DNA of 59,310 nucleotides, from positions 1 through 59,310 of the forward strand of contig JAGWBR010000010.1 of NCBI GenBank assembly GCA_021295785.1, in the 5' to 3' direction. Made by a program: the position numbers and the translations under genes. The DNA comes from Gemmatimonadota bacterium. Its GTDB lineage: Bacteria; Gemmatimonadota; Gemmatimonadetes; Palauibacterales; Palauibacteraceae. Position 1 is the stretch's first letter, and every line of letters begins with the position of its first letter. This document shows, one piece after another, positions 1 to 59,310 of this stretch. Below the pieces are notes generated by a model. It worked only from the letters and a program-made list of their open reading frames with translations, did no database searches and was not told where the DNA came from.

Positions 1-576
1 TTCCCGTATCTGGCGAACGACCGGTTCCAGGCCGTGGACCTGCCGTACGGGGGCGGTGCGTTCTCGATGACCGTGCTCATTCCGCGCCAGGGTCTGAGCG
101 TTGACGACCTCGCGGCGTCTCTCGACGCGGCGCAGTGGGAGGAGGTCGTCTCCGGCTTGCACGACACCGGGCTTTCGTTCTTCCTGCCGCGCTTCCAGAT
201 GGATTACAAACGCAAGCTCAACGGCGACCTCGAGGCGCTCGGCATGGTCGACGCGTTCGACGATGCCGCGGATTTCACGAGACTCTCGCCCGTGGGCGTT
301 TCCATCTCCGAGGTGAGACAGAAGTCCTGGGTGGAGGTGAACGAAGAGGGCACCGAGGCGGCCGCCGCAACTTTGGTCGTGATAACCGTTAGCGCCCCTC
401 CTCAGGTTCGGGCCGACCGTCCCTTCCTCTTTTTCATCCGAGAGCGCCTCTCGGGCGCCATCCTCTTCGCCGGCAAGATCACGCACCCGGAGGTCGCTCA
501 TGGGGCCGGGAGGGCGGAATCGTTCCGGCGGAGGGCCGAGAACGAGAAGTCGAGTTGCGAACACACGCGCCCGTGA
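1..576 (+). CDS. Serpin family protease inhibitor, C-terminal part
   Basis: The frame is open from the first base, so the 5' part lies outside the window. What remains is the serpin C-terminal half: a strand motif SMTVLIPRQG, the helper segment SFFLPRFQMDYK, the hinge EEGTEAAAAT and the closing strand PFLFFIRERLSGAILFAGKI. The hinge carries the small residues needed for the loop to insert into the beta-sheet, so the protein looks like an inhibitory serpin. Counting back from the conserved PP of the reactive loop, P1-P1' would be Val-Ser, with a loop one residue shorter than alpha-1-antitrypsin; a small hydrophobic P1 hints at an elastase-like target, which is inference. About 25 residues follow the usual serpin end. 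Location cannot be judged because the N-terminus is missing. Confidence 0.9.
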   Translation, partial: FPYLANDRFQAVDLPYGGGAFSMTVLIPRQGLSVDDLAASLDAAQWEEVVSGLHDTGLSFFLPRFQMDYKRKLNGDLEALGMVDAFDDAADFTRLSPVGVSISEVRQKSWVEVNEEGTEAAAATLVVITVSAPPQVRADRPFLFFIRERLSGAILFAGKITHPEVAHGAGRAESFRRRAENEKSSCEHTRP

Positions 577-601
577 GTTGAAGTCCGGCAGGGGTTAGCA
601 C

Positions 602-627
602 TCGCTGGGGCGCAAGTTCCCCAGCGA
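602..627. terminator. Hairpin after the serpin gene, possible terminator
   Basis: A perfect 9-bp inverted repeat, TCGCTGGGG and CCCCAGCGA, flanks an 8-base loop. It starts 25 bases after the serpin stop codon. There is no T-run after it, so it is not a classical intrinsic terminator, but it is strong and correctly placed to mark the end of the serpin transcript or to stabilise its 3' end. Confidence 0.4.
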
Positions 628-812
628 CCTGCGGACGAAGGACAGCCTCGGAGGGCACGGGAAAGACCGCACGCAAACCTGACCTCGGCGGGGCCGGGTG
701 TCAGCGATTACCATACTTGTACATTCAGACTCAAGTCCATCTGCTCCCCTCCCGGATCCCGCCAAGGGAGGACATTTCCAGATCGGTACGACAACACCGT
801 CTGGATAATGGG

Positions 813-842
813 TTGACAGAAACCGCGTTTCGGCGGCATTTT
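813..842 (+). promoter_or_regulatory. Possible promoter for the rpmF-fatty acid operon
   Basis: A perfect TTGACA stands at 813-818. A weak -10 (GCATTT or CATTTT) follows after 17-18 bases. A separate GATAAT at 804-809 could be the -10 of another promoter. This is the only intergenic gap ahead of the rpmF-plsX-fab genes, so a promoter is expected here, but the -10 match is poor. Confidence 0.3.
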
Positions 843-939
843 CGGACCGTGTTGTGCCATTTCGCCATTTGCGGCGAACCGACTCTCGCTGCCCCCCGGT
901 GGCGGAGTCCCCGACCCTCCAATCCAGCCAAGTGACGCC

Positions 940-1125
940 ATGGCCGTTCCGAAAAGACGCACTTCAAAGCAGCGCAAACGCAAGCGCCGCACCCATTATC
1001 GGGCCGCACCGACTCAAATCCAGGTGTGTGACCGCTGCGGCGATCCCAGGCGCCCTCACCGCGCCTGTCCCACCTGCGGGTTCTACGGCGATCGGCAGGT
1101 TGTTGCCGTTGGCGAAGAGTCCTGA
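940..1125 (+). CDS. rpmF: 50S ribosomal protein L32
   Basis: This is a component of the large ribosomal subunit. The 61-aa product has the usual L32 start MAVPKRRTSKQRKRKRR and a zinc ribbon formed by CDRCG and CPTCG (Cys residues about 30, 33, 43 and 46), so it is the zinc-binding (C+) form. Length is normal for the family. It heads a lipid synthesis cluster; rpmF-plsX linkage is widely conserved and couples ribosome and membrane synthesis. plsX begins 37 bases downstream. Confidence 0.97.
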   Translation: MAVPKRRTSKQRKRKRRTHYRAAPTQIQVCDRCGDPRRPHRACPTCGFYGDRQVVAVGEES

Positions 1126-1162
1126 GGCGGCGCTGAGGCATTAAGGGGACTGAGCGCAGAGA

Positions 1163-2170
1163 ATGTTCAGAGTAGCGCTGGATCTCCTGGGTGGGGACCA
1201 CGTTCCGTCGGGTCCGGCCGAAGGAGCCCGGGCCGCGCTGGAGGCCGGGCCGAGCGACCTGAGTTTGTTGCTGGTCGGCCCGGGATCGTACCGGCACAGG
1301 ATGCTGCGCCGGCTCCCCGCTGACCGGGTAAAGTGGATCGACGCCGAAGAACGCATTGATCCTGCCGACCCTCCTGCCAGGGCAGTCCGTAACCAGCCGA
1401 ACAGCACCATAGCCCGCGGTCTTGACGCCGTTCGCTCTGGCGAAGCCGACGCGTTCGTTTCCGCCGGTTCAACCGGAGCGATCATGGCCGCGTCGGTCAT
1501 CAAGTTGGGCGTGCTGCCCGGGATCAAGCGGCCGCCCGTCGGGGCGATGTTCCCGACCATGACCGGTCGCACGCTGGTGCTGGACGTGGGCGCGCATGTC
1601 CCCCACAAGCGGGAACGCCACCGGCGGGAGCGGTTCCTGCAACTGGCGCACCTCGGCAAGCTCTACCTGAAGTCCCAGTGGACCGAACCGGGTTCGCCCA
1701 GGCGGCGTCCCCGTGTCGGCCTGCTCAACATCGGCGAAGAATCCCGGGCCGGCGGTCCGTTGCACAAGATTCACGAGCTGCTCACGCGGGATTCCCTGAT
1801 CCGGTTTGTCGGGAACGTTGAAGGGAACGAGATCGTCAACGGCAAGTGCGACGTGCTCCTGTGCGACGGTTTCGTGGGCAACATCCTATTGAAATTCTAC
1901 GAATCGGCTTTCGGGTTCCTGGAGCAGCAGCTGCGCAGCGAAGGGCTGAAGTACGAGCTTCCCAAGAGGGTCGGCGAGATCATGGATTACACTACATACG
2001 GCGGTGTGCCGCTCCTCGGAGTGAACGGCGTAAGCGTCGTATGCCACGGTGCGTCGCCGCCCCGCGCCATCGGGAACGGGATCGCGGCCGCGCACAGGTG
2101 TTGCCGGGGCGGAATGGTCCGCCGCATGCGGAAAGGACTCCTCAGGCTCTCCTCCAAAGTGCGTTCCTGA
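1163..2170 (+). CDS. plsX: Phosphate acyltransferase PlsX
   Basis: PlsX converts acyl-ACP and phosphate to acyl-phosphate, the acyl donor for PlsY in phospholipid synthesis; it is a peripheral membrane enzyme. The 335-aa protein shows the family landmarks ALDLLGGDHVPSGPAEGA at the N-terminus, SAGSTGAIMAAS, LVLDVGAHV, GLLNIGEES, VGNVEGNEI, CDGFVGNILLK and PLLGVNGVSVVCHGAS. After DVGAHV there is a basic insertion (KRERHRRER) of roughly five residues relative to PlsX proteins I can recall. The usual plsX-fabH-fabD order is not kept: fabD follows directly after 42 bases. Confidence 0.95.
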   Translation: MFRVALDLLGGDHVPSGPAEGARAALEAGPSDLSLLLVGPGSYRHRMLRRLPADRVKWIDAEERIDPADPPARAVRNQPNSTIARGLDAVRSGEADAFVSAGSTGAIMAASVIKLGVLPGIKRPPVGAMFPTMTGRTLVLDVGAHVPHKRERHRRERFLQLAHLGKLYLKSQWTEPGSPRRRPRVGLLNIGEESRAGGPLHKIHELLTRDSLIRFVGNVEGNEIVNGKCDVLLCDGFVGNILLKFYESAFGFLEQQLRSEGLKYELPKRVGEIMDYTTYGGVPLLGVNGVSVVCHGASPPRAIGNGIAAAHRCCRGGMVRRMRKGLLRLSSKVRS

Positions 2171-2212
2171 CCGAAGGAGTCAGGAAGCTCCGTTGCGAAT
2201 GTTCGGGCCCAC

Positions 2213-3148
2213 ATGAACGCAGCGGCCATTCTGTTGCCGGGGCAGGGGTCTCAGTTTGTCGGCATGGGGCTCGACCTTGCCGAGACGGACGGTGCCATCC
2301 GCGACCTCTATCTCCAGGCCGACGATCTCTTGGAAACCAAGCTCAGCCGCCTTTGCTGGGAGGGACCGGAAGAAGAACTTCGGGCTACCGAAAACGCCCA
2401 ACCGGCGATCCTGCTGCATTCATACGCGGTGTGGCGTCTGATCGGCGATTCCTGCCCGGCGACCGTCCTGTCGGGCCATTCGCTGGGCGAGTTTACCGCC
2501 CATCTGCTGGCAGGGACCTTCGACTTTGAGACGGCCCTCGGGATCGTGCGCAGCAGAGGCTGCCTCATGGCCCGGGCCGGGCGAAAACGGCCGGGAACGA
2601 TGCAGGCCGTGATGGGGATCGATTCGGAAGAAGTGAAGGATCTGTGCGCCGAGGTCACCGCGAGCCTTGGGGGGCCCGTGGTGGTCGCCGCAAACCTGAA
2701 CGCCCATAACCAGACTGCGATCAGCGGTGACGTGGAGGCGGTTGAGGCAGCGGGGCAGCGGGCCGGGGCGCTCGGAGCGAGGGTCGTGCCGCTGAAAGTG
2801 AGCGGGGCATTCCACTCACCGCTCATGGAGGAGACCCGCGACCGTTTTGCCGGCGTCCTGGCCGGCGCGAACATCGCCGATCCCGAGGTGCCGGTTGTCG
2901 CCAACGCCACGGCGGATCCGGTGTGGGACGCCGCGACCGCCAAAGACACGCTGGTCCGCCAGTTGACCTCTCCGGTGCGGTGGACCGAGGTGCTGGACCG
3001 CATGTCGTCGGGGTGGCGGCCCGAAGCCTGGCTGGAGCTCGGTCCCGGGAAAGTGCTTGCGGGGCTGGCCCGCCGCTGGGACCGCCGCGTCAGAGTGCGA
3101 TCGATCGGTGACGCCGACGGCATTGACCGGTTTCTGGCCGCCGCATGA
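2213..3148 (+). CDS. fabD: Malonyl-CoA:ACP transacylase
   Basis: FabD loads malonyl groups from malonyl-CoA onto acyl carrier protein for type II fatty acid synthesis in the cytoplasm. The 311-aa protein has the oxyanion motif PGQGSQFVGMG near residue 10, the nucleophilic serine in GHSLGEFTA near residue 90, the AFHSPLM segment holding the catalytic histidine, and the closing QLTSPVRW motif. The length is typical. Its stop overlaps the fabG start as ATGA, which indicates translational coupling. Confidence 0.97.
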   Translation: MNAAAILLPGQGSQFVGMGLDLAETDGAIRDLYLQADDLLETKLSRLCWEGPEEELRATENAQPAILLHSYAVWRLIGDSCPATVLSGHSLGEFTAHLLAGTFDFETALGIVRSRGCLMARAGRKRPGTMQAVMGIDSEEVKDLCAEVTASLGGPVVVAANLNAHNQTAISGDVEAVEAAGQRAGALGARVVPLKVSGAFHSPLMEETRDRFAGVLAGANIADPEVPVVANATADPVWDAATAKDTLVRQLTSPVRWTEVLDRMSSGWRPEAWLELGPGKVLAGLARRWDRRVRVRSIGDADGIDRFLAAA

Positions 3149-3866
3149 GTGAGCTTGCCGGTCAGTCCGCCCTGGTCACCGGCGCGACCCGCGGGATCGG
3201 CTTTGCGACCGCGCGTCAGCTGGCCGACGCGGGGGCTCGGGGTTGGGGGGGGGGGCCCCCGGCCCCGCGCCGCGGCGCGGCGGGGGGCGCCCGCCCCCGA
3301 AACGCGAGCCCCCGCGTCAGCCAGCTGACGCGCGGTCGCAAGGCCGATCCCGCGGGTCGCCCCGGTGACCAGGGCGGACTGGCCGGAACGCGGGCATCAC
3401 GCGGGACAACGTCCTCATGAGGTTGTCTGACCAGCAGTGGGAAGAGGTTCTGCGCACGAATCTGTCGGGTGCGTTCTTCCTGATCAGGGCCGTTTCAAGG
3501 GGTATGATGAAACGCCGCAGCGGCCGAATCATCAACGTGGGCAGCGTGGTGGGCTTGACCGGGAACCGCGGACAGGCCAACTATGCGGCCGCAAAGGCGG
3601 GCTTGGTGGGCCTGACCAAGAGCGTGGCCCAGGAGCTGGCGGGCCGCCACGTACTGGTGAATGCGGTCGCGCCGGGCTTCGTGGAGACGGACATGACCGC
3701 CGACCTGCCCGAGGCGGCGCGGAGCAGCCTGGAGGCGTCGATTCCGCTGGGCCGCCTGGGGTCGACGGATGACGTTGCCGCGGTAGTGAAATTCCTGGCC
3801 GGTCCGGGTGCTTCGTACATCACCGGCCAGACGTTGGTGGTGGATGGCGGGATGGTAATGCGGTAG
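3145..3866 (+). pseudogene. fabG: 3-oxoacyl-ACP reductase, interrupted by an inverted duplication
   Basis: FabG reduces 3-oxoacyl-ACP with NADPH in fatty acid elongation. The first ~32 codons read correctly through the TGATRGIG cofactor motif. Real FabG sequence then stops, and is regained at 3387 with NAGITRDNVLM, followed by the catalytic GSVVG serine region, YAAAK (Tyr and Lys) and the C-terminal VDGG. About 147 bases in between are not FabG: they comprise a poly-G tract and a reverse-complement copy of the gene's own 5' end. Roughly 55 codons of the real gene are missing and the two halves are in different frames. Since fabG is normally essential, and the context is an intact fab operon, a local sequence error is more likely than true loss. 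Confidence 0.85.
3158..3386. repeat. 82-bp foldback inverted repeat with poly-G centre inside fabG
   Basis: Bases 3158-3239 and 3305-3386 are reverse complements over 82 positions with four mismatches (about 95 percent). The 65-base centre is extremely G/C-rich, starts with a run of 11 G (3245-3255) and contains further small palindromes such as GCGCCGCGGCGC. The left arm is genuine fabG coding sequence; the right arm ends exactly where FabG homology resumes. No transposase, target duplication or other mobile-element sign is present, so a foldback read or assembly join is the simplest explanation. Confidence 0.9.
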
Positions 3867-4018
3867 TGGGGCAGCAATGCATTAACGGAGCAGTAACCCA
3901 GACGCAGTGCAGTGGCGGTAACCAGGCGATTGGCGGTTGATCGGCGATCGACTGGCGACGGACCGGCGATACCATCAGACTGCAACAGATAATTCAGAAT
4001 CAACCGGAGGGTGGACAC

Positions 4019-4270
4019 ATGGCTGACGGAGCGGCAAGGGTTAAGGAGATCATCGCGTCGGAACTGGGAGTTGAGATTGAGAAAGTCACCGACGACGCGA
4101 GTTTCGTCGATGACCTGGGTGCCGACTCGCTCGACACGGTCGAGCTGGTGATGACGTTCGAGGAGGAATGGGAAGTCGGCATTCCCGACGCCGATGCCGA
4201 GAAGATGCAAACCGTCAGGCAGGCAGTGGAATACCTGCGGGGCGCCGGCTGCTTTGACAACGACGGCTGA
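4019..4270 (+). CDS. acpP: Acyl carrier protein
   Basis: ACP carries growing acyl chains on a phosphopantetheine arm and supplies fatty acid, lipid A and phospholipid synthesis. The 83-aa acidic protein has the modification motif [14 protein letters not shown] with the attachment serine near residue 39. A strong GGAGGG ribosome binding site lies 8 bases before the ATG. The 152-base gap after fabG has no gene; it contains an imperfect palindrome near 3937-3953 and a GATAAT at 3988-3993 that could be the -10 of a separate acpP promoter, though no good -35 is seen. Confidence 0.97.
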
Positions 4271-5517
4271 TGAACCGTCGTGTTGTAATCACAGGCATGG
4301 GTCTTGTCACGCCGGTGGGGAACAACACCGAATCGGCGTGGAAGGCCATGCTGGACGGAACCTCCGGCGGCGGCCGCATCACGCAATTCGACACCAGCGA
4401 TTATGACGTACGGATAGCCTGCGAGGTCAAGGGATTCGATCCGCTCGCGTTCATGGGCCGGAAAGAGTCCCGTCGCACCGACAGGTACCTTCAATTGTCG
4501 ATCGCGGCGGCCGCCGAGGCCATGCAGAATGCAGGCTTGGAGGGCGGGTTCGAGGGCGAACAGGCTGACCGGGCCGGCGTGATCATGGGTGTGGGCATCG
4601 GCGGGCTGCCGCTGCTGGAACGCCAGCACATCCGCCTGCGGGATTTGGGACCGGACCGTGTATCGCCTTTCTTCATCCCGATGTTCATTCCAGACATGAC
4701 CGCGGGTTTGATTTCCATCCGGTTCAACGCCCGGGGGCCGAATTTCTCGACTGTGTCGGCCTGTGCGTCGAGCGGTCACGCCCTGGGGATGGCGCTCAAT
4801 TCGATCAGGCACGGCGAAACCGACATCATGATCAGCGGGGGCGCCGAGTCGGTGGTTACGCCGCTTGCGGTGGCCGGTTTCGCCAACATGAAGGCCCTCT
4901 CCAGGAGGAACGACGAACCGCTCACGGCGTCCCGGCCGTTCTGCAGGACCCGCAACGGGTTTGTGATCGGCGAAGGGGCCGGGGTCATGGTTCTGGAATC
5001 TCTTGAATCGGCCATGGACCGGGGGGCCGAGATTCTGGGCGAGTTGGCCGGGTTTGGCCAGACCGGAGACGCGCACCACATCACCGCCCCGCCGCCGGAC
5101 GGAGTCGGGGCACAGGGCGCGATGGTGAGGGCGATCAAAGATGCCGGGCTGGCCCACGAAGACATTGACTACATCAACGCGCACGGCACTTCTACGCCTG
5201 CCAACGATGTCTCCGAGACCGTCGCGGTCAAGGCGGTCTTCGGCGAACATGCCCGCGACCTCGTGGTCGGTTCCACCAAGTCGATGGTGGGGCACACGCT
5301 CGGCGCGGCGGGGGCGATCGAGGGCGGTGTGTGCGTGCTGGCGGCTCGGGACGGGATGATCCCCCCGACCATCAACCTCCACGAGGCTGACCCCGAGTGC
5401 GATCTTCAGTACGCTCACGGGGGCGCGATCCAGCGGCCCGTGAGGGCGACCCTTTCCAACTCGTTCGGGTTTGGCGGGCACAATGCCTGCCTGGTATTCA
5501 AGCGTTGGGACGAGTGA
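4270..5517 (+). CDS. fabF: 3-oxoacyl-ACP synthase II
   Basis: FabF condenses malonyl-ACP with acyl-ACP to elongate fatty acids. The 415-aa protein has the thiolase-fold Cys-His-His triad: the cysteine in VSACASSGHAL, the first histidine in NAHGTSTPANDVSET and the second in KSMVGHTLGAAGAIEG. The N-terminus RRVVITGMGLVTPVG is typical of KAS II. The ATG shares one base with the acpP stop codon, the common acpP-fabF arrangement. With no fabH in the cluster, initiation of fatty acid synthesis must be supplied from elsewhere in the genome. Confidence 0.96.
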   Translation: MNRRVVITGMGLVTPVGNNTESAWKAMLDGTSGGGRITQFDTSDYDVRIACEVKGFDPLAFMGRKESRRTDRYLQLSIAAAAEAMQNAGLEGGFEGEQADRAGVIMGVGIGGLPLLERQHIRLRDLGPDRVSPFFIPMFIPDMTAGLISIRFNARGPNFSTVSACASSGHALGMALNSIRHGETDIMISGGAESVVTPLAVAGFANMKALSRRNDEPLTASRPFCRTRNGFVIGEGAGVMVLESLESAMDRGAEILGELAGFGQTGDAHHITAPPPDGVGAQGAMVRAIKDAGLAHEDIDYINAHGTSTPANDVSETVAVKAVFGEHARDLVVGSTKSMVGHTLGAAGAIEGGVCVLAARDGMIPPTINLHEADPECDLQYAHGGAIQRPVRATLSNSFGFGGHNACLVFKRWDE

Positions 5518-5542
5518 CGACCACGGTGAGACGAGGCTACGC

Positions 5543-5968
5543 GTGACTGCGGAAAAGACACCACAGAACAAGATCCTGATGTTGATGGGGTCCGAGTCGG
5601 ACCGCGAAATCATGGAAAAGGGCGCCCAGGTCCTGCGGGGCCACGGCTGCGACGTGACGCTCAAGGTCAGCTCCGCGCACCGCCAACCCGACCGGACGGC
5701 GGCATTCGCCAAGGGAGCCGAAGAAGCCGGGTACTCAGTGGTCATCTGCGGGGCCGGGCTGTCCGCCGCCCTGCCGGGAGTGGTTGCGGCGCACACCCAC
5801 CTGCCGGTGATCGGCGTGCCGATCAGCGCCGGTACCCTTGGCGGTCTGGATGCGCTGCTGGCGTGTGCCCAGATGCCGCCGGGCGTGCCGGTGGCGACGG
5901 TCGGCATCGACAACGCCAAGAACGCGGCGCACATCGCCTTGCGGATACTCGGCCTCAGCGGCGGGTAG
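5543..5968 (+). CDS. purE: N5-carboxyaminoimidazole ribonucleotide mutase PurE
   Basis: PurE moves the carboxyl group to carbon 4 of the imidazole ring in purine synthesis. The sequence shows ILMLMGSESDREIM, the SSAHRQPDR loop, CGAGLSAALPGVVAAHTHLPVIGVP and the MPPGVPVATVGID segment, matching PurE from end to end in about 141 residues. A GTG at 5543 is chosen because homology begins just after it; an upstream ATG at 5471 would lie inside fabF. The usual partner purK is not next to it. Confidence 0.9.
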   Translation: MTAEKTPQNKILMLMGSESDREIMEKGAQVLRGHGCDVTLKVSSAHRQPDRTAAFAKGAEEAGYSVVICGAGLSAALPGVVAAHTHLPVIGVPISAGTLGGLDALLACAQMPPGVPVATVGIDNAKNAAHIALRILGLSGG

Positions 5969-6018
5969 ACCGACACAGGCCGGTTCTCAGCCGGACTTGA
6001 GCGGGACTTGAGCGGGAT

Positions 6019-6528
6019 TTGAGCACGGGAGCTTTTCGGACAGGAATCGGGTACGACTCGCACCGTTTCGACGCGGCCAGGAAGCTGCGTCTGGGCGGTG
6101 TGACCATCCCGGGTGTGCCGGGACTGGCCGGACACTCCGACGGTGATGCGATCTGCCACGCTGTGACCGATGCCATCCTGGGGGCCGCCGGACTGGGCGA
6201 CATCGGGGGCATGTTTCCAGACACCGATCCTGCCCACAAGAACGCCGATTCGCTGGAAATGCTACGCGCGGCCCGGGAGAGGCTGGCAGCTGCCGGTTGG
6301 CGGGTCGTCAACGTTGACGCGGCCATAGTGGCCGAGCGCCCCAGGATCGCCCCCCACCGGGAGGCGATGATCCGGACCCTGGCCCCGGTCCTGGGCGTTG
6401 ATCGTTCGGGCATTTCCCTGAAGGGAACGACCAACGAGGGCATGGGGTGGATCGGACGCGGCGAAGGAATCGCCGTCATGGCTGTAGCGACGGTGTCGCG
6501 GCCGGTTGACGCGAATTCTCGCGGCTAA
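6019..6528 (+). CDS. ispF: 2-C-methyl-D-erythritol 2,4-cyclodiphosphate synthase
   Basis: IspF forms the cyclic diphosphate in the MEP route to isoprenoids. The 169-aa protein opens with GIGYDSHRF, which supplies metal ligands Asp and His, and has the AGHSDGDAICHAVTDAILGA and GDIGGMFPDTD motifs followed by KGTTNEGMGWIGRGEGIA. The start is a TTG just before the conserved N-terminus; no ATG or GTG fits better. ispD, often adjacent or fused, is absent here. Confidence 0.94.
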   Translation: MSTGAFRTGIGYDSHRFDAARKLRLGGVTIPGVPGLAGHSDGDAICHAVTDAILGAAGLGDIGGMFPDTDPAHKNADSLEMLRAARERLAAAGWRVVNVDAAIVAERPRIAPHREAMIRTLAPVLGVDRSGISLKGTTNEGMGWIGRGEGIAVMAVATVSRPVDANSRG

Positions 6529-6559
6529 GGCATGGACGCAGGTGCCCGGAGAGCGTGAA

Positions 6560-7201
6560 ATGGAGGCGGCGCTCGAGCTGTTGCTCTCGCTGCCGTCGTG
6601 GCTGGTTTACTCTGGAATCGGGCTCGGGACGGCCCTCGAAAACGTGTTTCCGCCCGTGCCTTCCGACACGTTTGTGCTGGTGGGCGCGGTCCTGGCTGAC
6701 CGGGGTTCAACACTCAACGCCGTGGTAATCGTTCTCTCGGCCTGGCTCTGCAACGTGGCCGGCGCCATGTGGGTGTTCAGTGCGGCGCGCCGCAAGGGAC
6801 CTGCCGCGTTCCGGGGCCGTTTCGGGCGCCGCCTTCTCAGGCGCCACCAGTTCGCCCAGGTCCAGAAGTTTTACGACAAGTACGGCATGGCGGCTGTGTT
6901 CGTATCCCGCTTCCTGCCGGTGCTGCGGGTGATCGTGCCGGCGTTCGCGGGCTTCACCGGAATCAGCCCGGTTCGGACCCTCGTCACCGTGAGCGTCGCG
7001 TCGCTCCTGTGGATGACCGGAATGGTAATTGCCGGGACCCTGGCCTCCCAGAACGTGGAGCCGGTCGTGGCGGCCCTGCAGCGCACGAATACGAGCCTGT
7101 TGGTCGTGGCGGGTGTACTGGCCGCCGCGCTCGCGTGGTGGTGGTTCCGCACCCGCCGCCGAAGCGGCGGACCCCGGTCGGGTGTCCGCGAGTCCCCCTG
7201 A
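6560..7201 (+). CDS. DedA family membrane protein
   Basis: DedA (SNARE-associated, VTT domain) proteins are inner-membrane proteins linked to lipid carrier recycling and membrane potential upkeep. The 213-aa product has several hydrophobic segments, an early ENVFPPVPSDTFVLVGA motif with the acidic and proline residues typical of the family, and the signature RFLPVLRVIVPAFAGFTGIS with the conserved arginines. A last membrane span precedes a short basic tail. The ATG at 6560 is preferred over the upstream TTG because it places the start just ahead of the first hydrophobic segment. Confidence 0.9.
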   Translation: MEAALELLLSLPSWLVYSGIGLGTALENVFPPVPSDTFVLVGAVLADRGSTLNAVVIVLSAWLCNVAGAMWVFSAARRKGPAAFRGRFGRRLLRRHQFAQVQKFYDKYGMAAVFVSRFLPVLRVIVPAFAGFTGISPVRTLVTVSVASLLWMTGMVIAGTLASQNVEPVVAALQRTNTSLLVVAGVLAAALAWWWFRTRRRSGGPRSGVRESP

Positions 7202-8106
7202 ATTGACGGCTGACGACCAGTCGGCGCGCCAGTACCGGTTGGAGCAGTTCGCTGACCACGTGCGGCTGGAGCGGGGCCTGTCGGACCGGACGGTGGAGGC
7301 GTACGGAAGGGACATGGCCCGGTTCGCGAGGTTCGCGGTCCGCAGCGGGGCAGCCCGGCCCGACGGTGTGGATTACGGGATGCTGCGGGACCACGTGGCG
7401 GAGCTGTCGGGCGTTGGCTTGGCGGCGTCCAGTGTTCGGCGAGCCGTTTCCTGCCTGCGCGGTTATTTCAGGTTCTTGGTCGAAGAGGGTCACCTGGACA
7501 CCGACCCCAGCGAGCCCCTGGAAACCCCGCGGGTGCCCCGCCATCTGCCCGAGGTGCTCTCGCTCGACGAGGTAAACCAACTCTCGGCCGCCGCCGCCCG
7601 GGCCAGGTCTCCCCTCGGCGAACGCAACCACGCGCTCCTGGAGACGCTGTACGGATGCGGTCTCCGGGTGTCTGAACTGTGCGGGCTGGACCTGCTCGAC
7701 CTGCGGCTGCTGGACGAAGGGCTGGTAAGTGTCGAAGGGAAGGGCTCCAAACAGCGTTTCGTCCCGATCGGACCCGGTGCCAATTCAGCGCTCGGGGACT
7801 ACGTTGAGCACCGGCGGTGCGAGCTTGGCCGGGGGGAGGGAGCTGGCGCGGTGTTTCTCAACCTCAGGGGGAGGCGCCGTCTGGAAGCTGTTAAGGGGTT
7901 GGGCGCGGGCGGCAGGAATTGACCGTCGCATCAGCCCGCACACGATGCGGCACACGTTCGCCACGCACCTGCTGGAACGAGGGGCCGATCTGGTTTCGGT
8001 ACAGGAGATGCTCGGGCACGAGGACATTGCCACAACAGAGATCTACACGCACGTCAGCCTCACCCACATCCGTGAGGAACACCGCCGGTACCATCCGCGC
8101 GGGTAG
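7182..8106 (+). pseudogene. Tyrosine recombinase XerC/XerD type, frameshifted
   Basis: Xer recombinases resolve chromosome dimers at dif. The N-terminal SAM-like core-binding domain (FADHVRLERGLSDRTVEAYGRDMARFARF) and the first catalytic residues (Arg in GCGLRVSELCGL, Lys in [10 protein letters not shown]) read in one frame until about 7870. The rest, with [21 protein letters not shown] (His and nucleophile Tyr), reads in another frame from about 7873. Around the GGGGG at 7867-7871 about five codons plus a non-multiple of three appear lost between the strand VFLNLRG and [15 protein letters not shown]. Every catalytic residue is still encoded, so either a sequencing deletion or recent decay is possible. 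The start is a GTG or the TTG at 7203. Confidence 0.85.
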
Positions 8107-9754
8107 GCCCTCCGCCACCGCGGGAAGGACAGCGGCGCTGGCCATTGCCCTGGTCGCCGCTTCGCCTGCCGCGACGCTCGCTCAGGCGGCGTGGTTTGCG
8201 GAGGGGCCGGCCAGTCGCGAACAGGAGCGGCTGCGGGAACTGTTCGAGGCAGGGGACTACGAGCTCTGGACGCAAGACACCGTGCTCGCCGTTACCGACA
8301 CCGTGGAGACCAACCTCGTCGTGTTGGGAGCTTCGCTGCGCTCGGCCGGGGCGGTGCACGGCGATTTGTTCGTGGTGGACGGTGACTTGTTCCTCAGGGA
8401 CGGCGCGCGCGTTCGGGGCGACGTGATCGCGCTGGCCAGCGGCTACTACGACAGCGGTCCGGCCGAAGTGGGGGGGGAGGTCGTATACCGGCCTAACGCT
8501 TCGCTCCGCGTTCGTCCGTCCAGGGGGGGATTTGAGATCATTAGCCAGGACGAGCCGCGCCGCGCCTGGGACGTTGACGGAATCTGGGGGGTCCGCGCGC
8601 CGCAATATCAGCGGGCCGATGGGCTGGTTCCCGAGATTGGCGGACTGTACCGCGCTTGGGGCGTGCCCGGGAACCCGGAAATCGAGGCAATCGGCCGCGT
8701 CCGCATCGCGGATTCGGGGCTGGACGGGTATCTGCGGGCATCGGTCCACCCGACCGCCCAGGTGCGTATGGGGGTTTTCGCGGAGCGCGGAACCTTCACG
8801 ATCGATGACTGGATACGCCCGGCCCCGTACAACAGCCTCGCCTACCTGTTCGCGGGCCGCGGACAGGACGCATTTGACTATTTCGTCGCCGCACAAGTTG
8901 GTATTGACGGCGAGATCGTCTCGGCCCGTCCGCCCGTCTGGGAAGAGGACGCGCCGACTTGGCGGCTGTTCTTCTCGGCCGGACTGGAGGAGATCTCCCC
9001 GGCCGGCGACGTCGCCCCGTTCACGTTATCTGGCAACACGGAGCTTGAGGGTACCTGGTCCCGCTGGTATTCCGGGACCGCCAGCCCCTTGCGGGCTGCG
9101 TTTGTGGTGCGGGCGGGGTTTGAGTGGGACCGGACCCGCCGCACCGGGTGGGCAGCGTTCGGAATTGGCCTCGAGCAAGGCTGGCTGCCTGAGAATGCGG
9201 ACGCCCCGGAGGTGCATCCCGCCAACAACCACTTGTTCGTGGAGGCCAGGGCCAATTTCAGCACGCTCGCCAGCTGGGGGCATACCCTGTCGGGTCATGC
9301 CATCGGCCGGGCCCACCTGCAGGGTGACCCGGCTGCCCAGCGGGTGTCCGCGCTGGGCGGTGTGGGCAATCTCCCCAACATTCCCCGGGGCTCGGTCAGG
9401 GGAGGGGACATGGCGTATGCGGAGGCCACCTACGGGGTGCCCCTGTTGGGGTCGCTCGACGTTGGTGGGGTGGACGCATTCGCCAGGGTCAGCGCCGCCA
9501 CTGTCGAAGCCAACACGGCGGGGCGGGGGGCGGTGTCGGGCGGCCTGTCGTTACGTTTCTGGGGATGGCGGGCGGAGTTCGGGGCGGCCGCGGGCCAGAC
9601 TCTCAGGGGGTACCGGCCGGACATGACCCCTGACGCGGCGCTTCTCGACTCGTCTCCCGACCTCGGCACCTCGCCCGTTGTTTTCTTCGAGATCGCCACG
9701 CGGCGCGCGGTGCGGCCGTCACGCCATTCGCGTCCCTCGCGCAGCCTTCCCTGA
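8072..9754 (+). CDS. Exported beta-rich protein, probable outer-membrane barrel
   Basis: No named family is recognised. Starting from a GTG that overlaps the end of the recombinase gene, the product is 560 aa with a signal peptide ([20 protein letters not shown], cleavage after AQA). Residues about 60-125 form short turn-and-strand repeats ([20 protein letters not shown], then [18 protein letters not shown]) like bactofilin or polymer-forming cytoskeletal beta-helices. The rest is rich in alternating hydrophobic and aromatic residues with Gly/Tyr/Trp turns, as in outer-membrane barrels, ending near [12 protein letters not shown]. The last 15 residues are basic. An outer-membrane surface role is inferred from composition and the envelope-gene context. 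Confidence 0.6.
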
Positions 9755-9778
9755 TTCACCCGTGTTGATTTTCCTTCC

Positions 9779-10570
9779 TTGATTTGCGTGCTGCCGGCCC
9801 GGATGGAGAGCACGCGGCTGCCCGGAAAACCGCTCAAGATGATTGCGGGGCGAACCCTGATAGAACGCTCCTGGCACCGGGCCGTGAAGGCGTTCGGCCC
9901 GCAGCCCGGCAGCACCGTGGTGGTGGCCACCGATTCGCGGCAAATAGCCCGTGCGGCGCGCCGGTTCGGTGCCGACGTGGTGATGACATCGGCGCACCAC
10001 GGCTGCGGCACGGAACGGGTGGAAGAAGCGGCTGCGCTGTTGCGGGCCGGCCCCGGCGACGTAATCGTGAATTTTCAGGGAGACGAACCGTTCGCTGACG
10101 CCCCCGCCGTGTTGCGTGCCGCCGAGCGGGTTGGCAAACAGCTGGAACGCTCCCCGGATCCCGCCAAGGAGCTGATCGTTGCCACGGTGGCGGCCCCCCT
10201 GCGCGACGAAGAAGAGAGGTGGTCGCCAAGTCTGGTCAAGGTGTGGCCGGGGCGGGAGGGTCGGGGGGGGGGGGGGGGGGGGGGGGATGCGCCACGTGGG
10301 GATCTACGCCTATTCGCGGGCGGCCCTCCGGAAATGGGTCTCGGCCCCTCCAAGCGCCGCCGAACAAGCGGCGAACCTGGAGCAGCTCAGGGCAATGGAG
10401 GCCGGCATCCCCGTTTACGTTGAAGCCGGTCCGTGGACCCCGCCCGGCGTCGATCTTCCCGAAGACCTGGCACGTGCCGAAGCGCACCTGGCGTTATCTT
10501 CCGTCCCCGGACAGGCATTTGGCGGCACTCTGAGGCAAGACCGCCAAGAAACGCTTACCGGGGGGCGCGG

Positions 10571-10574
<4 letters not shown>
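9779..10574 (+). pseudogene. kdsB: CMP-Kdo synthetase, interrupted at a poly-G tract
   Basis: KdsB activates Kdo with CTP for the LPS inner core. The N-terminal part is clear: LPARMESTRLPGKPL nucleotide-binding loop, VVVATDSRQIARAA, HHGCGTERVEEA and NFQGDEPF. After LVKVWPGREGR a run of 24 G appears, and the C-terminal part resumes in another frame at 10287 with MRHVGIYAYSRAAL through [16 protein letters not shown]. The ALYFSR-type segment normally between these parts is missing, roughly 30-40 bases. The start is a TTG. kdsA, kdsC and pyrG (CTP supply) are neighbours, so an intact kdsB is expected; an artefact at the G run is the likely cause. Confidence 0.87.
10263..10286. repeat. Run of 24 consecutive G inside kdsB
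   Basis: Twenty-four uninterrupted G residues replace the middle of kdsB. Such a tract is very unlikely in a coding gene. It is the kind of sequence left when two-colour Illumina chemistry loses signal, since no signal is called as G. The frame of the gene changes across it. Confidence 0.95.
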
Positions 10575-12196
<1,622 letters not shown>

Positions 12197-12241
12197 CGGG
12201 CCTGGCGGAACGGTTCTGAGAGGATCCGAGTACCACAAACA

Positions 12242-13039
12242 GTGTCAGGACTGTTCGGGAGGGACGGGTTTTTTCTTGTCGCCGGGCCGTGCGCGCTGGA
12301 GGGAGACGAACTCAATCTGATAGTGGCCGACCGAATCGCAGCGACCGCGGACCGGCTGGGGATCCGGGCGGTTTTCAAGGGTTCGTTCGACAAGGCCAAC
12401 CGCACGTCGGCCTCGTCACACCGGGGACCCGGGCTCGCGGCGGGCCTCCGGGCGCTGCGGCGCGTCAGGGAATGCACGGGGCTGCCGGTGCTCACCGACA
12501 TCCATGTTCACGGCCAGGCGGCGGATGTCGCGGAGACGGTGGACGCGATCCAGATTCCCGCCTTTCTGTGCAGGCAGACCGACCTGCTGGTGGCGGCGGC
12601 CGAAACGGGCCTTCCCGTCAACGTGAAAAAGGGGCAGTGGATGGCCCCGGAAGACATGGCGGGCCCGGTCGACAAGCTCGAACGAGCTGGTTGCGGCGAA
12701 GTGGTGGTAACCGAACGGGGGACGGCATTTGGCTACGGCCGGTGGATCACCGACATGCGAAGTTTCCGCATCATGAGAGAAGTGACTGGATGCGCCACGG
12801 TTTTTGATGCCACGCACTCGGTGCAGTTGCCGGCAGCGGGCGACGGGGCCAGCGGCGGGGAACCCCGGTTCGTGGAAACATTGGCCCTGTCCGCGGTGGC
12901 CGCGGGTGCCGACGGACTCTTCGTGGAGGCCCACCCGGACCCGGCCGGGGCGCCCAGCGACGGGAACAACATGTTACCGCTGGACCGTCTTCCCGGCCTG
13001 GTTGAAGCCTGCATCCGGGTGCGGGAGGCCCGTCAGTGA
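12242..13039 (+). CDS. kdsA: 3-deoxy-8-phosphooctulonate synthase
   Basis: KdsA condenses phosphoenolpyruvate with arabinose 5-phosphate to Kdo 8-phosphate. The 265-aa protein shows the family motifs LVAGPCALE, FKGSFDKANRTS, LPVLTDIH, IQIPAFLCRQTDLL, VNVKKGQWM and FDATHSVQLP. There is a cysteine in the PAFLCRQ motif, and also an ALEGDE N-terminal segment. The start is a GTG. The stop overlaps the kdsC start as GTGA. Confidence 0.96.
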   Translation: MSGLFGRDGFFLVAGPCALEGDELNLIVADRIAATADRLGIRAVFKGSFDKANRTSASSHRGPGLAAGLRALRRVRECTGLPVLTDIHVHGQAADVAETVDAIQIPAFLCRQTDLLVAAAETGLPVNVKKGQWMAPEDMAGPVDKLERAGCGEVVVTERGTAFGYGRWITDMRSFRIMREVTGCATVFDATHSVQLPAAGDGASGGEPRFVETLALSAVAAGADGLFVEAHPDPAGAPSDGNNMLPLDRLPGLVEACIRVREARQ

Positions 13040-13626
13040 CGGTCGCGCGTGATTTGGCGGCCGGCGGCCCGATGATTGCCGAAATTGACCCGCAAGTGGC
13101 GGCGGCGGTCAAAGTGGTGTCGCTGGACGTTGACGGGGTCATGACCGATGGCACGTTCTGGGCGCCGCCGGATTCCGCGGCGCAGGCGAACTGGCGGTCT
13201 GACGGATCCCGCTTCCACGCGCGCGACGGGCTGGGCATCAAGCTGATGCAGCGGGCGGGGCTGAAGGTGGTTCTGGTAAGCGGCCGCCGGTCGGGCTCGG
13301 CACGGCAGCGCGCCAAGCAGCTCGGTATTGATGCGGTGTCACTTGGAGACGAGAGAGGAAAGGCGGTTGCACTTGCGGAAATACTTCGGAACTGGGAACT
13401 CGATTTTGGAGATGCCGCGCACCTGGGGGACGATCTGATCGACATGCCGTTGCTGGGTCGTGTGGGACTGCCGGCCGCGGTGGCCGATTCGGCCCCACGG
13501 GTGCTGGAGATGGCCGCCTGGGTAAGCGCGTCGCCAGGCGGGCGCGGAGCCGTCCGGGAGTTTGCCGAGGCGCTGTTGTCGGCGCGAGGCGAGCTGGACC
13601 AGATCGTGGAGGAGTACCGAGGGTGA
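13036..13626 (+). CDS. kdsC: 3-deoxy-D-manno-octulosonate 8-phosphate phosphatase
   Basis: KdsC removes the phosphate from Kdo 8-phosphate. It is a cap-less HAD phosphatase: the nucleophile motif DVDGVMTDG (about residue 31), the middle LVSGRRSG motif, a lysine in DERGKAVAL and the acidic LGDDLIDMPLL motif are all present. The usual length is about 170-190 aa and this one is 196. The product of kdsA is its direct substrate, and the two genes are translationally coupled. Confidence 0.94.
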   Translation: MTVARDLAAGGPMIAEIDPQVAAAVKVVSLDVDGVMTDGTFWAPPDSAAQANWRSDGSRFHARDGLGIKLMQRAGLKVVLVSGRRSGSARQRAKQLGIDAVSLGDERGKAVALAEILRNWELDFGDAAHLGDDLIDMPLLGRVGLPAAVADSAPRVLEMAAWVSASPGGRGAVREFAEALLSARGELDQIVEEYRG

Positions 13627-14315
13627 ATACTTGGGCCGTGGGCCGGACAGCAGTCTCTTGCGCCGCCATGGTCGTGCTGGTTGCCATGGCCGCGGGGTGC
13701 GCAACCGACGAGAGCGCCCCGGCTCAACCCGATGCGCTGCCCGAAGGCATCGATCAGGTCATGTACGGCGTCAGAACTCACATAACCCGCGACGGAATCC
13801 GCCGCGCGCGGGTGGAGGCCGATACGGCCGAGTTCGTTACCGACGATGAAATCCACATGCGCCCTGTAACCATGCACTTTTTTGACGAGAAGGGTGTCGC
13901 CACCACGCGCCTGGAAGCGACACTCGGGATTTTTCACGCCGTCGAACAGGACATGGATATCGAAGGGTCGGTGGTCATGTGGAACCTCCTCCGCGACGAA
14001 CGGCTCGAAACCGAACGCATGCGCTATGTGCACGAAGAGAACCGGATGTACTGCCAAACTGCCTGGACCCTTTACCGCGACGGCGGCGGCAGCGTGATGC
14101 GGGGCGACACCTGCAGCTCGGATCCCGCCATGGATTCGCTCCGGGCCAACGTGCCGCTGGGCGACATCCGCAGCGGCGAACCGGGCACGGCGGCACCTCA
14201 TCTGGCGGCCCCGGGTACAGCGGCCCGAGACACCGCGGAAGTCGGCGCGGCAGCGCCAGACACAGTGGGACCAGACACCGCCGCCCCCGACACGACCGGG
14301 ACCGATGCCTCGTAG
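13623..14315 (+). CDS. lptC: LptC-like LPS export lipoprotein
   Basis: LptC is the inner-membrane-anchored periplasmic link that passes LPS from LptBFG to LptA. The 230-aa product starts at a GTG overlapping kdsC. It has a hydrophobic N-terminus ending in a lipobox-like VAMAAGC, so it may be a lipoprotein instead of keeping the usual membrane span. The body (residues 40-165) is a beta-jellyroll with VMYGVRTHITRDGIRRARVE and the conserved ADTAEF strand. The last 50 residues are Ala/Pro/Thr/Asp-rich with PDT repeats, like the low-complexity tails of the next gene. The assignment rests on position and fold-like pattern. Confidence 0.75.
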   Translation: MNTWAVGRTAVSCAAMVVLVAMAAGCATDESAPAQPDALPEGIDQVMYGVRTHITRDGIRRARVEADTAEFVTDDEIHMRPVTMHFFDEKGVATTRLEATLGIFHAVEQDMDIEGSVVMWNLLRDERLETERMRYVHEENRMYCQTAWTLYRDGGGSVMRGDTCSSDPAMDSLRANVPLGDIRSGEPGTAAPHLAAPGTAARDTAEVGAAAPDTVGPDTAAPDTTGTDAS

Positions 14316-16983
14316 CGTGCGCCCGACCGCGGTTTCCGCGGCGGCGCTTGCCTCGCTCGTAGCTCTGGCGGTCCCGCTTGCCGCGCAGACTCCGCCGGAC
14401 AGCGTTCAGGCTGCCCCGGATTCGGCAGCGGCGGACTCGGCGGCAGCCGACTCCATTGAACTCGTGACACCGGTGGTCCACGACCGTACCCAGTGCGACC
14501 TGGGTTTTCGGCCGTTGGAGGAAGGCACCCAGAGCCTGAGCATACGCGAGGGCGACGGGGAATACCGCACCTACATCAGCGGCCGCTACCTGTGGGAGTG
14601 CGGGGGAGCAGAGATGGAGGCCGACAGCACGGTCAAGCTGGACCGGCTCCAACAGGTGCAACTGCTTGACAACGTGTTCTACCGCGATTCGATCCGTACG
14701 ATGACGGCCGCCGAGCTCTACTACTACCAGTCGATGGACCAGGTCATTGCGCTGGACGATGTCCGTTTGACCAGAACCGAAGACGGCGCCCTGCTGGAAG
14801 CTCCCCGCGTCGAATTTCAGAGCGCCCTGCGCGGCCCCGAGCAGAGGACAATCGCCACCGGGCGGCCCCGGGTGACCTATTTCCCGCAGGGGGGGCGGGG
14901 GACACCCATGGTGCTGGACGCCGACATGGTGCAGCTGATCGGCCCGGAGGAGACGTGGTTGTTTGGCGATGTCACCATGGTGCGCGGAGAAATCACCGGC
15001 GGCAGCGACGGAGCCCGGTTGATGTCCGAGACCCAGATGGGCGTCGCCTGGGGGAACCCGTGGGCGGAAAACCAGGGAAGGCGCCTTGAGGCCGACAGTA
15101 TTTGGTTCAGGTCTAACGCGGACTCGGCCGTGACCGAGGTTTGGGGAACCGGCAACGCCCGCGTGACCGGCGAAGACGTCGAGATGACGGGGGCGCGGAT
15201 CGACCTCGTGGTGGAGGGAGAGCTCCTTACCGCGGTCTGGGCGACCGGGGACGCACGGGCGGTTGGGGAGCGGTTTTCGGTGGAAGGTCCCAGGATAGAC
15301 CTTGATCTGGAGGAAACCTCCGAGGGGTCAGTGGTTCGCCAGGCCAGGGCGCACGGGGGGCGCGAGAGCGTTGCCCGGTCAGGGAACCAGACGGTATACG
15401 GAGATTCGCTTACGTTTATTCTGGCCGACGGCGAGATCGACGCGATCATTGCGTTTGGCGACGCCGCGGCGGTCACACCCAACCCGGGTGCGGCGGACAG
15501 TCTAATTGCCGCCCGGATTGACAGCCTTGTCGCGATTTCGCTTGACAGCCTGATCGCGGGAGCCGGGGCGCGGCCCTCCGCGCTCCCGGGCGATTCGCTC
15601 GCGCCTGCCGGCGGTGAACCGGACGCTGCCGGGGACTCGGCCGCTACTCTCGATTCGGCTGGCCTGGCGGTGCCAGGAGAGGCCGGCGGCGAGGCGGGTG
15701 TTGCCGCGGAGTCCGCGGCAGCGGCGGTCGAAACCGCCGCAGCTGCTGACTCCGCGGCTGCCCCACCCAGTGCGCCCGAACCTGGCCCAGTCGAACCCCC
15801 GCTCGACTCCGCCCAAGTGGCGGCCCCTGACTCTGCCCGGGCGATTGACCCGGCCGCGGCCCAAGATTCCGCCCAAGCGGCAGAACCCCCGGCGGCCGCT
15901 GCCGACAGTGCCTCGGCACTGGATTCGCTTGTCGCCCCCGATTCCACCGTCGCCCCCGATTCCACCGTCGCCCCCGATTCCACCGTCGCCCCCGATTCCA
16001 CCGTCACCGCCGATTCGCTCGTGACCGCGCCCGACTCGGTAGCGGCGGCCCCGACGCCCGCCGACGGCAGCAGGCTGTATCAGCTCGTAGCGATGGGCGA
16101 TGCGAGGGGGCTTCACAGCGAAACCATGGACCCCTTCACCCTCTCCAGAGTGGGCAGGACCTACATGCTGGCCCGCCGGATCGACATCTTTTTCGAGAAC
16201 GGTGCTCCGGCCGAGATCACCAGCGCGACGGCACGGGGAGTGCGCCTGCAACCCCAGGGCGGCACCCCTGCCGAAATCGCAGCCGGGCAGTACGCAGAGA
16301 TGATGACTCTCGACTCCCTCATGGCCGCTGACACAGCGTATGCCGATTCCGTCGCACTGGCGGATTCAGTCGCGCTCGCCGATTCTCTGGCTGTGGCGGA
16401 TTCCATCGCAGTTGCTGATTCGATCGCCCGTGCGGCCAACCCTGACTCGGCAGCGGCAGCCGACAGCGTCGCGTTGGAGGCGGCCGAGAGGGCCCGCGCG
16501 CGCGCGGAGCGTTTGCCGCTGGACGGATCGGCAAGTTGGATTGTGGGGGACACGCTCATCGCCCTGTTCGATCTGGGTACCCCGAGGCCGCCTCCGATGA
16601 GCCTTCTACCCCCGCCCGCGGTTGAATCGGGTACCGCCGCCGCGGATTCCGCGGCGGTGCCCCCTGACTCGGTGGGGGTCCCACCGCCCGATTCGACCGA
16701 TGTGCCGCCAGATTCAACCGAAGTGCCTCCCGACTCGGCGGGGGTCCCACCGCCCGATTCGACCGATGTGCCGCCAGATTCAACCGAAGTGCCTCCCGAC
16801 ACGGTGGCCGTCCCGCCAGATTCGGCAGGCGCGCCCCCGGACACGACGACCGCGCCCCCGGATTCGACGGCGGCACCGCCCCCAGATTCCGCGCCGGTAT
16901 CGCCAGACTCAATTCCACCGGACCGAGTTGTTACGCCCCGCGAGGCTGCGACCCGGTCGAGGCACCGCCAACCCCCACGATGA
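14305..16983 (+). CDS. Large LptA/OstA-like periplasmic protein with Pro-Asp-Ser repeats
   Basis: The 892-aa product has a signal peptide ending LAVPLAAQ. Residues about 75-395 hold OstA/LptA-type strands (GEYRTYISGRYLWECGGAEM, then LDDVRLTRTEDGALLEAPRV and VWGTGNARVTGEDVEMTGAR), the fold that bridges LPS across the periplasm. From about 400 the chain turns into Ala/Asp/Ser/Pro low-complexity sequence with many PDS and ADS triplets, broken by a further beta-like stretch (about 590-660), then more repeats to the C-terminus. LptA is normally about 180 aa, so this is several times larger. The position between lptC and lptB supports a role in LPS export. The repeats may be a flexible linker or wall-spanning tail. 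Confidence 0.75.
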   Translation: MPRSVRPTAVSAAALASLVALAVPLAAQTPPDSVQAAPDSAAADSAAADSIELVTPVVHDRTQCDLGFRPLEEGTQSLSIREGDGEYRTYISGRYLWECGGAEMEADSTVKLDRLQQVQLLDNVFYRDSIRTMTAAELYYYQSMDQVIALDDVRLTRTEDGALLEAPRVEFQSALRGPEQRTIATGRPRVTYFPQGGRGTPMVLDADMVQLIGPEETWLFGDVTMVRGEITGGSDGARLMSETQMGVAWGNPWAENQGRRLEADSIWFRSNADSAVTEVWGTGNARVTGEDVEMTGARIDLVVEGELLTAVWATGDARAVGERFSVEGPRIDLDLEETSEGSVVRQARAHGGRESVARSGNQTVYGDSLTFILADGEIDAIIAFGDAAAVTPNPGAADSLIAARIDSLVAISLDSLIAGAGARPSALPGDSLAPAGGEPDAAGDSAATLDSAGLAVPGEAGGEAGVAAESAAAAVETAAAADSAAAPPSAPEPGPVEPPLDSAQVAAPDSARAIDPAAAQDSAQAAEPPAAAADSASALDSLVAPDSTVAPDSTVAPDSTVAPDSTVTADSLVTAPDSVAAAPTPADGSRLYQLVAMGDARGLHSETMDPFTLSRVGRTYMLARRIDIFFENGAPAEITSATARGVRLQPQGGTPAEIAAGQYAEMMTLDSLMAADTAYADSVALADSVALADSLAVADSIAVADSIARAANPDSAAAADSVALEAAERARARAERLPLDGSASWIVGDTLIALFDLGTPRPPPMSLLPPPAVESGTAAADSAAVPPDSVGVPPPDSTDVPPDSTEVPPDSAGVPPPDSTDVPPDSTEVPPDTVAVPPDSAGAPPDTTTAPPDSTAAPPPDSAPVSPDSIPPDRVVTPREAATRSRHRQPPR
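15931..16002 (+). repeat. Four perfect 18-bp tandem units in the lptA-like gene
   Basis: The unit GTCGCCCCCGATTCCACC occurs four times head to tail without a mismatch and encodes four copies of VAPDST. Imperfect copies follow (GTCACCGCCGATTCGCTC). Identity at the nucleotide level suggests recent expansion by slippage and possible length variation between strains. Confidence 0.9.
16674..16805 (+). repeat. Two 66-bp tandem units in the lptA-like gene
   Basis: The 66-base block at 16674-16739 is repeated at 16740-16805, differing only in its last few bases. Each copy encodes 22 residues of the GVPPPDSTDVPPDSTEVPPD type. More diverged PPDS units lie on both sides. Confidence 0.88.
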
Positions 16984-17795
16984 ACGAGCCTGTGCAAGTA
17001 AACGAGCAGACCCAGGTCACGATACCGGAGGGCGGCCCGGACCCGTCGGCCGATTGGCGCCCCGGGGGCGAGGGCAGCGTGTTCAGGGCCGAAGGCCTCG
17101 TGCGCGCGTTCAAGAAACGCCGGGTGGTCGACAAGGTGGACCTGGAAGTCCGTCAGGGCGAGATAGTCGGCCTTCTGGGCCCAAACGGCGCCGGAAAAAC
17201 CACGACCTTCTACATGATGGTGGGCCTGATCAAGGCCGATGAGGGACGTGTCTTCATCAACGACGATGAGGTCACGAAGTGGCCGATGTTCAGACGGGCG
17301 AGGGCGGGGGTCGGATATCTGCCCCAGGAGGCATCGGTCTTCCAGAAACTGACCGTGGAGCAAAACGTGATGGCCATCCTGGAGACGCTTCCGTACTCCA
17401 GGGAAGAGCGCCGCGAGCGTTGCCAAAAACTCCTTCGGAGCCTCTCGATCAGTCATTTGGCCAGTCACCGGGCCTATTCGCTGTCAGGAGGTGAGCGGCG
17501 GCGGCTGGAGATCTGCCGTGCCCTCGTGACCCGGCCCAAATTTCTGCTCCTCGACGAGCCGTTTACCGGCGTGGACCCAATCGCCATTGATGACATCCAG
17601 CGCATCGTCAAGGGACTCCGCGACCGGGGGCTGGGCGTGCTTATCACGGACCACAATGTGCGCGAAACACTGACCATCACGGACAGGACCTATCTCCTTT
17701 ACGACGGCCACATTCTGGTCGAGGGCGACAGCGAGGAGATCACCCGGGATCCATGGGCTCGCAAGGTATACCTGGGCAGCGACTTCCGGCTCTAG
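16980..17795 (+). CDS. lptB: LPS export ABC transporter ATPase
   Basis: LptB powers extraction of LPS from the inner membrane with LptF and LptG. The 271-aa protein has the Walker A motif GPNGAGKT, Q-loop GYLPQEASVF, signature LSGGERRRLEI, Walker B LLLDEPF and the switch histidine in ITDHNVRE. A 30-residue N-terminal extension precedes the ABC core. The ATG overlaps the preceding stop. lptF and lptG are not in the window. Confidence 0.95.
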   Translation: MNEPVQVNEQTQVTIPEGGPDPSADWRPGGEGSVFRAEGLVRAFKKRRVVDKVDLEVRQGEIVGLLGPNGAGKTTTFYMMVGLIKADEGRVFINDDEVTKWPMFRRARAGVGYLPQEASVFQKLTVEQNVMAILETLPYSREERRERCQKLLRSLSISHLASHRAYSLSGGERRRLEICRALVTRPKFLLLDEPFTGVDPIAIDDIQRIVKGLRDRGLGVLITDHNVRETLTITDRTYLLYDGHILVEGDSEEITRDPWARKVYLGSDFRL

Positions 17796-19216
17796 GCGCG
17801 GCCGCTGCACTGGAGCAGAGGCAGGAGCTTCGTACAGACCCCCGCCTCTACCAGGCGATGGAGTTGATGTACCTGCCCCTGCCCGCCCTCCAGGCCCGGA
17901 TCGAGGACGAGATCCTGACCAACCCCTACTTGCAATGGGACGACGATGTCCGCGATCAACCCGACGACCAGGGCGACCAGCCCGACGCACGGGAGCCGGT
18001 CGAGTTCGATTGGCGGGAAGCGGCGCTGGTTGACACCGATTCCGGTTGGTACGAAGAGGGCGCGGGCCGGAGTCTCCCGTCGGATGGCTCGCCGGTACCC
18101 GACGCGGACGACCTCTGGGACCGGCTCAGGCAGCAACTCGCGCTGATCCGTCTTGGCGAACGCCAGAGAGCGATCGGTGAAGAGATAATCGGCAACATCA
18201 ACTCCGAAGGGTACCTGACCTGCGCGGTGGCCGAAATCGCCGCCGGGGCACCTGTCGAAGGTGTGACGGAAAAGGAAGTCGAGACCGTGCTCCGCGAGGT
18301 GCAGCAGTTCGACCCCGCCGGCGTGGCGGCCCGGAACCTGCAGGAATGCCTGTTGATCCAACTGCGGGAACAGGGAAGGGCAGCGAGCCTTGCGGCCCGC
18401 ATCCTGCGCGACGGCCTGGAAGCACTCGCGCGGCGCGACTGGACGTCTCTGGCGAACAAGCTCGGCGTGTCGGCGGCGGAGGTAGAGGCGGCCGCCGATG
18501 AGATTTCACGGCTCGATCCGCGACCCGGGTTGGTCCACGCAGACCTCGGCGATTCCTATGTGACCCCGGAACTGAGGGTGACCGAAGAAGACGGCGTTCG
18601 GAGCGTCGTGTATTCTTCGTGGGCCGCGCCGCGAGTTCGGGTTGCGGCCCACGGCTATCCCGGCGACACCGCCAACAAGTCTCTCAGCGAGGCCCGCGGG
18701 CGCGCCCGGTGGTTGGTCAGGGCCATGGAACAGCGGCGCATGACCTTGCTTCAAATCGCCGGTGTAATAGTGGAGAAGCAGCGCGGGTTCTTCGAGAAGG
18801 GCGAAATCGGCCTTGCACCGCTGACGCGGAGAGAAGTGGCCCACCGGTTGGGGGTCAACGAATCCACGGTGTCGAGGGCCGTCCACGGGAAATACATCGA
18901 AACGCCGCGCGGCACCCGGCCGCTTCAGTTCTTTTTCTCGGCAGGCGTGCCGGGAGAGGGGGGCAGCGCCGTGTCCGCGACCGCGGTCAGGGCGAGGATC
19001 AGGGCACTGATCGCGCGCGAGGACCCCGCCGTGCCGCTCAGCGACGCATCCATCCAGGAGAACCTGGAGGAGGAAGGCGTGAAGGTCGCTCGGCGCACGG
19101 TGGCGAAATACAGGTCCGAATTGCGGATCCCCCCGGCCCGGGAACGCCGCCGCGCGGTAGGGCCGGCGCCGCGTGGCCCCGCGGAAAAAAACAGCCTTCC
19201 GGGCGGAAGTCCGTGA
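17753..19216 (+). CDS. rpoN: RNA polymerase sigma-54 factor
   Basis: RpoN directs RNA polymerase to GG-N10-GC promoters that need an activator ATPase. The 487-aa protein has the Gln/Leu-rich activator region at the start (LEQRQELRTDPRLYQAMELM), an acidic linker, the core-binding domain with FDPAGVAARNLQECL, the helix-turn-helix LTRREVAHRLGVNESTVSRA and the RpoN box ARRTVAKYRSEL. The ATG lies inside the lptB 3' end, an overlap of 43 bases, and lptB-rpoN linkage is common in diderms. A matching promoter is present at 24796-24812. Confidence 0.96.
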   Translation: MGSQGIPGQRLPALGAAAALEQRQELRTDPRLYQAMELMYLPLPALQARIEDEILTNPYLQWDDDVRDQPDDQGDQPDAREPVEFDWREAALVDTDSGWYEEGAGRSLPSDGSPVPDADDLWDRLRQQLALIRLGERQRAIGEEIIGNINSEGYLTCAVAEIAAGAPVEGVTEKEVETVLREVQQFDPAGVAARNLQECLLIQLREQGRAASLAARILRDGLEALARRDWTSLANKLGVSAAEVEAAADEISRLDPRPGLVHADLGDSYVTPELRVTEEDGVRSVVYSSWAAPRVRVAAHGYPGDTANKSLSEARGRARWLVRAMEQRRMTLLQIAGVIVEKQRGFFEKGEIGLAPLTRREVAHRLGVNESTVSRAVHGKYIETPRGTRPLQFFFSAGVPGEGGSAVSATAVRARIRALIAREDPAVPLSDASIQENLEEEGVKVARRTVAKYRSELRIPPARERRRAVGPAPRGPAEKNSLPGGSP

Positions 19217-19965
19217 CCGGTGCAGGCCACGTGCGGGCGGAGGCCGACGGGGGTGCGGGGCTGGTGGTGCTCCCGACCTATAACGAGGCGGATTCGCTGG
19301 AGCGGGTCGTCGGCAAAGTCCTTGACGCCGACGGGCGGCTGTCGGTGCTGGTGGTGGACGACGGATCGCCCGACGGCACCGGAGACATCGCTCACCGCCT
19401 GGCCCGGGCCGATTCCCGCGTCAGCGTGCTGCGCCGCGCCGGCAAGCTGGGGCTCGGTTCAGCATACCTGGAGGGATTCAGGTGGGCCCTGGAGCGCGAT
19501 TTCGCCTGGATCATTGAGATGGACGCCGACGGGTCGCACGATTCGGCGTACCTGCCGGGACTCTTGAAAAAGGTCGAAGACGCCGATGTAGTGGTCGGAT
19601 CGCGGTACTTGGGGGGTGTAAACGTGGTCAACTGGCCGATTTCACGACTGCTCCTCAGTTATTTTGCGAACCGATATGCTCGTATAGTCAGCGGACTTGA
19701 ACTGACAGATCTTACAAGTGGCTTTAAGCTCTTCAGGCGGGAAGTGCTCCAAGCGGTGGACCTGGACCGGGTCGAGTCCACAGGGTACGCGTTCCAGATT
19801 GAGATGACGTTCCGGGCCGTGCGGGCCGGTTTCCGCGTGGCGGAAATCCCCATAGTGTTCACCGATCGGCTCCAGGGAACCAGCAAGATGTCGGCGGCAA
19901 TTGTGCGTGAAGCGGCGTGGCGAGTGTGGAGCCTGCGACTGCGGGCGCTCGTGGGTCGCCTGTAG
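19213..19965 (+). CDS. Polyprenol monophosphomannose synthase-like glycosyltransferase
   Basis: This is a GT2-family enzyme that would move a sugar, typically mannose or glucose, from a nucleotide to a polyprenol phosphate. The 250-aa product has VVLPTYNEADSLERVV, VLVVDDGSPDGTGDIA, the metal-binding MDADGSHD and GSRYLGGVNVVNWPISR, a pattern typical of Dpm1-like synthases. No C-terminal membrane spans are seen, so it is the soluble type. It starts at a GTG overlapping the rpoN stop. Confidence 0.88.
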   Translation: MTGAGHVRAEADGGAGLVVLPTYNEADSLERVVGKVLDADGRLSVLVVDDGSPDGTGDIAHRLARADSRVSVLRRAGKLGLGSAYLEGFRWALERDFAWIIEMDADGSHDSAYLPGLLKKVEDADVVVGSRYLGGVNVVNWPISRLLLSYFANRYARIVSGLELTDLTSGFKLFRREVLQAVDLDRVESTGYAFQIEMTFRAVRAGFRVAEIPIVFTDRLQGTSKMSAAIVREAAWRVWSLRLRALVGRL

Positions 19966-20032
19966 GGCATCCAGCGCGCTGCCGGCCATACTAGACAACC
20001 GACTACCAAACCAACCAACGGATTGCGGCGAA

Positions 20033-21161
20033 ATGAGCGGAATCGAGAATCACGGCGTGAACCTCGCCGACCTCAGGGCAAGAGTTGACGAACTCCGGAG
20101 GTACCTTTGAAATCCCCGACCGACTAGACCGGCTGGCCCGTCTGGAGCAACAAATGGCCGGTCTTGGATTCTGGGACGACCAGGATTCGGCCCAGCGGGC
20201 CATAGCCGAATCCAACACGATCAAAAGCTGGACCGAACCGTGGGCCGCGGCTGACAGCGACGTGGCCGACCTGGCGGACCTGCTTGAGATGCTGAAGGAA
20301 TCCCCGGACGAGGAGATCGAAAACGAACTGGCCCGGGCAATCGTCCGCGCCCGTTCCGCCGTGCAGGATCTGGAACTGCGCAACATGCTCCGCGGCGAGG
20401 ATGCCCACCGGAGCGCCATTGTCACCATCAACCCCGGCGCGGGCGGCAGAGAATCGCAGGACTGGGCCGAGATGTTAATGCGGATGTACACCCGTTGGGG
20501 GGAGCGCCGGGGCTACCGGGTCTCGATCATGGACGTCCTCCACTCCGAGGAGGCGGGGATCAAGTCGGCCACGCTTGAGATCGACGGCGAGTTTGCCTAC
20601 GGGTACCTGTCGGCCGAACGCGGGGTGCACCGGCTGGTGCGGATCTCCCCCTTTGACTCGCAGGGCAGGCGGCACACCTCGTTCGCGTCAGTGTTTGTCT
20701 ATCCGGTGGTGGACGAAGACATCACGGTCGACATCCAGGACGAAGACCTGCGAATTGACACCTACCGGGCCTCGGGCGCGGGAGGCCAGCACGTGAACAA
20801 GACCGATTCGGCCGTGCGGATAACCCATGTGCCCTCGGGCATCGTGGTCTCCTGCCAGCAGGAGCGGAGCCAGTTCAAGAACCGCAGCAAGGCGATGAAA
20901 ATGCTCCAGGCGGCCCTCTACCAGAAAGCGCAGGAAGAAAGAGAAGCCGAGCGTGCTGTCCTGGAGGGATCCAAAGAGAAGATCGAATGGGGATCCCAGA
21001 TTCGCTCTTACGTGTTGCAGCCGTACAAAATGGTCAAGGACCACCGCACCAAGCTGGACGTGGGCAACGCCGACGCGGTGCTTGACGGCGATATCGACCC
21101 GTTCATCGAGGCGTTTCTCCGCGAGGCAGGCACGCGGGCGCGCGCAGGGCGGGGGAACTAG
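20033..21161 (+). CDS. prfB: Peptide chain release factor 2, with programmed +1 frameshift
   Basis: RF2 ends translation at UAA and UGA. The first 25 codons end in CTT-TGA; the rest reads in the +1 frame and joins as RRYL-EIPDRLDRL, giving about 375 aa. The codon-recognition motif SPF lies in VRISPFDSQGRRHTS and the catalytic GGQ in ASGAGGQHVNKTDSAVRITH. Low RF2 lets ribosomes pause at the in-frame UGA and slip, so RF2 controls its own level. No clear Shine-Dalgarno is seen ahead of the ATG. Confidence 0.95.
20097..20110 (+). promoter_or_regulatory. RF2 programmed frameshift site
   Basis: A Shine-Dalgarno-like GGAGG (20097-20101) stands three bases before the slippery CTT codon, which is followed by the UGA stop at 20108-20110. 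This matches the classical RF2 frameshift signal. The base after UGA is A instead of the favoured C. Confidence 0.92.
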
Positions 21162-21164
21162 ACC

Positions 21165-22802
21165 TTGCCCGGCGGATCGCGCCGCTCCGAATCAAGCTGT
21201 TCCGGATGCGGGCACGCGCGCCTCGGCCTCCGCGACGGCCTCTGCCGCCGGTGCTGGCTCGCCGCGCCCGAACGGCCGAAGCCAGTCCGCGACCGGGTGG
21301 GCAAGCTCGCAGCGCTGCGGGACGCGGGAATCGACCCCTTCGCCCATTCGTTCTCACGAACTCACACGCTCGCTGCGGCACGAGAGCTGTTCGAGAAACA
21401 GCAGTCGCGCACCCGGGCGACCGACATTGAACAGGGCGGCGAACAACAGACCGTATCCGTTGCCGGCCGCCTGGTCTCATACCGCGACCTCGGCGGCAGC
21501 GCCTTCGCCCATATTGACGACGGCGGCGCAGAGCTCCAGATACACCTCAGGCGCAACAAACTGGACGCGGACTCTAAGGCCACGCAGCCACTGCTGGATC
21601 TGGGCGACTGGGTGGGGGTCGAGGGCGAACTCTTCCGCACCCGCCGGGGCGAAATCACCGTTCGCGTGGCCACTGTCCGCCTGCTTTCCAAAAGCCTGAG
21701 GCCGCTTCCGCTGGGCAAGCGTGTTTCGGGCGGGGCGAGCGATGAGGGGGGCACCGGAAAGGCCTGGGGAACCCTGACCGACCCCGAAACCCGCTACCGG
21801 CAGCGGTACGCCGATCTGGCCGTGAACCCGGAAGTGAGGGAACTGTTCAAGACCCGGACCCGGACCGTCACCGCCATGCGCCAGTTTCTGGACGAGCGGG
21901 GGTACCTGGAAGTCGAAACGCCGGTTCTCCAGCCCGTCTACGGCGGCGCGGCCGCACGGCCGTTCGTTACCGAACACAACCAGCTCAAGCGCACCATGTA
22001 CCTGCGCATCGCGGACGAGCTTTACCTGAAGCGGCTCGTCGTCGGGGGTCTCGACAGGGTTTATGAAATCGGGCATGACTTCCGCAACGAGGGGATCGAC
22101 CGCACCCACAACCCCGAGTTCACCATGCTCGAGTTGTACTGTGCGTTTGCCGACTACAGCGACATGATGGACCTGGTCGAAGAGCTCGTGACCACGGCGG
22201 CCCGGGCTGCGGCGGGCGGGACCACATGCGAGTACGATGGCCGCATCGTGGATCTGGGCACCCCGTGGAAACGGGTCCGGTGGGCGGACGCGTTTCGAGG
22301 TGCGGTCCGGGCCGACCCGGCCCGGATATCCGTCGAAGACCTCCGCGCCGCACTCAAGAAGCGGGGAAGGGAAGACGCGGCGAACCTGTCGCGTGTTCAA
22401 CTGCTGGACGCCCTGTTCGCCGATCTGGTCGAGTCGCAGGTAACCGATCCAGTGATCTTCTACGACCACCCCATCGAGATGAGCCCTCTTGCCAAGCCGT
22501 GCCGCGACGACCCCCGCTACGCCGAGCGTTTCGAGGTATTGGTGGCCGGGTTCGAGCTGGCGAATGCGTTCAGCGAACTGAATGACCCGATCGACCAGTT
22601 TGACCGGTTTGCCCGTCAGGCGGCTCTGCGCGCGGAGGGCGACGACGAGGCGATGGTGGTTGACGAGGACTACCTGCGGGCCCTGGAATTCGGCCTGCCG
22701 CCGACCGGCGGGCTGGGGCTGGGGGTGGACCGGCTCCTGATGTTGCTGACCGGGAAAACGTCGATCAGGGAAGTCGTGCTCTTCCCGATGCTAAGGGCAT
22801 AG
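21165..22802 (+). CDS. lysS: Lysyl-tRNA synthetase, class II, with N-terminal Cys4 extension
   Basis: LysS charges tRNA-Lys. The 545-aa protein has the OB-fold anticodon domain (VSVAGRLVSYRDLGGSAFAH), class II motif 2 (YEIGHDFRNEGIDRTHNPEF) and motif 3 (GGLGLGVDRLLMLL). Normal LysS begins near residue 40 here (KLAALRDAGIDPFAHSF). Ahead of it are about 38 residues with CSGC and CRRC (Cys 12, 15, 27, 30), a zinc-ribbon pattern. The start is a TTG three bases after the prfB stop; an internal GTG at about 21297 would remove the extension. The prfB-lysS pairing is widely conserved. Confidence 0.93.
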   Translation: MPGGSRRSESSCSGCGHARLGLRDGLCRRCWLAAPERPKPVRDRVGKLAALRDAGIDPFAHSFSRTHTLAAARELFEKQQSRTRATDIEQGGEQQTVSVAGRLVSYRDLGGSAFAHIDDGGAELQIHLRRNKLDADSKATQPLLDLGDWVGVEGELFRTRRGEITVRVATVRLLSKSLRPLPLGKRVSGGASDEGGTGKAWGTLTDPETRYRQRYADLAVNPEVRELFKTRTRTVTAMRQFLDERGYLEVETPVLQPVYGGAAARPFVTEHNQLKRTMYLRIADELYLKRLVVGGLDRVYEIGHDFRNEGIDRTHNPEFTMLELYCAFADYSDMMDLVEELVTTAARAAAGGTTCEYDGRIVDLGTPWKRVRWADAFRGAVRADPARISVEDLRAALKKRGREDAANLSRVQLLDALFADLVESQVTDPVIFYDHPIEMSPLAKPCRDDPRYAERFEVLVAGFELANAFSELNDPIDQFDRFARQAALRAEGDDEAMVVDEDYLRALEFGLPPTGGLGLGVDRLLMLLTGKTSIREVVLFPMLRA

Positions 22803-22813
22803 GCCAAGCCAAC

Positions 22814-24061
22814 TTGTCGGTGGAGCGATTTGTAGCCGCCCGGTACCTGCTGGGCCGCGGGCGGGCCGACGGTTCCCGGCCGGTGGTCGTCCTTACCGGC
22901 ATCGCGGCCGCGGGGGTCGCGGTTGGGGTGGCCGCGTTGATCGTGGTAATCGGAGTGCTGCAGGGCCTGCAAACCAGCCTGCGCGACCGCATTCTGGCGG
23001 GAGGCCCCGACGCCCACGTCGTCCAGCTCGACAACGAGTTCGCGCTGGACGACTGGCAGGGCGTGATCGACGTGGTTCAGCGGGACGAGGCCGTGTTGGC
23101 TGCGTCTCCCGTGGTCATAACCGACGCGATCCTCAGGGCCGGCGACCAATACAACCAGACCGTGATGCTGCGCGGGATTGCGCCGGGCGAAGAGGCAGAC
23201 CAGATGTCCGGGCTGCGCGAGAGCCTCCAGACGGGAGGCGGCCCGTACAGTGAGACCGAATCCGGCGACCCCGGGGTGGTGGTGGGAGTGGGGTTGTCGC
23301 GGAGTCTCGGGTTGCGGACGGGGTCGTCGGTGGTGGTGGCGTCTCTCCAGAACGCGCCGCTGTCGCATTTCGGGTTTTCCCCCGCCTTGGCCCGGTTTGA
23401 GGTGACGGGGATCTTCGAGACGGGGCTCTACCAGTACGACGACCAGTTGGCCCTTGTCCCGGTTGTGGACGCCCAGAGGCTAACCGGCCTGGGGACCTCG
23501 GTGACCGCCGTCGAGTTGGACGCCGTTGACCCGTGGGAAGTCGAGGCCCTGGCCGAGCGGCTTCGCGACCGGCTCGGTTTCCCCTATCACATCGACACGT
23601 GGCAAGACCTGAACGGGAGCCTCTTTTCGGCGCTCAGGCTGGAGAAATTCGGCATGGGCGTGGTCCTGACCCTGATCGTGATCGTGGCCTCGTTCAACAT
23701 CGCATCGACCCTGGTCATGCTTGCGGCGGACCGGACGGGCGAGGTGGGCATCCTGCGGGCAACGGGCTTCACAACCAAGTCGGTTTCGAGGGTCTTCAGG
23801 TGGGCCGGGCTGTGTATCGGCGCGGCCGGGACCCTGGCGGGGCTTGCTCTTGGCGGGGCGGCGGCGTGGACGCTGGGCCGGTACGAGATCATCTCGCTGC
23901 CCAGCGACGTGTACTTCCTTGACCGGTTGCCGGTGTCGGTCAGCGGATGGGACGTGGCCTGGATTGTTACGGGGTCGATGTTGATTTCGTGGGTCTCGAC
24001 CATTTATCCCGCACGCCGGGCTGCCCGCATGAACCCGATCGACGCGATCAGGCACGAATGA
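22814..24061 (+). CDS. Lipoprotein-releasing ABC transporter permease, LolC/LolE type
   Basis: LolC/E extract lipoproteins from the inner membrane and hand them to LolA. The 415-aa protein has a first membrane span near residues 25-50 (GVAVGVAALIVVIGVLQGLQ), a large periplasmic domain, and three C-terminal spans of the FtsX type (VLTLIVIVASFNIASTLVML, then LCIGAAGTLAGLALGGAAAW), ending in the typical YPARRAARMNPIDAIRHE. Only one permease gene is present, so it may act as a homodimer (LolF-like). The start is a TTG. It overlaps lolD as ATGA. Confidence 0.92.
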   Translation: MSVERFVAARYLLGRGRADGSRPVVVLTGIAAAGVAVGVAALIVVIGVLQGLQTSLRDRILAGGPDAHVVQLDNEFALDDWQGVIDVVQRDEAVLAASPVVITDAILRAGDQYNQTVMLRGIAPGEEADQMSGLRESLQTGGGPYSETESGDPGVVVGVGLSRSLGLRTGSSVVVASLQNAPLSHFGFSPALARFEVTGIFETGLYQYDDQLALVPVVDAQRLTGLGTSVTAVELDAVDPWEVEALAERLRDRLGFPYHIDTWQDLNGSLFSALRLEKFGMGVVLTLIVIVASFNIASTLVMLAADRTGEVGILRATGFTTKSVSRVFRWAGLCIGAAGTLAGLALGGAAAWTLGRYEIISLPSDVYFLDRLPVSVSGWDVAWIVTGSMLISWVSTIYPARRAARMNPIDAIRHE

Positions 24062-24756
24062 ACGTCCGCGCGGCCGCCCCCGTTGTTTCGGCGAGAGGGC
24101 TGCACAGGCAGTTTGCCCGGCCCGGTGGCGGATCGCTGGAGGTATTGCGCGGTGTGGACCTGGAAATCCGGCCGGCCGAATCGGTGGCCGTCGTCGGCGC
24201 CAGCGGCTGCGGAAAATCCACTCTTCTGCACCTGTTGGGCGCTCTGGACAGGCCCAGCTCGGGTCAGGTGTTGCTGGGCGGGAAGGACACACGGACCACG
24301 GCCGACGGCGAGTTGACCAGGCTGCGCCGGCAGCACGTCGGGTTCGTGTTCCAGTTCCACCACCTGCTGCGCGATTTTTCGGCCCTGGAGAACGTGTTGC
24401 TGCCCCAGCTCAGCGTGAACGGGGTCACCAAAGCGCAGGCCACGGACCGTGCCCGCGAACTGCTTGATGCGGTGGAACTTAAGGACCGCGCGGCGCACCG
24501 GCCGGCCCAGCTCTCCGGCGGGGAACAGCAGCGAGTGGCTGTTGCCCGGGCGCTCGCCAACCGTCCGACGCTCCTCCTGGCCGACGAGCCGTCGGGCAAT
24601 CTGGACGACGAATCCACCGAGCCTCTCCACGACCTCTTGTTCTCGTTGCTGGTGGACCAGGGGAGCGCCCTCGCCGTGGTAACGCACGACAAACGCCTGG
24701 CCGACCGAGCGGACCGGACAATGAAACTCAGGGGCGGAGTCCTGCACCCGGCCTGA
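24058..24756 (+). CDS. lolD: Lipoprotein-releasing ABC transporter ATPase LolD
   Basis: LolD drives lipoprotein release with the permease just upstream. The 232-aa protein has Walker A GASGCGKST, the FVFQFHHLLRDFSALENV Q-loop characteristic of LolD/MacB ATPases, signature LSGGEQQRVAVARAL, Walker B LLLADEPSGNLD and the H-loop VTHDK. Confidence 0.93.
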   Translation: MNVRAAAPVVSARGLHRQFARPGGGSLEVLRGVDLEIRPAESVAVVGASGCGKSTLLHLLGALDRPSSGQVLLGGKDTRTTADGELTRLRRQHVGFVFQFHHLLRDFSALENVLLPQLSVNGVTKAQATDRARELLDAVELKDRAAHRPAQLSGGEQQRVAVARALANRPTLLLADEPSGNLDDESTEPLHDLLFSLLVDQGSALAVVTHDKRLADRADRTMKLRGGVLHPA

Positions 24757-24795
24757 CCCCGGCCAGGAGAGCCGCATCCCCGTTCGGCTGGCGGG

Positions 24796-24812
24796 TGGCA
24801 CGGATGTTGCAT
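24796..24812 (+). promoter_or_regulatory. Consensus sigma-54 promoter upstream of mcsAB-clpC
   Basis: TGGCACG, four bases, then TTGCAT matches the sigma-54 consensus TGGCACG-N4-TTGCW at every fixed position, with GG and GC ten bases apart. It lies in the 177-base gap after lolD and points towards the arginine kinase gene, which starts about 110 bases past the expected transcription start near 24822. A run of nine C lies at about that start point. No activator binding site could be identified by eye. Confidence 0.8.
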
Positions 24813-24933
24813 CCCGGACTGCACCCCCCCCCGCCATCCGCCGCCACCGGGAAAAGGCCCGCCCCAAGTGGCCCGCCGGAACCGCCGCATGCGCAAAGAG
24901 TGAGCCTGCCACGTTAGATTACGACCATGGACC

Positions 24934-26604
24934 GTGTACCAACGATTATGGGCACTCTCTGGTGCCGAAACCGACGCCGCGCCGTCTGACGTGATCGCGG
25001 GAGAAAAATCGGGCGACCCGGGTTCTGATCCCCAGGAAAATCCCGAATCGACCGCCGATGCCGTCACCGAACGAGACGGCGGCGCCCCCGAGACCGACGC
25101 GGACGCGCGGGACGAGACCAGCGTCTGCGAGTACTGCCGCACCGGAACGACCTACATGCGTTCCAGCGGACGGCTCGGGTGCCCGCAGTGTTATGCCCAG
25201 TTTGCCGACCGGGTAAGGCCGATCCTCGCCAGGGTCCAGGGTGACTGCCAGCACGTCGGGAAGTCGTATCTCAGTGCAGCGGCGGGCGCGGCTCCTGCTG
25301 AACGGATCCAGCTGTCGGCTCTGCGCCGCCGCCTTGCCAGGGCCATCGAAATCGAAGACTATGAAACCGCGGCCGGGATCCGGGACCAGATACATGAATT
25401 GCGGGCCGGGCTCCAACCGGCCGATGTCGAACTCCCAAAGCCATCGCCGGCACCCGAGTTCGGGGGGCGGGGCCTGGAATGGCTCTCGGTTTCCGGCCCG
25501 GAGCAAGACATAGTCATCTCCAGCCGGGTGCGGCTGGCCCGCAACGTGCAGGGGTTCGCGTTTTCCGCCAGGCTGGCCGAAGAAGAAGGCCAGGCCGTTC
25601 TCCAGCTGATTGGGGACGCGGCCAGCGGGAACCGCCTGCTGGGCCGTATCGACGCCTGGGAGATGGCCAACCTCTCCCTGCGTCAGCGGAGGCTCCTGGT
25701 CGAACGCCGTCTGGCCAGCCCGGAGCTGGTCTCGGCAAGGGGAGACAGGGGCGCCCGTCCCGGAGCGGCGATAATGCTGGGCGGCAACGGAATGCTAAGC
25801 GTAATGGTCAATGAAGAGGATCATCTGCGCCTTCAGAGCTTCCGGCCGGGTCTCCAGATTGAGGAGGCATGGCGAGAGGCGGAACAGCTTGACGAAGAGC
25901 TGGGGACGCGGCTCCCGTTCGCATTCCATCAGGAGTTCGGGTTCCTGACTTCCTGCCTCACCAATGCGGGGACCGGGCTGCGGGCTTCCGTGCTGATTCA
26001 CCTGCCGGGGCTTGCCCTGACCCGCCAGCTGGCGCGGGCCCTCAGGGGACTTGAGCAGATGGGAGTGACGTGTCGCGGCCTCTACGGAGAACGCAGCGCG
26101 GTCGTGGGCAATTTGTTCCAGCTCTCCAACCAAACCACGATGGGCAAGAGCGAGGGAGCGCTGGTGCGCGGGTTCGCCGCGTTGGTTGACCGGGTGATTT
26201 CGTGCGAACGACAAGCCCGCGGCGCGCTGCTGAACGAGGCCTCCGGGGCGCTGGAAGACAAAGTGTGGCGGGCGACGGGCCTGCTGAGCGAGGCCCGCAT
26301 ACTGCCGCTTAGGGAGATGTTGAACTTGCTGTCGGCGATCCGGCTTGGGGTATCGCTGAAACTGATTGCCGGGCCGGGCCTGGGCCAAATCACGCGCGCC
26401 GTGGTGGAAGCTCAACCTGCCCACCTGGAGCGACGGATTGGCCGACAGTTAAACCGATATGACAGCAACAAGATCAGAGCAGATTACGTGCGCGAATTAA
26501 TGAAACCGACTACCGGGGCAGGACCCGTGGGGCGGGAGGAGTCGCCCGCGCCAACCGCCGCGGCTGCGGGAAGCAGTGCATTAGGGGGCGGAGAGAGTCC
26601 ATGA
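24934..26604 (+). CDS. McsA-McsB fusion: protein arginine kinase with activator domain
   Basis: In Firmicutes McsB phosphorylates arginines to mark proteins for ClpC-ClpP, and the separate McsA activates it. Here both are one 556-aa chain. Residues 1-62 are acidic and unrecognised. Residues 65-110 match the second McsA zinc finger (CEYC, then [16 protein letters not shown] follows); the first finger is absent. Residues 127-157 are a UVR motif. From about 179 the kinase shows [27 protein letters not shown] (293-297 the acidic and His residues), [15 protein letters not shown] (Cys341) and [10 protein letters not shown]. The start is a GTG and is uncertain because the first 60 residues have no homology to judge by. 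It overlaps clpC as ATGA. No ctsR is present. Confidence 0.92.
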
Positions 26605-29117
26605 GCAACTACAAGTTCACAGACCGGGTCAGAAATGTCCTGAAGGCGGCGCGGGCGGTTGCCAAGAAACTCGACCATGATTTTGTGCGCACGGAGCACC
26701 TGCTGCTGGCGCTTCTCATGGACGAGAGCGAGGGCGGTGGAGTAGCGCAGCAGGTGTTGAAGATGATGGTGGGCGACATGGCCCCGCTGCGCAGCGCCGC
26801 GGAGGATCTGGTCCACCACGGCAAGAGCTCTTCGCTGCTTGAGTCAGCGCCCGAATACTCGTCCCGTGCCAAGAAGGTCATTGAGTACGCGATGAGCGAG
26901 GCGTCAAACCTCAACCACACCTACGTCGGGACCGAGCACCTGCTGTTGGGACTGCTGCGCGAGAAACAGGGCGCGGCGGCCAAGGTGCTGGCGGAACACG
27001 CAGTGGATTTCGAGGAAGCCAGGGGACAGATCCTCCACATGCTTCTCAAGCAGAAGCTGCCGCCCGAGGCGCTGTCGGCCGCGGCGGCCACCAAAGGGGG
27101 CGGTGGGTCCGCTCAGAAAAGCACCAAGAGCGGGAAGAAATCCCGTACACCGGCGCTCGACCATTTCTGCCGGGATCTCACGGCCCTGGCGGCTTCTGAC
27201 GAGCTCGACCCGATAATCGGGCGCCACGCCGAGATTGAGCGTGTGGTCGAGGTGCTGTCGCGCCGGAAGAAAAACAACCCCGTGCTGGTGGGCGAACCCG
27301 GTGTTGGCAAGACCGCCATTGTCGAGGGTTTGGCCCAGGCCATCCACAACAAGGACGTGCCGGCCAGCCTGGAGAGCCACCGGGTACTGGCGCTGGACAT
27401 GGCCGCGGTCGTGGCCGGCACCAAGTACCGGGGTCAGTTCGAGGAGCGGCTCAAGGCCATCGTCAGCGAGGTTTCCAAGCACCGCGGCGTGATCCTGTTC
27501 ATCGACGAGTTGCACACGCTGGTCGGCGCGGGTGCCGCGGAGGGTGCGATTGACGCGTCCAACATGCTCAAGCCGGCCCTGGCCCGGGGCGAACTGCAGT
27601 GCCTGGGTGCATCGACCCTCAACGAATACCGCCGGCACATCGAGAAAGACGGTGCCCTGGAGCGCAGGTTCCAGACCGTTATGGTGGAGCCGCCGACGGT
27701 CGATGAAACCGTCGAGATCCTGAAGGGTCTCCGCAAGCACTATGCCGAGCACCACAGGGTGGACATCCCCGATTCGTCGCTGGAGGCCGCGGCGCGGCTA
27801 TCGGACCGCTACATCGCGGACCGGTTCATGCCCGACAAGGCCATCGACGTTATCGACGAGGCGGGGGCACGGGTCCGTCTGCTCTCTCAGAAGAATCCGC
27901 CGAAGGAGCCCCAGCTCCAGGACGATCTCAACGATCTGCTGAAACGCAAGGAAGCCGCAATCCGCGAGCAGGACTACGAAACGGCGGCGCAACTGCGCGA
28001 CGAAGAAAAGACCCTTCGCGAGAAGATCAAGCAGCAGCGCGAAGCCTGGGAGAAGAGCCTGGAAGAATTCCGTCCGTCGGTCAGCGACGACGAAATAGCG
28101 TTCATTGTGGCTCGTTGGACGGGTGTGCCGGTGACCCGCCTGCAAGAGGCCGAAACCGACCGCCTGCTCAGGATGGAAGAGGAGCTGCACGAGTCGGTGG
28201 TTGGCCAGGACGAGGCCATTCAGGCCGTCAGCAGGGCCATCCGGCGGGGCAGGGCCGGCCTCAAGAACCCCGACCGCCCCATCGGAAGCTTCATTTTCTG
28301 CGGCCCCACCGGAGTCGGGAAGACCGAGCTTGCCAGGACCCTCGCCAGATTCCTGTTCGCGGACGAGAGCGCGCTGATTCGTGTCGATATGTCCGAATAC
28401 ATGGAGAAATTCACGGTGAGCCGCCTGATCGGGGCACCGCCGGGATACGTCGGTTACGAAGACTCCGGGTCACTGACCAAAGCCGTGAGGCGTCGCCCGT
28501 ATTCGGTGGTGCTGCTGGACGAGATCGAAAAGGCTCACCCGGATGTCTTTAACATCCTGTTACAGGTGCTCGACGAGGGTCGTCTAACCGACAACTACGG
28601 ACGGGTCATCGACTTCAAGAACACTGTGCTGATCATGACGTCCAACGCCGGTACGCGCGACCTGTCATCCACCGGGGCCCTGGGTTTTGGAGGCAACGAG
28701 ACGGCCGGGCCCATGGACTACGAGCGGGTGAAGCAGAAGCTCCAAGACGAGGTGGACCGGATCTTCTCGCCGGAGTTCCTGAACAGGGTGGACGAGACCA
28801 TCGTTTTCCACGCGTTGTCCAAGAAGGAACTGGGCGAGATCGTGCACATCCAGCTGCGGCAGGTGCGAGCACGTCTGGAAGAAGACGACATCTCGCTCAC
28901 GCTGACCGACGAGGCGGTGGAATTCCTGGTTGAAAAGGGCTACGACGAGAAATTCGGTGCCCGTCCGCTGCGGCGCGTGATTCAGCGGTATCTGGAGGAT
29001 CCGCTTTCCGAGCGAATGCTGACGGCCGAGATAGGTCCCGGCGACCAGGTCTCTGCCGGCGTGGACGAGGCGAAGGAGGCCCTGACAATCGGGACGCTGA
29101 CGCCCTCGCCCGCTTGA
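26601..29117 (+). CDS. clpC: ATP-dependent Clp protease ATPase subunit ClpC
   Basis: ClpC unfolds substrates and feeds them to ClpP. The 838-aa protein has two N-terminal Clp repeats (residues 5-150), Walker A of the first AAA domain GEPGVGKT with Walker B ILFIDELH, a middle domain with a UVR motif ([20 protein letters not shown]), and the second AAA domain with [11 protein letters not shown] and [11 protein letters not shown]. The length and UVR mark it as ClpC, not ClpA or ClpB. Pairing with the arginine kinase just upstream suggests the phosphoarginine-tag degradation route; clpP is not in the window. Confidence 0.96.
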
Positions 29118-29144
29118 CGACTCCCCTCACCTGACGCCCGCGTG

Positions 29145-31589
29145 ATGAACCGACCGGCCGCACCAGGACGTGGTGCCGCGGCGGCCCTCGCATCCCTGGC
29201 CGTGTTGTTGTTGCTGGCGGGTGCCGGGCCCGCCTTAGCCCAAGACGAGGATCCGACGCAGCGTCTGGCCAGCCTGTCGGTGCGGGTCGATTCGATCGCC
29301 GTAATCGGCAACGATCGCCACGTTTCCGACGTGATCATCACCCGGAGCGGGCTCAGAGTTGGCAATGTTGTGCGTGGGGCCCAGATCCAGCAGGCCGTCA
29401 AGAACCTGTTTTCGTCCGGTGACTTCAGCGACGTGCGCATCGGCGTTGTTGACGACGACGACCCCGAACGCGGTGTTTTTTATATCCTCGTCGAGGAACG
29501 GCCCTACGTAAGCAGCTATGAGTTCACCGGGTTGACCGTGGTCGACGAAGGGATGATCCGCGACACTATCGGACTGGCGCGGTCCAGTCCGCTTGACCCC
29601 GACCGGATTGCACGCACGCGCGGCACCTTGCTGGACATGTTGTCGGACGAAGGATTTCCCACGGCGCAGGTGGACACTCTGGTCCGCGAGGACCCGGAGA
29701 TTCCGTCGCAGTTCCTGGTGGTGTTTGCGGTGGACGAAGGGCCGCGGATGGGTGTGGCGGAGGTGGTCTTCGAGGGCAACGAGCGGTTCACCGACGACCA
29801 ACTCCTGGAACACCTCGCGCTGAACGAAGAGGGGTTCTTGTGGACCCGCTCCGGCCAACTAAGGCGCAACGAGTACCGGCGAGACCTGGTTGAGCGTCTG
29901 CCAGAGCTTTACCGGTCCTGGGGGTACCTGGATTTCGCGGTTCTGGGCGACACGGTTATTGCCGACCGGCAAACCGGCAAGGGCAGGGTCATCATCCACG
30001 TCTCGGAAGGTCCCGAGTACGTGCTGGAATCGCTGCGTGTATCGGGCAACCGCAACTTCCCGCTGGAGGTCGTGGAACCGATTGCCCGGAAGGGACAGAG
30101 GGAGCCTCAAGTCGGGGAAGAGTACCCCCCTTTCAATTTCACGTCTTTCTACGCTGCTCCCGGCGAGCTTGCCGACCTGTACCGGGACGCGGGGTACCTT
30201 CGGGCCCAGGCGATCCCCGAAATACGGCGGGTCGAAACCGGGCCCGGCGAACGGCCCAGGCTCGCCGCGACCATGGTGATTCTCGAGAACCAGGCGAGCT
30301 ATATCCGCGAGATCAGCATCGAGGGCAACACCTACACGCACGACCGGGTAATCCGCAGCCGCCTGTTCGTATTTCCCGGCGACGTCTACTCGCAGCAGAG
30401 GCTGGTTTCATCGTTCCAGGCCATTCAGGGGCTCAATTTCTTCGACCCCTTGCCTCCCGACGAGGCCATCAACATCCGGGAGCGGCCCGACGGGGACATC
30501 GACATCGCCCTCAGAGTGCAAGAAAAGAACACCGGCATGATGAATTTCGGGGTGACAGCTTCGGGATATACCGGGCTGGCCGGGTTCATCGGGTATACGC
30601 AGCCCAACCTTTTTGGCCTGGCCAAGAGCGGCAGTTTCAGGTGGATTTTCGGGCGGCGTCAGCAGGATCTTGATCTGACCTATTCCGACCCCGAAATCAG
30701 GGGCTCGCTCTATTCGGGGAACATCTCGCTGCGAGACTCCCGGGATCAGTTCACTGGCTTCAGTCTGGGTGACCGGCGCCAGCGAGGCGGTTTGGTGGAG
30801 TTCGGCATACCGGTGCTGGGGCTTCGGCAGACCCGGGCCTTCATCGGGTATTCGCTGTTTGCGGACCGGGTGAGCGGTCTGGACACGACCGATGTGGTCG
30901 GACAAAGGTTCTCGTTGTTCAACGGAACCCGGTCGGCCGTGTCGGTGCGACTGGTGCAGGACGGCCGCAACAACCCGGTGTTCCCAACCGCCGGCTCGCG
31001 CAACCAACTGTTGATCAGGCACACGGGCGGCGGCCTGGGCGGCGACGGCAACTACCGGCGGCTCGACCTGACCAGCGAGTGGTTCGTCCCGGTCGGAGAG
31101 ATCGGCGGTGGCCCCGGTGCGGCGGCTCCCGCGGAGATCACCTTTGGACTGGCGTTCCAGGCGGGTGCGCTGATTGGGGATAATCCGTTCTTTACCGAGC
31201 GGTATTACGTCGGGGGCACCCAGGCCGGAATTCAGCTACGAGGTTACGACGAGGCGTCGGTCACGCCGCAGGGCCACGTTCCGGGCGAGTCGCAGTTCAG
31301 CGATTTGGACCGCGTCGGGGAGGCGTTTTTCCGGGCCGGGGCCACGCTGGGGCTCAAACTGACTTCGAGCGTATTCTTCAGTACGTTCATGGATGCGGGT
31401 AACGTGTGGCTTGACTGGCGGCAGCTCAACCCCAGCGACCTCTTGGTCGGCGCGGGGGTGGGAGCGTCGCTGGTGACCCCGTTTGGCCCGCTCGGGCTTG
31501 ATTACGCATACGGGTTCCAGCGGCGCGATGCAGTGGGCCGTCCAGACCCCGGCTGGCAGCTCCACTTCAAATTTGGAAGGGTGTACTGA
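29145..31589 (+). CDS. bamA: Outer membrane protein assembly factor BamA
   Basis: BamA inserts beta-barrel proteins into the outer membrane. After a signal peptide ending PALAQ come about five POTRA domains (first IAVIGNDRHVSDVIITRSGL; last ISIEGNTYTHDRVIRSRLFV) to about residue 430, then a 16-strand Omp85 barrel with late motifs VGGTQAGIQLRGYDE and LGLDYAYGF. The protein ends with an aromatic residue, as barrels do. The ATG at 29145 is preferred to the GTG at 29142. It heads a run of envelope genes with skp and the lpx genes. Confidence 0.95.
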   Translation: MNRPAAPGRGAAAALASLAVLLLLAGAGPALAQDEDPTQRLASLSVRVDSIAVIGNDRHVSDVIITRSGLRVGNVVRGAQIQQAVKNLFSSGDFSDVRIGVVDDDDPERGVFYILVEERPYVSSYEFTGLTVVDEGMIRDTIGLARSSPLDPDRIARTRGTLLDMLSDEGFPTAQVDTLVREDPEIPSQFLVVFAVDEGPRMGVAEVVFEGNERFTDDQLLEHLALNEEGFLWTRSGQLRRNEYRRDLVERLPELYRSWGYLDFAVLGDTVIADRQTGKGRVIIHVSEGPEYVLESLRVSGNRNFPLEVVEPIARKGQREPQVGEEYPPFNFTSFYAAPGELADLYRDAGYLRAQAIPEIRRVETGPGERPRLAATMVILENQASYIREISIEGNTYTHDRVIRSRLFVFPGDVYSQQRLVSSFQAIQGLNFFDPLPPDEAINIRERPDGDIDIALRVQEKNTGMMNFGVTASGYTGLAGFIGYTQPNLFGLAKSGSFRWIFGRRQQDLDLTYSDPEIRGSLYSGNISLRDSRDQFTGFSLGDRRQRGGLVEFGIPVLGLRQTRAFIGYSLFADRVSGLDTTDVVGQRFSLFNGTRSAVSVRLVQDGRNNPVFPTAGSRNQLLIRHTGGGLGGDGNYRRLDLTSEWFVPVGEIGGGPGAAAPAEITFGLAFQAGALIGDNPFFTERYYVGGTQAGIQLRGYDEASVTPQGHVPGESQFSDLDRVGEAFFRAGATLGLKLTSSVFFSTFMDAGNVWLDWRQLNPSDLLVGAGVGASLVTPFGPLGLDYAYGFQRRDAVGRPDPGWQLHFKFGRVY

Positions 31590-31596
31590 GCAAGAA

Positions 31597-32259
31597 ATGA
31601 TGACAAACGTTTCCCGGCAGTTGCAAGCAACCCGGCGGATGCGGGGCCGGGGTGCTGCCCTCGCAGGGTCGCTCCTGGCCGTTTGCGTGCCTGCCGCGAG
31701 CTTGGCGCAGGACCCCTCCGCCGGAGCGCCCGGGCCGCAGCCCCTGCCCGCTGCCGGATCGCCGATTGTGTTCGTGAACTCGGCGTTGATCCTGCCGGTA
31801 GCGCCCGGTGCCGATTCGGCCGACGCCGCGCTGCAGCAAGTCGGCCTGAACTTCCAGGAAGAACTCGCAGCCGAGGCAGCGGCCATCGATTCGATGATTG
31901 CGGCCTACCAGCAACAGCAGGCGTTGATGGCACCCGCCGCCCGTCAGCAGCGCGAGCAGGAAATTGCCAATCGTCGTGATGCGGCCATCCAGCGCCAACA
32001 AGCGTTGAACGTTGAGTTCGACAATCAGCGAGCACAGTTGCTGGCTCCCATCCTGGACCGGGTGAACCTCGTGATCGAGGAGATCCGCGCCGAGCAGGGG
32101 TATGCGGTAGTGTTGGACGCTGCCCAGGCGGGCTTCATCGCCGCCGATCCAACGCTTGACATGACCGAACATGTTCTGGTGCGCCTCGGAGTGGACCTGG
32201 CCGCGTTGGCTGCGCCGCCGGCGACCCCCGCTCCGGGAGCCCCGCCCCCGGGGGATTGA
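31597..32259 (+). CDS. skp: OmpH/Skp family periplasmic chaperone
   Basis: Skp holds unfolded outer-membrane proteins on their way to BamA. The 220-aa product has a signal peptide (LAGSLLAVCVPAASLAQ), the conserved IVFVNSALILP start strand, a long Gln/Ala-rich coiled-coil (AAIDSMIAAYQQQQALMAP through RAQLLAP) and the closing IEEIRAEQGYAVVLDA. A Pro/Ala tail follows. It sits 7 bases after bamA, the usual bamA-skp-lpxD order. Confidence 0.9.
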   Translation: MMTNVSRQLQATRRMRGRGAALAGSLLAVCVPAASLAQDPSAGAPGPQPLPAAGSPIVFVNSALILPVAPGADSADAALQQVGLNFQEELAAEAAAIDSMIAAYQQQQALMAPAARQQREQEIANRRDAAIQRQQALNVEFDNQRAQLLAPILDRVNLVIEEIRAEQGYAVVLDAAQAGFIAADPTLDMTEHVLVRLGVDLAALAAPPATPAPGAPPPGD

Positions 32260-32286
32260 CCGGCCTCCCAGTGGGCCGACCGTAGA

Positions 32287-33429
32287 GTGAGCGCCGCCCG
32301 CAGTCCCGAGCGGCACGCCGCCGGTACCGCCCCGGGGGGTGGTGCCGCAGGCAGGACGGCGGGCGAGCTGGCCCGTCTGGTCGGCGCCGAGGTTGACGGG
32401 GACGCGGGTGTTCTGCTGCTCGGCGTGGCCCCTCTTGAAGATGCCGGACGTGCTGACCTGAGCTTCGTGGACCTTGTCCCGGCGCGGCGGCAAGCTGTTT
32501 CCGGGAACGGGCGGGCCGATTCGGCTGGCCCGGTGGACACAGGGGCCGGGGCGCTGTTGGCCCCGACGGGTTTCGTCAGGAACGGCTACCAGGGTGTGGT
32601 CCTCCGGTCCGAAGACCCGCGACTGGCTTTCGCCCGTGCGGTGCCGATTTTCGTTCCAGAGCCGCCGGTTCGGGCCGGAATCCATCACTCGGCGGTGCTC
32701 GGGCGGGGTGTTCGGCTGGCCCCGGGCGTTTCGGTCGGACCGTTCGCCGTGCTGGACGGCGGAGCCTCGGTTGGAGCCGGGTCGGTGATCGGGCCGGGCG
32801 TGACCATCGGCGAGAGATGTGTGCTCGGGTCCGAATGTCGCCTGGACGACGGGGCCAGCCTGGGTAGGGGCGTGCGCATGGGCGACCGGGTGCGCGTGCA
32901 GGCCGGGGCGCGGCTCGGGGCAGAGGGCTTTGGGTATGTCGCGTCGCCCCGCGGGCCGGTGAAGTTCCCCCAGATCGGCGGCTGTGTGATTGGGGACGAC
33001 GTCGAGATCGGCGCCAACTGCACCATCGACCGCGGAACGTTCGGCAACACCGAAATCGGCCCCCGGACCAAGCTCGACAACCTCGTGCACATCGGCCACA
33101 ACGTGCGAATTGGCGCCGACTGTTTCATTGTGGCCCAGACGGGGATCGCCGGGAGCGTGACCGTTGGCCGGGGGGCCATGTTAGGGGGGCAGACGGGAAT
33201 CTCGGACCACGTGACCATCGGCCCGGGGGCGAGAGTGGCCGCGCAGTCGGGCGTAATCGGCGACATACCGGCCGGAGCGCTCTACGGGGGGTATCCGGCC
33301 AGGCCGCACCGCGAGTGGCTCCGTTCGGTGGCTGCCGCGATGTCTATTCCCCGGTTGAAGCGGCGTTTGAAGCGGTTGGAACGCGTCGCGGGCGAGGCGC
33401 TGTCCAGGGACAGAGACCGCGCTGACTAA
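32287..33429 (+). CDS. lpxD: UDP-3-O-acylglucosamine N-acyltransferase
   Basis: LpxD adds the N-linked acyl chain in lipid A synthesis. The 380-aa protein has the N-terminal uridine-binding region ([20 protein letters not shown]), a left-handed beta-helix of hexapeptide repeats (residues 135-330) and the catalytic histidine in [14 protein letters not shown]. The GFGY motif in [10 protein letters not shown] is typical of LpxD. The C-terminus is a basic helix. The start is a GTG 27 bases after skp. Confidence 0.95.
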
Positions 33430-33430
33430 G

Positions 33431-34732
33431 GTGGCGGGACCAAGGACGCTGGCCGCCCCCGTGACTCATTCGGGCCGGGGCCTGCACACCGGTGAACCCG
33501 CTTTGGCGACGGTCCGGCCGGCGGCCCCCGGCGCCGGGATCCGGTTTCGGCGCACCGACGCGGAAGTGGACATCCCGGCGCTGCCGCGGTACGCAGGCGA
33601 GTCCGGCTGGGGTACCGTTCTGTCCCGGGACGGCGTGAAAATTCGAACGGTCGAACACGTCTTGGCGGCCCTGCACGGTGCGGGCATCGACAACGCTCTC
33701 GTGGAGGTGACCGGTCCCGAAGTGCCCGCCCTGGACGGGAGCGCGTTCCAATGGATCAGTCAGATTAACCGGGTCGGCGTGCGGGAGGAGCCGGGCGCAG
33801 TCCCCAGCGTGGCCCTCGGCCGGACGGTTCAGGTGGCGTCGGGAGACTCGCGTTACTGGGCCCTGCCAGTGTCCCTGTCGGGGCAGAAGGGGCTGCGGCT
33901 CACCGCATCCATTGATTTCTCCCATCCCCACATCGGCAAGCAGTTTGCGTGTACCGAAGTCACGCCGGGCGAATTTGCCCGCGAGATCGCGCCCGCACGC
34001 ACTTTCGGGCTTCTGGAATGGCGGGAGGAACTGGCTGCCAGCGGGCTCGGCCTAGGGGTGGATCTCGGCAACACCGTCGTATTCGGTCCCGACGGGCCGT
34101 TGACGGACGAGCGCGGCGCCGCGGGGGGCCTGCGCTTCTCGAACGAGCCGGTGCGCCACAAGTTGCTGGACCTGGTTGGGGACCTGGCTCTGGTAGGCGC
34201 ACGCCTCCAGGCCCATATCGTTGCAGACAAGCCCGGACACCGGGGCAACGTAGAACTCGCGCGCCGTCTGAGGCGCGCCATGACCGGAGAGCCGGAGATG
34301 GCCATGGACATTGGACAGGTGATGCGGGCACTGCCGCACAGGTACCCGATGCTGCTCGTGGACCGCGTGCTGGGGATGGAAGCCGGCAAACGGATAGCGG
34401 CTTTAAAAAACGTCACTATCAACGAGCCGTTCTTCGGGGGCCATTTCCCCGACCACCCGATCATGCCGGGCGTGCTGATAATCGAAGCGCTGGCTCAGTG
34501 TTGCGGGTTGCTCCTGATGGAGGGGATTGATAAACCGGAAGACCACGTTGTCTACTTCGTTTCGGTGGACGGCGTGAAGTTCCGCCGTCCGGTCGTGCCG
34601 GGCGACCAGCTTTATCTGGAAGCCGAGCTCATCCAGGGCCGGGGGACCCGCGGCAAGCTGCGCGCGGTGGCGACCGTGGAAGGCAGGGTGGTCGCCGAGG
34701 CGACAATAGTCGGGCAGATCCGCAAGAAGTGA
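33431..34732 (+). CDS. Fused LpxC deacetylase and FabZ dehydratase
   Basis: LpxC commits UDP-acyl-GlcNAc to lipid A, and FabZ dehydrates 3-hydroxyacyl-ACP, so the two compete for the same acyl pool. Here they form one 433-aa chain. Residues 1-285 are LpxC with zinc ligands in VEHVLAALHG (His) and HKLLDLVGDL (His, Asp) and the catalytic GHRGNVELA histidine. Residues 292-433 are FabZ with LPHRYPMLLVDRV and the catalytic HFPDHPIMPGVLIIEALAQ. The same fusion is known in Bacteroidota and others. The start is a GTG one base after the lpxD stop. Confidence 0.95.
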   Translation: MAGPRTLAAPVTHSGRGLHTGEPALATVRPAAPGAGIRFRRTDAEVDIPALPRYAGESGWGTVLSRDGVKIRTVEHVLAALHGAGIDNALVEVTGPEVPALDGSAFQWISQINRVGVREEPGAVPSVALGRTVQVASGDSRYWALPVSLSGQKGLRLTASIDFSHPHIGKQFACTEVTPGEFAREIAPARTFGLLEWREELAASGLGLGVDLGNTVVFGPDGPLTDERGAAGGLRFSNEPVRHKLLDLVGDLALVGARLQAHIVADKPGHRGNVELARRLRRAMTGEPEMAMDIGQVMRALPHRYPMLLVDRVLGMEAGKRIAALKNVTINEPFFGGHFPDHPIMPGVLIIEALAQCCGLLLMEGIDKPEDHVVYFVSVDGVKFRRPVVPGDQLYLEAELIQGRGTRGKLRAVATVEGRVVAEATIVGQIRKK

Positions 34733-35553
34733 CCCCCCGGACACACTCAACCGCAATCATTGACCCCTCGGCCACGGTGGCACCCGGAGTGACGATTGGT
34801 CCCTACGCCGTGATCGGACCGGGCGTCGAACTCGGGGAGGGTGTGGCGGTCGGCCCCCATGCAGTCATCGCCAAAGACACTATCGTCGGGTCCGGTTCGG
34901 TGATTTCGCAGGGGGCAGCGGTCGGATCCGACCCCCAGGACCTCAAGTACGGGGGGGAGAAGTCCTACCTGAGACTCGGGGCGCGCGTGCAAATCCGCGA
35001 GTTCAGTACCGTGAACAGAGGCACCGCCGGTGGCAGCACGGTGATTGAGGATGGCGCCCTCGTCATGGCCTACGTCCATGTTGCACACGACTGCCGGGTG
35101 GGGCGGGGGGCGGTGCTGGTCAACGGCGTGACGCTGGCCGGGCACGTTGATGTTGGCGACTGGGCGCTGATCGGCGGCCTGACCCCGGTCATCCAGTTTG
35201 CCCGCATTGGGGAGTACGCCATGGTCGGCGGGGCTTCGCGGATGGACCGGGATGTGGCGCCGTTCACGATCGCGTCGGGCAGTCCGCCTTTTACTTCTTC
35301 GATCAACCGCGTTGGGCTTGAACGGAGGGGGTTCGGCGCGGATGCAATCGAGGCTCTCCAGACGGCCTTCCGGGAGATCTTCCGCTCTGGTCGTCCCGTG
35401 CGCGAAGCCGCCGCCGGAGTGGTCGACGGGGCCGCGACCGGAGAGGTGCGGCGACTGGCCGAGTTTGTGAGCCAGAGCCGGCGCGGGGTGCCGCCTCCGG
35501 CCGGTCTGAACTCGCGGTCCGGTCCCGATGACCCGGGGGTGCACTCCTCGTGA
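34729..35553 (+). CDS. lpxA: UDP-N-acetylglucosamine acyltransferase
   Basis: LpxA begins lipid A synthesis by transferring a 3-hydroxyacyl chain from ACP to UDP-GlcNAc or its 3-amino analogue. The 274-aa protein has hexapeptide repeats from the start (IDPSATVAPGVTIGPYAVIG), the QDLKYGGEKSYLRLG loop, the catalytic histidine in MAYVHVAHDC and the VNGVTLAGHV and GGASRMDRDVAPFTIASG segments. The helical C-terminus is followed by a Pro/Ser-rich tail. The GTG overlaps the fabZ stop. Confidence 0.95.
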   Translation: MTPRTHSTAIIDPSATVAPGVTIGPYAVIGPGVELGEGVAVGPHAVIAKDTIVGSGSVISQGAAVGSDPQDLKYGGEKSYLRLGARVQIREFSTVNRGTAGGSTVIEDGALVMAYVHVAHDCRVGRGAVLVNGVTLAGHVDVGDWALIGGLTPVIQFARIGEYAMVGGASRMDRDVAPFTIASGSPPFTSSINRVGLERRGFGADAIEALQTAFREIFRSGRPVREAAAGVVDGAATGEVRRLAEFVSQSRRGVPPPAGLNSRSGPDDPGVHSS

Positions 35554-36479
35554 AGGTCGGCGTAGTGGGGGCGGGCCGGATGGGCGCCGAGCGTGCCCGG
35601 GTCTTTGCCGACAACCATGACTTCGAGCTGGTGGCGGTGCAAGATGCCTCGCGGGAGAGGGCTTTGGCGGTGGCGGGGCGGTACGGCGGTCGGGCAGCGG
35701 ATGACCTTGATGACCTGTTGGCGAGTGTGGGCGCGGTAGTAGTGGCCATTCCCGCCTCCGAGCACCATGCCGTCGCCAGCCGGGCGTTGGAAGCGGGTTG
35801 CCACGTGCTGGTCGAGAAACCGCTCGCCGCCAAGCTCGGCGACGCCCGCGAACTGTGCTCGGCGGCGCGGAAACGCGGGCTGGTCCTGGGCGTCGGACAT
35901 GCAGAACGCTTCAACGGAGCCATCACCGCCGCACTGCAGGTCTTCACTCCGGCGTCGCCGCGCTACTTCGAGGGGAAGCGGCTGGCGCGGTTTCAGGCCA
36001 GGGGCACCGACGTGAGCGTGATCTTCGACCTGATGATCCACGACATTGACCTGGTGTGCTTCCTGTCGGGCTCGCCGGTCGAAGAAGCCCTTGCCGTGGG
36101 GACGCCGCTGGTAACGGAGGGCGTGGACATGGCGAACGCTCGCCTGAGACTGGCCGACGGCTCGGTGGCTAACTTGACGGCCAGCCGCGTGTCTTCCCGA
36201 AACATGAGGGAAATGAGGGTGTTCCAGCCGACCGGCTACTTCAGCCTCAACCTTGCGCGGCAGGACGGGGTGTACAGGCCCCGCGAAGGCCGGAAGGTGG
36301 ACTTGGAGCAGCCGCCGGGTGAGCCTCTGGCCAGGGAGACGGAGGCTTTTGCGGCGGCGCTGGCGGGCCGGCCGTCATTGATGGCAACTGGTGAAGATGG
36401 TGTCCGGTCGCTTGAGATCGCCACGGCGATAACCGAAGAGATCGAGAGGTTCCGAAGTGTCGCTTATCAAGATTCGTGA
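35550..36479 (+). CDS. Gfo/Idh/MocA family oxidoreductase in the lipid A operon
   Basis: The 309-aa protein has the NAD(P)-binding VGVVGAGRMGAERARVF motif, the family EKP motif (HVLVEKPLAAKLGDA) and IHDIDLVCFLSG in the substrate domain. It is coupled by GTGA to lpxA and lies before lpxB. In Acidithiobacillus the oxidoreductase GnnA, also of this family and near lpxA, oxidises UDP-GlcNAc at C3 so that GnnB can make the 3-amino sugar for LpxA. A GnnA-like role is possible here, but no aminotransferase is in the window, so the exact function is open. Confidence 0.85.
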   Translation: MKVGVVGAGRMGAERARVFADNHDFELVAVQDASRERALAVAGRYGGRAADDLDDLLASVGAVVVAIPASEHHAVASRALEAGCHVLVEKPLAAKLGDARELCSAARKRGLVLGVGHAERFNGAITAALQVFTPASPRYFEGKRLARFQARGTDVSVIFDLMIHDIDLVCFLSGSPVEEALAVGTPLVTEGVDMANARLRLADGSVANLTASRVSSRNMREMRVFQPTGYFSLNLARQDGVYRPREGRKVDLEQPPGEPLARETEAFAAALAGRPSLMATGEDGVRSLEIATAITEEIERFRSVAYQDS

Positions 36480-36588
36480 AGAACGGAAGGAGCTAGGGGG
36501 AGCGGTGAAGCGCGGGCCGCGCACCGTCCTCCTGCTGATCCTGCTGACGGTTGTGATAGCCCTGATCGCCTGGCTGGACCGGTTCTGA
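36457..36588 (+). CDS. 43-aa single-span membrane protein between the oxidoreductase gene and lpxB
   Basis: The GTG lies within the 3' end of the oxidoreductase gene (23-base overlap). The product begins MSLIKIREERKELGGAVKRG, then a single hydrophobic segment TVLLLILLTVVIALIAWL and ends DRF. The basic N-terminus predicts N-in topology. No family is recognised. Its place inside a tightly packed lipid A operon, 17 bases before lpxB, argues that it is translated. It could anchor or regulate an operon partner such as LpxB. Confidence 0.6.
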   Translation: MSLIKIREERKELGGAVKRGPRTVLLLILLTVVIALIAWLDRF

Positions 36589-36605
36589 CCCCATATCCCC
36601 CCGGC

Positions 36606-37721
36606 GTGTTCATCGGGGCGGGCGAGGCTTCCGGCGACCGCTGCGGCGCACGAGCGGCCGAAGCTATCCGGCGGAGAGTCCCGGATGTGCGACTCCTGGG
36701 GTTTGGAGGTGCGGCAATGCGGGACGCGGGCGTGCAGCTGATCGCCGATTTTCGCCATCTCGCCGTGATGGGGGCTGTGGAGGCGGTCAGGCGGCTGCCC
36801 ACTTTTCTGGCTCTTGAGCGCCGGACGCGTCGGCTCTGGAAGGAACAGGGCGTGCAAGTGTTTCTCCCGGTTGATTTTCCCGGGCTGAACATGCGGCTTG
36901 CCGGAGCGGCGAGGCGGCGCGGAATGCGAGTGTTGTACTACATCGCCCCCCAGGTATGGGCCTGGAGACAGCGGCGCGCCAAAAAATTGGCCCGGCGGTG
37001 CGACAGGGTGCTTACCGTGTTGCCGTTCGAAGCCCCGGTACTGGGCGACTGGGGAGTGGATGCCCGTTACGTGGGGCACCCGCTCCTGGACGAGGTCGGC
37101 CGGTCGGATTCGCCGCGGGCGAAGGAACCTGATGCCGTAGCCGGCCCGGAGAGGGCCCGGCCTCGGGGCGAGACACTCGGGATCTTCCCGGGTTCGCGGG
37201 CGCAGGAAGTCGGGCGCATCCTGCCGGTATTCGCCGATGCCGCCCGGCACCTGCAAGGAACGCACCCCGGCGTGCGGTGCGTGGTTGCCCGGGCGCCGCA
37301 TCTTCCCGGATCCCTGTTTGCCGGCTGCGGGTTACCGCTGGCCTCTACCGGGGAAGTGATCGCGCAGGCCACGGCCGCCCTGACCAAATCCGGCACCATT
37401 ACCCTGGAACTGGCCCTGGCTCGGATCCCGATGGTGGTGGGGTACGCCATGAGCCCGCTCGAGTGGGGTGTGGTCCGGTCAATGGTCAAGGTGGACGCAG
37501 TGGCACTTCCGAACCTTCTGGCCGGGCGTGAGGTGATCCCGGAGCTGTTGCAGGGCCGTCTGACGCCATCCGCCGCCGCGGCCGCGGTCGCTCCGCTCCT
37601 GGACCGGGACTCGCCCCGGCGCCGCCAGATGGTAGAGGATCTGGGGGAGGTTGCCGGGCGGCTCGGCGGACCGGGGTGCGCGGACCGGGTGGCTGCTCAC
37701 TGCGAGGAGTTTTTGGCGTGA
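36606..37721 (+). CDS. lpxB: Lipid A disaccharide synthase
   Basis: LpxB joins UDP-diacylglucosamine and lipid X into the lipid A disaccharide at the inner membrane. The 371-aa GT19 protein opens with IGAGEASGD and has LLGFGGAAM, VFLPVDFPGLNMRLAG, YYIAPQVWAWR, VLPFEAPVL, YVGHPLLDE, LGIFPGSRAQEV and the late KSGTITLELAL motif. All regions expected of LpxB are present. The start is a GTG. Confidence 0.95.
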   Translation: MFIGAGEASGDRCGARAAEAIRRRVPDVRLLGFGGAAMRDAGVQLIADFRHLAVMGAVEAVRRLPTFLALERRTRRLWKEQGVQVFLPVDFPGLNMRLAGAARRRGMRVLYYIAPQVWAWRQRRAKKLARRCDRVLTVLPFEAPVLGDWGVDARYVGHPLLDEVGRSDSPRAKEPDAVAGPERARPRGETLGIFPGSRAQEVGRILPVFADAARHLQGTHPGVRCVVARAPHLPGSLFAGCGLPLASTGEVIAQATAALTKSGTITLELALARIPMVVGYAMSPLEWGVVRSMVKVDAVALPNLLAGREVIPELLQGRLTPSAAAAAVAPLLDRDSPRRRQMVEDLGEVAGRLGGPGCADRVAAHCEEFLA

Positions 37722-39469
37722 AGCGGGTGGCCGCCGCCGCCGCGGTCTCCGCTGCCCTGCGTTCAGCGCTGACCTGGCGGCTGGATGTGCGGTCCGCGGG
37801 CGGACCGCAATGCGGCGAGCCAGCCGTTTACGTGGGATGGCACGAGCACATGGTGCTGCTGGCGTGGTTGTTCCGCCGCACAAGAGCGGCGCGGGCACGC
37901 GGAGGGATTACCCTGGTCAGCAAGAGCAAGGACGGGGCCATCGCGGCCCGGGTGCTGCGGGGGCTGGGTTTCCGGGTCGTTCAAGGGTCAAGCGCTCAAG
38001 GCGGATCGGCCGGATTCCGCGAGTTGGTTCGCTGCGCCGAAGACTCTGGCAGACCGGTGGTGCTCTCGGTCGACGGCTCCCGGGGTCCCAGGCGGGAACC
38101 CAAAATGGGGGCGGCGCGGCTTGCCCGGCTTTCCGGCCGCGTGGTGCGCCCCGTCGGCCTTGCGGTTGAGTCGGGGTGGCGACTGTCCTCTTGGGACCGG
38201 GTGCTGATTCCCGCCCCCGGGTCCCGAGTGTGTGCGGTGCTGGGTCCGCCGTCCGCGCCGGACTGCGCCCTCGGGCTCCGCGAAGCGATGGAACAGGCCG
38301 AATTGTCGGCTGGGGCTGAGCTGCGGGACCGTCTCGGCGGGGCGTCGTTCCGCCACCCGGTCGAGACGTGGGTCAGACGCAGTTGGACCGTGCCCCGGCC
38401 CCCGGCGCTTCTGGCTGCCGCGTCGGTTGGATATCGCCTCGGGGCACGGTTGCACCGGGCGGCCGCCAGGGTCCGCCGGAGCCGGCGGAGCAGGCTGCCG
38501 GTCGGAAGCCTGGCGGACCTCCCCCCGGTCACCGTGATTGGTGTGGGCGGACTTACGGTTGGCGGTTGCGGTAAGACGCCGATTGCTGCGTGGGCAGCGC
38601 AGCAGTTGTCTCGCGCGGGGTCCAAGACGTGCCTGATCACTCGCGGCTACGGCGATGAACTGGCCCAGCACCGGGCTCAGCTGCCCCATGTGACGGTGTG
38701 CGGCGGAAAGGACCGCGCCGCCCTGATCCGGAAGGCCGCCGCGGAAGGTGCCCGGGTCGTTGTTCTCGACGACTCGTACCAGAACTACCGGGTACGGCCT
38801 GACTTGACCATTCTCGCGGTCGACAGGGATGCGCTCGGTCGAACCAGCGGCCGGGTCTTCCCCGCCGGCCCTTTCCGCGAAGAGTGGCCCCGGGATGCCA
38901 CCCGCGCCGATTGGATCGTATTCACCGGGCGCGAGCCGCGCGGCGCCCGAACCATGCGCCTTGACGCCCAGCTCCGGGAACGCGCGGCTCGCGCCCTCCC
39001 CAAAGCGCGTACGGCCAGCCTCTGGTTCGAACCGGGGGAACCGGTTCCGGCCAGCACCGCCGCCAGGGCCGCGACCCGGCCCGACCCCAGATTGGCCGTC
39101 GCCGGGGTCATGAAACCGAACTTGTTTTTTGAGGCGGCCCGCGCTGTTTTCCCCGGCCTCGAAGTCTGCCTTCCGCTTTCCGACCACGGACTTCCCCCGC
39201 GGCGCAACCACGAGGGGCTTCGCGCCGCCGCGGGATCCGGCGTGGCAATTACACCCAAGGACCTGCAGCGACTCGGTCCCGTGTTCGGGGATGAAGTCCC
39301 CGTCTGGGTGGTCCCCGAACGACTCCGGTGGACCCGGGGCGAGAAGGCCCTGGCGACGGCCCTGATCGATGCTGCTGCCGCGCCCGGTTCCCGTGGGTCG
39401 GTCCCGGTGCCGATGCACCGGCCGGCCACACCCCGCCCCCCCGCCCCCGCGAAGGTCGATGCGGCGTGA
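37718..39469 (+). CDS. Fusion of a DUF374 acyltransferase-like domain with LpxK
   Basis: From a GTG overlapping lpxB the product is 583 aa. Residues 1-225 match DUF374, a domain related to lysophospholipid acyltransferases (VGWHEHMVLLAWLF, ITLVSKSKDGAIAARVLRGL, then GFRVVQGSS and DGSRGPRREPKMGAARLA). Residues 230-583 are LpxK, which phosphorylates the 4' position of lipid A: the P-loop GVGGLTVGGCGKTP, RGYGDE, VVLDDSYQNYRV and the HEGL region. The two are usually separate genes. Joining them suggests the DUF374 part acts on lipid A or a lipid A precursor. kdtA, the next pathway gene, is not in the window. Confidence 0.9.
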   Translation: MKRVAAAAAVSAALRSALTWRLDVRSAGGPQCGEPAVYVGWHEHMVLLAWLFRRTRAARARGGITLVSKSKDGAIAARVLRGLGFRVVQGSSAQGGSAGFRELVRCAEDSGRPVVLSVDGSRGPRREPKMGAARLARLSGRVVRPVGLAVESGWRLSSWDRVLIPAPGSRVCAVLGPPSAPDCALGLREAMEQAELSAGAELRDRLGGASFRHPVETWVRRSWTVPRPPALLAAASVGYRLGARLHRAAARVRRSRRSRLPVGSLADLPPVTVIGVGGLTVGGCGKTPIAAWAAQQLSRAGSKTCLITRGYGDELAQHRAQLPHVTVCGGKDRAALIRKAAAEGARVVVLDDSYQNYRVRPDLTILAVDRDALGRTSGRVFPAGPFREEWPRDATRADWIVFTGREPRGARTMRLDAQLRERAARALPKARTASLWFEPGEPVPASTAARAATRPDPRLAVAGVMKPNLFFEAARAVFPGLEVCLPLSDHGLPPRRNHEGLRAAAGSGVAITPKDLQRLGPVFGDEVPVWVVPERLRWTRGEKALATALIDAAAAPGSRGSVPVPMHRPATPRPPAPAKVDAA

Positions 39470-39942
39470 AGGTCTGCGTTGCGGCGGTAGGCCGTCTGAA
39501 GCCCGGCAGCGGTCTGGCAGCCGCGATTCGCGACTATGAAGACCGCCTGCACCGATGTTTTCGGTTCACCACCGTCGAAGTTGCTCCGGCCGGGCTGCCG
39601 GATTCCCAGGCGGAGCGTGCCCGCAAGGAAGAGGGCAGGGCGCTGGCCCGCGGAATCCCAGACGAACTGGAACTGGTGGCGTTGACCCGAAAAGGGGCAC
39701 TCTGGAGCACGGACCGTCTGGCCCGCTACCTCCAGGACCTTGGAGACCGGGGCAGGCCCGGCGCGGCCTTCGCCATCGGGGGAGCGCACGGGCTATCGGG
39801 GGAGTTCATGGGGCGGAGCACACACCGGGTGTCCGTCTCCGCCATGACCCTGCCGCACGAAATGGCCCGGCTCGTCCTCTCTGAACAACTGTACCGGGCC
39901 GCCATGATCCACCGGAATCACCCGTACCACAAGGGGAAATGA
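39466..39942 (+). CDS. rlmH: 23S rRNA pseudouridine-1915 N3-methyltransferase
   Basis: RlmH methylates pseudouridine 1915 in 23S rRNA of complete 70S ribosomes. The 158-aa SPOUT protein has FAIGGAHGLSGEFM, the SAM-binding knot, and the typical C-terminus LPHEMARLVLSEQLYRAAMI ending in HRNHPYHKGK. It starts at a GTG overlapping the fused lpxK gene and overlaps the next gene as ATGA. Confidence 0.95.
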   Translation: MKVCVAAVGRLKPGSGLAAAIRDYEDRLHRCFRFTTVEVAPAGLPDSQAERARKEEGRALARGIPDELELVALTRKGALWSTDRLARYLQDLGDRGRPGAAFAIGGAHGLSGEFMGRSTHRVSVSAMTLPHEMARLVLSEQLYRAAMIHRNHPYHKGK

Positions 39943-40685
39943 CCCAAGGCAGCGGGGCTGCGCCGGGGGAGTGGTTTCGCGAGTGGTTTGGCGAAGCATA
40001 CTTGCGGCTTTACCCTCACCGCGACGAGCGGGAAGCAGCCCAAGCCGTCGAACTTTACCTGACGCACGCGAAGATTGGCCCGGGGCGGCGGGTACTGGAT
40101 CTGGCCTGCGGGGCAGGGCGGCACCTGCAGGTGCTCTTGCGGGAGCGACTGGCGGTGTACGGCATGGACTTGTCCGCGCCGCTCCTCCACAAGGCCCTCC
40201 CGGACGGCCGCGGCCGGCTAACGAGGGGAGACATGCGGAAATTGCCGTACCGTTCGGGCGCGTTCGAAGGCCTGGTCAGTTTTTTCACCTCGTTTGGGTA
40301 TTTCATGACGCCCGAAGAAGACCGGGACGTGCTGTCCGAGGCCCGCCGCGTGCTCGCCAGGGGGTCATGGATTCTGCTGGACTACTTGAACGAGCAACTG
40401 GTCCGGTCCACACTCGCCCCCCAAGACGAACAACGGGTAGGCGATAACCTGGTCCGGCAGCGCCGGTGGATCGAGAACGAACAAGTCTTCAAGCAGATCG
40501 ACGTGGGCGCGCCCGACGGCGGTGTCCGTACCTATCACGAGCGGGTCAGGTTGTATCAGCCCTCGTCGCTCAAGGCGTTGTTCCGGGAGTGCGGGTTCAC
40601 GCCAAGGTTGGAGTTCGGCCACTACGACGGGAGTAATTTCGGCTCGTCCTCACCCCGGTTCATTCTTATGGCGACCGCGGAATGA
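39939..40685 (+). CDS. Class I SAM-dependent methyltransferase
   Basis: The 248-aa protein has SAM motif I VLDLACGAGRHLQVL, an acidic motif II (YGMDLS), GDMRKLPYRSGAFEGLVSFF and LLDYLN. The substrate is unknown. It is coupled to bshC through an ATGA overlap, and this methyltransferase-bshC pair seems familiar from other genomes, so a link with thiol metabolism is possible but unproven. Confidence 0.85.
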   Translation: MTQGSGAAPGEWFREWFGEAYLRLYPHRDEREAAQAVELYLTHAKIGPGRRVLDLACGAGRHLQVLLRERLAVYGMDLSAPLLHKALPDGRGRLTRGDMRKLPYRSGAFEGLVSFFTSFGYFMTPEEDRDVLSEARRVLARGSWILLDYLNEQLVRSTLAPQDEQRVGDNLVRQRRWIENEQVFKQIDVGAPDGGVRTYHERVRLYQPSSLKALFRECGFTPRLEFGHYDGSNFGSSSPRFILMATAE

Positions 40686-42268
40686 GCACAGCCCGGCCCG
40701 TCCGTCTGCCGTTGGTCGAACCGCGTCCCGTGGCTCAACCGGGCTCGCTGGCCGCGGAGGCCCTGCAACCCGGGGGACCGCTGTCTCTTGGCCCGCCTCT
40801 CCAGTCGAGCCGGGTGACGATGCGGCGCGGAGAGCTCCGAGACCCCGTGGCGTTCGGCGTCTCCGGCCCCAAAGCGAAGCAGCGCCTGGAGGCCGTACTG
40901 GCCGGAAAGGGATGGGTCGTGAGCACCGGCCAGGCGCCCGGCCTGTTCTTGGGGCCGCTGTACGTGATCTATAAAATTCTGACAGCTATCTCTTTAGCAG
41001 ATCATATTGAAATCAGTTTCGATATTCCGACGCTTCCGTTGTTCTGGATTGCCTCCGACGACCACGATTGGGAGGAGGCGGCCACCACCCTGATCATGGA
41101 CGGTCAACACCCCGCCGACATCCGCAAGCTGTTTCTGGAGCTCCCCCCCGGACTCGAGGGCCGTGCGGTTGGACCGCTGGCGCTCCCCGACAGCATCGCC
41201 GAACTCGCTGGCGAACTGTCGCGATCTCTGGCAGGCGAATACCGGGGCGACTACTGGCGGCAGTGCCTTGCCGACCTCTGGAAACCGGGTGTCCGGTTCT
41301 CGGAGGCCTTCGCCGAAACACTGAGCATGGCGCTCGGCGACCGGGGATTTGCATGGCTGGATGCCGCCTCTCCGCCTGTGAAAGCGGCCTCCACCGGGTT
41401 CTTCGCCAGGCTTCTGCAGGACCCGGCGCTCGCCCTTCAAGCCTGCCGGACAGGTGCCGAGGTCGTGACCGCGGCGGGGTTTGAACCGGCGATCAACATC
41501 CTGCCCGATACCCTGCCGTTGTTCTTTGACGGGGGTTCGGGCCGGCGCCGGGTCGTGGCACCAGAGGCGGGACCCATGCTGGACCGCCTGCACCAGAACC
41601 CGGCCGCGTTTTCCCCCAACGTCGAGACCCGGCCGGTGCTGGAGTCGCACCTGCTTTCGGTCCGTGCTACCGTGCTTGGACCCGGAGAGGCGGCGTACTG
41701 GACTCAGCTGCCGCCGCTGTTCGACGCCCTGGGCGTGCCGCGGCCCGGCATTCTGCCGCGTGCCTCTTTCGCACTGGTCGAACCACGGGTCAGGCGGTGG
41801 CTGGAAAGAACGGAAGCTTCGGTGGAGGCTCTGGCGGCAGGCCCGGAGCAGCAGGAGGGGCGCCTGATCGCGGAGGGCCGGCCGACGGCTCTGAACAACG
41901 AGATCGCGGCCCTTCGCGATGAAACGCGCCGCCGGTGGCAAGCGATAGAAGAACTCGGCAGGGAATCGGCCCCCGGCTCGGCGTCGGCCGCCCGCAAGGC
42001 CGGCAAGCGGGTGGAGGGGGCGCTCACCGACTACGAGCGCCAGGTGGACCGCGAGGTCCGACAGCGCCTGGGCACACGCCTGGGGCAACTTCGGGCAGCG
42101 GCTGCGCAACTGTTTCCGGGGCGCCGCCCGCAGGAGCGGGTGCTGGGCCCGATACCGTTTCTTGCGCGTTACGGGCCGGAATTGTTGGATGCCCTGGCCA
42201 GGGCCACTGACCGCTACGTTGACGACCACATGACGGCACAGTGCCCCGATGCAGGGGAAACAGCATAG
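40682..42268 (+). CDS. bshC: Putative cysteine ligase BshC (bacillithiol synthesis)
   Basis: BshC adds cysteine to glucosaminyl-malate, the last step of bacillithiol synthesis. The 528-aa protein shows VVSTGQAPGLFLGPLYVIYK, the nucleotide-binding-like FWIASDDHDWEEAATT, and SPNVETRPVLESHLL with LGPGEAAYWTQLPPLFDALG, all landmarks of the family. A long coiled-coil follows (residues 365-480) as expected. The length is normal. bshA and bshB are not present, but their product must exist for BshC to work. Confidence 0.93.
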   Translation: MSTARPVRLPLVEPRPVAQPGSLAAEALQPGGPLSLGPPLQSSRVTMRRGELRDPVAFGVSGPKAKQRLEAVLAGKGWVVSTGQAPGLFLGPLYVIYKILTAISLADHIEISFDIPTLPLFWIASDDHDWEEAATTLIMDGQHPADIRKLFLELPPGLEGRAVGPLALPDSIAELAGELSRSLAGEYRGDYWRQCLADLWKPGVRFSEAFAETLSMALGDRGFAWLDAASPPVKAASTGFFARLLQDPALALQACRTGAEVVTAAGFEPAINILPDTLPLFFDGGSGRRRVVAPEAGPMLDRLHQNPAAFSPNVETRPVLESHLLSVRATVLGPGEAAYWTQLPPLFDALGVPRPGILPRASFALVEPRVRRWLERTEASVEALAAGPEQQEGRLIAEGRPTALNNEIAALRDETRRRWQAIEELGRESAPGSASAARKAGKRVEGALTDYERQVDREVRQRLGTRLGQLRAAAAQLFPGRRPQERVLGPIPFLARYGPELLDALARATDRYVDDHMTAQCPDAGETA

Positions 42269-42338
42269 GAATAATTTCCGGCATGGACCCGACAGGTGTG
42301 CACCGCGGAGTTCTGCGTCGCGGAGGGAGGCCAGGCGG

Positions 42339-42614
42339 ATGACGTTCCTCTTCGGCCTGATAATTGGTGCGATTATCCTCGTCACGGTGACCGCGCTCTT
42401 TCTTGATTCGCCACTCTCCACGGCCCTGGCCAAGCGCATCTCGCGGTCTGCACCGCCTCCGGACGCGCGCCTGGAGGCCATGCAGGCCGAAATCGACGCG
42501 CTGAACGCCTCCGTAAGCAGACTGGAAGAAGAAAGCGACTTCGTGCGGACGCTTCTGGAAGATTCGGTGTCGAAGGCGGGTCCGGGCGCGCTGCCGCCCG
42601 GAGGACGGGACTGA
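42339..42614 (+). CDS. Small membrane protein with coiled-coil
   Basis: The 91-aa product starts MTFLFGLIIGAIILVTVTAL, a single membrane span, and continues with a predicted coiled-coil (ARLEAMQAEIDALNASVSRL, then EEESDFVRTLLEDS). The shape resembles LapA or PspB-like small proteins, but no specific family is recognised. A GGAGG lies upstream of the ATG. Its 3' end overlaps the likely murJ start by four bases (CTGA), so it may be produced together with the lipid II flippase. Confidence 0.6.
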   Translation: MTFLFGLIIGAIILVTVTALFLDSPLSTALAKRISRSAPPPDARLEAMQAEIDALNASVSRLEEESDFVRTLLEDSVSKAGPGALPPGGRD

Positions 42615-44341
42615 GCTCCAGGAAACCTGAAGCGCCTGCGGCCGGAGGAGAGGTAAGAGCCGGAGGCGGCATCCTCACAAGCCGGGTCACGGGTCTTGCG
42701 CGGGATGTTGTTCTGGGCGCGTTTTTCGGCCTCTCGCCGGCGATGGACGCCTACGTGTTTGCGCTGCGCCTGCCCAATTTCTTCCGCAACCTCATGGCCG
42801 AAGGCGCCCTCTCCGCGAGCCTGACACCCATCCTGGCCGCCCTGGTCGGAGCAAAGAACACAAAGGACGTGCAACGAGTCGCCCGGGGTTCGCTGGCGCT
42901 GGTGGGAATCGCCGCCCTGGGCCTGAGCATCGCGGGAATGCTGGCGGCACCGTGGCTCGCCCGGTTTGTGGCACCGGGGTTCGACTCCGATCAGCAGCTT
43001 CTTGCCAGTCGGCTGGTCCAGATCACGTTCCCGATGGCCGGGATGATGATCCTGGGAGCGTGGTGCATGTCGGTGCTCAACAGCCACCGGTGGTTCTTCG
43101 TCCCGCAGGCCGCCCCCGCCCTGTGGAACCTCGCCCAGATTGCCGGGGTCCTGGTCGGGGCGCGAATGGGGTGGGAGCCGCTGGTCGTGGTGCTGGCGTG
43201 GAGCACTCTGGTCGGCAGTGCGCTGCAGCTCCTGGTGCAGTTTGTGCCCGCCCGGCGTCTGCTGGGGTGGATTCGACCCAGGATCGAACGGGGTTACCAA
43301 CCCATTCAGGAGGCCGTGCGCAGGGCCGGTCCGGCGGCCGCCGGCCAGGGCCTGTACCAGGTGTCCGGGCTTGTCGACGCGGCCCTGGCGTCGTTCCTGC
43401 TGTCGGGAGCCCTCAGCGCGCTGTATTTCGCCCAGAGGATCGCGCAGCTTCCGCTGGCGGTGGTCGGGGCCGCGGTGACCCAGGCCGCGCTCACCGAAAT
43501 GTCTCGCGAGAAGGATCCCGCCAAGCTGGCCTCCCACCTCGAGGGGGCTTCCCAAAAAATTCTGTGGTTCACCATCCCGGCGGCCGCGGCGGTAATCGCC
43601 GGCGGAGACCTGATCGCCTCGGCGATCTTCCAGCGCGGGGCGTTCACCTCTTCAGACGCCCGGGATGTGCATGTGATCCTGGCGGCCTCGGCGCTCAGTA
43701 TTCTGGCCGGTCCGATGGCCAAGCTGCTTGCGGCGAGCTTTCACTCCCAGGGCAACACGGCCATCCCGCTGCGCTGCGCGGCCTGGGGGCTGGGCACGGG
43801 TGTCGCGGTTGGGGCGTCGTTGATGTTCTTCCTTGAATCGGCCGGTTGGGGCGTGCGAGCCGCGGCCGGATTGGTGGGTGGCGGGGGAGTGGGTGCTTCG
43901 GTCCAGGTGGCTCTCCTGGCGCGAACCCTCAAGTCGCGGGAGTTCCCCTCGTGGCGGCCGCGCGGCCAGACCGTGCTCCGCATGGCCCTGGCGGCGGTGT
44001 GCCTCGGGGCGGTGTTCTGGTTTACCGGCACCGTGCTTGGTGCGGTGGCGGACACCGGGTGGGAGAGAGTCGCTTTGGTGGCCATGGCGGGTGTGGTTGG
44101 AGGTGGTGTGTATGTGGGCATTGCGGGGACACGAGTCCCGAAGGCTCTCCTCCGCGGAGAGCACTTGGCTGGCGGACCCGCACGGGGGCCGAACGGTGCG
44201 GACGGGGCCGCCGACGACCAGGACGGCAAACGCCGTGGCGGCCCTCCCCGTCGCGGCGGCCGACGTCACCAGGGCTCGGGTGGTCCGGCCCCCATGCCCA
44301 AACGGAAACGGCGCCGTGTACGAGCGCGGTGGACGAAATGA
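42611..44341 (+). CDS. murJ: Lipid II flippase MurJ
   Basis: MurJ moves lipid II across the inner membrane for peptidoglycan synthesis. The family N-terminus (ILTSRVTGLARDVVLGAFFG, then SPAMDAYVFALRLPNFFRN and EGALSASLTPIL) is encoded upstream of the first ATG at 42743, so that ATG is too late. The best start is CTG at 42611, six bases after GGAGG and overlapping the previous stop as CTGA, giving 576 aa. About 13-14 hydrophobic segments follow. The C-terminus has a 60-residue polar, basic tail (KRRGGPPRRGGRRHQGSG) not usual in MurJ. It overlaps uvrC as ATGA. Confidence 0.88.
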   Translation: MSSRKPEAPAAGGEVRAGGGILTSRVTGLARDVVLGAFFGLSPAMDAYVFALRLPNFFRNLMAEGALSASLTPILAALVGAKNTKDVQRVARGSLALVGIAALGLSIAGMLAAPWLARFVAPGFDSDQQLLASRLVQITFPMAGMMILGAWCMSVLNSHRWFFVPQAAPALWNLAQIAGVLVGARMGWEPLVVVLAWSTLVGSALQLLVQFVPARRLLGWIRPRIERGYQPIQEAVRRAGPAAAGQGLYQVSGLVDAALASFLLSGALSALYFAQRIAQLPLAVVGAAVTQAALTEMSREKDPAKLASHLEGASQKILWFTIPAAAAVIAGGDLIASAIFQRGAFTSSDARDVHVILAASALSILAGPMAKLLAASFHSQGNTAIPLRCAAWGLGTGVAVGASLMFFLESAGWGVRAAAGLVGGGGVGASVQVALLARTLKSREFPSWRPRGQTVLRMALAAVCLGAVFWFTGTVLGAVADTGWERVALVAMAGVVGGGVYVGIAGTRVPKALLRGEHLAGGPARGPNGADGAADDQDGKRRGGPPRRGGRRHQGSGGPAPMPKRKRRRVRARWTK

Positions 44342-46239
44342 AGGAACCAGTTCAGAACCGACTCCAGGGGCTTCGGGACAAGGCGAAGGATCTGCCCCGG
44401 TCGCCGGGAGTGTACATGTTCCGCGATGACCGCGGCGAGCCGCTCTACGTGGGGAAGGCGCATTCGCTGCGGTCGCGCGTGGGCTCTTATTTCGGGAAAC
44501 CGGCGCTGCGCTCGGTCAAGGGAAAACGACTGGCAGGCCGAATCCGGGAGATTGAAACCTTCCCAGTTGAGGGAGACGCCGAGGGGCTGCTCCTGGAATG
44601 GAACCTGATCCGGGAATTCGCCCCGCCTTTCAACATTCAGCTCCGCGACGACAAGAGTTTCCCCTACGTCAAGGTGACGGTCAACGAACCGTTCCCCAGG
44701 GTCTTCGTCACCCGCTGGCTCGAAGAGGACGGGGCCCGCTACTTCGGCCCGTTCACCGATGTGGGGGCCATGCGAAGGGCTCTACGCATGGTCAAACGCA
44801 TGTACACGGTCCGGTCGTGCCGGTACCGCATGCCGGCCGAAATGCCGCCCAGGCCCTGCCTCGACTACCATATCGGGCGGTGTAAGGCTCCGTGCGCCGG
44901 GCTCCAGACCCAAGAAGAGTACAGGGCCATGGTGGACGAGATCCTGCTGATCCTGTCCGGGCGGACCGGTGCGCTCAGACGTCAAGTCACGCAGAAGATG
45001 CAGGGTGCCGCGGAGGCCATGGAATACGAAGAGGCGGGCCGGCTGCGCGACGTGTTGCGGGGCCTCGACAGTATCGAAACACGGCAGCGGGCCGTCGGAC
45101 CAAGGGCGGATGACTGCGACGCGATCGGCTTGGCCCGGGAGGGCAGTACCGCCTGCGGAGCGGTCTTGAAGGTGCGCGAGGGACGCCTGATCGGACGCCA
45201 CGTCCGGTACTTCGGCAATGCTTCGCAACAGGAAGATGATGTAGTGTTGGAGACTGCGGTCAAGGGTTTCTATCTGCGCAAGGGTGTGAGGCCGCCCCGG
45301 GTCGTTCTCCTGCCGCGCGGGTTCGGCGGTCAGGACCTGCTCAGGGAATGTCTGGAGTCAACCCGCGGGGAACCGTGCGAGCTGGTGGTGCCGGCTCGCG
45401 GGTACAAGGCAGATTTGGTGCTAATGGCTGGCAAGCACGCGCAGCATATTCTGGCGCAGGACGGCTTGAGCACAGTAAGTCATATACCAACAGGAATTTC
45501 TGAGGAGGGGAACGCAGGTGCCGTGGCCGCACCGGGTGCGGCCTCGCTTGAGCGCGAACTGGGCCTTGATCGACCCCCTGGGACCGTGGTCTGTTTCGAT
45601 ATTTCCACGCTCGGAGGCTCGGAATCGGTTGGCAGCTGCGTGTGGTCCACCGAGACCGGCACCGACAAGTCGGAATACCGAAGGTTCAGGATCCGTGAGG
45701 CGGAATCCGGGATGCCCGACGACTACGCCATGATGCAGGAGGTTGTTCGTCGGTACTTTGAGCGCCGGGTGCTGGAGGGGCGTCCCCTGCCTGACCTTGT
45801 CGTGGTGGACGGGGGCAAGGGACAGTTGTCCTCGGCCCGCCAGGCGATGGAGGCGGCGGGAGTGTCCGATCTGCCCGTCGCGGCGCTGGCCAAGCGCGAC
45901 GAGGAGGTTTTCGTTCCAGACAAATCCGATCCGATCCGGCTGAGCAGGTCTGACCCGGGTCTTCGCTGGCTCCAGCGGGCCCGGGACGAGGCGCACCGGT
46001 TTGCCCTCGACTACAACCGGTCGCTCAGGCGCCGCCGCACTCTGAGGTCTCGTCTGGGCGATGTACCGGGCGTCGGCCCGGCCCGGGAGCAGGCCCTGCT
46101 GACCCGCTTCGGGAGTCTGGACGCGGTTCGGAGGTCCAGCGCCCAACAGCTCTGCTCGGCGCCGGGAATTGGTCTGTCGACCGCGCAGGCCATATTGAGC
46201 GCACTTCGTGCGGACCACCCCGGTAATGGTGCGGAGTGA
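44338..46239 (+). CDS. uvrC: Excinuclease ABC subunit C
   Basis: UvrC makes both cuts in nucleotide excision repair. The 633-aa protein has the GIY-YIG domain (SPGVYMFRDDRGEPLYVGKA), a Cys-rich patch (CLDYHIGRCKAPCAG), a UVR motif (EAMEYEEAGRLRDVLRGLD), the RNase H-like endonuclease region (VCFDISTLGGSESVGS, then DLVVVDGGKGQLSSA) and a helix-hairpin-helix tail (DVPGVGPAREQALLTRFGS). Length is typical. Confidence 0.96.
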   Translation: MKEPVQNRLQGLRDKAKDLPRSPGVYMFRDDRGEPLYVGKAHSLRSRVGSYFGKPALRSVKGKRLAGRIREIETFPVEGDAEGLLLEWNLIREFAPPFNIQLRDDKSFPYVKVTVNEPFPRVFVTRWLEEDGARYFGPFTDVGAMRRALRMVKRMYTVRSCRYRMPAEMPPRPCLDYHIGRCKAPCAGLQTQEEYRAMVDEILLILSGRTGALRRQVTQKMQGAAEAMEYEEAGRLRDVLRGLDSIETRQRAVGPRADDCDAIGLAREGSTACGAVLKVREGRLIGRHVRYFGNASQQEDDVVLETAVKGFYLRKGVRPPRVVLLPRGFGGQDLLRECLESTRGEPCELVVPARGYKADLVLMAGKHAQHILAQDGLSTVSHIPTGISEEGNAGAVAAPGAASLERELGLDRPPGTVVCFDISTLGGSESVGSCVWSTETGTDKSEYRRFRIREAESGMPDDYAMMQEVVRRYFERRVLEGRPLPDLVVVDGGKGQLSSARQAMEAAGVSDLPVAALAKRDEEVFVPDKSDPIRLSRSDPGLRWLQRARDEAHRFALDYNRSLRRRRTLRSRLGDVPGVGPAREQALLTRFGSLDAVRRSSAQQLCSAPGIGLSTAQAILSALRADHPGNGAE

Positions 46240-47801
46240 CCGGGCCGGGCCGCGCGGCCCGAGGTCTCTGCGGAGTTTGCCGCCACGGGCGGACCGTGAC
46301 GAGCGACCGCGGGTCGGAGTTTCTGTTTTGCGAAATGTCGAGGGTCGATGATCGCTTCCGGCGTTATCCTGGTCTGCCCGTCATGACCTGCGACGGTTTT
46401 TCTGTCGTTCGGACGCGGTTCGCGCCGAGCCCCACGGGATCGCTGCACCTGGGTAACGCCCGCGCGGCCGCCCTGAACTGGCTGTTTGCGCGCAACCAAC
46501 GTGGGGCGTTCGTCCTGCGGATAGACGATACCGACCAAGAGCGTAACGTGCCCTCGGGCGAAGCCGACATCATCGAGGCGCTGCAGTGGCTCGGTCTTGA
46601 CCACGACGAGGGGCCAGACCGCGGGGGCGCGTTCGGGCCGTACCGCCAGTCCGAGCGGATTGAACGTCACCGCGAGCTGGCCCGCCAGCTTCTGGAATCG
46701 GGGCACGCCTTCCTGTGTTACTGCACGCGGGATGAGCTGCAGGCCCACCGAGCGGCGGCGATCGCAGCCGACCAACCGCCCGGCCACAGTCCTCACCGCG
46801 ACCTGTCTGACGAGCGGCGCCGCCGGTTTGAGGCGGAGGGCCGGAGCCCGGCGATCCGCCTGCGCGCCCCGGGCGGACCGATTGAGTACAGAGACCGGCT
46901 CAAGGGAGTGCTCTCCATCGATGGCGATGACCTGGGCGACCCGACCATCCTCCGGGCCGACGGGACGCCCACCTACAACTTTGCGTCCACGGCCGACGAT
47001 ATCGACATGCGAATCAGCCATGTCATCCGGGGCGTGGGACATCTGCCCAACACCCCCAAGCAGGTACTCATCTGCCGGGCCTTGGGCGCACAGCCGCCGG
47101 AGTTCGTGCACGTTCCGACCGTGCTGGCCCCGGGCGGCGGAAAACTGTCCAAGCGCCGTGGCGCGGCGTCGGTGCTTGACTACCGGGACCGGGGATTTCA
47201 TCCGGCCGGCGTGCTCAACTACCTGTCGTTGTTGTCGTGGTCCGCGGCAGACGGGACCGAGGTCATGGCCCCCGGGGAACTCATCGCCGGGATTGATCTG
47301 GACCGGCTCGGCGCGCATGACCCCGAACTGGACGAAAACAAGCTCGGGTGGCTGTCGGGCCAACACATTCGCCAGGAGGCACCGGAGGCTCTCGCCGCGA
47401 TGTGGCGCGGTTTCGGCGGTCTGGATGACCTGGGACTGGACGAAGATGACCTGCTGCGCGCCGCCGAGGTTTTTGCCCGGCGGACCCGTCTTCTGACCGA
47501 GGCCGGGCCGGAGCTGGAGGCCGTGTTTGGGGCGGGTTCGGCAGGTTGCCCCGATTCCGCCGGGGAACGCGAGGTTCTGCAACTGGTTGCGGATGCCTGG
47601 GCAGAAGCTCCCTGGCGTCCCGCCGAGCTCAAGCAAGCCATGCGAACAGCCATGAAGGCTTCCCCGGTAAGGGGCCGCGGGTTCTTCGGTCCGCTGCGCC
47701 GGGCACTCACGGGCCGTGACGAAGGCCCCGACCTGGCCGAAGTTGCCTATGCCCTGGGCAGGAGCCGGACCCTGCGCAGACTGACCGGGAAGCGCAGCTA
47801 G
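46236..47801 (+). CDS. gltX: Glutamyl-tRNA synthetase with N-terminal Cys-rich extension
   Basis: GltX charges tRNA-Glu. The catalytic core starts at VVRTRFAPSPTGSLHLGN (HIGH-type motif) and has KLSKRRG, the KMSKS equivalent, near residue 305. Before the core are about 56 residues with CGVC, FCEMS and TCDGF (Cys 12, 15, 32, 52) and the phrase DDRFRRYPGLPVM. The GTG overlaps the uvrC stop (GTGA), which favours translation of the whole 521-aa form; an ATG at 46383 would give core only. The extension resembles small stand-alone Cys-rich proteins I recall from high-GC bacteria. Confidence 0.92.
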   Translation: MTGPGRAARGLCGVCRHGRTVTSDRGSEFLFCEMSRVDDRFRRYPGLPVMTCDGFSVVRTRFAPSPTGSLHLGNARAAALNWLFARNQRGAFVLRIDDTDQERNVPSGEADIIEALQWLGLDHDEGPDRGGAFGPYRQSERIERHRELARQLLESGHAFLCYCTRDELQAHRAAAIAADQPPGHSPHRDLSDERRRRFEAEGRSPAIRLRAPGGPIEYRDRLKGVLSIDGDDLGDPTILRADGTPTYNFASTADDIDMRISHVIRGVGHLPNTPKQVLICRALGAQPPEFVHVPTVLAPGGGKLSKRRGAASVLDYRDRGFHPAGVLNYLSLLSWSAADGTEVMAPGELIAGIDLDRLGAHDPELDENKLGWLSGQHIRQEAPEALAAMWRGFGGLDDLGLDEDDLLRAAEVFARRTRLLTEAGPELEAVFGAGSAGCPDSAGEREVLQLVADAWAEAPWRPAELKQAMRTAMKASPVRGRGFFGPLRRALTGRDEGPDLAEVAYALGRSRTLRRLTGKRS

Positions 47802-48934
47802 TGACCTGGGCGCTGGAGTGCGGAGCCTGCGGGCGCGGCGCCGACCTGCACCTGGCCACGCTCTGTCCGGAATGCGCCAAGCCGCTGCTGGCCATCTATC
47901 CCCTGGCCAAGCTCGACGGGGCCGGGCTGCGCCGGCGCTGGGAAACCCGGGCTCCGGGTCCGTGGCGGTACCGCGAGATCATGCCGATCAGGGAACACGA
48001 ACAGCCGGTTACCCTGGGCGAGGGGGCCACGCCCTTGATTCCCGTGGAACCCGGCGGGGAACTGGCTGGACTCGACGTGCTGGTCAAAGACGAGGGCATG
48101 AACCCGACCGGCAGCTTCAAGGACAGGGGCATGGGCGCCGCGGTAACGCGCGCGTCGCTGGACGGCGTGGACCACTTCACGGCCCCCAGCGCCGGAAACG
48201 CGGGAGCGGCGCTCGCGGCCTTCGCCGCTCGCGCCGTCGCCAAAGCCCACGTGTTCGTGCCCAGCGATATCCCCGAGGGTGTGCTGCGCCGGTGCCGGCA
48301 CTACGGCGCGACCTGGGACGCGGTGGACGGCCTCATCGATGAGTGCGGCCGCCGGTCCGCCGAGTATTCCGCCGAAACGGGTGCATTCAACGTCTCGACC
48401 CTCAAGGAGCCCTACCGGATCGAGGGGAAGAAGACGATGATGCTTGAAATTGCCCAGGCCCTGGGCTGGCGGCTCCCCGACGCCGTCGTTTACCCGACTG
48501 GAGGCGGAACAGGGCTGATCGGCAGCCACAAGGCCGCCAGTGAACTGCGCGCGCTGGGGCTCGTATCGGGCAATTGCCGGCTTTACTCGGTCCAGGCCGC
48601 CGGGTGCGCTCCCATAGTTGATGCCTGGAACGCGGGAGCCTCCGCGGCCTCCGCCTGGGCAGACGCTCACACGGAGGCCTGGGGTCTCCGAGTGCCATCG
48701 GCCATCGGCGATTTCTTGATACTGCGGGCGATCAGGGAGTCCGGGGGCGGGGCCATTGCGGTGGACGACGGGTCCATGCGCGAAGGGGCGAGGGAACTGG
48801 GCAGCCTGGGAGTCGGCGCGGCCATCGAGGGAGGCGCAGCGATGGTTGCGGCCCGCCGGCTGGCCGCCCGGGGAGAACTGAAAACAGGGGAGACCGTCGT
48901 GCTGTTCAACACGGCTCACCTTCTTACATACTGA
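47801..48934 (+). CDS. thrC: Threonine synthase
   Basis: ThrC converts O-phosphohomoserine to threonine with PLP. The 377-aa protein begins with a zinc-ribbon-like CGAC and CPEC (Cys 7, 10, 22, 25), as in many threonine synthases, then LGEGATPLIPV, the PLP lysine in NPTGSFKDRG, the APSAGNAGAALAAF substrate loop and YPTGGGTGLIG for the phosphate. The GTG shares one base with the gltX stop. Confidence 0.92.
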   Translation: MTWALECGACGRGADLHLATLCPECAKPLLAIYPLAKLDGAGLRRRWETRAPGPWRYREIMPIREHEQPVTLGEGATPLIPVEPGGELAGLDVLVKDEGMNPTGSFKDRGMGAAVTRASLDGVDHFTAPSAGNAGAALAAFAARAVAKAHVFVPSDIPEGVLRRCRHYGATWDAVDGLIDECGRRSAEYSAETGAFNVSTLKEPYRIEGKKTMMLEIAQALGWRLPDAVVYPTGGGTGLIGSHKAASELRALGLVSGNCRLYSVQAAGCAPIVDAWNAGASAASAWADAHTEAWGLRVPSAIGDFLILRAIRESGGGAIAVDDGSMREGARELGSLGVGAAIEGGAAMVAARRLAARGELKTGETVVLFNTAHLLTY

Positions 48935-52599
<3,665 letters not shown>

Positions 52600-52630
52600 C
52601 ACCTTCCGCGACCGGTGTCTCTTCCCGTGG

Positions 52631-52660
52631 TTGACGTGCGAGCAGTATCCGACCTACCTT
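52631..52660 (+). promoter_or_regulatory. Possible promoter for the metal efflux cassette
   Basis: TTGACG at 52631-52636 is followed after 17-18 bases by CTACCT or TACCTT. It lies in the 66-base gap after the dehydrogenase gene. The predicted transcription start falls at or next to the ATG of the His-rich protein, so the transcript might be leaderless; no ribosome binding site is seen before that ATG. Confidence 0.35.
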
Positions 52661-52665
52661 GCCGA

Positions 52666-53016
52666 ATGCACCGCTCGATCGCCCTTGTTGTATTTCTGGC
52701 CCTTTCGTGGTCCCAACTGGTTGCATTGCGTTGTGACATGGGAGAGGGTATGGCCGGTCATTTTGCGGCCCGTGCGGACGCTCATCACCCCGCTCCCGCG
52801 GGCGACACCCCCCACACCCCCCACCCCTCCAACCACGGCGGCAGCCACGGCTGCCTGATGATCATGGCCTGCGGTTTCGCCCCGGTTCGGGAAGCCCGCC
52901 CGCCCGCCATCATCAGCCTCCCCGCCGTCTTCTTCCCGGCGGCTTTCCCCACCCCGCCCACCCCCGTCGCTGCCGACCTGGCAGTCGAGACACCCCCTCC
53001 CCGCCACACGGTGTGA
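52666..53016 (+). CDS. Small exported His-rich protein, putative metal binder
   Basis: The 116-aa product starts with a hydrophobic segment (MHRSIALVVFLALSWSQLVA) that could be a signal peptide or anchor. It is followed by CDMGEGM, a His-rich stretch (HHPAPAGDTPHTPHPSNHGG) and HGCLMIMACGFAP, then a Pro-rich tail. The His, Cys and Met content fits copper or silver binding. It leads the CusCBA-type genes, separated by 110 bases without a gene. No named family is recognised. Confidence 0.6.
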   Translation: MHRSIALVVFLALSWSQLVALRCDMGEGMAGHFAARADAHHPAPAGDTPHTPHPSNHGGSHGCLMIMACGFAPVREARPPAIISLPAVFFPAAFPTPPTPVAADLAVETPPPRHTV

Positions 53017-53126
53017 CCCCCCGCGTCCCGTCCGGGGCGCACCACACACCTGAAGGTCACCCGAGCAGGCCCCCTCCCGTCGGGAGACGGCCGCTCCGTC
53101 GGTGAACCATCCATGGCGAGGAGAAC

Positions 53127-54449
53127 ATGTCCATCCTGCGAACCCTGGCGGTCGCCTCCGCGATCGCCGTTTCGGCATACATCACCCCACCGCGCGCAGC
53201 GGCGCAGTCGCCGTCCTATGCGACCCACGGCGATGCGACCCTGGCCGCATTCATCAACGAAGCGCTGGAAGGGAACCCGCGCGTGCGCGCCGCGCTTCTG
53301 GAGACTCGGGCGGCCGAGTCGCGCACGGCGCAGGCCGCGACCCTGCCCGATCCCGTGCTTTCCTTCACCCAACACATGCTCGGGCCTCAGACCCGGGTCG
53401 GCCCTCAGTTCTCGAGCGTCTCGGTCACCCAGTCGCTCCCCTGGTTCGGCACGCTGTCAGACCGCCGGGCGATCGCGGCGGCGGCGGCGGCCATGCAGAG
53501 CGAGTCGTACCAGGAACAGCGCGCCGAAGTCGTCCGCCAGGTCAAGCTGGCCTACTACGACCTCGCGTACTTCGACGAGGCGCTCCGGATCACGGGGGAG
53601 GAGGAGCAACTCCTGCTTCACTACGAAGCGCTGGCCCGGGCCCGCTACTCGCAGGGATTCGGGCAACAGCAGGAGGTCGTCAAGCTCCAGGCCGGGGTCA
53701 CCCGGGTCCTGAACCGGCGGCAGGAGCTGCTCCGGCAGCGCACCGACTTCGAAGCCCTGCTCAATGTGCTGGCGGACCGTCCGGTGAATACGCCAGTGCC
53801 GCCGGTGACGATCGGCGAGCTGCCGGCGGTCGCCCTGGACGACGAGCAACTCCACGCGACCGGGCTGGGTGAGCGGCCCGAGGTGCGGTCGGCCCGGCTC
53901 CGGATCGAGCGCGACGAACACGGAGTGAGCCTGGCGCGGCGGCGGTACCGCCCCGGCCTGGCGGTCGGCGTCGCCTGGGGCAACGTGCTTGGCCGCCGTG
54001 ACGACCCGGGCCGCGAGAATCCACCGCCGGGCAACGGCCGCGACACCTGGAGCCTCACACTCGGAGCCAGCCTCCCCGTCTTCCGGGGCAGCTACGACGC
54101 GGGGGTCCGGGAGGCGGCCGCGCGGGTGTCCGCTGCCGAGGAGGCATACCGCGACGCGGTCAACGGCGTGGCGCTGGCGGTTCGTTCGACCGCGTTCCGC
54201 ATCATGACGATCGAGGGGCAGCTGGCTCTCTTCGAGCGCGCCCTTCTCCCACAGGCCGAACAGGCGCTGCGAGCCACCGAGGAGGCTTATTCGGGTGGAG
54301 TAACCGGGGTGCTGGAGCTGCTGGACAGCGAAGAGATGCTGCTCAACGTGCGTCTCGGCCTCGCGCGGTTGCGGGCCGACTACATGAAGGCGCTGGCCGA
54401 GATGGAACGGGCCATCGGCTCGCCGTTTCCGGAGGAGGAGGGATCGTGA
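53127..54449 (+). CDS. TolC/CusC-like outer membrane efflux protein
   Basis: The protein forms the outer-membrane channel of the tripartite metal pump encoded by the next two genes. The 440-aa product has a signal peptide (LAVASAIAVSAYI through AAA), and the two coiled-coil repeats of the OEP family (LEGNPRVRAALLETRAAESR; LGERPEVRSARLRIERDEHG), with YSGGVTGVLELLDSEEMLLN near the end. It starts after AGGAG and overlaps the adaptor gene as GTGA. Confidence 0.9.
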   Translation: MSILRTLAVASAIAVSAYITPPRAAAQSPSYATHGDATLAAFINEALEGNPRVRAALLETRAAESRTAQAATLPDPVLSFTQHMLGPQTRVGPQFSSVSVTQSLPWFGTLSDRRAIAAAAAAMQSESYQEQRAEVVRQVKLAYYDLAYFDEALRITGEEEQLLLHYEALARARYSQGFGQQQEVVKLQAGVTRVLNRRQELLRQRTDFEALLNVLADRPVNTPVPPVTIGELPAVALDDEQLHATGLGERPEVRSARLRIERDEHGVSLARRRYRPGLAVGVAWGNVLGRRDDPGRENPPPGNGRDTWSLTLGASLPVFRGSYDAGVREAAARVSAAEEAYRDAVNGVALAVRSTAFRIMTIEGQLALFERALLPQAEQALRATEEAYSGGVTGVLELLDSEEMLLNVRLGLARLRADYMKALAEMERAIGSPFPEEEGS

Positions 54450-55837
54450 CCGGCACGAGGAACATCCACAAGCTCCTGTCCGTGGCGATCGGCGTGGCGA
54501 TCGGTGCGGGCGGAACGGTGCTGCTGGTACGGTGCGGTGCGAACGGCACCCCGGGGACGGCGGGGGATCACGGCGCCCGGGAGGGGATGGCCATCCCCGG
54601 AGAGTCGGACCCACCCGCCGAAGCCTCCGGGGAGCGCGAGGTCCTCTACTGGCGCGCCCCGATGGATCCCAACTACACCTCTGACCGTCCCGGCAAGTCC
54701 CCCATGGGGATGGACCTCGTCCCCGTTTACGCGGACGACGCCACCACGGATGGTGGCATCCGGGTCAGCCGGAGCTTCCTGCAGAACTTCGCGGTCCGCA
54801 CCGCCAGGGTGCACCGCGGCAACCTTCCCGTATCCATCCGCACCGTCGGGATCCTGGCGCACAACGAGGAGCGGGTTGTTTCGGTGCAGACCAAGTACGA
54901 GGGATGGATCGAACGGGCCAGCGTCAACAACGTCGGCGAGACGGTCGAGCGGGGCGACGTGCTCTTCGAGATATACAGCCCGCAGCTGGTCACCACGCAG
55001 CGCGAGTTCCTGGGCGCGATGGAGTACGTGGGGCGACTGCGGGACGGCGGCGCCTACGCGCAAGCGATCGAACGGGCGCAGTCGCTACTGGAGGCGGCCC
55101 GGGAAAGGCTCCTCTACTGGGACATGACCGAGGGGCAGATCGACGCGCTTGCCGAGTCGGGCAGTGTTACGCGAACGGTAACGGTTTTCGCGCCGGCCAC
55201 GGGCTTCATCGTCGACAAGATCGGCGACTCGATGGAAGGGATGAAGCTCAGTCCCGGAATGACCGTCCTCAAGATTGCCGACCACTCCACCCTCTGGGCC
55301 GAGACCGAGTTCTACGAGGACGATCTGCGGCATGTGCGCGAGAGGCAGGCGGTCGTGGTCGATGCCGACGCCTTTCCGGGACGGGAGTGGAGCGGCCGGA
55401 TTCTTTTCTTCCGCCCGGCCGTGAACCCGCAGACCAGGACGCTTACCGCCTTCGTCGAGGTTGCCAATCCCGACCTGCGGCTCAGGCCGATGATGTACGT
55501 GAACGTGGCCGTGCGCACCACCGGGGCGGCGGATGTGGTGATGGCGCCCGCCGAGGCGGTACTGCACAGCGGGACCCGCACGGTCGTGATCGTGGCGAAG
55601 GGGGGTGGGGTGTTCGAGCCGCGCGAAGTGATGCTCGGCGTCGAGAGCGAGGGGATGGTGGAGATCGCTTCGGGGATTGCCGAGGGTGAGACCGTCGTGG
55701 TTTCGTCGCAATTCCTGATCGATTCCGAAGCGAATCTGAGAGCGGCGATTTCGCAGGTGCTGGGCGGTGCGGAAGAGGGGGACTCCCCGAGGGCGGGCGA
55801 CTCCGCGGCAGCGGACGCCCACCGGCACCACCACTGA
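54446..55837 (+). CDS. CusB-like RND efflux periplasmic adaptor
   Basis: The adaptor links the RND pump to the outer-membrane channel and can hand over metal. After a membrane span near the N-terminus comes the CusB-type heavy-metal-binding motif YWRAPMDPNYTSDRPGKSPM, then MGMDLVPVY, with Met residues in place of Cys, as in CusB. The barrel-sandwich and beta-barrel segments include VQTKYEGWIERASVNNVGET and SIRTVGILAHNEE. The C-terminus ends in DAHRHHH, a possible metal tail. The start is a GTG. Confidence 0.92.
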   Translation: MTGTRNIHKLLSVAIGVAIGAGGTVLLVRCGANGTPGTAGDHGAREGMAIPGESDPPAEASGEREVLYWRAPMDPNYTSDRPGKSPMGMDLVPVYADDATTDGGIRVSRSFLQNFAVRTARVHRGNLPVSIRTVGILAHNEERVVSVQTKYEGWIERASVNNVGETVERGDVLFEIYSPQLVTTQREFLGAMEYVGRLRDGGAYAQAIERAQSLLEAARERLLYWDMTEGQIDALAESGSVTRTVTVFAPATGFIVDKIGDSMEGMKLSPGMTVLKIADHSTLWAETEFYEDDLRHVRERQAVVVDADAFPGREWSGRILFFRPAVNPQTRTLTAFVEVANPDLRLRPMMYVNVAVRTTGAADVVMAPAEAVLHSGTRTVVIVAKGGGVFEPREVMLGVESEGMVEIASGIAEGETVVVSSQFLIDSEANLRAAISQVLGGAEEGDSPRAGDSAAADAHRHHH

Positions 55838-55850
55838 GGGAGGTCCGCCC

Positions 55851-58800
55851 ATGTTCGCGCACATCATAGACTGGTCGATCCGGAACCGTTTCCTCGTCAT
55901 CTTCGGCACGCTCTTCATCGTTGCGGGGGGCACCTTCTCGCTTACCCGCACGCCCATCGATGCCATCCCCGACCTGTCCGACGTCCAGGTCATAATCCAG
56001 ACCGAGTATCCCGGGCAGGCCCCTCGCATCGTCGAGGACCAGGTCACCTATCCCCTCACGACACAGATGCTGTCGGCGCCCTTCGCGCAGGTGGTGCGCG
56101 GGTACTCGTTCTTCGGCGTGTCCTTCGTGTACGTCATCTTCGAGGACGGGACCGACCTCTACTGGGCCCGCAGCCGCGTGCTCGAATACCTGAACTCGAT
56201 CGCCGGCCAGCTGCCGCCCGGCGTAACCCCCGAACTCGGTCCCGACGCTACGGGCGTGGGCTGGGCCTTCATGTACGCGCTCCACTCCGACCGGCACGAC
56301 CTCGGCGAGCTGCGTTCGATCCAGGACTGGTTCCTCAAGTACGAACTGACGGCGGTACCGGGGGTGTCGGAGGTGGCCAGCGTGGGGGGGTTCGTGCGCC
56401 AGTACCAGGTGACGGTAGACCCGAACCGGCTGCGCGCCTTCGACCTGCCGATATCCGCGATCCGCACCGCCATCCGGGAGAGCAACCGCGACGTGGGGGG
56501 CGGACTGATCGAGGTGGCCGAGAAGGAGTTCATGATCCGGGGGCTGGGGTACATCCGGTCGGTGGACGACATTCGCCGGATCGGCCTCGGGGTGGGGCGG
56601 GGCGGGACTCCGATTCTGCTGGAGGATGTGGCGCGGGTGAGCCTGGGGCCGGAGAGCCGGCGTGGGCTGGCCGAGTGGAACGGGGAGGGTGAGACGGTCG
56701 GTGGGATTGTCGTGGTGCGGCCCGGGGCGGATACCCGGCGCGTGATCCGGGACGTGAAGGTCAGGCTGGACGAGATCGCGCCGGGGCTGCCGGAGGGCGT
56801 CCGGATCGAGGTCGCGTACGACCGCACCTCGCTGATCGACCGCGCGGTGGGAAGCATCCGCATGAGCCTGGCGCAGCAGCTGCTGATCGTGGGGCTGGTG
56901 TGCCTGGTCTTCCTGTTCCACCTGCGGAGCGGGTTGGTGGCGGTGATCGCGCTGCCGGTGGGCATTCTGCTCGCGATGATCGTGGTGCACCTGCAGGGGC
57001 TGACGCTCAACATCATGTCGCTGGGCGGGATCGCGGTCGCGATCGGGACCATGGTGGACGCCGGGATCGTGATGGTCGAGAACGCGCACAGGCACCTGGC
57101 GCGGAACGGGGGGCGCAGACCGCACTGGGAGATCATCGCGCGTGCGGCGAGGGAGGTCGGCCCGTCTCTCTTCTTCGCGCTGTTGGTGATCACGGTGTCG
57201 TTCATGCCGGTGTTCACGCTGGAGGCGCAGGAGGGGAGGCTCTTCAAGCCGCTCGCGTTTACCAAGACGTACGCGATGGCGGCGGCGGCGCTGTTGTCGG
57301 TGACGCTGGTGCCGGTGCTGGTGGGGTACTGGGTGCGGGGCAGGATCCGGCCCGCGACGAGTACGCCGGTGGGGCGACTGTTGGGTGGGGTGTACCGGCC
57401 GGTGCTGGGGTTCGTGTTGAAGCGGCGCAGGTGGGTGATGGTGGGGGCAGTGGTGGGGCTGGGGGTGACGCTGGTGCCTCTGTCACGCCTGGGGTCGGAG
57501 TTCATGCCGCCGCTCTGGGAGGGCGACCTGCTCTACATGCCCACGACGCTCCCGGGCGTGTCGATCACCGAGGCCCGCGAGATTCTGCAGCAGACGGATC
57601 GCATCATCTACACGTTTCCGGAGGTGCGGCACGTGTTCGGGAAGGTGGGACGGGCGAACTCGGCGACCGATCCCGCGCCTCTGTCAATGATCGAGACGAC
57701 GATCGCGCTCAAGCCACGCGGCGAATGGCGGCCCGGGATGACGCCGGAGAGGCTGATCGAGGAGCTGGACGCGGCGCTGCGAATCCCCGGCCTGACGAAC
57801 GCGTGGACCATGCCGATCCGTGCCCGCATCGACATGCTGTCCACCGGGATCCGCACGCCGGTGGGGATCAAGCTCGCGGGACCGGATCTGGCGGAACTGG
57901 AACGGCTGGGGCGCGAAGTGGAGGCCGTCGTGCGGAACGTTCCGGGCACCGCCAGCGTGTACGCGGACCGGGTGATGGGCGGCAACTACCTCGACTTCGC
58001 GATCGACCGGGTGGCCATTGCGCGGCACGGCCTGACCATACGCGACGTGCAGGAGGTCATCCAGACGGCGATCGGCGGGTTGAACGTGACGACCACGGTC
58101 GAGGGGCTCGAACGCTACCCGGTCAATCTGCGCTACAGCCGCGAACTGCGCGACGATCTTCCCGCGCTGAGGTCGGTCCTGGTCGCCACGCCCGAAGGCC
58201 ACCAGGTGCCGCTCGGGCGACTGGCCGACATGAAGTACGTGGTCGGCCCGCCGAGCATCAAGAGCGAGGGGGCGAAGCCGAACGCGTGGGTCTACATCGA
58301 CATCCGCGACATTGATGTGGGCAGTTACGTGCAGGCGGCCCGGGAGAGGGTGGCGGCGGTCGATCTGCCGCCCGGTTATACGCTCTCGTGGAGCGGCCAG
58401 TACGAATACCTGGAACGGGCAGAGCGGCGACTGACCTACGTCATCCCCCTCACCCTGCTCCTGATCTTCGTCCTCATCTTCCTGACCACCCGTTCCGTCA
58501 TCGAGACCGTCCTGGTGCTGCTGGGCGTCCCCTTCGCGGTCGCCGGATCGTTCTGGTTCCTGCACATCCTGGGCTACGACCTGAGCATCGCGGTTTGGGT
58601 GGGGATCATCGCGCTGGCCGGTCTCTACGCCGAGACCGCGATCGTCTTCCTCCTGTACCTGAACGTCTCCACGGACGACTACCGCGACCGCGGCCTCCTC
58701 ACCGGACGGAGCGCGCTCAGGCAGGCGATCCGGCGCGGCGCGGTCCAGCGCGTCCGTCCCATCATGATGACGATCGCCACCGATGTGATCGGGCTGCTGC

Positions 58801-58961
58801 CGATCATGTGGAGCGCGGGCGCTGGGGCCGATGTGATGAAGCGCATCGCGGCGCCGCTGATGGGTGGGGTGGTGACGTCGGGGGTGGTGGTGCTGGTGTT
58901 GTTTCCGGTGGCGTTCTATGTGTGGAAGGGGCGGGGGTTGGCTCGAGGCGCCAAACCCTGA
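55851..58961 (+). CDS. CusA-like heavy metal efflux RND transporter
   Basis: This 1036-aa inner-membrane pump has 12 spans in two halves and two large periplasmic loops. The fourth-span motif is AIGTMVDAGIVMVENAH, the CusA (Cu/Ag) form, and lacks the extra Asp seen in CzcA pumps for Zn/Co/Ni. Three Met residues fall in the segments LSMIETT, RIDMLSTG and RVMGGNY, which by local alignment from memory correspond to the CusA Met triad. The ATG follows GAGGGAGG. Substrate Cu(I)/Ag(I) is therefore likely. No sensor or regulator gene is seen in the cassette. Confidence 0.92.
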   Translation: MFAHIIDWSIRNRFLVIFGTLFIVAGGTFSLTRTPIDAIPDLSDVQVIIQTEYPGQAPRIVEDQVTYPLTTQMLSAPFAQVVRGYSFFGVSFVYVIFEDGTDLYWARSRVLEYLNSIAGQLPPGVTPELGPDATGVGWAFMYALHSDRHDLGELRSIQDWFLKYELTAVPGVSEVASVGGFVRQYQVTVDPNRLRAFDLPISAIRTAIRESNRDVGGGLIEVAEKEFMIRGLGYIRSVDDIRRIGLGVGRGGTPILLEDVARVSLGPESRRGLAEWNGEGETVGGIVVVRPGADTRRVIRDVKVRLDEIAPGLPEGVRIEVAYDRTSLIDRAVGSIRMSLAQQLLIVGLVCLVFLFHLRSGLVAVIALPVGILLAMIVVHLQGLTLNIMSLGGIAVAIGTMVDAGIVMVENAHRHLARNGGRRPHWEIIARAAREVGPSLFFALLVITVSFMPVFTLEAQEGRLFKPLAFTKTYAMAAAALLSVTLVPVLVGYWVRGRIRPATSTPVGRLLGGVYRPVLGFVLKRRRWVMVGAVVGLGVTLVPLSRLGSEFMPPLWEGDLLYMPTTLPGVSITEAREILQQTDRIIYTFPEVRHVFGKVGRANSATDPAPLSMIETTIALKPRGEWRPGMTPERLIEELDAALRIPGLTNAWTMPIRARIDMLSTGIRTPVGIKLAGPDLAELERLGREVEAVVRNVPGTASVYADRVMGGNYLDFAIDRVAIARHGLTIRDVQEVIQTAIGGLNVTTTVEGLERYPVNLRYSRELRDDLPALRSVLVATPEGHQVPLGRLADMKYVVGPPSIKSEGAKPNAWVYIDIRDIDVGSYVQAARERVAAVDLPPGYTLSWSGQYEYLERAERRLTYVIPLTLLLIFVLIFLTTRSVIETVLVLLGVPFAVAGSFWFLHILGYDLSIAVWVGIIALAGLYAETAIVFLLYLNVSTDDYRDRGLLTGRSALRQAIRRGAVQRVRPIMMTIATDVIGLLPIMWSAGAGADVMKRIAAPLMGGVVTSGVVVLVLFPVAFYVWKGRGLARGAKP

Positions 58962-59263
58962 CGTAACGGCGACGATCTCAGCCGGGTGTTCCCGGAAGTG
59001 GCGCTGGCGCTCGGCAAGCTTCCCTGGCGCGGCTATTGGAGCTGTTGGGAGGCTAGCGCACCGGCAAACGGTCCGAGGTGCCCAGCTCATGCGGCATGCC
59101 GGGGCTGTGCGAGTGCCTGAGCCGTCATGATAATGTATTATCGTTTGTAATACGACCTGACTACGGGCGATCGAGCCTCTCGATTCCCGGGACCCAGGAG
59201 GAGATGGCGGAGAGGGCGAGAACGGACCACTGACGTGCTCTCGCATAGCCGGAAGGAGATCAG
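58962..59263. other. Gap after the efflux cassette
   Basis: No intact gene is seen. Bases from about 58970 translate as DDLSRVFPEVALALGKLPW and onward for some 40 codons without a clear start or family match, possibly a gene remnant. From 59125 the sequence turns AT-rich, unlike the rest of the window, with overlapping inverted repeats, and a ribosome binding site follows at 59251-59258. Confidence 0.5.
59129..59153. promoter_or_regulatory. Overlapping inverted repeats, possible operator and promoter
   Basis: GATAAT-GT-ATTATC (59129-59142) and GTATTA-N7-TAATAC (59135-59153) are two perfect inverted repeats that share bases. The AT-rich symmetry resembles binding sites of Fur/Zur-type regulators. 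TATTAT at 59136-59141 could also be a -10 box. It lies about 110 bases before the next gene start. Confidence 0.4.
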
Positions 59264-59310
59264 ATGAGCTTCACCCTCGGTGGGCCGCGTTTGCGGCCAA
59301 TCTGTGCTTG
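59264..59310 (+). CDS. Start of an unidentified gene, cut by the window end
   Basis: An ATG preceded by GGAAGGAG at five bases' distance opens a frame encoding MSFTLGGPRLRPICA before the window ends. The ribosome binding site is among the strongest in the window. Too little remains to name the product. Confidence 0.45.
   Translation, partial: MSFTLGGPRLRPICA

Follow-up and report, generated by a model that had tools for sequence, protein, structure and literature searches.

Is the operon encoding a protein-arginine kinase and ClpC in an uncultured Gemmatimonadota bacterium controlled by sigma-54? This question is raised by a short sequence element found directly in front of these genes. The window, i.e., the whole stretch of DNA that was analyzed (59,310 nt), corresponds to contig C20 in an assembly of 2.18 Mb that is 85% complete. 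The features relevant to the question are as follows.

17753-19216, plus strand: rpoN, encoding sigma-54; complete, with activator-interacting, core-binding and DNA-binding domains
24058-24756, plus strand: lolD, the upstream neighbor; start picked inside ORF 23947-24756
24757-24933, plus strand: lolD-mcsA gap of 177 nt, containing the element
24796-24811, plus strand: sigma-54-type -24/-12 element TGGCACGGATGTTGCA, an exact consensus match of 16 bases
24934-26604, plus strand: fused McsA-McsB ORF (protein-arginine kinase plus activator part); true start codon uncertain
26601-29117, plus strand: ClpC-type Hsp100 ATPase; start overlaps the end of mcsB

The preliminary description of this locus had claimed a perfect match to TGGCACG-N4-TTGCW, and indeed all 12 fixed positions match, with the GG at 24797-24798 and the GC at 24809-24810, i.e., with the correct N10 spacing. 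Its start coordinate stands, while its end (24812) was placed one base too far. The site is also intergenic and correctly oriented, as had been stated, between the lolD stop at 24756 and the first start at 24934. A pattern search finds no second exact match in the window, where base composition predicts 0.014 on both strands, in agreement with the earlier estimate of about one in a hundred. The corresponding expectation for the plus strand of the 177-nt gap is 2e-5. The complete 2.18 Mb assembly contains three exact matches, versus one for the reversed pattern and 0.54 expected. Weaker matches in the window carry no meaning, because 71 sites with up to three mismatches were found versus a mean of 86 in shuffled sequences.

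The base preceding the TGG of the element is a G, at a position where the longer published sigma-54 consensus expects a pyrimidine. The bases past the -12 region are GC-rich and soon reach nine C. Judging from the usual spacing of about 12 nt past the GC, transcription would start near 24822; the nine-C run is found at 24824-24832, about 2 nt past this predicted start. A sigma-70-like promoter or a terminator was not found at 24600-25100. Two long minus-strand ORFs, 24004-24912 and 24264-25142, span the element and were taken for chance ORFs of GC-rich DNA.

The neighboring genes are those anticipated: an arginine kinase gene, here as the McsA-McsB fusion, is followed in the same direction by that of a ClpC-type ATPase, and the rpoN gene said to lie nearby upstream was found with all three of its domains. 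Its product contains ARRTVAKYR, which we take to be the RpoN box. The name ClpC was drawn from the position of the gene behind mcsB and from a UVR motif. Similarly, the name lolD derives in part from its position behind lolC, the score against the LolD model being 257 bits versus a curated cut-off of 307.75 bits. The McsA-McsB fusion was seen in none of 107 relatives examined, with mcsA and mcsB separate in all 107. The first McsA zinc module, consisting of two CxxC motifs, is missing from the fused ORF; the double CxxC is present in 105 of 105 relatives. Inspection by eye of the three frames of the lolD-mcsA gap did not show a decayed copy of this module. Of the best 80 relatives that a database search lists for the McsAB protein, the majority bear the name Gemmatimonadota. 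The repressor CtsR (PF05848) had no match in the assembly, a weak result because the control search matched only one of 14 genomes and missed Bacillus subtilis, which has CtsR, and one further limited because the assembly is 85% complete.

The preliminary description had named the presence of the motif before mcsAB in relatives as a check. This check fails: none of 105 loci keeps the motif. The comparison comprised 109 relatives with mcsB, including a few from other phyla and some that are copies of one another, minus two with no recognizable mcsA and two with too little upstream sequence. With the GG and GC kept, no site with fewer than two mismatches occurs within 500 nt before mcsA in any of the 105; one relative has a site with two mismatches and 20 have one with three. 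Seven of these 21 sites are at -122 and, judged from the start positions, probably lie inside mcsA itself. This failure is explained in part by the lolD-mcsA gaps, which are mostly short compared to the 177 nt seen here: taking the conserved ATG as start, 14 of the 16 same-genus loci listed have a gap of 12 to 43 nt. Gaps of about 210 to 290 nt, with no motif, are found in the other two same-genus loci and in five loci of genus g5. An alignment of the lolD-mcsA gaps from the genus shows no shared promoter by eye. In five relatives, long stretches surrounding mcsA contain no core with up to one mismatch on the plus strand, and two one-mismatch cores on the minus strand. As a side observation, a second small-genome member of the genus (G034) has no sigma-54-type core near mcsA, and no ClpB-like weak match among its Sigma54_activat matches.

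The lack of conservation and the short gaps of the relatives favor an alternative in which the element is a chance match in a widened spacer, and mcsAB-clpC is read through from prfB-lysS-lolC-lolD. However, an exact match would arise in this gap by chance with an expectation of only about 2e-5. More information on this alternative comes from the distribution of the core, GGCACG-N4-TTGC, in the genome. The exact core occurs 11 times in the assembly, versus seven times for the reversed control and 9.2 expected; that is, there is no genome-wide excess, and eight of the 11 cores lie inside or antisense to an ORF, as would also fit a chance match. Yet the remaining three, which are all the intergenic cores that point toward a gene, are found before dnaK, hsp20 and mcsAB-clpC, i.e., chaperone or protease genes in every case. 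This sorting is a matter of judgment, because long antisense or wrong-frame ORFs, judged not to be real, cover these three sites too. The distances from element to start are 122 nt for mcsAB, 93 nt for hsp20 and 111 nt for dnaK; the hsp20 site is the second full-consensus match of the genome. The third full-consensus match, on contig C27, falls within an ORF and was discarded as a chance occurrence.

For a set of ten stress operons, each taken with 200 nt of upstream sequence, 0.004 cores would be expected, and the nominal probability of three or more is about 1e-8, a value that is a guide only because the set of ten was assumed after the genes had been seen. With up to one mismatch the genome has 16 sites versus 27 for the reversed control, and because the control exceeds the count this level was excluded from the evidence. 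In 35 genomes of the family, the tallies of the core sum to 122 versus 117 for the reversed pattern, again no excess, and the full consensus is not matched in any of 16 same-genus genomes, compared to 12 matches of the reversed pattern in this set. The surroundings of GGCACG-N4-TTGCW were surveyed at 117 distinct sites in the family, with one core site (in G033) left out. Besides hsp20, recurrent same-genus targets among these sites are clpB and dnaK.

At dnaK, the core was found in 12 of the 16 same-genus genomes, the gene being confirmed in each by the start GIDLGTTNS; this count rests on a pattern search, which gave no match at dnaK in the other four. Among nine close same-genus hsp20 loci, eight carry GGCACG-N4-TTGCA 65 to 118 nt before the start, and one (L151) lacks the core. 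When all 30 hsp20-like loci are considered, one of which has no upstream sequence, the exact core is present within 350 nt in 17 of 29, with one mismatch in six, and absent in six. For clpB, at least 30 loci were located with an in-frame query, and one of these ends at a contig end; in the 29 left, the exact core is found within 900 nt in 19, a one-mismatch core in six (GGCATG in five of them), and none in four. In eleven of these loci the distance from the core to the downstream clpB is 523 to 725 nt. In loci of other genera a weak Hsp20-like match is often seen between core and clpB, which is why six sites appear in both the hsp20 and the clpB lists.

Alignment of the regions upstream of these chaperone genes revealed a second element, the palindrome TGCC-N5-GGCA. 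It is exact at -85 or -86 in all 10 aligned same-genus dnaK loci and near -106 in 12 of 13 aligned clpB loci, and is present with seven of eight positions near -107 or -117 in seven aligned hsp20 loci. Under a rule of at least seven of eight positions within 160 nt, all 46 hand-picked chaperone promoters pass, versus six of 84 other core sites. The corresponding Fisher value of 6e-29 is an overstatement, because related genomes are not independent. The hand-picked set took 12 of 30 hsp20 loci and 24 of 30 clpB loci. When the test was repeated with no picking on 30 hsp20 and 30 clpB loci, the rule held for every listing that has a core, 23 at hsp20 and 25 at clpB. The 23 include the hsp20 of the genome under study, whose palindrome site is weak. 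Same-genus promoters are no independent test, because the palindrome was read from them; among the 46 are 15 chaperone promoters from other genera, all of which satisfy the rule, weakly so in at least two cases (L155 and L163). The spacing of the palindrome follows a rhythm of about 10.5 bp, with a vector length of 0.78 for 27 gene-position points, compared to 0.41 at 10.0 bp and 0.40 at 11.0 bp.

In the genome under study, dnaK has the palindrome TGCCATTCTGTCA at -22 (0.006 in mononucleotide shuffles), and hsp20 has only a weak one near -62, which is not significant. At the window site, no palindrome with seven or more positions is present within 500 nt upstream or 300 nt downstream, and the best similar match has six of eight positions, at -20. 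This is a further point in favor of a chance match, and because of it we do not file the site as a proven member of the chaperone regulon, even though it may work like the sigma-54 promoters of dnaK, clpB and hsp20.

A regulon of this kind would require an activator. The Sigma54_activat model has one strong match in 14 of the 16 same-genus genomes and several in the other two (G029 and G033). The genome under study encodes one complete activator (L119), which contains GAFTGA and has AAA+ and Fis domains; its gene adjoins ysxC, clpX and clpP and lies about 9 kb from the dnaK site. In this and nine same-genus genomes, the activator and the dnaK site are on the same contig, about 9 to 13 kb apart; in three more, they are on different contigs. 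By eye, the N-terminus of the genus activator resembles a receiver lacking the aspartate that is phosphorylated; a true receiver (L347) in the same alignment has it. There is also a second activator fragment with GAFTGA (L120), which is broken off at the end of contig C2 and shares one open frame with pheT-looking sequence.

ClpB itself was not found in the assembly. The sole strong match to the ClpB model is the ClpC of the window, which at 973 bits falls below the cut-off of 1232. Thus, clpB is likely to be absent from this species, although this is no proof of its loss because the assembly is 85% complete.

To what extent, then, does sigma-54 control of mcsAB-clpC, as originally proposed, hold? 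The motif, its orientation, its position, the low chance expectation and the presence of rpoN all argue for it; the conservation before mcsA and the palindrome do not, and these two are the main reasons for caution. What rescues the proposal is that sigma-54-type promoters precede dnaK, hsp20 and clpB in this lineage. Three points make a real promoter more plausible than a chance match, namely the placement of the element, the existence of two sister promoters and the fact that clpB seems to be absent, and we regard the chance match with read-through as unlikely. Based on the sequence, our preferred interpretation is that the element is probably a working sigma-54 promoter, specific to this lineage, through which mcsAB-clpC joins a chaperone regulon controlled by sigma-54.

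A different possibility is that the promoter is real and answers to another activator, such as the one truncated at the end of contig C2, and to a signal other than that of dnaK and hsp20. Such an arrangement would account for a window site with no palindrome, and a second GAFTGA fragment is indeed present here, compared to one strong match in 14 of 16 same-genus genomes; however, only part of this second activator is present in the assembly, and we deem the possibility rather improbable. That the sigma-54 polymerase binds and does not initiate, blocking read-through from lolD, is very improbable: a binding site with no activator site would fit the missing palindrome, but the element is placed and oriented like a promoter.

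If the element is a sigma-54 promoter that joins mcsAB-clpC to the chaperone genes, RNA polymerase with RpoN would be held as a closed complex on the -24/-12 element until opened by an enhancer-binding ATPase, and the transcript would then start near 24822 and extend through mcsAB and clpC. In this way, an activator-dependent signal, presumably one of stress, would induce mcsAB-clpC along with dnaK and hsp20. In the relatives the same regulon would consist of dnaK, hsp20 and clpB, probably under a single conserved activator whose gene lies about 9 to 13 kb away from dnaK. Here, with clpB not found, the putative promoter precedes the operon that encodes ClpC, the ClpB-like ATPase still present, and a connection with the loss of clpB can be envisaged.

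The elements, their conservation before the chaperone genes and their placement suggest that Gemmatimonadota of this lineage run part of their protein-damage response with sigma-54. A broader and more tentative model, to which we give somewhat less than even chances, is that sigma-54 serves this lineage as a dedicated protein-damage sigma factor. That is, one RpoN and one orphan activator encoded near dnaK, with a receiver that could not be phosphorylated in the usual way, would drive dnaK, clpB and hsp20 via the phased TGCC-N5-GGCA, and sigma-54 control would have been rebuilt before mcsAB-clpC where clpB was lost.

In the best studied bacteria, chaperone genes are controlled by sigma-32 or by repressors such as HrcA and CtsR. 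We take COG0542 to be the Clp ATPases. Sigma-54 control of chaperones is known as a kind in other phyla. For Planctomycetota and Bacteroidota, the passages concerned predict sigma-54 control of GroEL, GroES, GrpE, DnaJ, DnaK and IbpA, state that some of the genes are dependent on it, and name COG0542 as enriched (PMC12316311). As here, sigma-54-type promoters are thus predicted there before core chaperone genes; in contrast, the main text does not contain 'Gemmatimonad' or 'clpB', and a single activator, a palindrome and mcsAB, all described here, are absent from its relevant passages. The hrcA-grpE operon of Chlamydia trachomatis, in the parts of the sources that deal with it, is likewise a heat-shock operon with a sigma-54 promoter, in tandem with one for sigma-66 (PMC7482065, PMC8762339). 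It differs from the present case in this tandem arrangement with the main sigma factor, in the HrcA repressor and in the AtoS-AtoC activator system. The arginine kinase genes are tied to sigma-54 in Chlamydia as well, there by expression data: upon double knockdown of sigma-28 and sigma-54, mcsA was 2.7-fold and mcsB 3.9-fold down, whereas a second knockdown column gives a value for mcsA only (-2.27), and the portion consulted does not show a direct promoter (PMC10597470). Another study of Chlamydia does not mention mcsA or mcsB (PMC12282069). In Escherichia coli the small heat-shock gene ibpB is stated, in the passage concerned, to be transcribed by sigma-54 (PMC4370416), similar to hsp20 here; in that organism, different from our proposal, sigma-32 transcribes ibpAB too. 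The relevant passages on Desulfovibrio (PMC4641369) and of a sigma-54 overview (PMC3162934) contain no chaperone regulon, and a table in the latter, from genomic-context analysis, gives plus signs to protein turnover and chaperones as a category. For Leptospira, the passage concerned ties clpB to ECF sigma factors (PMC12655853).

In the literature searched we recognized no description of a sigma-54 chaperone regulon in Gemmatimonadota; one with a single activator and a phased site, and with an apparent extension to mcsAB-clpC, is not found there. If our proposal is true, sigma-54 and a single activator would place protein repair under ATP-driven, activator-dependent control. With one activator and a defined DNA site involved, the proposed regulon lends itself to direct testing. 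The gain of a sigma-54 promoter before mcsAB-clpC where clpB is gone would, if true, be a clear example of how regulation is rewired once a gene has been lost.

Finally, sigma-54-type sites in sister genera also precede genes of other kinds, identified by eye: pilA-like genes at two loci, pilB-like genes at five, ssb-like genes at five and relA-like genes at four.
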